Virus record (IMG/VR): IMGVR_UViG_3300044846_001198
Span: 1 to 30,922 of that record
From: a virus
Length of the DNA: 30,922 nt
Reading direction: 5' to 3' (one strand)
Shown: one piece after another, positions 1 to 30,922 of the stretch
How the letters are laid out: each line of letters starts with the position of its first letter
Position numbering within the stretch: the stretch's first letter is position 1
Position numbers and translations under genes: made by a program
Notes under the pieces: model-generated
Database searches by the model: none
What the model saw: the letters and a program-made list of their open reading frames with translations, nothing else
What the model was told of the DNA's origin: nothing

Positions 1-127
1 TGACTAAAGTAAAACTTATTCGACTTCTTGACATAGACAACGACTGCGATATTGTGCCTGTTTCGGCTAACCTAAACCAAACGCTTAATTGGGAAACTAG
101 CGAGGGAGATCCTGCAACTATAACAGA
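1..127. repeat. Left copy of a 127-bp exact end overlap
   Basis: Bases 1-127 are identical to 30796-30922. Joining the two copies restores one long tail gene in frame, so the contig is a complete circular map (or circularly permuted genome) of 30,795 bp. The length equals a common assembler k-mer, which favours an assembly overlap over a true packaged terminal repeat. Confidence 0.95.
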
Positions 128-569
128 AGAATGTTGTCGTCGATTGGGTTACTATTGGAATCCAACAAAGGAGAATTGTTTCGCTGTTCAAAACATCGGT
201 ACTCGTTCTTTCATCACACAACAAGCGCCTTCGTTAGCACCTACTCGATTTGGTGCGCCTGTGACGTTTAGCGCAGGTGTTTCGCAGCCAGTCAAGACGA
301 TAACAACTAACTACGTTTTAACCAATTTTGACCGTGTGTTGTTTATCAATACAAAAGATAATGATATAACGGTTTATTTACCTTCCGCAACAGCAACAAC
401 GGGTCGTGAGTTTGTCCTTCAAACAACGAGTTCTTTGAATAGAGCGACTATACAAGCCTACACAGGTGAAACAGTAGACGGTTCGTCGAGCATAATAGTA
501 AGCGGTGCAGGAACAACAACAACAATAATTAGCAATGGAACAAATTTTAGGTCAATCTCTGCAAAGTAA
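1..569 (+). CDS. Tail hub/tip protein, 3' part (continuation of the gene starting at 28722)
   Basis: Codons run in frame from base 3 (base 30795 plus bases 1-2 form an ATG codon inside the gene) to TAA at 567-569. Calling a separate gene from the GTG at 54 would be an artefact of the contig break. The segment has a cysteine-bearing stretch (TEECCRRLGYYWNPTKENC) and then a C-terminal domain with the pattern of phage fibre tips: DRVLFINTKDNDITVYLPSA, later GETVDGSSS, and ISNGTNFRSIS at the end. This suggests host contact by the C terminus, which is inference from pattern only. Confidence 0.75.
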   Translation, partial: TKVKLIRLLDIDNDCDIVPVSANLNQTLNWETSEGDPATITEECCRRLGYYWNPTKENCFAVQNIGTRSFITQQAPSLAPTRFGAPVTFSAGVSQPVKTITTNYVLTNFDRVLFINTKDNDITVYLPSATATTGREFVLQTTSSLNRATIQAYTGETVDGSSSIIVSGAGTTTTIISNGTNFRSISAK

Positions 570-579
570 AGCGCACGAA

Positions 580-753
580 ATGGTAGCGTGTTTAGAGTTC
601 ATTAAGTTGAACATTAAGACCGACGGAGAGAGTGGGAAAATGGCTAACGGAAAGCGTAAGCTAAAATTGTGGAAACACTACACTTGGAAAACAACGCGCA
701 TTTCGTTAAATATAGCGTTCTGGATATTTATCTTATATACAATCTTTTTCTAA
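580..753 (+). CDS. Small membrane protein ahead of the tape measure gene
   Basis: The 57-residue frame from ATG 580 has a basic middle (NGKRKLKLWKHYTWK) and one C-terminal membrane segment (LNIAFWIFILYTIFF). Its TAA abuts the ATG of the tape measure gene (TAAATG at 751-756), which suggests coupled translation. Other in-frame starts are ATG 535, overlapping the previous gene by 35 bases, and ATG 640, giving a 37-residue protein. ATG 580 is chosen because it leaves a short gap after the previous stop. No family is recognised. Confidence 0.55.
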   Translation: MVACLEFIKLNIKTDGESGKMANGKRKLKLWKHYTWKTTRISLNIAFWIFILYTIFF

Positions 754-2715
754 ATGGCGAATACAATAGATTTTAATGTAGGCACGAACGCAACGCAGGT
801 ACTTAATCAGACGGCAGACGCGGCAAAAAATGCAGCGAAAGGTTTTACTTCTGCGAAAGCGGAGTTACGCGCACTCACGCAACAGTTGTTGCAAATGGAT
901 TCTTCGAGTGAAGAGTTCAAGAAAGCGTCTGCTCGTGCTGCTGAATTAAAAGACAATATCGGAGACCTTTCCGCTGAGATTAACGCCAACGCAGGTAACG
1001 CTTTCGAAGGTATTTCGAATAACGTTGGTTTGTTTGGTTCGCGATTAATGGACTTGGACTTGAAAGGAGCAGGACAAGCGTTGAGTGGAATGGGTGCGGC
1101 TGTTAGTCGAATTGATTTTAAGACACTTAAAGATGAGGTTGGCGGTCTTGCAAAAGGTTTAAAAGATTTAGGTCTTGCTGTTGTATCTAACCCTTTCTTT
1201 TTGGCTGTTGGTGTGTTGGCTGCAATTGCTTACAATTTTGAAGAAATTTCTAAGTGGGCAACGCAAGCATCTTTAAGCGAACAAGCGTTAGCAGAAGCAA
1301 CGACTGACTTAAATAAAGCAACAGAACAAGAACTTCTTAAAGGTGCTGAAAAAATAACGCAAATTGAAGTCTTGACGAATAGAGTTAAGGACAACAATTT
1401 AACAGAAAAAGAAAGAAGACAAGCGTTGAAAGATTTAGAGACAATGTACCCTGCGTACTTTTCAAATCTTAACGGAGACATCAACGACACGGAAGCGTTA
1501 AATGCGGCAAAAGAAAAGTTAATTGCAAATATCAAGTCGGAAGCAAAGGCAAACGCTGCAAAGTCTTTGCTCGAAGCAGAATACGCTAAAAAGTTGGCGT
1601 TAGAAACAGAGATTAACAGTAAGAAAGGTCAATTTTCACAGGAACAATTAAACGAAGCTTTACAAGACGCAAGGGACAACCAACAAACGTTCTTCAAAGA
1701 AGCAAACCAAAACTTATCGGACTGGGCAAACGGAACGGAAGGTATTGGAAAAGCTCAACTCGATCTCGAACAAAGCATGACTAGAATTGCTTATCTTGAA
1801 CAAGAGGCAACAGCGGCTGTTTTGGCTAACGTACAAACCGAAGTAAAAGCTATTCACGAAAAAACAAAAGCTGCAAATAGCGCGGCTGAAAGTGAAAGAG
1901 AAAAGAAAAAAGCGGAACGTGAAAAGGAAAAAAATGACTATGAAAAATCGCAACAAGAAATTAGCGATATTTTTGAAAAGTGGGAAGAAGAAGCAGACCA
2001 AGCGGAAATAGAACGTCGCAAAAAATTAGATGCCGAAATGATGGCAGAAGATGATCGCATGGCGTCTATTGGAATTCAAGATTTAATAGAAAGACAAAAG
2101 AAAAAAGAAGAAGCGTTGCTTGTAACTCAAATGCAAATAAACGCTAATTTAACATCTTTACAAGCGGAACAATCTCAAAAAGAAATTGAACAATTAAGAC
2201 AAGCGGAAGACGCAAAAGCACAACTTCGCGTCAATGCAATGAAGACTTCATTGTCAATTATTAGCGACTTGGCAGAAGCATTTGCAGGAGATAGCGAAAG
2301 ACAACAAAGAAAAGCGTTTCAAATACAAAAGGGTGTTAGTATCGCAACGGCTACAATAGACACATATCTTGCAGCACAAGGAGCATACGCTTCACAAATG
2401 AGTATTAAGACTCCAGACGCACCTGTTCGCGCAGCGGTAGCGGCAGGTATTGCAATTGCTCAAGGTCTTGCGCGTGTTGCTGTTATCAGCAAACAACAAT
2501 TTCAAGGTGGTGGTACAAGCGGTGCAAGTGGTGGCGGTGGTAGTGTTCCTTCTGCAAATGGCGGAACAACAGCACCTTCACCTGCCAACTTCGCCTTCCT
2601 ACAAAACCAACCTCAACAACAAGCACCACTTCAAGCATACGTTGTAAGTACGCAAGTGAGCAGCAATTTAGAAGCACAACAATTAATCAATAACCAAGCG
2701 CGTCTTGGTGGCTAA
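754..2715 (+). CDS. Tail tape measure protein
   Basis: A 653-residue protein with the build of a tape measure protein: a long, mostly helical and coiled-coil chain rich in Ala, Glu, Lys and Gln, and one hydrophobic stretch at about residues 138-162 (VVSNPFFLAVGVLAAIAYNF). A heptad-rich region follows at about 190-490, and the C-terminal tail is Gly/Ser/Gln-rich. Such proteins set tail length and enter the cell envelope during DNA ejection. At about 1.5 angstroms per residue it predicts a tail near 100 nm, an estimate only. It lies just after the tail hub and before the head genes, an uncommon order. Confidence 0.85.
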   Translation: MANTIDFNVGTNATQVLNQTADAAKNAAKGFTSAKAELRALTQQLLQMDSSSEEFKKASARAAELKDNIGDLSAEINANAGNAFEGISNNVGLFGSRLMDLDLKGAGQALSGMGAAVSRIDFKTLKDEVGGLAKGLKDLGLAVVSNPFFLAVGVLAAIAYNFEEISKWATQASLSEQALAEATTDLNKATEQELLKGAEKITQIEVLTNRVKDNNLTEKERRQALKDLETMYPAYFSNLNGDINDTEALNAAKEKLIANIKSEAKANAAKSLLEAEYAKKLALETEINSKKGQFSQEQLNEALQDARDNQQTFFKEANQNLSDWANGTEGIGKAQLDLEQSMTRIAYLEQEATAAVLANVQTEVKAIHEKTKAANSAAESEREKKKAEREKEKNDYEKSQQEISDIFEKWEEEADQAEIERRKKLDAEMMAEDDRMASIGIQDLIERQKKKEEALLVTQMQINANLTSLQAEQSQKEIEQLRQAEDAKAQLRVNAMKTSLSIISDLAEAFAGDSERQQRKAFQIQKGVSIATATIDTYLAAQGAYASQMSIKTPDAPVRAAVAAGIAIAQGLARVAVISKQQFQGGGTSGASGGGGSVPSANGGTTAPSPANFAFLQNQPQQQAPLQAYVVSTQVSSNLEAQQLINNQARLGG

Positions 2716-2726
2716 AAAATAAACAC

Positions 2727-3641
2727 ATGAACAAAAAAATTAAAGTAATTGAGTATGGCATCGACGACGCAGGTTTACTCGGAGTGTATGCAATTTCAGT
2801 TGTCGAAGAACCTGCAATAGGTGTCGATTTCGTCGCCTTATCAGAACAACACAACGTGAAGTTCAAAGAAGATTTTAGAGGTCTTTTATACGGCGCTTTG
2901 CTTATTCCCGACCAACTGATATACAGACGCAACGACGAAACAAACGAGGAGTATTACGTTAAGTATTCGAAAGAAACTATTCGCGCTATCGCTTACAACT
3001 ACTTAAAACAAGCAAACCAAAACAACGCAACGGTTGAACACGCGAAAGTGGTTGACGGTGTTTCGTTGGTTGAGACTTGGATCATTGAAGGCGAGAACGA
3101 CAAGTCAAAGAACTTTGGCTTTTCACTTCCAGAAGGTACTTGGTTCGGTTGTATGAAAGTAGAAAACGAAGAAGTAAAGAAGCAAATACAAAACAAAGAG
3201 GTGCTTGGGTTTTCAATCGAAGGAAACTTCATTGCTGAGAAAGAAATGTATATGCACTCACACGACGAATTTGCAGCCATTCTTGAAGAATTAAACGACT
3301 TATTGAAGTTAGCGTCAGAAGAAGAAATTGCTGCACGTTACGACGACTACATGAGCGCGGTGAATATGACGTTCTCCGAACTACAAGCGTGGTCAGAAAC
3401 GGAATGTTCAACGTTAGCTTCACTTGACCGCTCACCAATAGAGCGAAACCTTGAACTTCTTTCAACGAACAAAGACGCGTGGACGAATAAGCACTTCGAA
3501 GATGCAGGAAAGACCATTGCGTTCATTAATCGAATGAGAGAAAATACAGCGGGTGACTTATTGACCGATAGCAACGGGAACGACTGTGGAAGTAAGCGCA
3601 CTATTTCGCTCAAGAACTGGGCTTACGATCCAAACAAATAA
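2727..3641 (+). CDS. Prohead protease, XkdF-like, with a C-terminal extra domain
   Basis: 304 residues. The centre matches the XkdF-like serine protease pattern: VEHAKVVDGVSLVETWII (His105), PEGTWFGCMKV, then GFSIEG (Ser163). These proteases cleave scaffold and sometimes capsid protein during prohead maturation. The position before scaffold and capsid genes supports the call. The C-terminal part, about residues 215-304, is a separate conserved-looking segment (NKDAWTNKHFEDAGKTIAFI, then SKRTISLKNWAYDPNK) whose function I do not know. The next small gene starts one base after the stop. Confidence 0.8.
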   Translation: MNKKIKVIEYGIDDAGLLGVYAISVVEEPAIGVDFVALSEQHNVKFKEDFRGLLYGALLIPDQLIYRRNDETNEEYYVKYSKETIRAIAYNYLKQANQNNATVEHAKVVDGVSLVETWIIEGENDKSKNFGFSLPEGTWFGCMKVENEEVKKQIQNKEVLGFSIEGNFIAEKEMYMHSHDEFAAILEELNDLLKLASEEEIAARYDDYMSAVNMTFSELQAWSETECSTLASLDRSPIERNLELLSTNKDAWTNKHFEDAGKTIAFINRMRENTAGDLLTDSNGNDCGSKRTISLKNWAYDPNK

Positions 3642-3642
3642 G

Positions 3643-3819
3643 ATGAATATCGAAGCAGGGGGTTTCTTAAAGTTGGAACTATTCAACGACGATGCAAACC
3701 TGTTTCTCAACGCGCTCACGAAGATTACTAACGAGGGCGGCAAGATGGGTTTTAAGACGTATGGGTTGAGTGAAGACGAGATGAAGACGTTAAACGCAAT
3801 ACTTGATTCATTAGGATAA
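3643..3819 (+). CDS. Small protein between protease and scaffold
   Basis: A 58-residue frame from ATG 3643, one base after the protease stop. A longer upstream reading would overlap the protease in another frame and is less likely. The sequence (MNIEAGGFLKLELFNDDANL, later GFKTYGLSEDEMKTLNAIL) looks like a compact folded protein with no signal or membrane segment. A hairpin follows directly. Family not recognised. Position suggests a head morphogenesis accessory. Confidence 0.6.
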   Translation: MNIEAGGFLKLELFNDDANLFLNALTKITNEGGKMGFKTYGLSEDEMKTLNAILDSLG

Positions 3820-3820
3820 A

Positions 3821-3847
3821 AAAAACGGGGGTAATCACTCCCCCGTT
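3821..3847 (-). terminator. Strong GC hairpin with a T-tract only on the minus strand
   Basis: AACGGGGG (3824-3831) pairs with CCCCCGTT (3840-3847). On the plus strand the run of A lies before the stem, and only GTTCAAAC follows. Read on the minus strand the stem is followed by eight T, the form of an intrinsic terminator facing left. No leftward gene is nearby. It may block antisense transcription, or act as a stability or processing hairpin between the protease unit and scaffold/capsid genes. Confidence 0.5.
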
Positions 3848-3944
3848 CAAACCTAAAATCAAAAATCAACTAATGAAAAGTCGAATTGTGAAACAAATCT
3901 ACACACTTTTCTATTTAGGAACTAAATATTTAATTAAACATATT

Positions 3945-4514
3945 ATGAACTTACGCGAAAAAGTAAACGCTCTTTTTGCTAAACACAATGTTAGCCTATC
4001 AGCCGAAGAGGTTGTTGAGGTAAAACAAATGGTTGAGGCAATCTTAGAGGACGGAACAAGCATCTACACAGATAGCGACGCTTGGGCTGCTGGTGTTCGT
4101 GTATTCACCAAAGACGCAGAAGGCAACGAGGTTGCTGTTATGGACGGAGAATACAAGACCGCTGAATCAGTTGTTGTTGTTGTTGCTGACGGTGTTGTAA
4201 CCGAAATCAAACCAATGGAAGAAGAAAAGCCAGAGGTTGAAGTTGTAATCGAAGAAGAACAAGCGACAGAGGTTGTTGCTGAAGAAACATTCAACGCAGA
4301 AGTTGAAGGTCTTTTGTCTTTGGTTGCAAAGTTAGAAAGCGAACTTTCTGAATTAAAGAAAGCAAACGCAGAACTTTCTTCAAACGTTGAGAAATTGAGC
4401 GCACAACCTGCGGTTCAATCTATCAAAGAAGTTAAACAAGCGAAGCAAACACCTGCTAAATCTTACAACAAGATGAGCGCAGAAGAACGCTTCTTATTTC
4501 ATCTTAAAAAATAA
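3945..4514 (+). CDS. Probable capsid scaffold protein
   Basis: 189 residues from ATG 3945 (MNLREKVNALFAKHNVSLS). An upstream in-frame ATG at 3873 would add 24 residues that look unlike the rest. An N-terminal folded part has DAWAAGVRVFTKDAEGNEV and a run of valines (VVVVVADGVVTEIKP). Next come a very acidic Glu/Val segment, a coiled coil at about 125-160, and a basic C terminus ending EERFLFHLKK. Acidic coiled coil plus basic capsid-binding tail, next to a protease and a capsid gene, is the usual scaffold design. The role is inferred from architecture and position. Confidence 0.7.
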   Translation: MNLREKVNALFAKHNVSLSAEEVVEVKQMVEAILEDGTSIYTDSDAWAAGVRVFTKDAEGNEVAVMDGEYKTAESVVVVVADGVVTEIKPMEEEKPEVEVVIEEEQATEVVAEETFNAEVEGLLSLVAKLESELSELKKANAELSSNVEKLSAQPAVQSIKEVKQAKQTPAKSYNKMSAEERFLFHLKK

Positions 4515-4535
4515 TAAAAAAACAAACAATAAAAA

Positions 4536-5438
4536 ATGGCTACTACCACTTCATTAACCACTACCTATGCAGGTCGTGAAGCAGCAGGATACATCCGCGC
4601 TGCGTTCTTAAGTAACGAGTCTCTTTCAGCAGTTACTTTCAAAGAAAACATTGAGTACAAACAAGTTGTTCGTCGCTTAGTTGACAACATTACTTTCGCA
4701 AACGCGACTTGTGACTTCACACCAACTGGAACAGTTACTTTAACTGAAAGAATCTTGACTTTGGAGAAATTCCAAGTTCACAGACAACTTTGCAAAAAAG
4801 ATTTCTTGGCTGATTGGGAAGCTAAATCTGAACAAGACGGTTTCCTTCACGCTTCATTAACCGACGCTTTAATTGCTAACGTTTTAGCAGGAGTTGCTGC
4901 AAACAACGAGCGTTTGATTTGGCAAGGTGTTAACGCAACAGCAGGTGAGTACGCAGGTTTCGAAACATTGTTCTTGGCTGACGCTGCTGTTCTTGACGTT
5001 GCTTCTCCAGAGGCTATCACTTCTGCAAACGTAATCGAAGAAATGGCTCGTTTGGTTTTAACACTTCCAACACGCGTTCGTCGTGCAACTGAAAAGCCTG
5101 TTATCGCAGTTAGTTCAAACGTTGCTGAAGCGTTCAGAACTGCAATCTTAGGTCTTGGTGGTGGAAGCTACCTTTATCAAGGTGAGACTGTGAAGATGAC
5201 TTGGCAGGGTCAGTACGACATCATCGAATGTCCTGGTATGTCTGACGACACAATGGCTATGTACCAAAAGTCGAACTTGTGGTTCGGTACTAACTTGTTA
5301 GACCAATGGAACAACGTAGCTGTTTTGGATATGTACCAATATGACTTGTCTGACAACGTACGTTTCGCAGCTTCTTTCTTCGCAGGTGTTCAGTACGGCT
5401 TCGGTGACGAAATCGCATTCTACCAATACTCTGCATAA
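4536..5438 (+). CDS. Major capsid protein (HK97-like fold expected)
   Basis: 300 residues. The sequence has features of small Bacteroidetes phage capsid proteins: extended N arm (MATTTSLTTTYAGREAAGYI), a helix-rich middle (LHASLTDALIANVLAGVAAN), and a C-terminal beta part (DNVRFAASFFAGVQYGFGDE). It directly follows scaffold and protease and sits behind an A-rich leader (ACAAACAATAAAAAATGG), the start context expected for strongly translated Bacteroidetes genes. A long imperfect hairpin follows the stop. Fold not provable by eye. Confidence 0.85.
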   Translation: MATTTSLTTTYAGREAAGYIRAAFLSNESLSAVTFKENIEYKQVVRRLVDNITFANATCDFTPTGTVTLTERILTLEKFQVHRQLCKKDFLADWEAKSEQDGFLHASLTDALIANVLAGVAANNERLIWQGVNATAGEYAGFETLFLADAAVLDVASPEAITSANVIEEMARLVLTLPTRVRRATEKPVIAVSSNVAEAFRTAILGLGGGSYLYQGETVKMTWQGQYDIIECPGMSDDTMAMYQKSNLWFGTNLLDQWNNVAVLDMYQYDLSDNVRFAASFFAGVQYGFGDEIAFYQYSA

Positions 5439-5458
5439 TCTCAACCATTCTAACCCTT

Positions 5459-5499
5459 GCACAAGAGGTGGTGGCATAAAAACCACCCCTCTTTTGTGC
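5459..5499 (+). terminator. Long hairpin after the capsid gene
   Basis: GCACAAGAGGTGGT (5459-5472) pairs with ACCACCCCTCTTTTGTGC (5482-5499): 14 base pairs with two 2-base bulges and a loop of about nine bases. The T-tract is inside the stem rather than after it, so it may be a leaky terminator, an RNA-processing site or a 3'-end stabiliser. It resembles the hairpin at 6038-6066. Confidence 0.55.
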
Positions 5500-5517
5500 T
5501 AATAAAAAACTAATAAT

Positions 5518-6021
5518 ATGGCATGTGAATTATCAGCAGGATTTACCCTCGATTGTAAAGACGGAATCGGTGGGATTAAAAAAATCATTCTTTGTGATGC
5601 TGTAACATCGTTTACTTTCAATATGAACGAAATAGTTACTGCTATTACTGGACCTTCAGAAGGTGATTTGTACACTTACGAATTACCAACGCAAACAGGT
5701 TCTTTCGAAGAGACAATCAACTTCAACCGCGACAACGGAACAGTATTTTATACTCAAACCGTTAACGTGATGTTACACAAACTTTCACCTGTCAAGCGTC
5801 GTGAATTGCAAACAGTTGCACAGGCTCGTCCTGTTGTTTTCATTTTAGATTCAAACGACAATTGGTGGGCTGTTGGTTATGAGTACGGAGTAGACCTTTC
5901 TACTTCTACTGCGGCAACTGGAGCAACTTTGGGTGATATGAACGGTTATACTTTGGCATTCGTTCACGAAACTCCAAAAAGAGCTTATTATTTAGACGCA
6001 GCACCTGCCGATCTATTGTAA
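5518..6021 (+). CDS. Probable major tail tube protein
   Basis: 167 residues starting MACELSAGFTLDCKDGIGG. It is beta-rich with alternating polar and hydrophobic residues. The C-terminal stretch GVDLSTSTAATGATLGDMNG then YTLAFVHETPKRAYYLD fits tail tube proteins of Bacteroidetes phages. It has its own A-rich leader and a following hairpin, like the capsid gene, suggesting high expression. A head decoration or neck protein is the alternative. Confidence 0.65.
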   Translation: MACELSAGFTLDCKDGIGGIKKIILCDAVTSFTFNMNEIVTAITGPSEGDLYTYELPTQTGSFEETINFNRDNGTVFYTQTVNVMLHKLSPVKRRELQTVAQARPVVFILDSNDNWWAVGYEYGVDLSTSTAATGATLGDMNGYTLAFVHETPKRAYYLDAAPADLL

Positions 6022-6037
6022 TAACAAAAAACTTTTA

Positions 6038-6066
6038 CACATAGAGGGGCAACGCGTCCCTCTGTG
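6038..6066 (+). terminator. Hairpin after the tail tube gene
   Basis: CACATAGAGGG pairs with CCCTCTGTG: six base pairs AGAGGG/CCCTCT (6043-6048 with 6058-6063), one wobble pair and two more pairs. The arms resemble those at 5459-5499 (AGAGG on the left, CTCT then TGTGCT on the right), so the two look like members of one element family. Confidence 0.5.
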
Positions 6067-6098
6067 CTGTAATTTCAACGAACAAATAAAAAGATAGA

Positions 6099-6482
6099 AT
6101 GGTTTATTTGAATACAAATACTGCGAATCAAGACGCGTGGCTTTCACTCGATGAAGGTCGTCAGTATTTCAACGTTGCGTTCACAAATTACCTTCTTATT
6201 TTAACTTACGAAATGACAGGCGAACAACTCGCACAAGTCGTTACCGTAATAACAGAGAACGAACGTGTCACAAAGATTCGTTTAACAACAGTTGGACTAA
6301 CTGACGCGGGAAAATACAAGTACCAAGTGTACGGACAAAACAGCGCGGTGAATTTAGACCCAACAGATGCTTCCGTAGTTGGTTTGGTTGAACGTGGTTC
6401 AATGATACTATCAAACGGAACAATTTACTTTGACGTTTCAACACCGACAATTCCTGTCGATGTAATATATACAGGCGCATAA
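6099..6482 (+). CDS. Small beta-rich virion protein
   Basis: 127 residues starting MVYLNTNTANQDAWLSLDEG. Strands alternate throughout, with Ig-like wording (GLTDAGKYKYQVYGQNSAVN). The stop and the ATG of the portal gene share one base (TAATG), implying coupled translation. It could be a head decoration, fibre or neck component, and position alone cannot decide. Confidence 0.6.
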   Translation: MVYLNTNTANQDAWLSLDEGRQYFNVAFTNYLLILTYEMTGEQLAQVVTVITENERVTKIRLTTVGLTDAGKYKYQVYGQNSAVNLDPTDASVVGLVERGSMILSNGTIYFDVSTPTIPVDVIYTGA

Positions 6483-8425
6483 TGAGCAACATTCAGCAAA
6501 TAGCATTAAGTCGTTACATACCTACCGAAGCAATCGAAAAAGAAAATCGTGGCGGTTGGATTGATTACGGAAATGACAATCTTTACAGCCAATACTTAAT
6601 TAACCTATACTACAATTCACCAATTCACAACGCGCTAACAAATAGTATCGCGTTTATGATTGAGGGACAAGGAACGGGGACTATTTTAGATAGTGCTTTG
6701 CAAGGTATTTCTTTCGACTTAAAATTGCAGGGTGCGTTTGTTGCTGAGGTTATTTGGTCAATGGACTTTACACGCGTGGTGAAGATTAACCACTTGCCTT
6801 TTGAAAATTGTCGTTTGGCTTACGACAAAGAAGAAGAAGAAATTACGGGTGTTTGGTATTCGAAGGACTGGAGAAATTCAAGAAGCAAGAAAGGTAAACC
6901 CGAATTTATTCCTGCGTTCAATCCTTCAATGGCGCAAGAACAACCGCGTCAAGTGATTTACGCTCACGGAATGATGGCGGGAAGTTCATACTATCCAAAG
7001 CCCGACTATTTCGGTGCGTTGAACTACATTGAACTTTCTCATCAAATGGGAATGTACCACGTCAACAACATTTTGAACGGATTATTTCCTTCTTTCATTA
7101 TAAACTTCTTAAACGGCATTCCGCAAAAAGAAGAACGTGAAGCTATTCGTCGCGAGTGGGAAGAAAGATTGAGCGGAGCGAGTAACGCGGGTAAGTTCTT
7201 AATGACTTTCAACGAAGATCCAACACGCACTCCCGAAATTAAAGACTTCCCTCTTTCAGATGCAGACAAACAATATCAGTTTTTAAGCGAAGAAACAGCG
7301 AAGCAAATTATGGTCGGACACCGCGTTGTTTCACCTCTTATTCACGGAATTAGAGAATCTAACGGCTTCGGAAGTAACAAAGACGAAATGTTGGTTGGTA
7401 TGGAGATATTCAACAACCAAGTTGTCAAGCCATATCAACGTATAATCGAAGACGTGTTCACACCAATTTTAGGCAACGTTGAAATAAAAATGAATAGTGT
7501 ATTCGATGAAGCAATTGTAATCGATTCTACGTCACCTATTGAAGTAATAGACACACCTTCAACAACTGACCCTAACGCGGTAGCTGAAAAGGTTTCAGAC
7601 GTAACTTATAACGGAGCGCAAATTGCTTCCGCTTTAGAGATTGTAGCAAGTGTTAGCGCAGGTACGTTGACACAAGAACAAGCGATTGTATTCTTAGTTC
7701 AATTCTTGGGTCTCGATGTGGACGTTGCGAAGTCTATGTTTCAAACAGGCGGTGACGCGGTGGCTAAATTGTCCGCTCAAAAAAAAAAAGTTGTAACGAA
7801 GAAGGCGAAGTCTGCGGATGTTAAGATAAGCAAGGAACAAAGCGACGCGTGGTTAGCGCACTTACGCGAAAAAGCGGAGTATTTGAACGAGGACGAATGG
7901 CAATTGCTTTCGGATGAAGAAGTAACTAACCCAGACGACGAAGAAAAGTTCCGTTCTGAATTTATGAGCGTTCGCGGTTACGCAAAACCCAACGAAAAGA
8001 GCGAAGAAAAGGATACAGGCTTGTATAAAGTTCGTTACTATTACTCAAAAAATTACACTTGGAAAGAAGGTGAAATGGTAACGCGCGATTTTTGTCAAGA
8101 AATGGTCGCGCTTTCTAAAATGGGAGCGTTGTTCCGTTACGAAGACATTATCGAAATGGGAGGCGACGGAGTAAATGGGCAATTCGCACCTTCTGGAAGT
8201 AGCACCTACTCAATTTGGACGTATAAAGGTGGTGTTTATTGCCGCCACGCGTGGTTCAGAAAGGTATTTTTCCGCAAAAGAAAAGACGGTAAGTTCTTAC
8301 CTAACGACGGATTGAAAAACGACACCGTTGTAACAGGAAAAGTAGCGAACGAATTGTTCCCAAAAGGCGAAGAAGCGGTACGTCCTAACGATATGCCAAA
8401 CAGAGCATCACTAAAATATAAATAA
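6482..8425 (+). CDS. Portal protein fused to a C-terminal domain
   Basis: 647 residues. Residues 1 to about 430 look like a phage portal: GGWIDYGNDNLYSQYLINLY, FMIEGQGTG, HLPFENCRLAYD, then VISPL-type wording (GHRVVSPLIHGIRESNGFGS) and a stem-like region near NNQVVKPYQRIIEDVFTPIL. A Lys-rich linker at about 433-455 leads to a separate domain (about 460-647) with YKVRYYYSKNYTWKEGEM, MVTRDFCQEMV and YKGGVYCRHAWFRKVFFRKR. The linker is coded by 11 A in a row (7779-7789), a good place for slippage: losing one A gives a stop after 437 residues, gaining one gives 447 residues. The portal lies after capsid and tail tube and far from the large terminase, which is unusual. Confidence 0.8.
   Translation: MSNIQQIALSRYIPTEAIEKENRGGWIDYGNDNLYSQYLINLYYNSPIHNALTNSIAFMIEGQGTGTILDSALQGISFDLKLQGAFVAEVIWSMDFTRVVKINHLPFENCRLAYDKEEEEITGVWYSKDWRNSRSKKGKPEFIPAFNPSMAQEQPRQVIYAHGMMAGSSYYPKPDYFGALNYIELSHQMGMYHVNNILNGLFPSFIINFLNGIPQKEEREAIRREWEERLSGASNAGKFLMTFNEDPTRTPEIKDFPLSDADKQYQFLSEETAKQIMVGHRVVSPLIHGIRESNGFGSNKDEMLVGMEIFNNQVVKPYQRIIEDVFTPILGNVEIKMNSVFDEAIVIDSTSPIEVIDTPSTTDPNAVAEKVSDVTYNGAQIASALEIVASVSAGTLTQEQAIVFLVQFLGLDVDVAKSMFQTGGDAVAKLSAQKKKVVTKKAKSADVKISKEQSDAWLAHLREKAEYLNEDEWQLLSDEEVTNPDDEEKFRSEFMSVRGYAKPNEKSEEKDTGLYKVRYYYSKNYTWKEGEMVTRDFCQEMVALSKMGALFRYEDIIEMGGDGVNGQFAPSGSSTYSIWTYKGGVYCRHAWFRKVFFRKRKDGKFLPNDGLKNDTVVTGKVANELFPKGEEAVRPNDMPNRASLKYK
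7779..7789 (+). other. A11 slippage-prone run at the portal domain boundary
   Basis: Eleven consecutive A code the end of a Gln codon and three Lys codons. A minus-one transcript would read KKKL then stop. A plus-one transcript would add about 11 residues then stop. Both would yield a portal of ordinary length without its C-terminal domain. Confidence 0.5.
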
Positions 8426-8433
8426 ACATTACA

Positions 8434-9006
8434 ATGGCACTACAACCCGAAGTTCTTTTAATAGACGAAAACTACATAAAAAAATACAGTTGGATTAATG
8501 GCTCAGTTGACCCCCTTTTGATGTACCCTGCTATCTATTTAGCGCAAGACGAATACGCTCAGTTATATTTGGGAACTGACCTTTACAACAAGATTAAAGA
8601 AGACGTTGTAAACGACGACATCGCAGGTGCATACGAGGAACTTTTAGACACTTACTTACGTCGAATGATTATGTGGTGGTCGTTGTACGAAATGCTTCCT
8701 CATTTGTACGTTAAAACCGACAACGGAAGTTTAGTAATTCGCACAAGCGAAGACACTACACCTATCACACAAACCGACTTGCAAAACTACCGCGATCAAT
8801 CGCGTTCTAAAGCAATGTTTTACACGCAAAGAATGGTTGACTTTTTGTGTTTTAATCAATCAGACTTCCCAGAGTACACGACGAACGAAACTCAACAGAT
8901 ATGGTCGCAAACAAATGTGTATCCGTCAAATGCTTTTGAGATTAGCGACGGACGCGATAGAAAGTCTTATACTTACAGAAGACAAGGTCTTGGTTGGATT
9001 AGATAA
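8434..9006 (+). CDS. Probable head-tail connector (adaptor) protein
   Basis: 190 residues. The first part (YSWINGSVDPLLMYPAIYLA, AQDEYAQLYLGTDLYNKIKE) has the helix pattern of head-tail adaptor proteins and resembles a family seen next to portals in Bacteroidetes phages (possibly DUF6712, from memory). The middle has aromatic residues (MIMWWSLYEMLPHLYVKTD). It starts eight bases after the portal stop, which supports a connector role. Confidence 0.6.
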   Translation: MALQPEVLLIDENYIKKYSWINGSVDPLLMYPAIYLAQDEYAQLYLGTDLYNKIKEDVVNDDIAGAYEELLDTYLRRMIMWWSLYEMLPHLYVKTDNGSLVIRTSEDTTPITQTDLQNYRDQSRSKAMFYTQRMVDFLCFNQSDFPEYTTNETQQIWSQTNVYPSNAFEISDGRDRKSYTYRRQGLGWIR

Positions 9007-9021
9007 CGAACACAAAAACAA

Positions 9022-9138
9022 ATGGCGAAAGCAGGGCGCAAAAAAGATATGGTTAAGCAGAAGGTTTACGAAGAAAAATTTCGTCGCTACCTTTTGAAAA
9101 AAGAGAAACAAATTAAACGACTTGTAAATGAAAGTTAA
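9022..9138 (+). CDS. Very small basic protein upstream of the lysozyme
   Basis: A 38-residue frame from ATG 9022: MAKAGRKKDMVKQKVYEEKF, then RRYLLKKEKQIKRLVNES. It is strongly basic and predicted helical. It fills the gap between connector and lysozyme and overlaps the lysozyme start by 11 bases, as do many genes here. No family recognised. Confidence 0.55.
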   Translation: MAKAGRKKDMVKQKVYEEKFRRYLLKKEKQIKRLVNES

Positions 9139-9571
9139 TGCGTACGGTTACGCTTTGTTAAAGCGTTTTGAAGGTTGTCGATTGAAGGCTTATTTGTGTC
9201 CTGCAAACGTGTGGACTATCGGGTATGGAAACACTTTCTACGAAGACGGAACGAAGGTTAAGCAAGGCGACGTAATAACTCAAGCGCGTGCCGAGCAGTT
9301 AGCGAAAAACGTTGTAGACAAATTCGCCGTTTCCGTTCGTGCCTTGATAACGCAAACGCTTAACGAAAATCAATTTAGCGCTTGTGTTTCACTTGCGTAC
9401 AACATCGGTGTTGGTGGGTTTAAAAAGTCGTCAGTTTTAAGAAAATTAAATGTGAACCCATTAGACGCAACTATTGCCGATTCATTTCGTTTATGGAACA
9501 AAGGCGGTGGTGTTGTGCTTAAAGGATTAGTAAATCGTAGAGAAGCAGAAATACAACTTTACTTCAAGTGA
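9128..9571 (+). CDS. Endolysin, lysozyme of the GH24 (T4/lambda R21-like) type
   Basis: 147 residues. The catalytic region is clear: KRFEG with Glu15, then RLKAYLCPANVWTIGYGNT with Cys24 at the usual Asp/Cys site and Thr30. Later typical motifs are NENQFSACVSLAYNIGVGGF and LVNRREAEIQLY. It cleaves peptidoglycan at the end of infection. No signal peptide or SAR membrane segment is seen, so export depends on the holin-like proteins coded next. The following gene overlaps its stop by one base (TGATG). Confidence 0.92.
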   Translation: MKVNAYGYALLKRFEGCRLKAYLCPANVWTIGYGNTFYEDGTKVKQGDVITQARAEQLAKNVVDKFAVSVRALITQTLNENQFSACVSLAYNIGVGGFKKSSVLRKLNVNPLDATIADSFRLWNKGGGVVLKGLVNRREAEIQLYFK

Positions 9572-9819
9572 TGAACACAGAAAACGAAATAGCTTTGATA
9601 CACGAAGAATTGCAGGAGTTGAACAAGAAAATTGACCGCATCTATCACGTCTTAATAGGTGATGATGAAATGAAGATTGAAGGTCTTGTAAGCAAGGTTC
9701 AGAAACACGATAAGTACATTCAGAACCAAAGGTTGCAGGTCGCTCGTTTAGGTGGTATTGCAACCGCAGCTGGTGTCGTTGGTGGGTTAATCGTTCAACT
9801 CATTTTGAAAATGATATGA
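9571..9819 (+). CDS. XhlA-like coiled-coil protein with a C-terminal membrane anchor
   Basis: 82 residues from the ATG that shares a base with the lysozyme stop. An N-terminal coiled coil (IALIHEELQELNKKIDRIYH) leads to a C-terminal membrane segment (GGIATAAGVVGGLIVQLILK). This is the build of haemolysin XhlA-type lysis partners, which associate with holin. It overlaps the next gene by ATGA (9816-9819). Confidence 0.65.
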   Translation: MNTENEIALIHEELQELNKKIDRIYHVLIGDDEMKIEGLVSKVQKHDKYIQNQRLQVARLGGIATAAGVVGGLIVQLILKMI

Positions 9820-10079
9820 AGGACAAGTTGAAAACGTGGTTGAATGAATTAGTCACGAGTTCAACAAAGGTGAGTTCGAAACGAATTGTTGCTATATTTG
9901 TGACAATTAACTTAATCGTTTTGAGTTACATTGCAACATTCACATATTACATCTGTCCCATTGCGATGTTCGACACACTCGCTTTACTGACAGGCGGTTT
10001 GTTCGGCGGAACAGTAATTGAACGATTTACAAAACAAAAGAATGGCAGCACCGAAAACAGCAGCGAGGACAATAGCTGA
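9816..10079 (+). CDS. Probable holin (two membrane segments)
   Basis: 87 residues with hydrophobic segments at about 23-47 (RIVAIFVTINLIVLSYIATF) and about 48-68 (ICPIAMFDTLALLTGGLFGG) and a charged, serine-rich tail (TKQKNGSTENSSEDNS). This is a class II holin layout. Position between lysozyme and spanin-like genes supports it. The 3' end overlaps the metallophosphoesterase start by 38 bases. Confidence 0.7.
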   Translation: MKDKLKTWLNELVTSSTKVSSKRIVAIFVTINLIVLSYIATFTYYICPIAMFDTLALLTGGLFGGTVIERFTKQKNGSTENSSEDNS

Positions 10080-11043
10080 AGAAGTATGTTCTAAATTCAA
10101 AGAAACACCTTCGCTAACTCTCGCGAAGAAGCTGTTCGCTGAATATCCAGAAGTATATAAAAATGCAGAACACGCTCGCGACTTGATTCGCATCGTGCGT
10201 GGTAAGCGTGGGGAAAGAATGAAAAAAGAAACGTTTGATAAATCGTTGTATGAAACGAAACCACGACCATTGAACCCATTTACACTTCCGAAGTCTTACG
10301 CGAAGAAACGTAAACACGTTGAATTGAAAGGGAACAAGTTTTTAATTCTGTCAGATATACACATTCCTTACCAAGACAACGAGGCTTTAAGCGTTGCAAT
10401 TAATGAAGGTATTCGTCAAGGGTGCGACGCGGTTATTTTAAATGGTGACGCGTTAGATTGTCATATGATTAGCGACTTCGTCAAGGATCCACGCAAGAGA
10501 AAATTTAAGGATGAGTTGTACGCGATGCGTCAGTTTGTAGATACGTTACGCGGTCAATTTCCTTCAGCGCATATTTATTATAAGGAAGGAAACCACGAAG
10601 AAAGGTACTGGCGTTATATGCGAATTAAAGCACCCGAACTATTCGACATTGATGCGTTTGACTTTGCTTCATTGTGTCATTTAGATAAACACAATATCAC
10701 TTGGATAGACGGAAAGAGCAAATTGAATATCGGTAAACTTTCAATCTTTCACGGGCACGAGTTCGGAAAGCAATTCCTTCCTTCGGTTAACGTTGCGCGT
10801 GGGTTGTTCTTGAAGACGAAAGTTTCTTCTTTGTGCGGACATCACCACCAAACAGCGGAACACAGCGAACGCGATGCGAACGGAAAGTTTATAACGTGCT
10901 TTGCGGTGGGTTGCCTTTCGGAACTATCTCCAGACTACAACCCGTACTCAAAATATAATCACGGTTTTTGCATTATAGACAAAGGAACAAACGGAGCTTT
11001 TAGTGTTAAAAATTACCGCATACACGAAGGGCAAATTTTATGA
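10042..11043 (+). CDS. Calcineurin-like metallophosphoesterase inside the lysis cassette
   Basis: 333 residues from ATG 10042. All metal-site motifs are present: LILSDIHIP (Asp105, His107), LNGDALDC (Asp136), KEGNHEERYW (Asn184, His185), FHGHEFG (His237/239) and CGHHHQT (267-269). The family hydrolyses phosphomonoesters or phosphodiesters with two metal ions, and the substrate here is unknown. The first 60 residues form a basic helical extension (TAARTIAEEVCSKFKETPSL, RDLIRIVRGKRGERMKK) that could bind nucleic acid. It is flanked by holin and spanin-like genes with overlaps on both sides, so it is co-translated with lysis genes. Confidence 0.85.
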   Translation: MAAPKTAARTIAEEVCSKFKETPSLTLAKKLFAEYPEVYKNAEHARDLIRIVRGKRGERMKKETFDKSLYETKPRPLNPFTLPKSYAKKRKHVELKGNKFLILSDIHIPYQDNEALSVAINEGIRQGCDAVILNGDALDCHMISDFVKDPRKRKFKDELYAMRQFVDTLRGQFPSAHIYYKEGNHEERYWRYMRIKAPELFDIDAFDFASLCHLDKHNITWIDGKSKLNIGKLSIFHGHEFGKQFLPSVNVARGLFLKTKVSSLCGHHHQTAEHSERDANGKFITCFAVGCLSELSPDYNPYSKYNHGFCIIDKGTNGAFSVKNYRIHEGQIL

Positions 11044-11615
11044 AGAAGAATATACTCGCAATTGCTTTGTTGCTCATTGGTACAACCACCATTTGGACGG
11101 TTGTTTGCTACCATTGGTTCGGTTGTACGGATAAAAAGAACGTACAAGAAAACGTACAAAAACAAGATAGCATCATAAACTACAACGCTGGCGAATACGA
11201 CCGCTTACTTCAAGAACAAATTGAACTTTACAAACAACTTCGAACGTATGAAGACGCTCAATCTAAAGCCAAAACCACCTATCAAAGAACTCGTGATATT
11301 GTTATTGTTCGAGATACTATTAATAGGGTTGATGTTATCCGTTTGGTGAACAGTTGTGATAGCGTTATTGCCGCTGATTCGCTCGTGATTAACAACTTGA
11401 AGGAACAAATCAACATCGAAGAACAAAAGATTGACAACTTACAAGAGGTAGTTGAGGCTTATGAACAAAAGACCGATGTGTTACAGGACGAAATTAACAG
11501 TCTAAACGTTGAAAAGAAAAAGTTAGACAAACAAAAAAAGCGCAGAAACCGCGCTTTAGTCGTAACGTCGTCCGTCGCTATTTTGTCGACGTTTGTTCTG
11601 AGTGTTTTACTTTAG
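11040..11615 (+). CDS. Spanin-like protein with membrane segments at both ends
   Basis: 191 residues. There is an N-terminal membrane segment (ILAIALLLIGTTTIWTVVCY), a long coiled coil (about 35-170), a basic patch (KKRRNR) and a C-terminal membrane segment (ALVVTSSVAILSTFVLSVLL). It ends the lysis cassette and overlaps the preceding stop by ATGA. A coiled coil between two membrane anchors is what a one-protein spanin needs, though known u-spanins use a lipoprotein N terminus and no lipobox is seen. The 3' end overlaps the leftward gene 11578-11763. Confidence 0.6.
   Translation: MKKNILAIALLLIGTTTIWTVVCYHWFGCTDKKNVQENVQKQDSIINYNAGEYDRLLQEQIELYKQLRTYEDAQSKAKTTYQRTRDIVIVRDTINRVDVIRLVNSCDSVIAADSLVINNLKEQINIEEQKIDNLQEVVEAYEQKTDVLQDEINSLNVEKKKLDKQKKRRNRALVVTSSVAILSTFVLSVLL
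11530..11557 (-). terminator. Intrinsic terminator of the leftward arm, inside the spanin-like gene
   Basis: On the minus strand AAAGCGC and GCGCTTT (11537-11543 with 11551-11557) form a 7-bp stem with a 7-base loop, followed by more T to give a run of seven. It lies about 20 bases past the stop of the last leftward gene, exactly where a terminator is needed, but within coding sequence of the opposite strand. Confidence 0.75.
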
Positions 11616-11763
11616 ATTCGGGGACGTAAAACTTCATTGAGAACTGAATTGCTTCACTTAAAAAAGTATTGCGACTATTCTCACCGCGTTTCTCGTCTAT
11701 CTCGTTCCAAAGGTCTTTGTGTAAGTACACACATATTCCTTTTTTAGTCTTGCTTTCTGGCAT
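11578..11763 (-). CDS. Ribbon-helix-helix-like DNA-binding protein
   Basis: 61 residues from ATG 11763 (or 64 from an in-frame ATG at 11772). The pattern KTKKGICVYLHKDLWNEIDE then NTFLSEAIQFSMKFY matches small ribbon-helix-helix regulators: one strand followed by two helices. It is the last gene of the leftward arm and overlaps the stop of the previous one and the 3' end of the rightward spanin-like gene by 38 bases. Target unknown. Confidence 0.6.
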   Translation of the reverse strand: MPESKTKKGICVYLHKDLWNEIDEKRGENSRNTFLSEAIQFSMKFYVPESKVKHSEQTSTK

Positions 11764-11947
11764 CTTCTTCAATTTTTAGTTTCTTCAAATAAAGGGCAAG
11801 GTCTAACGCTTCCTCGTATGCGTGTTGTAGCCATTGTGAGCGCGTTAAGTCGGTTCGGTCTAACGTTGTTCCGTACGTCTCAATTCCCTTCGCTTCACGC
11901 GCTTCTAATTCAGCGACAACTTGCGTGAGTAAATTACTTTTCTTCAT
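11744..11947 (-). CDS. Small MazG-like protein
   Basis: 67 residues. The stretch KGIETYGTTLDRTDLTRSQW then LQHAYEEALDLALYLKKLK resembles short phage proteins of the all-alpha NTP pyrophosphohydrolase (MazG) group. EE followed by LD in one helix recalls the metal-binding EExxD motif, but only one helix set is present. The likely role is nucleotide-pool related. Activity is not certain at this length. Confidence 0.5.
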   Translation of the reverse strand: MKKSNLLTQVVAELEAREAKGIETYGTTLDRTDLTRSQWLQHAYEEALDLALYLKKLKIEEDARKQD

Positions 11948-12146
11948 TCGGCTTACTCATCATTGAACCTATCATAAGCGCGAGATATACTTTCTCTTTC
12001 GCGTTCATGTCTTTTCTTTGCGAAAGTTCCAGAAGAATGTCGCCTAATACTTTGCCTTGTTGGAAGTACGTCGCCATTGAGTTGACAATTTCGCGTTCGC
12101 GTTCCTGTGTCATTTTTAGTGACGTGTATAGTGGTGTTTGTTTCAT
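11934..12146 (-). CDS. Small helical protein of unknown function
   Basis: 70 residues from ATG 12146, or 60 from the Met of MTQEREREIVNSM. Mostly helical and charged (FQQGKVLGDILLELSQRKDM). It overlaps the MazG-like gene by 14 bases and starts just after a promoter-like sequence at 12151-12180. No family recognised. Confidence 0.55.
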   Translation of the reverse strand: MKQTPLYTSLKMTQEREREIVNSMATYFQQGKVLGDILLELSQRKDMNAKEKVYLALMIGSMMSKPNEEK

Positions 12147-12150
12147 TGTG

Positions 12151-12180
12151 CTAATATAGTTAATGTATGCTAACCTACAA
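12151..12180 (-). promoter_or_regulatory. Candidate Bacteroidetes promoter for the 12146-11578 cluster
   Basis: On the minus strand TTG (12178-12180), a 19-base spacer and TATATTAG (12151-12158) differ from the TTG-N19-TAnnTTTG consensus at one position. It would start transcription within a few bases of ATG 12146, so the message would have almost no leader. Confidence 0.4.
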
Positions 12181-13477
12181 CGTATTGTCCATAACTCGGA
12201 TTCAGTTCGAAGAACATTCGCATCATAATTGCGTCGGCAACGTCGGGACTAATTCCTTCTCGGTTCTTGATTACGTCCTTCGGTGTTACTTGCAACTTTC
12301 CTTCCACGTCAGCTCGGTGTCGTTTAATCATCTCCAGTTCTTTCACGATTTGTTCCTTGCGTCCATTGACAAGAATTGTTATCTTGTTTTCTTCGACGTA
12401 TTGCGCGAGTTTGTAGTAACATTCGCTTTTCAAATTTTGGTATTGCGGTTGTTTTGGTTTTGATCCGTTGACAAACCCTCGACACTTAAGAAAATCAACC
12501 ACTCCACCACCAACACCGTCTTCATCCGCAATAACATCTTGTAACAAAATTGAGTGTTCTTTTGTTACGAGGCGAATCTTGTTCACGACCTCATCTAACG
12601 ACGCTCTGCTCATCTCGATTAAGTCAATAAGTGTTAACCCATTCCAAACGCAGATAATCGTTCTATCCTTTCCAAAACGCGCTATGTCGGCTGTGATATA
12701 TTTCTTTCCTTCAATCAATTCATTGCGGAACATACGAAGCAAATTATCGGTTGAGAATAGTTTGTCGCTGTCGTCGTCGAACTCCCAATTGCCTTCTAAA
12801 AGTCTTTTGCGGTCGTATTCAGGAAGGCGTCTAAGAGATTCAATATAAGCAACCGGTAAGAATGGATTGTCCTGCGGTAACGCTTGCACGAAGGCGCGGT
12901 GTGAAGGTAGTTCGTTGCGGTTGTTCTTCATGTAGAACTCGTTGTAGAGCCAACCCTTCGAAGGATTGCACGACAAGAAACCTTTGGGAATAAGACCAAA
13001 CTCGTTCAACTTAAAACGACAACGCGAATGCACGATGTTGACCGCCTTTTCGCTTACTTCGGATACCTCATCTATGAAGTAGTCTGTGAGCTCCATCGAT
13101 CCAAGTTGGTCGAAGTTTGGATTTGACGGATAGCTAAACAAATCTTTTAGCACTATTTCACTTCCGTTGAAGAACTTAATTATGTTCGATTGACCGTTGT
13201 ATGTGTAATGTTTGTCTGCAACTAAACCAAAGTCTTGCGCTGTTTCAAAGAAGGTGTTTAAGGTCGTCTTTTTTAAGGTGTCTAACTTTGCACGTCCAAT
13301 TAAAGAACGTGTCCCTGCGTACTTCAAACGACGTTGTATCTGCCACATACAACCGAACTTCGTCTTTCCACCCCCTGCCGCGCCACCGTATAATAACTGT
13401 TCAACGATGCTGTCGGTGTTCAGGTAGTTCAACGCTTCAATCTGACGCGGCAGGTATGTCGGTTTATAAGGTGTCAT
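12170..13477 (-). CDS. terL: Terminase large subunit
   Basis: 435 residues with both terminase domains. ATPase: Walker A GGAAGGGKT (31-39), Walker B YFIDE (133-137), coupling-type motif LSCNPS (169-173). Nuclease: TADIARFGKD (Asp264), ADEDGVGGG (Asp318/320) and SPDVADAIM (Asp411/414). It drives DNA into the prohead and cuts it. It is coded on the leftward strand, away from portal and capsid and opposite to the likely small subunit at 22863. It overlaps the methyltransferase stop by 14 bases. Confidence 0.93.
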   Translation of the reverse strand: MTPYKPTYLPRQIEALNYLNTDSIVEQLLYGGAAGGGKTKFGCMWQIQRRLKYAGTRSLIGRAKLDTLKKTTLNTFFETAQDFGLVADKHYTYNGQSNIIKFFNGSEIVLKDLFSYPSNPNFDQLGSMELTDYFIDEVSEVSEKAVNIVHSRCRFKLNEFGLIPKGFLSCNPSKGWLYNEFYMKNNRNELPSHRAFVQALPQDNPFLPVAYIESLRRLPEYDRKRLLEGNWEFDDDSDKLFSTDNLLRMFRNELIEGKKYITADIARFGKDRTIICVWNGLTLIDLIEMSRASLDEVVNKIRLVTKEHSILLQDVIADEDGVGGGVVDFLKCRGFVNGSKPKQPQYQNLKSECYYKLAQYVEENKITILVNGRKEQIVKELEMIKRHRADVEGKLQVTPKDVIKNREGISPDVADAIMMRMFFELNPSYGQYVVG

Positions 13478-14426
13478 TTAGTCGTTGTATTACCTTAAAT
13501 ATCTCATAAGCAACCTGTGGAACGATTGCATTTCCATAACCCTTTATTGATTCTGCTCTCCACTTTGAAAAGGTAATTCCGTCCAGTTCGGTGGAAAGCC
13601 CATCATCTCCGCCACAAATCGGGGATTGAGATGGGAACGTGTCCCAAAAGCCTCGTTTATTTGACTGCCTAAATCGTCTCCCTTCCAATTCTCGGTTTTC
13701 CAATGCATATTCTTGTCCGATGTTTTTGGTGTAAGCAGCAGCCCCATACTCAACATTCTCGGCAATGTCATTGAGTGCATTGATCCCTCTTTGACTTGGC
13801 TGCTCTTCATTGTTGCACTCGCATTCGTGCTGTCGAATACTGTTGGTGTTGGTAATAAATGCTGCATCTTCCTTCCTTGTATTACATCGTTCAAACTCGC
13901 TCCGTAACCCTCCGATGTTTTCCCCGGCTCTTGCGCTCTTGGAGTAGGCCACAAACCATATTCGGTCTCTTCGGTGTGGCGCACCGACGGAACAAGCTGG
14001 CAATAATATCGGTTGTACTTCGTACCCTTGACTTTCCAAGTCAACGCACACTTCTTCGAAGACCATTCCCCCATTCCAATTAGTAAGTCCACGAACGTTT
14101 TCGCCCACAACGTAGGTTGGTTTAACTTCTGAAATGACTCTGAGCATATGCGGCCAGAGGTGTCGCTCGTCCTCTTTCCCAAGTCGCTTTCCTGCGCTTG
14201 AGTAAGGTTGGCATGGAAACCCTCCTGTGAGTATGTCAATTGTTCCTCGGTGAATAGAGAAATCTGTCTTTGTGATATCTTCATAACTAATTGAATTTGG
14301 AAAATAATGACTTAAAACTTTGCGAGGGAAAGGCATCCATTCGCAGTGAAAGATGTTATCCCATCCCATCCATTCAGCGGCTAAATCGAAGCCACCGATT
14401 CCGCTAAACAACAATCCGTGATTCAT
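13464..14426 (-). CDS. DNA (cytosine-5) methyltransferase
   Basis: 320 residues with the ordered C5-methylase motifs: I LFSGIGGFDLA (6-16), IV GGFPCQPYS with catalytic Cys72, VI ENV (109-111), VIII APHRRDRIWFVA (149-160) and X GYGNAIVPQVA (296-306). The variable target-recognition region (about 165-290) is the part that also codes another protein in a second frame (13544-14284). The enzyme methylates cytosine in a sequence context not readable from the gene. It probably shields phage DNA from host restriction. No partner endonuclease is seen. Confidence 0.95.
   Translation of the reverse strand: MNHGLLFSGIGGFDLAAEWMGWDNIFHCEWMPFPRKVLSHYFPNSISYEDITKTDFSIHRGTIDILTGGFPCQPYSSAGKRLGKEDERHLWPHMLRVISEVKPTYVVGENVRGLTNWNGGMVFEEVCVDLESQGYEVQPILLPACSVGAPHRRDRIWFVAYSKSARAGENIGGLRSEFERCNTRKEDAAFITNTNSIRQHECECNNEEQPSQRGINALNDIAENVEYGAAAYTKNIGQEYALENRELEGRRFRQSNKRGFWDTFPSQSPICGGDDGLSTELDGITFSKWRAESIKGYGNAIVPQVAYEIFKVIQRLNDTL
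13544..14284 (-). CDS. Second protein coded inside the methyltransferase gene in another frame
   Basis: 246 residues, same strand as the methylase but a different frame, lying wholly inside it. It is not a random shadow: the protein is well behaved, with LWAKTFVDLLIGMGEWSSKK, ALTWKVKGTKYNRYYCQLVP, GLWPTPRAQ, LLPTPTVFDS and near the end LNPRFVAEMMGFPPNWTELP. From memory these segments recur in proteins found overlapping or next to phage C5 methylases. A 741-base open frame inside a conserved gene is also unlikely by chance. Function unknown. A methylase helper or specificity partner is a guess. Start ATG 14284 follows methylase codon 47. Confidence 0.65.
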   Translation of the reverse strand: MKISQRQISLFTEEQLTYSQEGFHANLTQAQESDLGKRTSDTSGRICSESFQKLNQPTLWAKTFVDLLIGMGEWSSKKCALTWKVKGTKYNRYYCQLVPSVRHTEETEYGLWPTPRAQEPGKTSEGYGASLNDVIQGRKMQHLLPTPTVFDSTNASATMKSSQVKEGSMHSMTLPRMLSMGLLLTPKTSDKNMHWKTENWKGDDLGSQINEAFGTRSHLNPRFVAEMMGFPPNWTELPFQSGEQNQ

Positions 14427-15178
14427 TGCTTTGACAAATAAAGTTTGTAAAGTTCACGGAAGCCTTCGAACTGAATTGATTCTTTAAGTAGCTGACGCTT
14501 TCTATCACTCATTCGTTCAACCATTCCTTTGCTCAATTGCTGTTCGTTGAAGACTGTCTTTCGTGCCTTCGCTTTGCAGAGGTTGTATTCGTCGTCTGTG
14601 AATGTTTCAGCCGTTATACGCTTGCTTTCTTCGAGCCAACGCATCATTGACACACCACGCAATTCTAACGTTGTCATTTTTCCTTGTTTGAAGCTATCAA
14701 TGTCTTCCTTTAACATTCGTCTCCAACTATCGTCATTCACCGCCATTTCGTTTTCTTTTATTAGTTCTGCTTTTTCCTCAATCGACTGCGCTATTTCACG
14801 CTGAATTTGTAGATTCGCTTTGTCCCTGTGTGGTTTGTAGTGAGTAAGCACGTCACCTATAAACGATACGCTTAACGCTCCAAAATGCTCACACTTTTTA
14901 CTCAGTTCATTCGCTGCATTTAGTTCGAACGCAAGGTTGAAATGTTCAAATGTCACCCACCGAAAGTGTTTACCTATGAACTCGTGTAGCATTTGAAGTA
15001 ATTGCGCTTCGGGTAACGCGATACCGTACATAGCGCAAACCTTCGAACATAACTTAACGAACGTAGGTAGGTCGTAGTCGGCTACAAATGCGCTTTCTCT
15101 TTCCGCAAGATCAACCCTTTGTGTAGTTGTGAGCGTCGTTGTAGATGCGTTGCGCAGCGTCTGAATCGAATTTTCCAT
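14423..15178 (-). CDS. Replication-associated type protein, function unknown
   Basis: 251 residues. The region LLQMLHEFIGKHFRWVTFEH, FNLAFELNAANELSKKCEHF, then GALSVSFIGDVLTHYKPHRD resembles a family common in replication segments of Bacteroidetes phages and prophages. A long charged helical region follows. It overlaps the methylase start by ATGA and the upstream gene by 68 bases. A role in replication loading is inferred from context only. Confidence 0.6.
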   Translation of the reverse strand: MENSIQTLRNASTTTLTTTQRVDLAERESAFVADYDLPTFVKLCSKVCAMYGIALPEAQLLQMLHEFIGKHFRWVTFEHFNLAFELNAANELSKKCEHFGALSVSFIGDVLTHYKPHRDKANLQIQREIAQSIEEKAELIKENEMAVNDDSWRRMLKEDIDSFKQGKMTTLELRGVSMMRWLEESKRITAETFTDDEYNLCKAKARKTVFNEQQLSKGMVERMSDRKRQLLKESIQFEGFRELYKLYLSKQ

Positions 15179-15536
15179 TTTTGATTTTTGTGTTTTGGTT
15201 TGTTGTTGCGAATGTACTTAAATCCCACTTACGAACGGCAGCCTTCCAATCTTTCATCGCGTTCCTTCCCACCTTCCAACCATTCGCCTCGTAGTGAGCG
15301 TGGAATTTCTCCGTGAACTTAAGCGCGTCGTCGTTGCTTAATTTCTCGCAAGCGTATTCGTATATTTCGACAACGGTTGGTTTGACGAATGCAGCCTTCT
15401 TTTCTTTTGTTGGTACTGGAAGATTTGCCTGTGGAACGGATAAGCCAATAAGTAAGTCGTTTATCTTTTGTTCCTGTTCGTTTGCCTTTGCTTCGAGAAT
15501 CTCGATTCTCTTCTTTAATTGTAGTATTAGCATCAT
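15111..15536 (-). CDS. Replication-region protein with coiled coil and basic Trp-rich domain
   Basis: 141 residues (140 from the second Met). An N-terminal coiled coil (LQLKKRIEILEAKANEQEQK) is followed by a compact domain, TVVEIYEYACEKLSND, then KFHAHYEANGWKVGRNAMKD and WKAAVRKWD. The domain resembles a C-terminal module of Bacteroidetes phage and plasmid replication proteins. DNA binding is plausible. It overlaps both neighbours in the leftward operon. Confidence 0.6.
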   Translation of the reverse strand: MMLILQLKKRIEILEAKANEQEQKINDLLIGLSVPQANLPVPTKEKKAAFVKPTVVEIYEYACEKLSNDDALKFTEKFHAHYEANGWKVGRNAMKDWKAAVRKWDLSTFATTNQNTKIKNGKFDSDAAQRIYNDAHNYTKG

Positions 15537-15772
15537 TCTTCTTCTTTTATTATTCCTAAATAAGTTTCATTGTAATAATCAATTCCCAAACCTTCTTGAT
15601 ACATTCCGCAACTATAACCGTCAGTCCAAGCATCAAGTATTTCTTCCTTCTCCATTTGCTTGGCTTGTTCATAAACACTTTTAAACTTTTTAGTCATTTC
15701 AGATGCTTGAGCAACATAAAAAATATCTTTTATTTGCTCTTCCAACCATTCAACCGCTGTTTGTTTTTTCAT
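15533..15772 (-). CDS. Small acidic protein, paralogue of the gene at 19193
   Basis: 79 residues. It shares QTAVEW, EQAKQMEKEEI and the C-terminal DYYNETY with the protein coded at 19193-19408, so these are two copies of one family within the genome. Such proteins recur in Bacteroidetes phages but have no known role. It overlaps the neighbour stop by four bases. Confidence 0.65.
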   Translation of the reverse strand: MKKQTAVEWLEEQIKDIFYVAQASEMTKKFKSVYEQAKQMEKEEILDAWTDGYSCGMYQEGLGIDYYNETYLGIIKEEE

Positions 15773-15963
15773 AATTTCTCCTCTCTGATTTCTATTTTGA
15801 ATAAGTCTTTTAGTATTTCAATTTCGTGGTCTTTGAAATTGGTTGTTCCGTTTTCGCGAAGGCAATAATTCGATTGTTCAATGCCTAATTTGTACGCGAG
15901 GTATTCCTGTTTATAACCATAGAACATACGGTAACATTTGATTGATTTGTGAAATGGTATCAT
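15769..15963 (-). CDS. Small helix-turn-helix regulator, Cro/XRE-like
   Basis: 64 residues from ATG 15963, which shares one base with the upstream stop (TAATG). KCYRMFYGYKQEYLAYKLGI, EQSNYCLRENGTTNFKDHEI fits an XRE-type helix-turn-helix: a helix, a recognition helix after LGIEQSN, then the conserved ENG turn. There is no dimerisation or cleavage domain, so it could act as a Cro-like switch in the leftward arm rather than as a lysogenic repressor. Confidence 0.6.
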   Translation of the reverse strand: MIPFHKSIKCYRMFYGYKQEYLAYKLGIEQSNYCLRENGTTNFKDHEIEILKDLFKIEIREEKL

Positions 15964-16157
15964 TAGTCCCAACCCTCCCCTTTAAAATCGTCTGCGTCTT
16001 CTTCTTTCTGGCAGTCGTAACAAAGACCTATTTCGTCTTCAAACATTTCTTGAATGTCGCTGTCGTCGTATTCACGGAAGCGAATGTTTTCGTTTTTAAT
16101 TTCTGCAATACGTTCTTCGATTTGTTCTGAATCGCAGTTTCTACAATAGTCTTTCAT
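15963..16157 (-). CDS. Small acidic zinc-ribbon-like protein
   Basis: 64 residues with two CxxC pairs: CRNC near the start (5-8) and CYDC at about 46-49, spaced as in a zinc ribbon, in a very acidic background. Probable protein- or nucleic-acid-interacting accessory. It lies 11 bases after the DnaA-like gene. Confidence 0.55.
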   Translation of the reverse strand: MKDYCRNCDSEQIEERIAEIKNENIRFREYDDSDIQEMFEDEIGLCYDCQKEEDADDFKGEGWD

Positions 16158-16168
16158 AGGTTTTTGAT

Positions 16169-16702
16169 TTATTTGAGTTTAGCTTTTCTTTTTGCTTCAA
16201 GTTGTTTTTGATGCTCCAAGTGTTCGACAAACTTAGTGAAAAATTTAATAGGTTTAGCATAACCTATCGCGTTCATCAATTCGCATATTCTCTCAACAGT
16301 TGCAGCGTACGCTTTGTCACATTCAATTTGCCAAGTCGCTTGTTTGATTCCGTGCATAACCGTAGCGTGGTCTTTTCCGTAGTGCTTACCAATTGATTCG
16401 AAGGACTGAAAGTAACAAGGGCGAATCAAAAAGAAAATGATTTGTCGTGCTGTCACAATCTCGCGTCGTCTTGTTATTGTATAAAGCATTTGCGATTGAA
16501 TACCTACAACGCTACACACAACGTCTTCTAATGCACTCCAGAATATCTCACGCTCGTTTTCCAATTCTTGCTGTTGTCTAATTTGTTCGCTGCTCAAACG
16601 TTCGTGTTTTGGTGTTAGCATCAACCAAAGCGTTTCGAAGCGTTCCATATGTGCAAATGGAATCATATCTACTATCTGCTGTCTTATCTGTTCGTTAGTC
16701 AT
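16169..16702 (-). CDS. DnaA domain IV-containing replication initiator
   Basis: 177 residues from ATG 16702. An upstream TTG at 16717 is in frame but less likely. Residues about 60-135 match the DNA-binding domain of DnaA: REIVTARQIIFFLIR, then FESIGKHYGKDHATVMHGIK, where GKDHATVMH corresponds to the DnaA signature that contacts DnaA boxes. No ATPase domain is present. The basic C terminus ends KRKAKLK. It probably recognises a phage origin or recruits host DnaA/DnaB. No polymerase, helicase or primase is recognised in this genome. Confidence 0.8.
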   Translation of the reverse strand: MTNEQIRQQIVDMIPFAHMERFETLWLMLTPKHERLSSEQIRQQQELENEREIFWSALEDVVCSVVGIQSQMLYTITRRREIVTARQIIFFLIRPCYFQSFESIGKHYGKDHATVMHGIKQATWQIECDKAYAATVERICELMNAIGYAKPIKFFTKFVEHLEHQKQLEAKRKAKLK

Positions 16703-16706
16703 TGTT

Positions 16707-16910
16707 TTAATTTTCAAAAATTTCTATTGGGTTGCTTGTGTTCTTGTCAACGATTAAGGCAATTACTTTTTGTTGTTCTCCTTCTATCGCAGCGTCGCCA
16801 GTTCCAAAATGAATGTGACCGCTTAATTTATCATTTTCAACTATGTAAATAACAACGTCGGTATTCGGTTCGTACTCGCTTAAAAATTCAATTAGTTCTT
16901 TTGCGTTCAT
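16707..16910 (-). CDS. Small protein of unknown function
   Basis: 67 residues. It starts NAKELIEFLSEYEPNTDVVI and has a short beta-rich core (GHIHFGTGDAAIEGE, VIALIVDK). It resembles short phage proteins of the form residue-turn-LxxY-P-D-V, with no known activity. It overlaps the upstream gene by ATGA. Confidence 0.55.
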   Translation of the reverse strand: MNAKELIEFLSEYEPNTDVVIYIVENDKLSGHIHFGTGDAAIEGEQQKVIALIVDKNTSNPIEIFEN

Positions 16911-17149
16911 TTTTTTGATTGTAAATTTTTAATATAATATCTTACGCATTTCAAAGTATATTTCTTTTGCGCGTCATAATCCAAAGAGTCAGACATACTC
17001 CAATATTTCTCAGTTCTTATTTTTCGCCAGTCGTCAAAAGTAAAGTTTAACGTTAGGTGAAATAATGCTTTATGAACTTTATATTTTGGGTCTTTCTTTA
17101 TTTGCCTTTTCCATATTTTATCTATTCGCTCAAGTTCTTTTTCAGTCAT
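16907..17149 (-). CDS. Small basic protein of unknown function
   Basis: 80 residues, rich in Lys, Tyr and Trp (MTEKELERIDKIWKRQIKKD, FDDWRKIRTEKYWSMSDSLD). No membrane segment or motif. Overlaps both neighbours in the leftward operon (ATGA with the downstream gene). Confidence 0.55.
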   Translation of the reverse strand: MTEKELERIDKIWKRQIKKDPKYKVHKALFHLTLNFTFDDWRKIRTEKYWSMSDSLDYDAQKKYTLKCVRYYIKNLQSKK

Positions 17150-17381
17150 TTTCTTCGTTTATTAAAATGGTTGGTGTAAATGTGCTGAATACTTCTTCGC
17201 GTGACAAACCTGTGTGAAGGCAAATGTTGTTGAAGTCTTTGATTCTCATTCTTTCTGGGTGTGCGACGTAAAGTCGTGCCGTTGGGTCGCTGATTCGAAG
17301 AACGTTCTTGAAGTTGTTCATTGTCTTAAAATTCATCTTGACAAGTCTTCCGAATGGTGTTGAATAGATTTGTTTGTTCAT
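17142..17381 (-). CDS. Small protein, possibly DNA-binding
   Basis: 79 residues. MRIKDFNNICLHTGLSREEV has the spacing of a helix-turn-helix (helix, LHTGLS turn, second helix), preceded by NFKNVLRISDPTARLYVAHP. The resemblance is weak. Overlaps its neighbours by 4 and 8 bases. Confidence 0.5.
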   Translation of the reverse strand: MNKQIYSTPFGRLVKMNFKTMNNFKNVLRISDPTARLYVAHPERMRIKDFNNICLHTGLSREEVFSTFTPTILINEEND

Positions 17382-17671
17382 TTCTTTAATAATGGTTTAA
17401 TCAACTGCTCTTTCTTCTTATTTACAACGTGGTTTGTTCCGCGTAGTTCTGGATTGTGTTCCTTAATCAATCGTGCAATTCGTGTGATGTTGTCAGCACT
17501 AACGTACTTTCCGCTTTCGTACATAGCGAAGAAGTTGCTTGTGATGTCTTTGCGTTCTTCGAACTGTTGTTCCCAAACTTTAACACAAAGTGCTTTGTTG
17601 TTGTTGCGGAGCGTCTTGTACTTTTTGAGTAGATTTTCAACGCGCTTTTCAAGTGATACTAATTTTTTCAT
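17378..17671 (-). CDS. Small basic protein of a common Bacteroidetes phage family
   Basis: 97 residues. NKALCVKVWEQQFEERKDIT, FFAMYESGKYVSADNITRIA and LIKEHNPELRGTNHVV follow a pattern I recall from early regions of Bacteroidetes phages. The ITRIARLIKEHNPELRG part looks like a helix-turn-helix type segment. It is the first gene after the terminator at 17695-17728, so it needs read-through or its own weak promoter. Confidence 0.55.
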   Translation of the reverse strand: MKKLVSLEKRVENLLKKYKTLRNNNKALCVKVWEQQFEERKDITSNFFAMYESGKYVSADNITRIARLIKEHNPELRGTNHVVNKKKEQLIKPLLKK

Positions 17672-17694
17672 TGTATGGTTTAATAGTCATTAAG

Positions 17695-17728
17695 TTAAAA
17701 AATAGGGGTTAATGTATGTTATAACCCC
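17695..17728 (-). terminator. Intrinsic terminator after the SSB-like gene
   Basis: On the minus strand GGGGTTA and TAACCCC (17722-17728 with 17705-17711) form a perfect 7-bp stem, followed by TATTTTTTAA. It ends the unit that begins at the promoter near 18834-18863, about 10 bases past the gene stop. Confidence 0.75.
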
Positions 17729-17738
17729 CATTATTCAT

Positions 17739-18530
17739 TTAGAATGGCAATTCGTCTTCGTCTTCTTGCGTTGGCTTAACTAACCCGCTTTTTTCAAGCA
17801 TTGCCTTCGCCTTGTTCATTTGGTCGGCTGCACGATCCAATCGCTTACTAAATTCAGCCGAAGAACTAACTTTGTTTTGAAGCCACTCTGGAAGCATACT
17901 AAAACGCAAGTCGAAGTCTTCGCTGTCGTAGTCTAAAAGAAACGCTGCGTTAACCTGTGGTGGGCAGGTCATTCCTTTTGCAAGTGGTGACGCTCCTTTC
18001 AAGTCTGCGTAAGTACGTCCTGTATTCGCTGTGCGGTGCATTACGCTCACCATTGCTTCCTTGCCTAACAAAGTACCAATGTCGAATTTGTTTGCTTCTG
18101 CGTCGCTCATAGCTTTTCCAAGCCACGATTGAACAAAGGCGCGTAAACCGCTTTTCTCGTGCATTGACAATGTGAAGTCGCGCCCAATAGAGAATGGTTG
18201 TTCACCTTTACCGAAGTCTGCGGTTTCCAATGGTAGTTCGAATACCAGACGCACTTTGTTAACGAGTTTTTCTTCACCTTGATAAGTGTCGACAATCGTT
18301 CCGATGTGAATGATTTGGTAGCATCTCGCTACGTGTGTACCTGCAGGGACTGTCTGTCCTCCACCTCCGTTGTTGTTTTGTTGTGCAATAATGCTCATTG
18401 TGTTGTTGTTTATTTGTTGTTGATTTATATAATTTTCAAATTTGTTTGCGAGTTTAGCTTCTTCGTTCTGCCAAAACCATTCGTTCTGCGACATTTGTTC
18501 TTCCTCGCTTATTCGCTTGTAATAACCCAT
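17739..18530 (-). CDS. Probable single-stranded DNA-binding protein
   Basis: 263 residues from ATG 18530, directly abutting the previous stop (TAAATG). An internal start at 18398 (MSIIAQQNNNGGGGQTV) would give 219 residues. The body (PAGTHVARCYQIIHIGTIVD, VRLVFELP, FTLSMHEKSGLRAFVQSWLG) is an OB-fold-like beta protein. The C terminus is acidic and ends EDEDELPF, like the tip by which SSB proteins bind partners. The first 44 residues are a Gln/Asn-rich extension that could be a separate module. It has its own promoter and terminator, fitting a need for high amounts. Confidence 0.7.
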   Translation of the reverse strand: MGYYKRISEEEQMSQNEWFWQNEEAKLANKFENYINQQQINNNTMSIIAQQNNNGGGGQTVPAGTHVARCYQIIHIGTIVDTYQGEEKLVNKVRLVFELPLETADFGKGEQPFSIGRDFTLSMHEKSGLRAFVQSWLGKAMSDAEANKFDIGTLLGKEAMVSVMHRTANTGRTYADLKGASPLAKGMTCPPQVNAAFLLDYDSEDFDLRFSMLPEWLQNKVSSSAEFSKRLDRAADQMNKAKAMLEKSGLVKPTQEDEDELPF

Positions 18531-18812
18531 TTAGATGCGGTCTTGAAAGATGCGATAATCGAACTCGAAAGTTATTCCGTCTTTCTTTAGTCGGACGTAG
18601 TGCAAATCGTAGTCGGGTTCGTCTTTGCGGAAGAAGCGACCAAGAACATCGAACTCAAAGACGTTTCCTTTTTCATCCGTGAACTGGCGTCCTTCGTTTT
18701 CGTGAAACCAACCGTTGTCGTGTTCAAAGTTCTGTGCGATTACTTTGATTTCTTCATTCAGACGCTCGATGTCGTCCATACTAAAGTGATAAGTGATTTT
18801 TGGATTGTACAT
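18531..18812 (-). CDS. Small acidic protein upstream of the SSB-like gene
   Basis: 93 residues from ATG 18812. An in-frame TTG at 18836 is less likely. MYNPKITYHFSMDDIERLNE, then GWFHENEGRQFTDEKGNVFE and FFRKDEPDYDLHYVRLKKDG look like a beta-rich folded protein. It is the first gene after the promoter at 18834-18863 and is joined to the SSB-like gene without a gap. No family recognised. Confidence 0.6.
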   Translation of the reverse strand: MYNPKITYHFSMDDIERLNEEIKVIAQNFEHDNGWFHENEGRQFTDEKGNVFEFDVLGRFFRKDEPDYDLHYVRLKKDGITFEFDYRIFQDRI

Positions 18813-18823
18813 TGATTTGATTT

Positions 18824-19183
18824 TTAGTGGTTGCAAATGTATTCAATTAATTGATCGTTCCAACGCGCTTCCGAAAGTTTTTGACATTTCTCGATGTTCG
18901 CGCTTATCTCGTTGTGCGTTAGGTTGTACGCTGACGCTGACGAAGAAACGCAAATAAAGTTAGATTTCTTGTGGGGGTGTTGGTAGTTCCTTCCAATGTG
19001 ACCTATTAATTTTGACGAATACTCGCTCAAGTTCTGCAATTCGTTGGTCGCACAATTGATCCCGAGATAATGTCCCATTCTTTTTATCACCGTAATAATT
19101 TTGTGCGGTAACGATTCCGTCAATAAGAATTTGTACTTCTTCTTCAAAGAGAAAAATTGATTTGTAAAAATTGGCTCTTTCAT
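18824..19183 (-). CDS. Overlapping open frame, possibly the shifted continuation of 18960-19190
   Basis: 119 codons open from ATG 19183 in the frame plus one relative to the 76-residue gene. Its last 50 codons use AAC, TAC and GCG like real genes here (NEISANIEKCQKLSEARWND, QLIEYICNH), while the first part looks like a shadow. The two frames meet at a C5 run (ACCCCCA, about 18973-18979), so a plus-one shift or a base error could join them. Against this, the 3' end also contains an exact promoter match, so it may be noncoding. Confidence 0.3.
   Translation of the reverse strand: MKEPIFTNQFFSLKKKYKFLLTESLPHKIITVIKRMGHYLGINCATNELQNLSEYSSKLIGHIGRNYQHPHKKSNFICVSSSASAYNLTHNEISANIEKCQKLSEARWNDQLIEYICNH
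18834..18863 (-). promoter_or_regulatory. Bacteroidetes-type promoter for the SSB-like unit
   Basis: On the minus strand TTG (18861-18863), a 19-base spacer and TACATTTG (18834-18841) match TTG-N19-TAnnTTTG exactly. The start would fall near 18827, 15 bases before ATG 18812. It overlaps the end of the open frame 18824-19183. Confidence 0.65.
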
Positions 19184-19190
19184 TGTTCAT
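18960..19190 (-). CDS. Small protein of unknown function
   Basis: 76 residues from ATG 19190, two bases after the upstream stop. MNNERANFYKSIFLFEEEVQ, then QNYYGDKKNGTLSRDQLCDQ look like a normal acidic phage protein. It leaves 147 bases before the next gene, unusually long for this arm. Another frame (18824-19183) remains open through that gap, see the separate entry. Confidence 0.55.
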   Translation of the reverse strand: MNNERANFYKSIFLFEEEVQILIDGIVTAQNYYGDKKNGTLSRDQLCDQRIAELERVFVKINRSHWKELPTPPQEI

Positions 19191-19192
19191 TT

Positions 19193-19408
19193 TTATTTGG
19201 TTTGATAAGTTTCGTTATAGTATTGATCTCCTTGCTCTTTAAATCCATACTCTTTTCCTTCGTAATAAGCATTAATTATCTGCTCCTTTTCCATTTGTTT
19301 CGCTTGTTCAAAAATTTCCTTCTCAGTTTGGAAATTACTTTCTTTCATGCTTACTAAGGCACTTAACTCTGTTCTATAAAATTCAACCGCAGTTTGTTTG
19401 TTTTCCAT
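19193..19408 (-). CDS. Small acidic protein, paralogue of the gene at 15533
   Basis: 71 residues sharing QTAVE, FEQAKQMEKEQII and QYYNETY with the protein at 15533-15772. The middle differs, so the copies are not recent. The N terminus of the protein at 19925 (SPVEWLSNEIES) suggests a third, distant member. Function unknown. Confidence 0.65.
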   Translation of the reverse strand: MENKQTAVEFYRTELSALVSMKESNFQTEKEIFEQAKQMEKEQIINAYYEGKEYGFKEQGDQYYNETYQTK

Positions 19409-19410
19409 AA

Positions 19411-19539
19411 TTATCCTAATAACTTAACTATAACAGGACATAATAATGCTATTACCATAAATAAATAAACTATAAATGGATCTATTGGGTAACAAAATTG
19501 TTCTATTATCTTGTGAAAATTTGTAACAGTCTTTTTCAT
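19411..19539 (-). CDS. Very small membrane protein
   Basis: 42 residues: MKKTVTNFHKIIEQFCYPID, then a membrane segment PFIVYLFMVIALLCPVIVKL. Its stop lies two bases before the next ATG. It fills what would otherwise be a gap in a dense operon, and the composition (one clear membrane span with charged ends) supports a real gene. Confidence 0.55.
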   Translation of the reverse strand: MKKTVTNFHKIIEQFCYPIDPFIVYLFMVIALLCPVIVKLLG

Positions 19540-19561
19540 GTTTCATTTTGATTAGTTGGTT

Positions 19562-19813
19562 TTAGATTTCTTTACTGAGTAATACTTCTTCGCGTGGAAT
19601 GGCTGACTTGATTTTGTCGTAAGCGCGTACCGCTTCGTCGTAGTCGTTGTACGACATATGAAACTCTCCGTTGACTACAATCTTGTAGTACATATCGGTC
19701 AGCGTTGTTTTTTGGATTAGTTCTACTTTCATTTTGTTTTCTTGTTTTGTGTTTAAAAAGTTATCGTTAACATTCTCAAGGTATTCAAAAAATTGATCGA
19801 TGTTGTTGTTCAT
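19562..19813 (-). CDS. Small acidic protein of unknown function
   Basis: 83 residues. ATG 19813 overlaps the preceding stop by ATGA, which favours this start over the internal Met of MKVELIQKTTLTDMYYKIVV. The second half (NGEFHMSYNDYDEAVRAYDK) looks like a small alpha-beta fold recurring in Bacteroidetes phages. No known activity. Confidence 0.6.
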   Translation of the reverse strand: MNNNIDQFFEYLENVNDNFLNTKQENKMKVELIQKTTLTDMYYKIVVNGEFHMSYNDYDEAVRAYDKIKSAIPREEVLLSKEI

Positions 19814-19923
19814 TTTGAATAGTGATTTGATTGTTGTTCTAATTGTCTTGTTTGTTCGTCAATCGTTCCTGCGATTAACATTCCTGCGAATAGCATCGCG
19901 ATAAAGAGTAGTGTTTTTTTCAT
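19810..19923 (-). CDS. Very small protein with an N-terminal membrane or signal segment
   Basis: 37 residues from ATG 19923: MKKTLLFIAMLFAGMLIAGT, then a polar tail DEQTRQLEQQSNHYSK. The start is signal-like, without a cysteine for lipid attachment. A longer reading to 20019 would overlap the upstream gene and is rejected. It may act at the membrane during takeover of the host. Confidence 0.5.
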   Translation of the reverse strand: MKKTLLFIAMLFAGMLIAGTIDEQTRQLEQQSNHYSK

Positions 19924-19924
19924 T

Positions 19925-20236
19925 TTATAATAGTTGTTTTGATTTGTACATATCCCATAGTTCAATATCCAGTCTTCTTGAATTAATATCGCTTTCACTT
20001 TGATAATAATAACTTTCATCTATTTTGTTAATACACTTGTAATGGTTGTCCGCAACTACATTCAAAAATTCAATGCTCTGGTCTTTTTGAAATTCTTCTG
20101 CGTATTCTTTGTATTCTTTCAATTTGCTTAACACTTCTTCGAAGGTTAGTTCGCCTTTGGTATATCTAACGAAACTGCTTTCAATCTCGTTAGATAACCA
20201 TTCAACAGGCGACTTGCTATTCCATTGTTTATACAT
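19925..20236 (-). CDS. Small helical protein, possibly distant relative of 15533 and 19193 products
   Basis: 103 residues. SKSPVEWLSNEIESSF near the start recalls QTAVEWL in the two paralogues. The rest is acidic and helical (TFEEVLSKLKEYKEYAEEFQ), ending DIELWDMYKSKQLL. Gap of one base to each neighbour. Function unknown. Confidence 0.6.
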   Translation of the reverse strand: MYKQWNSKSPVEWLSNEIESSFVRYTKGELTFEEVLSKLKEYKEYAEEFQKDQSIEFLNVVADNHYKCINKIDESYYYQSESDINSRRLDIELWDMYKSKQLL

Positions 20237-20237
20237 A

Positions 20238-20408
20238 TTATTTAGCGCAAACTACTTCAGTAGCCCAACTGTAAAGAATCATTACTTTATTTTCATTCCA
20301 TTCTTGTGCTGTGATTCCGTTTTGTTTTGCAACGTTTGCGCAATGCTTACGAAATTCAATTGAGTTGATTAACTCTTCTACTTTTGACATGATTGTTTGT
20401 GTGTTCAT
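20238..20408 (-). CDS. First gene of the leftward arm, small unknown protein
   Basis: 56 residues: MNTQTIMSKVEELINSIEFR, then NGITAQEWNENKVMILYSWA and EVVCAK. It sits about 30 bases after the promoter start region at 20444-20473 and one base before the next gene. A second Met at position 7 is an alternative start. It would be among the first proteins made. Confidence 0.6.
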   Translation of the reverse strand: MNTQTIMSKVEELINSIEFRKHCANVAKQNGITAQEWNENKVMILYSWATEVVCAK

Positions 20409-20518
20409 TTTGTTTATCTTTGGTGTTGTTGTTAATTGTTTGACAAATATATGCTAAACTTTTGAGATAGCAAGAAAAAAATAAACTTTTTTTGAAAATA
20501 ATTTCTAACTGATTGAAA
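20409..20518. promoter_or_regulatory. Divergent intergenic control region
   Basis: This AT-rich stretch separates the two transcription arms. It holds a clear leftward promoter (20444-20473). For the rightward arm I see no exact match: TTTG at 20461-20464 with TAAACTTT at 20482-20489 is a weak candidate. A7 and T7 runs (about 20475-20494) may bend the DNA. Confidence 0.6.
20444..20473 (-). promoter_or_regulatory. Leftward early promoter, Bacteroidetes type
   Basis: On the minus strand TTG (20471-20473), a 19-base spacer and TATATTTG (20444-20451) match TTG-N19-TAnnTTTG exactly. The expected start is near 20437, giving a leader of about 28 bases rich in ACAAC before ATG 20408. Confidence 0.7.
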
Positions 20519-20923
20519 ATGAATGTAAAAACTTTTAAGAAAACATACAAAAAAAGTAGTTCAAGACGTAAAACAACGCCTGAATCTGAATCGAACCAAC
20601 AAGAAATTGTAATAAAATACCTTCGTTTAGCATACCCCGACGCTCTTTATTGCGCTTCTGCAGGTGGTATGCGAACAAGTTACCTTCAAGCAATCAAGAT
20701 GAAGCGCACGGGTTACGTCAAAGGCTTTCCCGACCTCTTTATTTACGAACCACGCGGAGAGTTTCACGGTCTTGCAATAGAGATGAAGAAGGAAAAGGGT
20801 GGTACTGCATCACCAGAGCAGAAGCGTTGGCAGGAGCAATTGAGAAACAGGGGGTATTGTTCTTATATTTGTAAGGGTAGCGAAGATGCTATCAAAGTAA
20901 TAGATGAATACTTCAACAGTTGA
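20519..20923 (+). CDS. VRR-NUC domain nuclease
   Basis: 134 residues from ATG 20519. After a basic start, the VRR-NUC pattern is clear: LYCASAGGMRTS, MKRTGYVKGFPDLFIYEP with the PD motif, LAIEMKKEKGG with the catalytic E-K, SPEQKRWQEQLRNRGY and a closing YICKGSEDAIKVIDEY. The family includes Holliday junction and flap-type nucleases. In phages it likely resolves branched DNA before packaging. It is the first gene of the rightward arm. Confidence 0.88.
   Translation: MNVKTFKKTYKKSSSRRKTTPESESNQQEIVIKYLRLAYPDALYCASAGGMRTSYLQAIKMKRTGYVKGFPDLFIYEPRGEFHGLAIEMKKEKGGTASPEQKRWQEQLRNRGYCSYICKGSEDAIKVIDEYFNS
20840..20871 (+). promoter_or_regulatory. Possible promoter inside the nuclease gene
   Basis: TTG (20840-20842), a 21-base spacer and TATATTTG (20864-20871) fit the Bacteroidetes pattern within its allowed spacing, about 50 bases before the sigma-like gene. 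The match lies in coding sequence and could be chance. Confidence 0.3.
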
Positions 20924-21423
20924 CACTTGACCACTACATAGAAGGACATTACAAAAAGTTCAAAGAACTTGCGAAGAACATTTCGCGAGGTGAGGATTAC
21001 TACGAAGACTTACTTCACGACTCTTTACTTTCTATGTTTGGTTCAAAGCATATCGAGAATCTAATTGATACAGGCGACTTTGAGTTCTATCTTATTCGCG
21101 TTATGTATTTGTCGGTTAACAGTCCAACGTCGCCATTCTACAAACAAACAATCGCGTGGAACAGAAACCGTCGCGACTTCAAAGACTATGCGCACGAAGT
21201 GGACAAGACGTGGTTAGGTCACCGAATGACAAACGAGCAACTGGACATTCTTATAAGTAGGTTGAGTGAATTTGAACGGTTAATCTTTCAAGAATATATT
21301 TTAGAAGACTTCACCTATCGTGCGCTATCGAAAGAAACAGGAATACCGATGCCTTTCTTATATCGGACAATAGATAGTATAAAACAAAAAATAAGAGCAA
21401 ATGTTATTCGCAAAACACAATGA
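20920..21423 (+). CDS. Sigma-factor-like transcription regulator
   Basis: 167 residues from a TTG start that overlaps the nuclease stop as TTGA; no ATG is suitably placed. The first half (FKELAKNISRGEDYYEDLLH, DSLLSMF) resembles sigma region 2. The end (LSEFERLIFQEYILEDFTYR, ALSKETGIPMPFLYRTIDSI) resembles region 4, a helix-turn-helix read as E-T-G-I-P-M-P-F. The middle has NSPTSPFYKQT, a motif I recall from phage proteins of this kind. It may direct host RNA polymerase to late promoters. Key -10 contacts cannot be judged by eye. Confidence 0.6.
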   Translation: MTLDHYIEGHYKKFKELAKNISRGEDYYEDLLHDSLLSMFGSKHIENLIDTGDFEFYLIRVMYLSVNSPTSPFYKQTIAWNRNRRDFKDYAHEVDKTWLGHRMTNEQLDILISRLSEFERLIFQEYILEDFTYRALSKETGIPMPFLYRTIDSIKQKIRANVIRKTQ

Positions 21424-21835
21424 GTACAAAAGACGTTTGGATATATGCCGAACGTGCAAATTCTTCGAAGCATCAACGCAATCTTGCGGTACTTTAATAG
21501 TAGGCGACGAAGTCGAAACCGAAGTCCTATTCCGTCGCAAGTCGATAAAACTTTGCGGATGTGTAATGCCAGTCAAGGCAAAACTCGCCTTCGCATCTTG
21601 TCCTGCATCTAAATGGAACGGTGTTCTTTCACTTGAAGAACAAATCGAGTTCAAACGCTTTCTTCTTGACGCGCAAAAGAAGGGCAGGATTGATGCGATA
21701 GACCTCAGCAAGTTCTACACCTTCAAAGACAAGGCAACAGGCGCTTACAACGAGCGTTCTACTTGTGGCGCGTGTGTGAAGAAAGACATCAATACGTTTC
21801 TTGAATCAATGAAGGATGTTGAAATAGGTGAATAA
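21401..21835 (+). CDS. Cysteine-rich, probably zinc-binding protein
   Basis: 144 residues from ATG 21401, overlapping the sigma-like gene by 23 bases. Cysteines are arranged as CRTC (16-19), C29, CGC (52-54) and C67 (ASCPASKW), then a second CxxC (CGAC) near the C terminus. This looks like a zinc-binding family recurring in Bacteroidetes phages, often near sigma-like genes. It may bind DNA or the transcription complex. Function inferred only weakly. Confidence 0.6.
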   Translation: MLFAKHNEYKRRLDICRTCKFFEASTQSCGTLIVGDEVETEVLFRRKSIKLCGCVMPVKAKLAFASCPASKWNGVLSLEEQIEFKRFLLDAQKKGRIDAIDLSKFYTFKDKATGAYNERSTCGACVKKDINTFLESMKDVEIGE

Positions 21836-21842
21836 CTTATCG

Positions 21843-21872
21843 TTGTAACAATTGACATTCAAAGTATATTTG
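21843..21872 (+). promoter_or_regulatory. Strong Bacteroidetes-type promoter ahead of the structured RNA
   Basis: TTG (21843-21845), a 19-base spacer and TATATTTG (21865-21872): an exact TTG-N19-TAnnTTTG match in intergenic sequence, eight bases after the previous stop. Transcription should start near 21878, right at the first helix of the pseudoknot. Confidence 0.7.
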
Positions 21873-21877
21873 TTACA

Positions 21878-22256
21878 GCCAAGCATTGCGATACTACCCC
21901 CTTTTGTTTTTGCTTGGCGGCATAAGACAATTGGGGGTATATTTTTTATCGTCGGGAGTATTGAACGGCAGGGTAAAAGATGAATTAGGGCAACTGTGGG
22001 ATTGTGTTAAAGCCCAATGGTATGACAAAGGAATAAGCCATACGACACACGGAGAGGCAATTCTTCGAAAGATAGATTCCAAACTCAAGGACATTGCTGT
22101 TCACTTGAGGACACGACAGCGAGAGACTCATTCGACGGAGTAATTATCGCAAAAGTGAGAGTCCAACATTTAGAGAAATCTATTTGAAGGATACTTCTAT
22201 CTCTCACTTAGCTCCAGATCTAATCTCGGGAGTAATTAATATACTGAGTGTTTTTT
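21878..22256 (+). ncRNA. Candidate structured RNA, about 380 nt, with 5' pseudoknot and 3' terminator
   Basis: No gene with an ATG start fits 21836-22275. Starting where the promoter predicts, GCCAAGC (21878-21884) pairs with GCTTGGC (21912-21918), and TACCCCC in its loop (21895-21901) pairs with GGGGGTA (21933-21939): an H-type pseudoknot of two perfect 7-bp stems. Further stems: CTCAAG/CTTGAG (22084-22089 with 22104-22109) and AAGTGAGAG/CTCTCACTT (22153-22161 with 22201-22209), the latter enclosing hairpins TAGA-GAAA-TCTA and GAAG-GATA-CTTC. A terminator-type stem with T6 ends it. A TTG-started 60-codon frame (21961-22143) exists, but it uses CGA, AGG, GGG and CAG unlike real genes here. 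It matches no RNA class I know. It may be a free RNA or a leader of the next gene. Confidence 0.5.
22205..22256 (+). terminator. Terminator or attenuator at the end of the structured RNA
   Basis: CACTTAG (22205-22211) pairs with CTGAGTG (22244-22250, one wobble), enclosing a hairpin CTCC-AGAT-CTA-ATCT-CG-GGAG (22212-22232). TTTTTT follows at 22251-22256. Its left arm overlaps the 3' arm of the 9-bp helix 22153-22161/22201-22209, so the two folds exclude each other, as in an attenuator. Confidence 0.5.
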
Positions 22257-22275
22257 GAATTTAAGAAGTAACAAG

Positions 22276-22494
22276 ATGTTTAAAGTAGATTACATAGATT
22301 TCGTTATTAGTCAATATGGACACAATGCTTTTATGTTGAAATCAAAGGACGAAAGAAAGTTGAAAAACAAAATTGTGTACAAAGTGGAATATCAAAACCT
22401 TTCCAACGAAGAAACAATTGAATTTTACACCTTCGATAAAAACAAGATTGTAACAGGTGGCACAATTGACACATTAAACGCTAACTACAAATGA
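22276..22494 (+). CDS. Small protein of unknown function after the structured RNA
   Basis: 72 residues from ATG 22276 (an in-frame TTG at 22255 lies in the T-run and is unlikely). MFKVDYIDFVISQYGHNAFM, then VYKVEYQNLSNEETIEFYTF suggest a small beta-rich fold. It begins 20 bases after the T-tract, so it may be controlled by read-through. It overlaps the next gene by ATGA. Confidence 0.6.
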   Translation: MFKVDYIDFVISQYGHNAFMLKSKDERKLKNKIVYKVEYQNLSNEETIEFYTFDKNKIVTGGTIDTLNANYK

Positions 22495-22844
22495 TACTTA
22501 TACCAGCTCAACTCGAAGCAGTAACAACACGAAAGGACAAAACGTTAAAGTTGACCTTTGGAACGAATGAGTTAACACCTAACCAGGCAAGTGAACTATT
22601 TACTATCGCTAATCAGTTCGGTTATCTCGCGTTCAAAGATGAATCATTTAAACGCGAAGAACTCGAAGTGGTTGAATCGTTAAAGAGTGAGTTAGAAGAT
22701 ACGTTAAAGAAGCCCTCACAACGTTTAAGGGGTGTTATGTTTAGATGCTTCGAGTTGGACAACGAAGGGTTCAACACATTCTCAAAATACTACGATTCAA
22801 AAATGGAACAAGTTATTAACCATTTCAAAGGAAAATTGACGTAG
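22491..22844 (+). CDS. Conserved-type phage protein of unknown function
   Basis: 117 residues: ILIPAQLEAVTTRKDKTLKL, TFGTNELTPNQASELFTIAN, QRLRGVMFRCFE, YYDSKMEQVINHFKGKL. The pattern (a start with a TRKDKTLK strand, a middle with RLRGV, a helical end with INHFKGKL) is one I recall from many Bacteroidetes phages just ahead of packaging or structural genes. No enzymatic motif. Confidence 0.6.
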   Translation: MILIPAQLEAVTTRKDKTLKLTFGTNELTPNQASELFTIANQFGYLAFKDESFKREELEVVESLKSELEDTLKKPSQRLRGVMFRCFELDNEGFNTFSKYYDSKMEQVINHFKGKLT

Positions 22845-22862
22845 TTTTTATATTTACATATT

Positions 22863-23276
22863 ATGAGTAAGGAAGAAAACAAACCACAAAACGCAACACT
22901 AAAAAAGACTGCTATGCTAAAGGCATTGGAATCTACTTTGGGTGTCGTAACGTCAGCGTGTGAGATTGTCGGAATAGATAGGACAACGCACTATCGTTGG
23001 TTGCAAGAAGACGAAGACTACAAAGCAAAGGTTGAATCGTTATCTGACCTTGCCGTTGACTTCGCAGAAAGTCAGTTGTTTGAATTGATTAAGGGAGCGC
23101 ACCGCGAGGTGTCAACACCAGACGGTGAAGTAATCCGCATTCAAGACGCTCCAAACACAAGCGCGACAATCTTCTATTTGAAGACACGCGGAAAGAAACG
23201 AGGGTACGTTGAACGAACTGAATTAGCAGGTGTGAACGATGCGCCAATTCAAATAATAATCAATGACAAATTATAA
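22863..23276 (+). CDS. Probable terminase small subunit
   Basis: 137 residues. A helix-turn-helix of the kind used by small terminases spans about 18-50: AMLKALESTLGVVTSACEIV, GIDRTTHYRWLQEDEDYKAK. A helical oligomerisation-type region (LAVDFAESQLFELIKGAHRE) and a short C-terminal part (TIFYLKTRGKKRGYVERTEL) follow. These match phage small terminase/phBC6A51-like proteins that recognise phage DNA for packaging. The partner large subunit is about 9.4 kb away on the opposite strand. Confidence 0.7.
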   Translation: MSKEENKPQNATLKKTAMLKALESTLGVVTSACEIVGIDRTTHYRWLQEDEDYKAKVESLSDLAVDFAESQLFELIKGAHREVSTPDGEVIRIQDAPNTSATIFYLKTRGKKRGYVERTELAGVNDAPIQIIINDKL

Positions 23277-23299
23277 ACCTTAATTCGACAAAACACCGA

Positions 23300-23545
23300 A
23301 TGAGTACCGCAACATTGACATTTGACCTTTCCGACGGCGACGATCGTTATGAGTTCAACCGAATGACAAAGGCGCGTGATATGGCTTTAATGCTTTGGGA
23401 ACTCGAGATGAACGGTTACCGCAAGTTCACCAAGTACAACGAACGACAAGAGGGCGCATATCAAGAAGGGATTGAGGAGGTCTTTAAATACATTCGTGAA
23501 CTACTTGACGAACATCAAATTAACGTTGAAGATTTAATCGTATAA
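23300..23545 (+). CDS. Small conserved-type phage protein
   Basis: 81 residues: STATLTFDLSDGDDRYEFNR, MALMLWELEMNGYRKFTKYN, IEEVFKYIRELLDEHQINVE. The pattern of FDL-x-D then LWE and R-K-x-KY recurs in Bacteroidetes phages ahead of tail genes. No known role. Confidence 0.6.
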   Translation: MSTATLTFDLSDGDDRYEFNRMTKARDMALMLWELEMNGYRKFTKYNERQEGAYQEGIEEVFKYIRELLDEHQINVEDLIV

Positions 23546-23553
23546 TGTGATTC

Positions 23554-23582
23554 TGTCGCAAGTATAGTAGACTTTTGCGACA
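23554..23582. repeat. 8-bp perfect inverted repeat between small genes
   Basis: TGTCGCAA (23554-23561) and TTGCGACA (23575-23582) are exact complements with a 13-base loop, nine bases after the previous stop. As DNA it could be an operator for a dimeric regulator, as RNA a hairpin. No T-tract follows, so it is not a standard terminator. Confidence 0.5.
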
Positions 23583-23612
23583 AATAACGAACAACTAAAC
23601 TTATAATAAGGA

Positions 23613-23768
23613 ATGAGCGAAAACAAATTAAACTTTCTAAAATCACAAATATCTGCCTTCAACCCAACGTGGACGAAAGAGCAGGTCGAGATGGAAGCGA
23701 TAAGAATTTACAACGAAGCAAACACTATCGACGACGACGAAGAAGGTTGTTTGTATTGTGGGTCATAA
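23613..23768 (+). CDS. Very small protein of unknown function
   Basis: 51 residues from ATG 23613 with AAGG just upstream. MSENKLNFLKSQISAFNPTW, then EMEAIRIYNEANTIDDDEEG and a closing CLYCGS. The CLYCGS end with a CxxC pair could bind metal. It lies between the inverted repeat and the second structured region. Confidence 0.55.
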   Translation: MSENKLNFLKSQISAFNPTWTKEQVEMEAIRIYNEANTIDDDEEGCLYCGS

Positions 23769-23769
23769 A

Positions 23770-23970
23770 TAATAGTACCTACTACGCTACCCATAAGAAC
23801 AGCGTCCCAGAGTAGGGCATTTATTGTACCTTCACTTCGAAAGAAGCGCCACGAAGAGTGCCTTGCATGCGGGCTAGACGTAACTGCAAGTAGCTGTGTT
23901 AGATACTTAGGGACTGCTACCACATAACACCAAGCTAAAGTCGGGTGTATTTTCAACAAAAATGTTTTTA
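23770..23970 (+). ncRNA. Second candidate structured RNA in a 226-base gap
   Basis: There is no plausible gene between 23769 and 23994, but perfect helices follow one another: CCTACT-ACGCT (23778-23788) with AGCGT (23801-23805) and AGTAGG (23811-23816); CAC-TTCG (23833-23839) with CGAA-GA-GTG (23852-23860); CTTGCA/TGCAAG (23862-23867 with 23885-23890); TAGC/GCTA (23891-23894 with 23916-23919); ACACC/GGTGT (23927-23931 with 23944-23948). A weak AACA-AAAA-TGTT hairpin with T follows at 23955-23969. GC content is higher than its surroundings. No promoter seen. It may be a 5' leader of the tail operon or a free RNA. Confidence 0.4.
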
Positions 23971-23994
23971 TTGTAGATATTAAACAACAAACAA

Positions 23995-24576
23995 ATGAGC
24001 ATCAAAGTAAGTATACCTGCCGACTACGCATCGATAAGCGTAAAGCAATACCTTGACTATCACGCAGCCAAAAACGACATAGACAAGTTGGTTAGCATTA
24101 GTAACCTACTGAAAGAACAAGCGGAGCAAATTCCCTTCCAACACTTGCCGACCCTACTCGGCGCTTTTCAAGACACACTTGCAAACGAATCAGCGAAGTT
24201 CTTTGAGACGATTACGATTAAGGATAAGGACTTTGGGTTTATTCCCGACCTATATTCTATCTCAATGGGTGAATACGCGGATATTTCAACGTGGGCAAGT
24301 GACGTTAACGCTAACATCGTGAAGATAATGGGAACGCTATACCGACCTATCGACAAGCGAGTAGGTTCGAAGTATACAATAGTTCCACACAGCAAAGCGA
24401 ATCGTGAACTTGTTGAGGAGTACGTCGAGCAAATGACGCTCGAACAATTCAACGGTGCGATGCTTTTTTTTTCGACTTTACTAACCGAACTAAACAACAC
24501 TTCGCTAGATTATTTGGAGAACGAGGTTCAGAAGTTGACGAAGGAGATGCAGGAATTGACGACCGAGAAGGACTAA
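23995..24576 (+). CDS. Tail assembly chaperone, short form (gpG-like)
   Basis: 193 residues: SIKVSIPADYASISVKQYLD, YHAAKNDIDKLVSISNLLKE, LTLEQFNGAM-type wording (MTLEQFNGAMLFFSTLLTEL). It resembles the first of the two tail chaperones that coat the tape measure protein during tail assembly. Near its end lies a nine-T run (24464-24472) that should allow a -1 shift into a second frame, the classic arrangement of gpG/gpGT. It stands before fibre and neck genes rather than directly before the tape measure. Confidence 0.65.
   Translation: MSIKVSIPADYASISVKQYLDYHAAKNDIDKLVSISNLLKEQAEQIPFQHLPTLLGAFQDTLANESAKFFETITIKDKDFGFIPDLYSISMGEYADISTWASDVNANIVKIMGTLYRPIDKRVGSKYTIVPHSKANRELVEEYVEQMTLEQFNGAMLFFSTLLTELNNTSLDYLENEVQKLTKEMQELTTEKD
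24465..24471 (+). other. Slippery heptamer T TTT TTT
   Basis: Zero-frame codons are CTT TTT TTT TCG. The heptamer fits the X XXY YYZ rule and the run of nine T could also cause transcript slippage. I did not identify a clear downstream stimulating hairpin by eye. Confidence 0.55.
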
Positions 24577-24752
24577 ACCAAGTGTTGGGTCGATACGGTT
24601 GGTATCATCTTTTTATGGAAGCGTGCGGTCGCGACATAACAAAGTTAGACGCAATTACGGAAAAAAGTGCGTGGGAGATATTTACTTATATGACTTACCT
24701 AATAGACTACAATTATGTCGAACGTACAAAGCTACAACGCGCTTATAGATAG
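24471..24752 (+). CDS. -1 frameshift extension of the tail chaperone (gpGT-like)
   Basis: After the T TTT TTT heptamer (24465-24471) the -1 frame is open for 93 codons to TAG 24750-24752. The joined product would have about 252 residues. The extension contains GLNQVLGRYGWYHLFMEACG, RDITKLDAITEKSAWEIFTY, MTYLIDYNYVERTKLQ, which resembles the second tail chaperone of Bacteroidetes phages. It has an internal ATG (24615) that could instead give a separate 45-residue protein. It overlaps the next gene by 38 bases. Confidence 0.6.
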   Translation, partial: FDFTNRTKQHFARLFGERGSEVDEGDAGIDDREGLNQVLGRYGWYHLFMEACGRDITKLDAITEKSAWEIFTYMTYLIDYNYVERTKLQRAYR

Positions 24753-26784
24753 ATTCAAGGCATTCGCCTCTGGACACTTTATATTAAAGACCTTTTCACA
24801 CGGACAGATAGATACAGCAGACTTAGAAAAGTTTACTGAATATCCATTTATGCACGTCGTGCCTTCCAACGTGACGTACGCAAAAGGAATGAAAACGTTT
24901 AGTTTTCAGATTGTCCTTGCGGATCTGCCGAGAGACAAAGACGACAAAGTAGAATTTCAACGCGAGGTACTTTCCGACCTTCAAAGAATCGCAGAAGATT
25001 TAATAGCTGAAATAACAAACCACCGCGTTTTGTTCGGTGACTTAATCACTGTTCAAAATGTAAGCCTTGAACCATTTCTTGAAGAATTTCACAACACGCT
25101 AACAGGTTGGACGATTAGTCTTGACTTGCTTGTGCCTTATTACTGGGACGCGTGTTCTATTCCTGCGGAGTGGAACGACTTCTTTGAAAGTGGAAGCGGT
25201 GGTACAGGTTCAATCTTAACGTTCATTGATTCAATAGTACGCGACGAAAACGGCAACGTTAGTCTTGTAAACGACGAAGCAGAACCTTCTCCTAACTATT
25301 ACTACGGAACGGACGACGAAGGGGTACGCGGTTGGTATGCGCTTCCAGAGGGTGGCGGTCTGACGTGCGAAACAATAGGAACGTGTCAAACGATTATAGA
25401 CATTGAATCAGCTATTGACGACCTTCAGACTGAAATACTTTTGAAGGCAAACACCGCAGATTTAGGCGCGGTTGCTTTCTCGAATGATTACAACGACTTA
25501 GACAACAAGCCAACTATTCCTTCATTAACAGGTTACGTTCCTTACACTGGAGCGACTACCGATGTAGACTTGGGAACGCACAATTTAACTGCGGATCATA
25601 TTGCGTTAAACGTCAGTCCTTCGGGCGCAGGCTTTGTTGTTGGTGCTACACAATGGAACAACACAATAGGAAGCAGCGAAACACTTTTAAAAGGTGGTAC
25701 TGTTTCTCTTAAGAATGGTGTTGACTTAGTAGCTCGCGTAGTGAACAAAGTAACTCCAAACACTACGCTAACGAAAGCAGCCTACCAAGCGGTTAGAGTT
25801 AGCGGAGCGCAAGGGCAAAGACTTGCTGTTGAATTAGCGCAAGCAAACAACGATAATAACTCAGCAGATACAATAGGCATAGTTTGCGAGACGATAGCGA
25901 CGAATCAAGAAGGCTTCATTCAGACTGTTGGTCAACTTGAAAGCATTAATACAACGGGAAGTCTACAAGGTGAAACGTGGGCGGATGGAGATGTACTTTA
26001 CCTTTCTCCAACTACGGCAGGAGCGCTTACTAACATTAAGCCAACAGGCGCGACAGGACACATCGTAGTTATCGGATACGTTGAATACGCTCACGCGAAC
26101 AACGGAAAGATTTATGTGAAGATTATGAACGGTTGGGAGTTGGACGAATTGCACAACGTGTATATCAGTTCACCTGCTAACAACAACGTTTTAACTTACG
26201 AATCTTCTACTTCATTGTGGAAGAATAAAACGGTTGAAACGGCACTTGGGTACACACCATTAGCAGGAGTGCATTCCATTGTACCAATGGCGAGTGGAGA
26301 TGTTACATTTAATGGAATAACTGCAAACATTGGAACTGCGGGACAAAGTGGAAATAGCATTCGATTAACACCCTACATTCCTGCTCAATCAATTACAACG
26401 AGTAATTTGTATATAAACGTTACAACTGCAACGGCAGGCTCATTATGCACTATTGTTGTTTATTCAGATTTAAACGGAGTTCCAAATAATAGACTATACG
26501 AAAGCGCAGATTTAGATTGTTCTACAACAGGTTTAAAAACTGCGACAACATCATTCAGTTTTGTTGCAGGAACTCGTTATTGGATAGGAATAAAAACAAA
26601 CGCTACAATATCAACGAGAGCTGGTTTTACCACTGCATCATCACTACCCTTGAGCGCAAATGTATCATCAACATTTATCTCTTATCAAAAAACAATAACT
26701 TATAGTTCACCAGCACCTAATCCATTAGGAGCAGTAGCATTGAATGCAAGTGGTGGTACAATTGTTTACATAACTAAAGCTTAA
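24715..26784 (+). CDS. Tail fibre/receptor-binding type protein
   Basis: 689 residues. Residues about 1-150 form a tail-attachment-type domain (YNALIDRFKAFASGHFILKT, VSLEPFLEEFHNTLTGWTIS). From about 170 fibre motifs follow: DENGNVSLVNDEAEPSPNYY, NDYNDLDNKPTIP, GYVPYTGATTDVDLG and a beta-rich shaft, then TALGYTPLAG. The last about 170 residues (IPAQSITTSNLYINVTTATA, GTRYWIGIKTNATIST) look like a separate beta-sandwich and are coded in more AT-rich DNA, suggesting later acquisition. It probably contacts the host surface. Confidence 0.7.
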   Translation: MSNVQSYNALIDRFKAFASGHFILKTFSHGQIDTADLEKFTEYPFMHVVPSNVTYAKGMKTFSFQIVLADLPRDKDDKVEFQREVLSDLQRIAEDLIAEITNHRVLFGDLITVQNVSLEPFLEEFHNTLTGWTISLDLLVPYYWDACSIPAEWNDFFESGSGGTGSILTFIDSIVRDENGNVSLVNDEAEPSPNYYYGTDDEGVRGWYALPEGGGLTCETIGTCQTIIDIESAIDDLQTEILLKANTADLGAVAFSNDYNDLDNKPTIPSLTGYVPYTGATTDVDLGTHNLTADHIALNVSPSGAGFVVGATQWNNTIGSSETLLKGGTVSLKNGVDLVARVVNKVTPNTTLTKAAYQAVRVSGAQGQRLAVELAQANNDNNSADTIGIVCETIATNQEGFIQTVGQLESINTTGSLQGETWADGDVLYLSPTTAGALTNIKPTGATGHIVVIGYVEYAHANNGKIYVKIMNGWELDELHNVYISSPANNNVLTYESSTSLWKNKTVETALGYTPLAGVHSIVPMASGDVTFNGITANIGTAGQSGNSIRLTPYIPAQSITTSNLYINVTTATAGSLCTIVVYSDLNGVPNNRLYESADLDCSTTGLKTATTSFSFVAGTRYWIGIKTNATISTRAGFTTASSLPLSANVSSTFISYQKTITYSSPAPNPLGAVALNASGGTIVYITKA

Positions 26785-26788
26785 TAAT

Positions 26789-26890
26789 ATGACAGAGCCA
26801 AAGACAATAAGAAACGAGATATACGACGACAACGGTCTCGTGCGTGTAGAATTTATTGAAGTAGAGGAAAGCGAAGAAGCAAATGGCTAA
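26789..26890 (+). CDS. Very small acidic protein
   Basis: 33 residues: MTEPKTIRNEIYDDNGLVRV, then EFIEVEESEEANG. Overlaps the next gene by eight bases. A similar short acidic peptide gene follows fibre genes in other Bacteroidetes phages as far as I recall. Role unknown. Confidence 0.55.
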   Translation: MTEPKTIRNEIYDDNGLVRVEFIEVEESEEANG

Positions 26891-27485
26891 CGAACAGAGC
26901 GCACCCAACTTCTTTGCTGTCGTGAATGATATGGCTAAACGCTTTGTCGAATTGATGCAGTCCGACTATCGTATGAAGCGAAAGGTCGGCAAGAACTACA
27001 CGAACGCTGTTGCAAGTGGAACGCTCGAGAAGTCGTTAGCTTACAGGTTGAAGATTAAGGGCAAAGAAATAAACGTCGCGGTTTACGCGAAAGGAAAGGC
27101 GGGCAAGTATTTTTTGTTTCGCGAGAATGGTGTAAATGGAACTCAAAAGTCGCAAGGCGCTCTGTACTCATTCAAACGCGGTAGCGGAAGTAAACCCGCG
27201 AAAGGTCAGATGTCGCCTATGCAACAAGCCATTTACGACTGGATGTCGATAAAGGGCATAAGACTACGCGACAAGTCAAGTGGTAAGTTCAAGAAGTCAA
27301 GCGAAGAACTAAAACAACAGGTTGCAAAACTCATTATGTTCAAGGTACGACGCGACGGAATCAAAGGGTGGAAAGCGTTCGACTACGCAATGGAGAATAT
27401 TTGGGATGAATACGAAGCAAAGGTAGTTGAAGCATACGGAAAAGACTTCACCGCAGTTATAGAAAACCAACTAAAAGACATTTAA
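26883..27485 (+). CDS. Neck or tail-completion type protein
   Basis: 200 residues, basic, starting MANEQSAPNFFAVVNDMAKR. It has a beta-strand core (YRLKIKGKEINVAVYAKGKA) and a helical C terminus (KAFDYAMENIWDEYEAKVVE, AYGKDFTAVIENQL). The closing helix pattern and size recall neck/tail-completion proteins in Bacteroidetes phages. Position among tail genes supports a joining role. Confidence 0.55.
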   Translation: MANEQSAPNFFAVVNDMAKRFVELMQSDYRMKRKVGKNYTNAVASGTLEKSLAYRLKIKGKEINVAVYAKGKAGKYFLFRENGVNGTQKSQGALYSFKRGSGSKPAKGQMSPMQQAIYDWMSIKGIRLRDKSSGKFKKSSEELKQQVAKLIMFKVRRDGIKGWKAFDYAMENIWDEYEAKVVEAYGKDFTAVIENQLKDI

Positions 27486-27489
27486 CAAT

Positions 27490-28725
27490 ATGGCAATTAC
27501 AATAAACGATTCACCATACAGATACACACCGATAGGTCAACGGTTGATGATCGTTGCATCTTCAACGAACGTGGCTAACACAGGCTTTCGCTTCGTGTTT
27601 GACTTCACAGCGTTTCAAGTAAACGTACAAGCAAACGCAAGTAACAAAGGGATTTTAGACCTTGCGCCTATCTTTCGAGAGCAAATGCAACACAAGCTGA
27701 AAGCAGATTTAAACGGTATAGACGTGGAAGCTCTCAGTACCATTGATTGCACCGTGCGCGAGGGGTGGCTCGTTGACGGAGTGTTTACCATTAGCGGTAG
27801 TGGTGCGGTTATTTTAGACAGGATATACGCGTTTATGGCTGAATATCAAGTGAGCGACGGATACAAGCCAAACGTAAATACACGTTATGCGTTAGACGGA
27901 ATCACGAAGTACGCAATGAGCGAAAGAACGAAGGACACGCACAAGTGGATTGAAGCACCTTCACGCGGTCTGTCTAACGAATACGTTTACATACCAACGC
28001 GAATGGCTGATTGGGGTATTCTTTACGCTCCTTCTGCCTCAGATGAATTGCTTGTTGACAACAACTTTGACATTGCAGTTGTTTCAACGTATAATAACAG
28101 CAACACATTGATTGACACAAACAAATTTGATTTGGACAATTCAAATAATGCAGTTAATGCAATTGGTATTTTTTACGCTAACTTAGAAGCGTGGGGTGGT
28201 GTTGATTTAACAGGAGCAAAATATTACACAGTTCAATTTGGAAAAGAAACAGCGTTTCCCGTTTACACACCTTCTTCACGCGTATATTGTTTTTACCTTG
28301 TCGATGACGATTGTCGCTTTGACAATGTGCGTTTGGGTTGGTCGAACACTTGCGGTGGTGTGGATTACTTCAACTTCACGAAGAAAAGCGAATTGTCGTA
28401 CAACTACGATCGTAAGCAATACCAAAAAGTGGTAGGTACTTACAACGCAGAAATTTTTTCTTTCGGAACAGATGAAAGAGGTGTAACCGACCGCTATGTG
28501 ACAACGACGAAAGGACTGCAAATAAATAGCGATTGGATAAGCGTTGGAGAGTTCAACCTATTGCAAACGCTTTGTCGTTCTAACGACGTGTACATAATCA
28601 ACGACGACGGAACACAAACACCCGTTCTTGTCGATACTCAGAATTTTGTTATTAAGGACGAACGCTATTCGAAATTATACAACGTTACTTTGAATCTTAA
28701 ATACTCTCAACCTGTCGGCTTATGA
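27490..28725 (+). CDS. Tail/baseplate protein upstream of the tail hub
   Basis: 411 residues. The C-terminal half is strongly patterned like Bacteroidetes phage tail proteins: DNVRLGWSNTCGGVDYFNFT, KKSELSYNYDRKQYQKVVGT, SDWISVGEFNLLQTLCRSND, VYIINDDGTQTPVLVDTQNF, LNLKYSQPVGL. A stretch near residues 198-245 (bases about 28081-28225) is AT-rich and Asn-rich and may be an inserted module. The stop overlaps the start of the tail hub gene (ATGATGA). Confidence 0.65.
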   Translation: MAITINDSPYRYTPIGQRLMIVASSTNVANTGFRFVFDFTAFQVNVQANASNKGILDLAPIFREQMQHKLKADLNGIDVEALSTIDCTVREGWLVDGVFTISGSGAVILDRIYAFMAEYQVSDGYKPNVNTRYALDGITKYAMSERTKDTHKWIEAPSRGLSNEYVYIPTRMADWGILYAPSASDELLVDNNFDIAVVSTYNNSNTLIDTNKFDLDNSNNAVNAIGIFYANLEAWGGVDLTGAKYYTVQFGKETAFPVYTPSSRVYCFYLVDDDCRFDNVRLGWSNTCGGVDYFNFTKKSELSYNYDRKQYQKVVGTYNAEIFSFGTDERGVTDRYVTTTKGLQINSDWISVGEFNLLQTLCRSNDVYIINDDGTQTPVLVDTQNFVIKDERYSKLYNVTLNLKYSQPVGL

Positions 28726-30922
28726 TGAACGAAGTAATTTTAACGCTGACCGACTTTGACGGCAACGCGGCGACAATCGACTTGTATGAGAACGAGAAGA
28801 TGCACCTCAACTACAAGTTCACCGACCTTACCGACTTTAGTTCGGTAGGTAACTACTCGCGTGAATTTCGTATTCCTGCAAGTAAGACGAATGTCGACTT
28901 CTTCGGTGCTATCTTCAACGTTAATTTCGACGGTTGGTTTGACTTTCGCAAGAAGGTTGAAGCGACGTTGACGGTTAACACGATACCTATCGCAAGTGGT
29001 CACGTTCAAGTAAAAAAACTTTATTGGCAGTCTGGTAAGTTGTTCGAATTTGAAGTGGTCTTCTTTGGTGAAGTACCGAACCTTGCAAGATTATTAAATG
29101 AAAAGAAACTACGCGATATTGAATCGATTGTCAACGGCGACCTTGACTACGACTTGTTACACGCTAACGTTGAGACACCACCTAACGAACACACAATTCT
29201 CACGCTTTGCGATAAGTGGAATTTGACAACGTACAACACGGAAGGACAACCGATTTATTCACCTTCAGATACTTCGTTCGACAACTACAAACCGCTTTAT
29301 GTTGGACACTTGACACCTGCTGTTAAGGCACAATACTTATTTGACAACATTCTTGCTGATGCAGGAATACAATACGTTAGCGATAACCTGGCGAATTGTT
29401 TAGACAACGTTTATATTCCTTTTGTGAATGGGCAGTATTTGAATAGCGCGTTAGGATTGAATGATATTGCAAGTAAATTAGCTTACGCAACAAATCAAAC
29501 TTTTACATTTACACCAACAAATAACATAAAGAATTTTTACTCTCCATTAACTGAATATATTGATTCGGGCAACGATTGGAGTAGTGGAATTTATACAGCT
29601 CCTTTTAGCGGACAATTTACTTTTAAAGTTTGGGCAAATGCAACCGCAACTTCTTCTGGAAGTAATTATGTTACTGAATTAGCGGGTAACATTTACTTTT
29701 TTGTAAATGACATTCTTGTTGAAGAATCTTTTTTTGATTTTACTGATAATACAAATTTGTATTCACACACATTCAATTTAGATAGAACAATAACAACAAA
29801 TCTAACGGAAGGTGATACTTTAAAAATAAAATTCAATTGTGGTGATGCACTTGGTGTAAGTACATTTAACATAACTTTTGTAGGCAACGGAGCGAATTAT
29901 TCAGGAACAGGTGTTGAACTTGTAAGCGTTGGAACTGCTCTAATTAACGATACCGTTCTTATGGAATGGAACGCTCCAGATATGAAGCAAATTGACTTTA
30001 TCACGTCAATTCAAAAGATGTTTAACCTTGCCTTTGTTCCCGACAGAACACTTCCAAACACACTACGAATTGAACCACTTGTGGAATATATCGGAAGCGG
30101 AAACACTTTGGATTGGACTTCGAAACTTGACTTGTCGAAAGACATTACATACTACCCGACGGTTGATATGCAGAAGGCGAAGTTTACGTTTACATACACC
30201 GAAGACGGAGACTATTTCAATTCGATATACAAAGACAACGGACGCATCTACGGAAGGTACGAAATAACGGAGAACGACTTCGAAGTGATTAACGAGTTCG
30301 CAACAGGCGAAGAAAAAGTAGAACTTGCTTTTGCATCTACACCTTCAGCACCTGTTGAGAATACAGACGTTGTTGTTCCTCGTTTCATCAATTCAGAAGG
30401 ACAATTCGTACAACCAAAACCGCGCATACTTTACTACTTCGCAGACTTCTTAGTTAATATGTACGATGAGGTTTCAGATAGCGTAATTGTTACAGCGGTA
30501 AAGTGTTTGAACAACTACTCGACAATGAACGCAACGGTGTCAGATAAGGACTTAAACTTTGCTCCCGAAATACCACCGCACACAATCATTGCTAACCCAT
30601 ACGAAAACTTATACAATCGCTGGTGGAGAAACTACTATCGTGAATTATACGACGGACAAGCGCGAATCTTAGAGGGAATGTTCGCACTTACTTTGAACGA
30701 CATATTTACCTTCCAATTCAGCGACAAGATTTGGATAATAGATTCGTGGTGGCGCATTCTCGACATTGAAGGCTACGTTGTGGGTGAGCAAGAAATGACT
30801 AAAGTAAAACTTATTCGACTTCTTGACATAGACAACGACTGCGATATTGTGCCTGTTTCGGCTAACCTAAACCAAACGCTTAATTGGGAAACTAGCGAGG
30901 GAGATCCTGCAACTATAACAGA
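28722..30922 (+). CDS. Tail hub/tip protein, 5' part (gene crosses the contig join)
   Basis: The frame opens at ATG ATG (28722), overlaps the stop of the previous tail gene (TGA 28723-28725) and stays open to the right edge. Across the 127-bp overlap it continues in frame to the stop at 567-569, giving about 880 residues. The N-terminal part (from MMNEVILTLTDFDGN) and the stretch near WWRILDIEGYVVGEQEMTKV look like Bacteroidetes phage tail/baseplate proteins, and its place directly before the tape measure gene fits a tail tip or hub. Around 29461-29960 lies an AT-rich segment coding a beta-rich module (YTAPFSGQFTFKVW), resembling jelly-roll or carbohydrate-binding domains and probably inserted. 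The C terminus (bases 1-569) looks like a tail-fibre tip. Tail assignment is fairly sure, the exact role is inferred. Confidence 0.75.
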   Translation, partial: MMNEVILTLTDFDGNAATIDLYENEKMHLNYKFTDLTDFSSVGNYSREFRIPASKTNVDFFGAIFNVNFDGWFDFRKKVEATLTVNTIPIASGHVQVKKLYWQSGKLFEFEVVFFGEVPNLARLLNEKKLRDIESIVNGDLDYDLLHANVETPPNEHTILTLCDKWNLTTYNTEGQPIYSPSDTSFDNYKPLYVGHLTPAVKAQYLFDNILADAGIQYVSDNLANCLDNVYIPFVNGQYLNSALGLNDIASKLAYATNQTFTFTPTNNIKNFYSPLTEYIDSGNDWSSGIYTAPFSGQFTFKVWANATATSSGSNYVTELAGNIYFFVNDILVEESFFDFTDNTNLYSHTFNLDRTITTNLTEGDTLKIKFNCGDALGVSTFNITFVGNGANYSGTGVELVSVGTALINDTVLMEWNAPDMKQIDFITSIQKMFNLAFVPDRTLPNTLRIEPLVEYIGSGNTLDWTSKLDLSKDITYYPTVDMQKAKFTFTYTEDGDYFNSIYKDNGRIYGRYEITENDFEVINEFATGEEKVELAFASTPSAPVENTDVVVPRFINSEGQFVQPKPRILYYFADFLVNMYDEVSDSVIVTAVKCLNNYSTMNATVSDKDLNFAPEIPPHTIIANPYENLYNRWWRNYYRELYDGQARILEGMFALTLNDIFTFQFSDKIWIIDSWWRILDIEGYVVGEQEMTKVKLIRLLDIDNDCDIVPVSANLNQTLNWETSEGDPATIT
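30796..30922. repeat. Right copy of a 127-bp exact end overlap
   Basis: Same sequence as bases 1-127. One copy should be removed before counting genes or length. The repeat lies wholly inside coding sequence of the tail hub gene, which is not where a cos site or promoter-bearing terminal repeat would be expected. Confidence 0.95.

Follow-up and report, generated by a model that had tools for sequence, protein, structure and literature searches.

The portal ring of phage lambda contains two forms of one protein, gpB and gpB*. There, gpB* arises by proteolysis near the N terminus, unlike what is proposed for the portal considered here.

RNA polymerase holds a 9- to 10-bp RNA:DNA hybrid and slips efficiently at nine A's or T's (PMC5009743). 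The dnaX gene of Thermus thermophilus undergoes transcriptional slippage at nine A/T, and about half of its product is the short form (PMC5009743, PMC1088944). Slippage of this truncating kind is hard to spot by comparing sequences because the shifted frame contains no new coding sequence (PMC1088944).

We analyzed a window of 30,922 nucleotides, which is positions 1 to 30,922 of IMG/VR virus record IMGVR_UViG_3300044846_001198. The window carries a run of 11 A's in a portal gene. We propose that RNA polymerase probably slips at this run in a programmed way, of the type that truncates the product, giving truncated and full-length portal; we place the probability of this reading at about 0.7.

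The A11 run and the portal gene

A preliminary description, made from the sequence alone, had reported an A11 run at 7779-7789. We confirmed that 11 uninterrupted A's lie there on the + strand, inside an ORF of 647 residues (6482-8425), and that they are read as CAA AAA AAA AAA GTT. We found that the ORF matches PHROG portal families (best E value, 3.7e-57, for PHROG 33693) and that Foldseek matches it to solved portals (best E value, 2e-8). Its Pfam Phage_portal match scored 34 bits, under the curated cutoff of 39.1. By sequence and fold match, the product is the portal protein. The features of the gene are as follows.

6482..8425, + strand: portal protein ORF, 647 aa, comprising portal core, helical domain, and C-terminal domain
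6482..7471, + strand: portal core, residues 1-330; confidence of the AF2 model mostly good as far as the helix at 300-330
7613..7789, + strand: helical domain, residues 378-436, found only in the long class of relatives
7739..7778, + strand: 40-nt stretch abutting the run on its 5' side and able to fold as RNA; a stem-loop stimulator here is possible, but the evidence is only suggestive
7779..7789, + strand: A11 run, the proposed RNA polymerase slippage site
7790..8422, + strand: linker and C-terminal domain, residues 437-647, expected to be translated only from unslipped transcripts or after a slip of three
7794..7796, + strand: TAA closing the loss-of-one-A frame; predicted product of 437 aa, 49.0 kDa
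7822..7824, + strand: TAA closing the gain-of-one-A frame; predicted product of 447 aa, 50.0 kDa

In the AlphaFold model (mean pLDDT, 70), the portal core ends at about residue 330, confidence is low at 343-373, and helices follow at 378-436. The run sits in a low-confidence linker (residues 432-449), and the C-terminal domain begins at about residue 451. Judging from the model, the linker that holds the run is probably disordered. The run had been described as lying exactly between a portal part of about 435 residues and a C-terminal domain. It does precede the C-terminal domain, but the confident portal ends at about 330-340, and residues 378-436 form a separate helical domain. About half of the close relatives have no such helical domain; the run comes after the portal core or the helical domain, whichever is last.

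We found no Pfam match for the C-terminal domain, no match among solved sequences, and no fold match in the PDB (best E value, 1.6). Its fold kin in BFVD are parts of uncultured-phage proteins, several of them named XkdF. The domain (7829-8422) has invariant Cys and His residues (C89, C138, and H140 of A4). What comes after the run varies in other clades, with an extra domain in six relatives (L191, L198, L201, L210, L214, and L294). The C-terminal extension contains an ART-PolyVal domain in L273 (residues 419-656; E value, 3e-16) and in L276 (residues 821-1057; E value, 2e-15). The run precedes the ADP-ribosyltransferase domain in L276; L273 has only an A8, farther down.

Dinucleotide shuffles of the window gave a mean of 7.4 overlapping A9 matches on both strands, against 4 observed, and the observed count was reached in 86 of 100 shuffles. 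The window is AT rich and A9 is common in its shuffles, so the A11 run alone is unsurprising by composition. Its notable feature is conservation, not rarity of this kind.

One other A/T run of at least 9 is present in the window.

24464..24472, + strand: T9 homopolymer, in ORF 23995-24576; outside the portal gene, a supporting case

This ORF is overlapped in the -1 frame by 24465-24749 (95 codons). We found that the T9 is kept in 80 of 80 relatives and that the -1 frame at it is open for 92-96 codons in 79 of them and for 64 in the remaining one. The site lies upstream of a 689-aa ORF. From its sequence, the layout resembles the G/GT frameshift of a tail-assembly chaperone, or a slippage site; none of 23995-24573, 24465-24749, and 24715-26781 matched a family of chaperones or tape measures. 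Thus, both long homopolymers of the genome are at likely second-product sites. Elsewhere in the window, a C-5 cytosine DNA methylase is encoded on the - strand (13464-14426; Pfam E value, 5e-44).

Conservation of the run in close and distant relatives

We searched for relatives of the protein with peptide patterns from elsewhere in the gene, excluding the run, and obtained 80 loci. We found the run uninterrupted in the window and in 79 of these 80; the 80th (L067), which is apparently cut there, also has it. The relatives fall into a long class with A11 and a short class with A10, the latter missing some 75-80 residues ahead of the run. In one long-class locus (L042), the run is one A shorter and the frame is broken, either as a natural variant or as an assembly error.

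We then aligned the codons of the 78 rows with an intact frame, leaving out L041, L042, and L067. The three Lys codons of the run are AAA AAA AAA in all 78 rows, and the pair of Val codons after it is only GTA GTT or GTT GTA. Among the 17 conserved Lys columns, 5 never vary, and 3 of those are the run; of the 14 columns outside the run, 12 use both AAA and AAG. We scanned synonymous variation in sets cleared of near-identical rows (34 of 39 rows remained in the long class and 32 of 39 in the short class). The least variable 5-codon windows are at the run in the long and short classes alike. The zone of low synonymous variation continues for about 8 codons upstream of the run, a constraint for which slippage by itself would not necessarily account. 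The long class has a second such region at residues 346-358 (about 7517-7555), adjoining the point where the long and short classes part; this region is possibly a recombination joint.

Alignment-based searches, whose query peptides likewise excluded the run, reached loci down to about 29% identity. We analyzed 210 loci (the window plus sets of 80, 38, and 91, leaving aside near-duplicates fetched again and part of the listed loci), of which 7 end before the site, leaving 203 informative. The junction of portal and C-terminal domain carries a run of A10, A11, or A12 in 162 of the 203 (85, 76, and 1 loci, respectively), none longer, and the remaining 41 have no run. The base after the run is G in 160 of the 162 and C in 2. 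The frame is broken at the run in one of the 162, L042.

We grouped the 189 complete ORFs into 56 clusters at 80% protein identity. The run is present in 30 clusters, in all three codon phases (12, 4, and 14 clusters). As a point against slippage, it is absent from 26, including the Nonlabens P12024S side, though the fused domain is present there too. A tree built from the N-terminal part of the portal has two halves, in which 27 of 33 and 3 of 23 rows carry the run, and on it we counted at least 9 gains or losses of the run and at least 11 changes of codon phase. Therefore, it is the homopolymer that is kept and not the lysine codons. When a homopolymer in a structural gene outlasts shifts in codon phase, this shows directly that selection acts on the homopolymer as such.

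Such runs are rare elsewhere. The flanks of the loci (1.12 Mb) contain 14 A/T runs of at least 10 on both strands; the portal ORFs (383 kb) contain 162 A-runs. When KKK occurs elsewhere in the 56 cluster representatives, it is encoded by AAA throughout in only 1 of 28 cases. The preliminary description had suggested looking for A-runs at this site in relatives, and we found them uninterrupted in close relatives and present in deep ones. Its proposal that slippage gives two portal forms thereby passed the comparative part of its test, in close relatives and in deep ones with other codon phases. It also predicted that plain portals would predominate over those with the extra domain, a ratio that could equally be the reverse.

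Among isolates, only Nonlabens P12024S/L matches both the portal and the C-terminal domain; in P12024S the domain is fused but there is no run (longest, A6). We found no isolated phage with the run (isolate records examined, P12024S and BS-TP3) and no prophage relatives in bacterial genomes. Judged from the nearest isolate only, a phage of Persicivirga, the host would be in Bacteroidota.

Predicted shifted products and RNA structure around the run

The unshifted frame gives a product of 647 residues and 73.4 kDa. The preliminary description had given 437 residues for a minus-one slip and 447 for a plus-one slip, and translation bore out both lengths. The loss-of-one-A product would end in KKK-L and the gain-of-one-A product in KKK-SCNEEGEVCGC. 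In the window and 79 close relatives, the loss-of-A frame runs 1-2 residues to its stop, counting the AAG that ends the run, and the gain-of-A frame runs 4-12 residues. Several distant lineages have a short module (A10 G ATT AAT TTA G) with stops for both frames within 2-4 codons. The arrangement is that of the dnaX type: the long product is in the zero frame, and both other frames have early stops.

Across the 30 run-bearing representatives, we found a shorter distance to the farther of the two stops than elsewhere in the same gene (Kolmogorov-Smirnov [KS] P = 5e-5); the clusters are related, and therefore this and the other P values given here are optimistic. Under synonymous resampling, the P values for stop proximity were 0.76 (+1), 0.39 (-1), and 0.024 (farther of the two). 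Evidence for stop proximity beyond amino acid constraint is weak, and we dropped the idea that codon choice has been selected for stop codons, as the effect is weak or absent under synonymous resampling.

We also considered other products of the junction. In 12 of the 30 representatives, the zero frame after the run is Cys rich (3.0 expected). The Cys density of the -1 frame after the run is 9.7% versus 4.5%, and this frame ends in CC, CGC, or CSC in several other representatives (7790-7824 and homologous junctions). We claim no function for the Cys-rich SCNEEGEVCGC tail, and dropped that candidate, because codons of the form T GCT GA yield TGC before TGA. Internal initiation of the C-terminal domain was rejected: none of the 30 representatives has a Met in the 12 residues after the run. 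Some relatives without the run have EMS, but this is a variant of an [MLIF]S motif with which the domain starts, and we therefore dropped its reading as a start codon.

We found that the 40 nt immediately upstream of the run have a higher folding potential than control stretches from the same gene (mean rank, 0.26; KS P = 6e-6). A hairpin abutting the run gave P = 0.006 against gene controls; against dinucleotide shuffles it was not significant (P = 0.079). Against synonymous resampling, the hairpin gave P = 0.012, and free folding gave P = 0.0013. On the 3' side, folding was not above that of same-gene controls (P = 0.25), and 8 stretches at or after the run had folding z scores of -1.04 to 1.35. 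The observed 5' RNA structure is suggestive of a slippage stimulator. By our analysis, the pattern appears to suit a 5' stem-loop in the nascent RNA more than it suits a 3' element that promotes frameshifting by ribosomes.

A truncated portal could also be made by programmed -1 (or +1) ribosomal frameshifting at the run (A AAA AAA or A AAA AAG type), since every run contains a slippable A7 heptamer and the shifted frame stops soon after it. An A7 would be enough for the ribosome, yet 162 of 162 runs have 10-12 A's, about the length of the RNA polymerase hybrid (PMC5009743). Frameshifting also needs a fixed phase, whereas the codon phase changed at least 11 times on the tree, and it often needs a 3' stimulator, whereas downstream structure is not enriched. 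We consider it unlikely. Recoding of any kind would be unnecessary if the run were kept as a recombination joint for exchangeable C-terminal modules or as a polylysine linker. Modules have indeed been swapped on both sides of the run, and a joint would fit the low synonymous variation about 8 codons upstream. However, the flanks and codon phase vary by clade while the length stays at 10-12, and a lysine linker would tolerate AAG, which occurs at the run in 0 of 78 rows; these explanations seem to us quite improbable.

Replication slippage in the DNA might instead toggle the C-terminal domain between genomes. Homopolymers are readily mutated, and L042 has just such a shortened run with a broken frame, but it is the only such locus among 162 and perhaps an assembly error, which makes phase variation a very improbable account. 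Chance or AT-rich composition can be given almost no weight: A9 is expected in shuffles of the window, but conservation over deep divergence and the depletion of such runs elsewhere contradict it. We thus favor transcriptional slippage at the run.

Proposed mechanism and comparison with known systems

We observed the run itself, conservation that is independent of codon phase, stops in both shifted frames, a position in a linker, and no enrichment of 3' structure. Slippage itself, its rate, the polymerase responsible, and a mixed ring are what we infer. In the model that we propose, a run of 10-12 A's would fill the 9- to 10-bp hybrid, and RNA polymerase would add or lose A's in a share of the transcripts. 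mRNAs that are unchanged or altered by three A's would give the full 73-kDa portal. On the other mRNAs, translation would stop within a few codons, and the resulting portal, of about 49-50 kDa, would end with KKK in the linker. Because stops come early in either shifted frame, the direction of the slip does not matter. Dodecameric portals would accordingly contain both kinds of subunit, with slippage setting the share that carries the C-terminal module.

We suggest tentatively, at somewhat less than even odds, that RNA polymerase slippage acts as a stoichiometry dial in these phages, probably phages of Bacteroidota: a hybrid-length A-run right ahead of a swappable C-terminal module would set the number of module-bearing subunits so that a ring made from one gene carries cargo with its channel unblocked. 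The device has moved between codon phases repeatedly, and a 5' stem-loop may help it. Relevant to cargo are the ADP-ribosyltransferase domains of two relatives, one of which has the run. If the model is true, the mixed composition of portal rings would be programmed when the gene is transcribed, which would be a new means of setting the ratios of virion subunits.

Effector-like domains fused to portal are known from the portal/MuF fusions of polyvalent proteins (PMC5512222); the words slippage and frameshift each occur 0 times there. Searches of open-license papers gave us no description of slippage in a portal gene. Truncating slippage itself is already known.

Among known systems, the tail-assembly chaperone frameshift of phages (lambda G/GT) is like the portal in that a structural gene makes products of two lengths from one mRNA (PMC5009743). 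The chaperone shift extends the protein, whereas the portal shift would truncate it; the T9 of this window resembles the extending kind. The Roseiflexus insertion sequence has an RNA stem-loop 5' of its slippage motif, as is possible at the portal (PMC5009743). Its motif is U5C5 with a strong hairpin and slips in one direction, whereas the portal has a homopolymer and a merely statistical excess of structure. Slippage in Shigella spa33 and mxiA is reported to give truncated products of an injection apparatus, as proposed for the portal (PMC5009743), although these are bacterial type III secretion genes. Thermus dnaX shares with the portal gene a full product in the zero frame, a homopolymer in the coding region, and stops in the other frames that shorten the product (PMC5009743, PMC1088944). 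It differs in being a cellular replicase gene for which RNA and protein were measured, whereas the gene considered here is that of a phage portal, with a run of 10-12 A's.

Follow-up and report, generated by a model that had tools for sequence, protein, structure and literature searches.

The stretch of DNA analyzed here (the window, 30,922 nucleotides) is a single virus record of a tailed phage with genes for terminase, portal, tape measure, and endolysin. At the locus of interest, the order is VRR-NUC, a sigma-like gene (sig), a zinc-ribbon gene (U), the RNA described below, and the terminase small subunit; the small-subunit-like gene lies at position 22863 and the large-subunit gene at 12170. 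The window contains no tRNA or tmRNA gene, and a scan of its proteins, which covered small open reading frames only in part, detected neither an integrase nor a repressor; the lineage seems to be lytic. Judged by the portal protein, its closest annotated phages are the Nonlabens phages P12024S and P12024L (ca. 29% identity), whose hosts are marine Flavobacteriaceae. VRR-NUC and sigma-like genes are present in both, the genes are tightly packed, and no such RNA locus lies between those genes and the large terminase gene. At the DNA level, no relatives were found among annotated phages and plasmids. The phages that carry the RNA are a family of small aquatic (water-borne) phages. Elsewhere in the window, divergent promoters of the Bacteroidetes type (20393 to 20422 on the plus strand and 20473 to 20444 on the minus strand) separate the early genes, on the minus strand, from the operon of VRR-NUC, the sigma-like gene, and U. 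There is also a 246-amino-acid open reading frame (13544 to 14284, minus strand) that overlaps a cytosine methyltransferase gene (13464 to 14426) in another frame of the same strand; it has a protein-like look, ends in MMGFPPNWTELPFQSGEQNQ, and is possibly an overlapping gene.

Two scans with flanking proteins yielded 140 related loci, to which three DNA pattern scans added further ones. The RNA locus lies between the sigma-like and U genes and the late genes in every phage examined, and its position after VRR-NUC, sig, and U is retained even where U is only 25 to 34% identical to that of the window. Between U and the terminase side, the relatives carry one of three bodies, which we term A (that of the window), B, and C; the first set comprised 23, 40, and 17 distinct loci of these types, respectively. 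U itself (21401 to 21835, plus strand) adjoins the RNA in all phages examined and encodes a zinc-ribbon-like protein in which cysteines C16, C19, C29, C52, C54, C67, C122, and C125 are invariant (14 homologues, with identity down to 18%). The U protein would be the obvious candidate for a partner of the RNA. The U proteins of the L235, L261, and L269 group carry a basic tail (KKRRAKRKKL), which suggests nucleic acid binding.

Transcription had been proposed, in a preliminary description of this DNA, to start from a TTG-N19-TAnnTTTG promoter; this motif, of the Bacteroidetes type, is exact in the window at 21843 to 21872 on the plus strand (TTG at 21843 to 21845; -7 box, TATATTTG, at 21865 to 21872). 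However, the window holds five matches to TTG-N18-20-box against 2.4 expected, so that the motif alone is weak evidence for a promoter. The -7 box is found in all 24 type A sequences, whereas a TTG at a spacing of N17 to N22 is found in only 3 of them, so that the -33 TTG lacks conservation. In place of TTG-N19, many relatives (L004, L006, and L070 among them) have a conserved GCAACyTTTG...AACGTATATTTG element upstream of the RNA, which is perhaps another class of promoter.

Directly behind the -7 box lies a pseudoknot. The 5′ strand of its stem S1 (GCCAAGCA, 21878 to 21885) is located at or no more than ca. 3 nucleotides from the inferred transcription start and pairs with a 3′ strand (TGCTTGGC, 21911 to 21918) within the apical loop of a terminator-like hairpin. 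The base of that hairpin is stem S2, in which TACCCCC (21895 to 21901) pairs with GGGGGTA (21933 to 21939). Comparison also revealed an extra helix, the upper stem P2b, formed by TTGTTTT (21904 to 21910) and AAGACAA (21924 to 21930), in which 11 of 51 sequences show a compensatory change from G-C to A-U. The two perfect 7-bp stems first described are thus both exact and S2 is indeed 7 bp long, but S1 has 8 bp, one more than was reported. A tract of six U residues (21942 to 21947), which the preliminary description did not point out, follows the hairpin directly; the conserved terminator-like element therefore lies at the 5′ domain and not at the 3′ end of the RNA. All of the features given for the RNA are on the plus strand.

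The pseudoknot is present in all 23 or 24 close relatives compared. Across 51 distinct 5′ domains of the window's kind, 98.9% of cells are paired, versus 41 to 54% when the partners are slid. For S1 the paired fraction is 99.8%, and four of its eight pairs carry compensatory changes; for S2 with the upper stem it is 98.3%, with such changes at three pairs. The covariation sought is therefore present, both in these 51 domains and in the 23 type A sequences. Twelve S1 strand combinations are known, and nearly all are complementary. The domain is followed directly by body A or body B in 64 of 64 uncut, nonchimeric cases, and the two bodies have S1 alleles in common, which means that 5′ domain and body recombine. 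Seeming second copies of the domain in L065/L186 and L152/L177 were set aside, as these look like chimeric metagenome contigs. A long complementarity of some 5′ domains to the type B core (CCAAGCATTG/CAATGCTTGG) is not maintained among relatives and was dropped.

Body A (21941 to 22230), which is present once in each of the seven type A genomes and is missing from the genomes of the other types, is a highly conserved structured RNA. Among 17 genomes its mean pairwise identity is 95.0%, compared with 82.1% for sig, 81.1% for U, 84.8% for the D2 gene, and 81.4% for the 5′ domain. Over the whole type A RNA, 105 pairs are 99.4% paired in 23 sequences, and 14 of them show compensatory changes, against 8.3 in shuffles (0 of 500 reached 14). 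These lie in S1, in S2 and the upper stem, and in two hairpins of the body: at 22084 to 22109, CTCAAG/CTTGAG (7 of 23 sequences) alternates with CTAACG/CGTTAG (16 of 23) by a double compensatory change, and at 22167 to 22186 (CATTTAGA-GAAA-TCTATTTG) four pairs are affected. Most of the other body A helices are invariant, and covariation consequently says nothing about them. Helix 3 (21942 to 21954 with 21966 to 21969 and 21972 to 21980) is 100% paired in the 23 sequences, with one-sided changes only (G-U/A-U), and it includes an alternative pairing of the U-tract with 21975 to 21980. Folding of the 381-nucleotide RNA was better than that of 99 of 100 shuffles (z = -2.3), a modest result on its own.

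Two structural details proposed for the window hold there but not among its relatives. A 9-bp stem (AAGTGAGAG/CTCTCACTT) is present in the window, but one of its pairs is gone in 13 of 23 sequences, so that the full stem is not conserved. Likewise, T6 does occur at 22251 to 22256, where it could be the 3′ terminator of the window copy, but T6 or longer is found in only 13 of 23 sequences and a terminator scan detected none at this place; a conserved 3′ terminator was ruled out on these grounds. The preliminary description had also argued from codon use against the only open frame (21961 to 22143), and here the comparison agrees with it. The 60 codons are open in the window, as they would be in a small protein gene; however, only 2 of the 23 aligned type A sequences keep the frame open, the other 21 having it interrupted, and it has no Pfam or PHROG match. 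We consider a small protein gene at this site to be practically out of the question, and it is nearly certain that 21865 to 22256 is a real structured noncoding RNA.

The same locus is occupied in other phages by bodies of quite different sequence. Exactly one RNA, in single copy, is found in each of 30 near-complete genomes (7 of type A, 17 of type B, and 6 of type C), with types A and C having been assigned by DNA and type B by a covariance model (R1). The R1 model gave one match in each of the 17 type B genomes, nothing significant in the 13 genomes of the other two types, and no match in the window; hence, the bodies are not recognizably related. Type B (53 sequences) comprises a hairpin, a pseudoknot from loop to downstream segment (PK2), and a two-tier core hairpin, and is 95.2% paired, a count in which one PK2 pair was entered as 15 with 24 instead of 31, the other pairs being valid. 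In the most distant type B members, the PK2 sequences are unrelated (UGCC/GGCA in L237 and GGCU/AGCC in L247). The type B core, ACUUGC-N3-A-N-A-N-CA-N2-GCUUGGA-N-CG, is retained in phages whose U is only 25 to 34% identical to that of the window, although this core was also the search pattern, so that selection of the sequences accounts in part for its lack of variation among them; that does not apply to the surrounding structure. When bacterial and archaeal genomes were searched with the type B core only, the single match, in a Phycisphaeraceae metagenome-assembled genome, was taken as chance. Type C, which has its own -7 box, is on the opposite strand, and an open scan for compensatory pairs, with no preset structure, found them in several of its helices.

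Several other features accompany particular types. A conserved 75-amino-acid open reading frame (MSKINKKAKQELFIQLL...) follows the type C RNA on the same strand (L016, L018, L022, and others; minus strand) and was not seen there in type A or type B loci. Type B bodies (e.g., L011 at ca. 650 to 720, L218, and L053) are followed by a long, nearly pure U/C tract (CUUUUUCUUUUCUUUCUUUUUC...). In L217 (ca. 1 to 808), a type B body comes directly after another gene, with no 5′ domain adjoining it. The pyrimidine tract at the end of type B, together with the adjoining terminase small-subunit gene, might bring to mind a DNA site for packaging or replication origin function rather than an RNA. We regard this as very improbable, given that compensatory base changes occur in all three types, that a promoter box stands at a near-fixed distance, and that three unrelated sequences, on either strand, occupy the same place.

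All of these bodies are preceded by one architecture, which recurs in nine sequence-unrelated families of 5′ domain. What the families share is a terminator-like hairpin, followed in all nine by a U-rich tail, and an apical loop complementary to an upstream segment that is usually the 5′ end of the RNA. The complementarity spans 6 to 10 nucleotides per family, with P values of 0.0005 to 0.027 each against shuffled upstream sequence; since the hairpins were delimited by eye before this comparison, the values are indicative. In six of the nine families, the upstream segment (S1) begins 3 to 6 nucleotides after TAnnTTTG, at the expected RNA start. In L237, L240, and L247, a first hairpin instead holds the segment in its loop, at a long distance from the 5′ end, so that the contact is from loop to loop, and here the hairpin and tail resemble a classic intrinsic terminator.

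One way to read this architecture is as a stability element, in which S1 buries the 5′ end and protects a constitutive trans-acting RNA from decay, the U-tract being no working terminator. The placement of S1 at the expected start in six of nine families accords with this, as does the pairing of the type A U-tract with the body in 23 of 23 sequences (helix 3), which would be expected if the full-length RNA were the product; a hairpin paired through its loop could simply be a stable 5′ end. Pure end protection, however, needs no U-rich tail, and such a tail is kept in nine unrelated families. Moreover, in L237, L240, and L247, where hairpin and tail are terminator-like, S1 is distant from the 5′ end. 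On balance, we think it rather unlikely that protection of the 5′ end is the explanation.

RNA type and phage ancestry are poorly matched. On a tree of sig and U from 72 phages, the distribution of types needs 28 changes, compared with a mean of 30.3 after shuffling (29 of 200 shuffles needed as few), and very close phages may differ in type (L119 has A, L106 has C). As far as the flanking genes can tell, the scatter of types is almost random. That types have been exchanged often between phages is a safe conclusion; the tree has many weak forks and is itself affected by recombination. Such exchange, together with the complementarity kept in nearly all of the twelve S1 strand combinations, would suit an exclusion or immunity locus, in which either the short terminated RNA or the body would target the corresponding locus of a relative infecting the same cell, and S1 alleles and body types are specificities under frequency-dependent selection, as in the P4 CI RNA and plasmid incompatibility RNAs. 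Against this, three unrelated bodies are not necessarily specificities, and lysogeny genes were not found among the window proteins scanned. An immunity function of this kind strikes us as decidedly improbable.

Position suggests a further alternative, namely, a leader of the late operon, in which a host-type promoter and a terminator place D1, D2, the terminase small subunit, and the structural genes under read-through control, the regulator being U or the sigma-like protein (compare lambda P_R′/t_R′ with Q and HK022 put). Every phage examined has the locus where the sigma-like and U genes give way to the late genes; there is no consensus promoter from the RNA to D2 in the window; and types A and B have a promoter, a terminator-like hairpin, and a U-tract, with co-directional late genes. 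The type C RNA, however, runs on the strand opposite to that of the late genes, and in most of the type C cases listed D2 has its own near-consensus promoter 13 nucleotides upstream. Given the strand of type C, exclusive action in cis on the late genes cannot account for every type. The strongly conserved, structured bodies beyond the terminator would also be needless for a simple leader, and we judge this explanation to be unlikely.

Taken together, these comparisons identify the locus as a two-part noncoding RNA gene that is a core element of this phage lineage, and its structure, noncoding nature, mutual exclusion, and modularity all follow from the alignments. The first part is the 5′ domain right behind the -7 box, whose apical loop, being complementary to an upstream segment, forms the pseudoknot; in the most distant phages, that segment itself lies in a hairpin loop. 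The second is a structured body of one of three unrelated and mutually exclusive kinds, with no obvious promoter of its own. The best-supported reading, which we hold to be evenly poised between right and wrong, is that an attenuator-type 5′ device governs a trans-acting RNA. According to this model, the hairpin and U-tract would be a conditional intrinsic terminator. The nascent 5′ end could pair with the future loop, possibly before the 3′ arm of the hairpin emerges, and it is through such early pairing that competition is proposed to set the extent of transcription into the body. The competitor might be a terminated short copy of the RNA, a protein, or the kinetics of RNA polymerase. Read-through would then produce the body, a folded RNA that would act in trans and would probably do so together with a protein, for which the neighboring zinc-ribbon protein U is the obvious candidate. 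More tentatively, the locus may be an "RNA cassette," in which a fixed 5′ device defined by no particular sequence (a promoter and a terminator hairpin whose loop pairs with an upstream segment of its own transcript) accepts several unrelated structured RNAs, which are swapped like exclusion or counterdefense alleles.

The RNA classes and their arrangement are categorically new, whereas the mechanism may be of a known kind. Three structured RNA classes unmatched in Rfam, spread over dozens of virus contigs and joined by one 5′ architecture, provide a basis for a genetic and structural program. If a single locus can fulfil a core phage function with any of three unrelated RNAs, this would be an uncommon example of nonhomologous replacement of a noncoding RNA, and the nearly random exchange of types suggests that selection acts between phages or is imposed by hosts. 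If the 5′ device is an attenuator, it would be a general RNA switch that is defined by architecture only and is invisible to sequence-based searches.

No Rfam family matched the window at the gathering threshold, in agreement with the earlier view that the RNA belongs to no recognized class. An E-value search of the element against Rfam 15 gave RF02932 as the best, weak match (31 bits against a cut-off of 49.4); for type B the best match reached 11 of 46 bits, and for type C there was none. Likenesses to a group I intron, RNase P, and tmRNA, seen by eye, were dropped because Rfam gave them no support. A search of the literature, with most subscription journals outside its range, turned up no paper describing such an RNA. 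The central proposal of the preliminary description, that the phage encodes a structured RNA of no known class which has a promoter of its own and a pseudoknot at its 5′ end, is thus supported, having withstood the Rfam search, the covariation analysis, and the search for protein homologues of the open frame.

Parts of the arrangement have counterparts elsewhere. In the CI RNA of satellite phage P4, and in plasmid antisense attenuation, a hairpin loop has its complement elsewhere in the leader to which it belongs, and the output is termination. The P4 CI type of immunity RNA is a mechanistic analogue only, lysogeny and integration genes not having been found among the window proteins scanned. 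The packaging RNA of phi29, a core element of its phage, likewise has a pair of complementary loops within a single RNA, and the sequences of these loops covary; it belongs to a phage without a terminase small subunit and is bound to the portal. Here, in contrast, genes for both the small and large terminase subunits are present, and sizes and folds differ. The put RNA of HK022 is not known to have a knot with a U-tract. The lambda P_R′-t_R′ leader with Q and the HK022 put RNA resemble the present locus in being promoter proximal and in adjoining late genes behind a small regulator-like gene (PMC6606751, PMC9378689), with put acting in early transcripts (PMC9378689). The likeness to lambda Q/t_R′ and to put lies in possible termination control, and they are mechanistic analogues only. 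Unlike in the lambda and HK022 leaders, a conserved body follows here, and type C points away from the late genes. A general character is shared with ROOL and GOLLD, large RNAs of phages and prophages that are of unknown function and are stabilized by kissing loops (PMC12286853). Like the RNA described here, they are phage encoded and strongly structured, with pseudoknots and kissing loops. Their covariance models found no match in the window, however, and they are longer (ca. 660 to more than 800 nucleotides, against ca. 390 here) and often lie near tRNA islands, whereas the window is without a tRNA or tmRNA gene. Unlike ROOL and GOLLD, the locus described here places three interchangeable bodies under one 5′ architecture.
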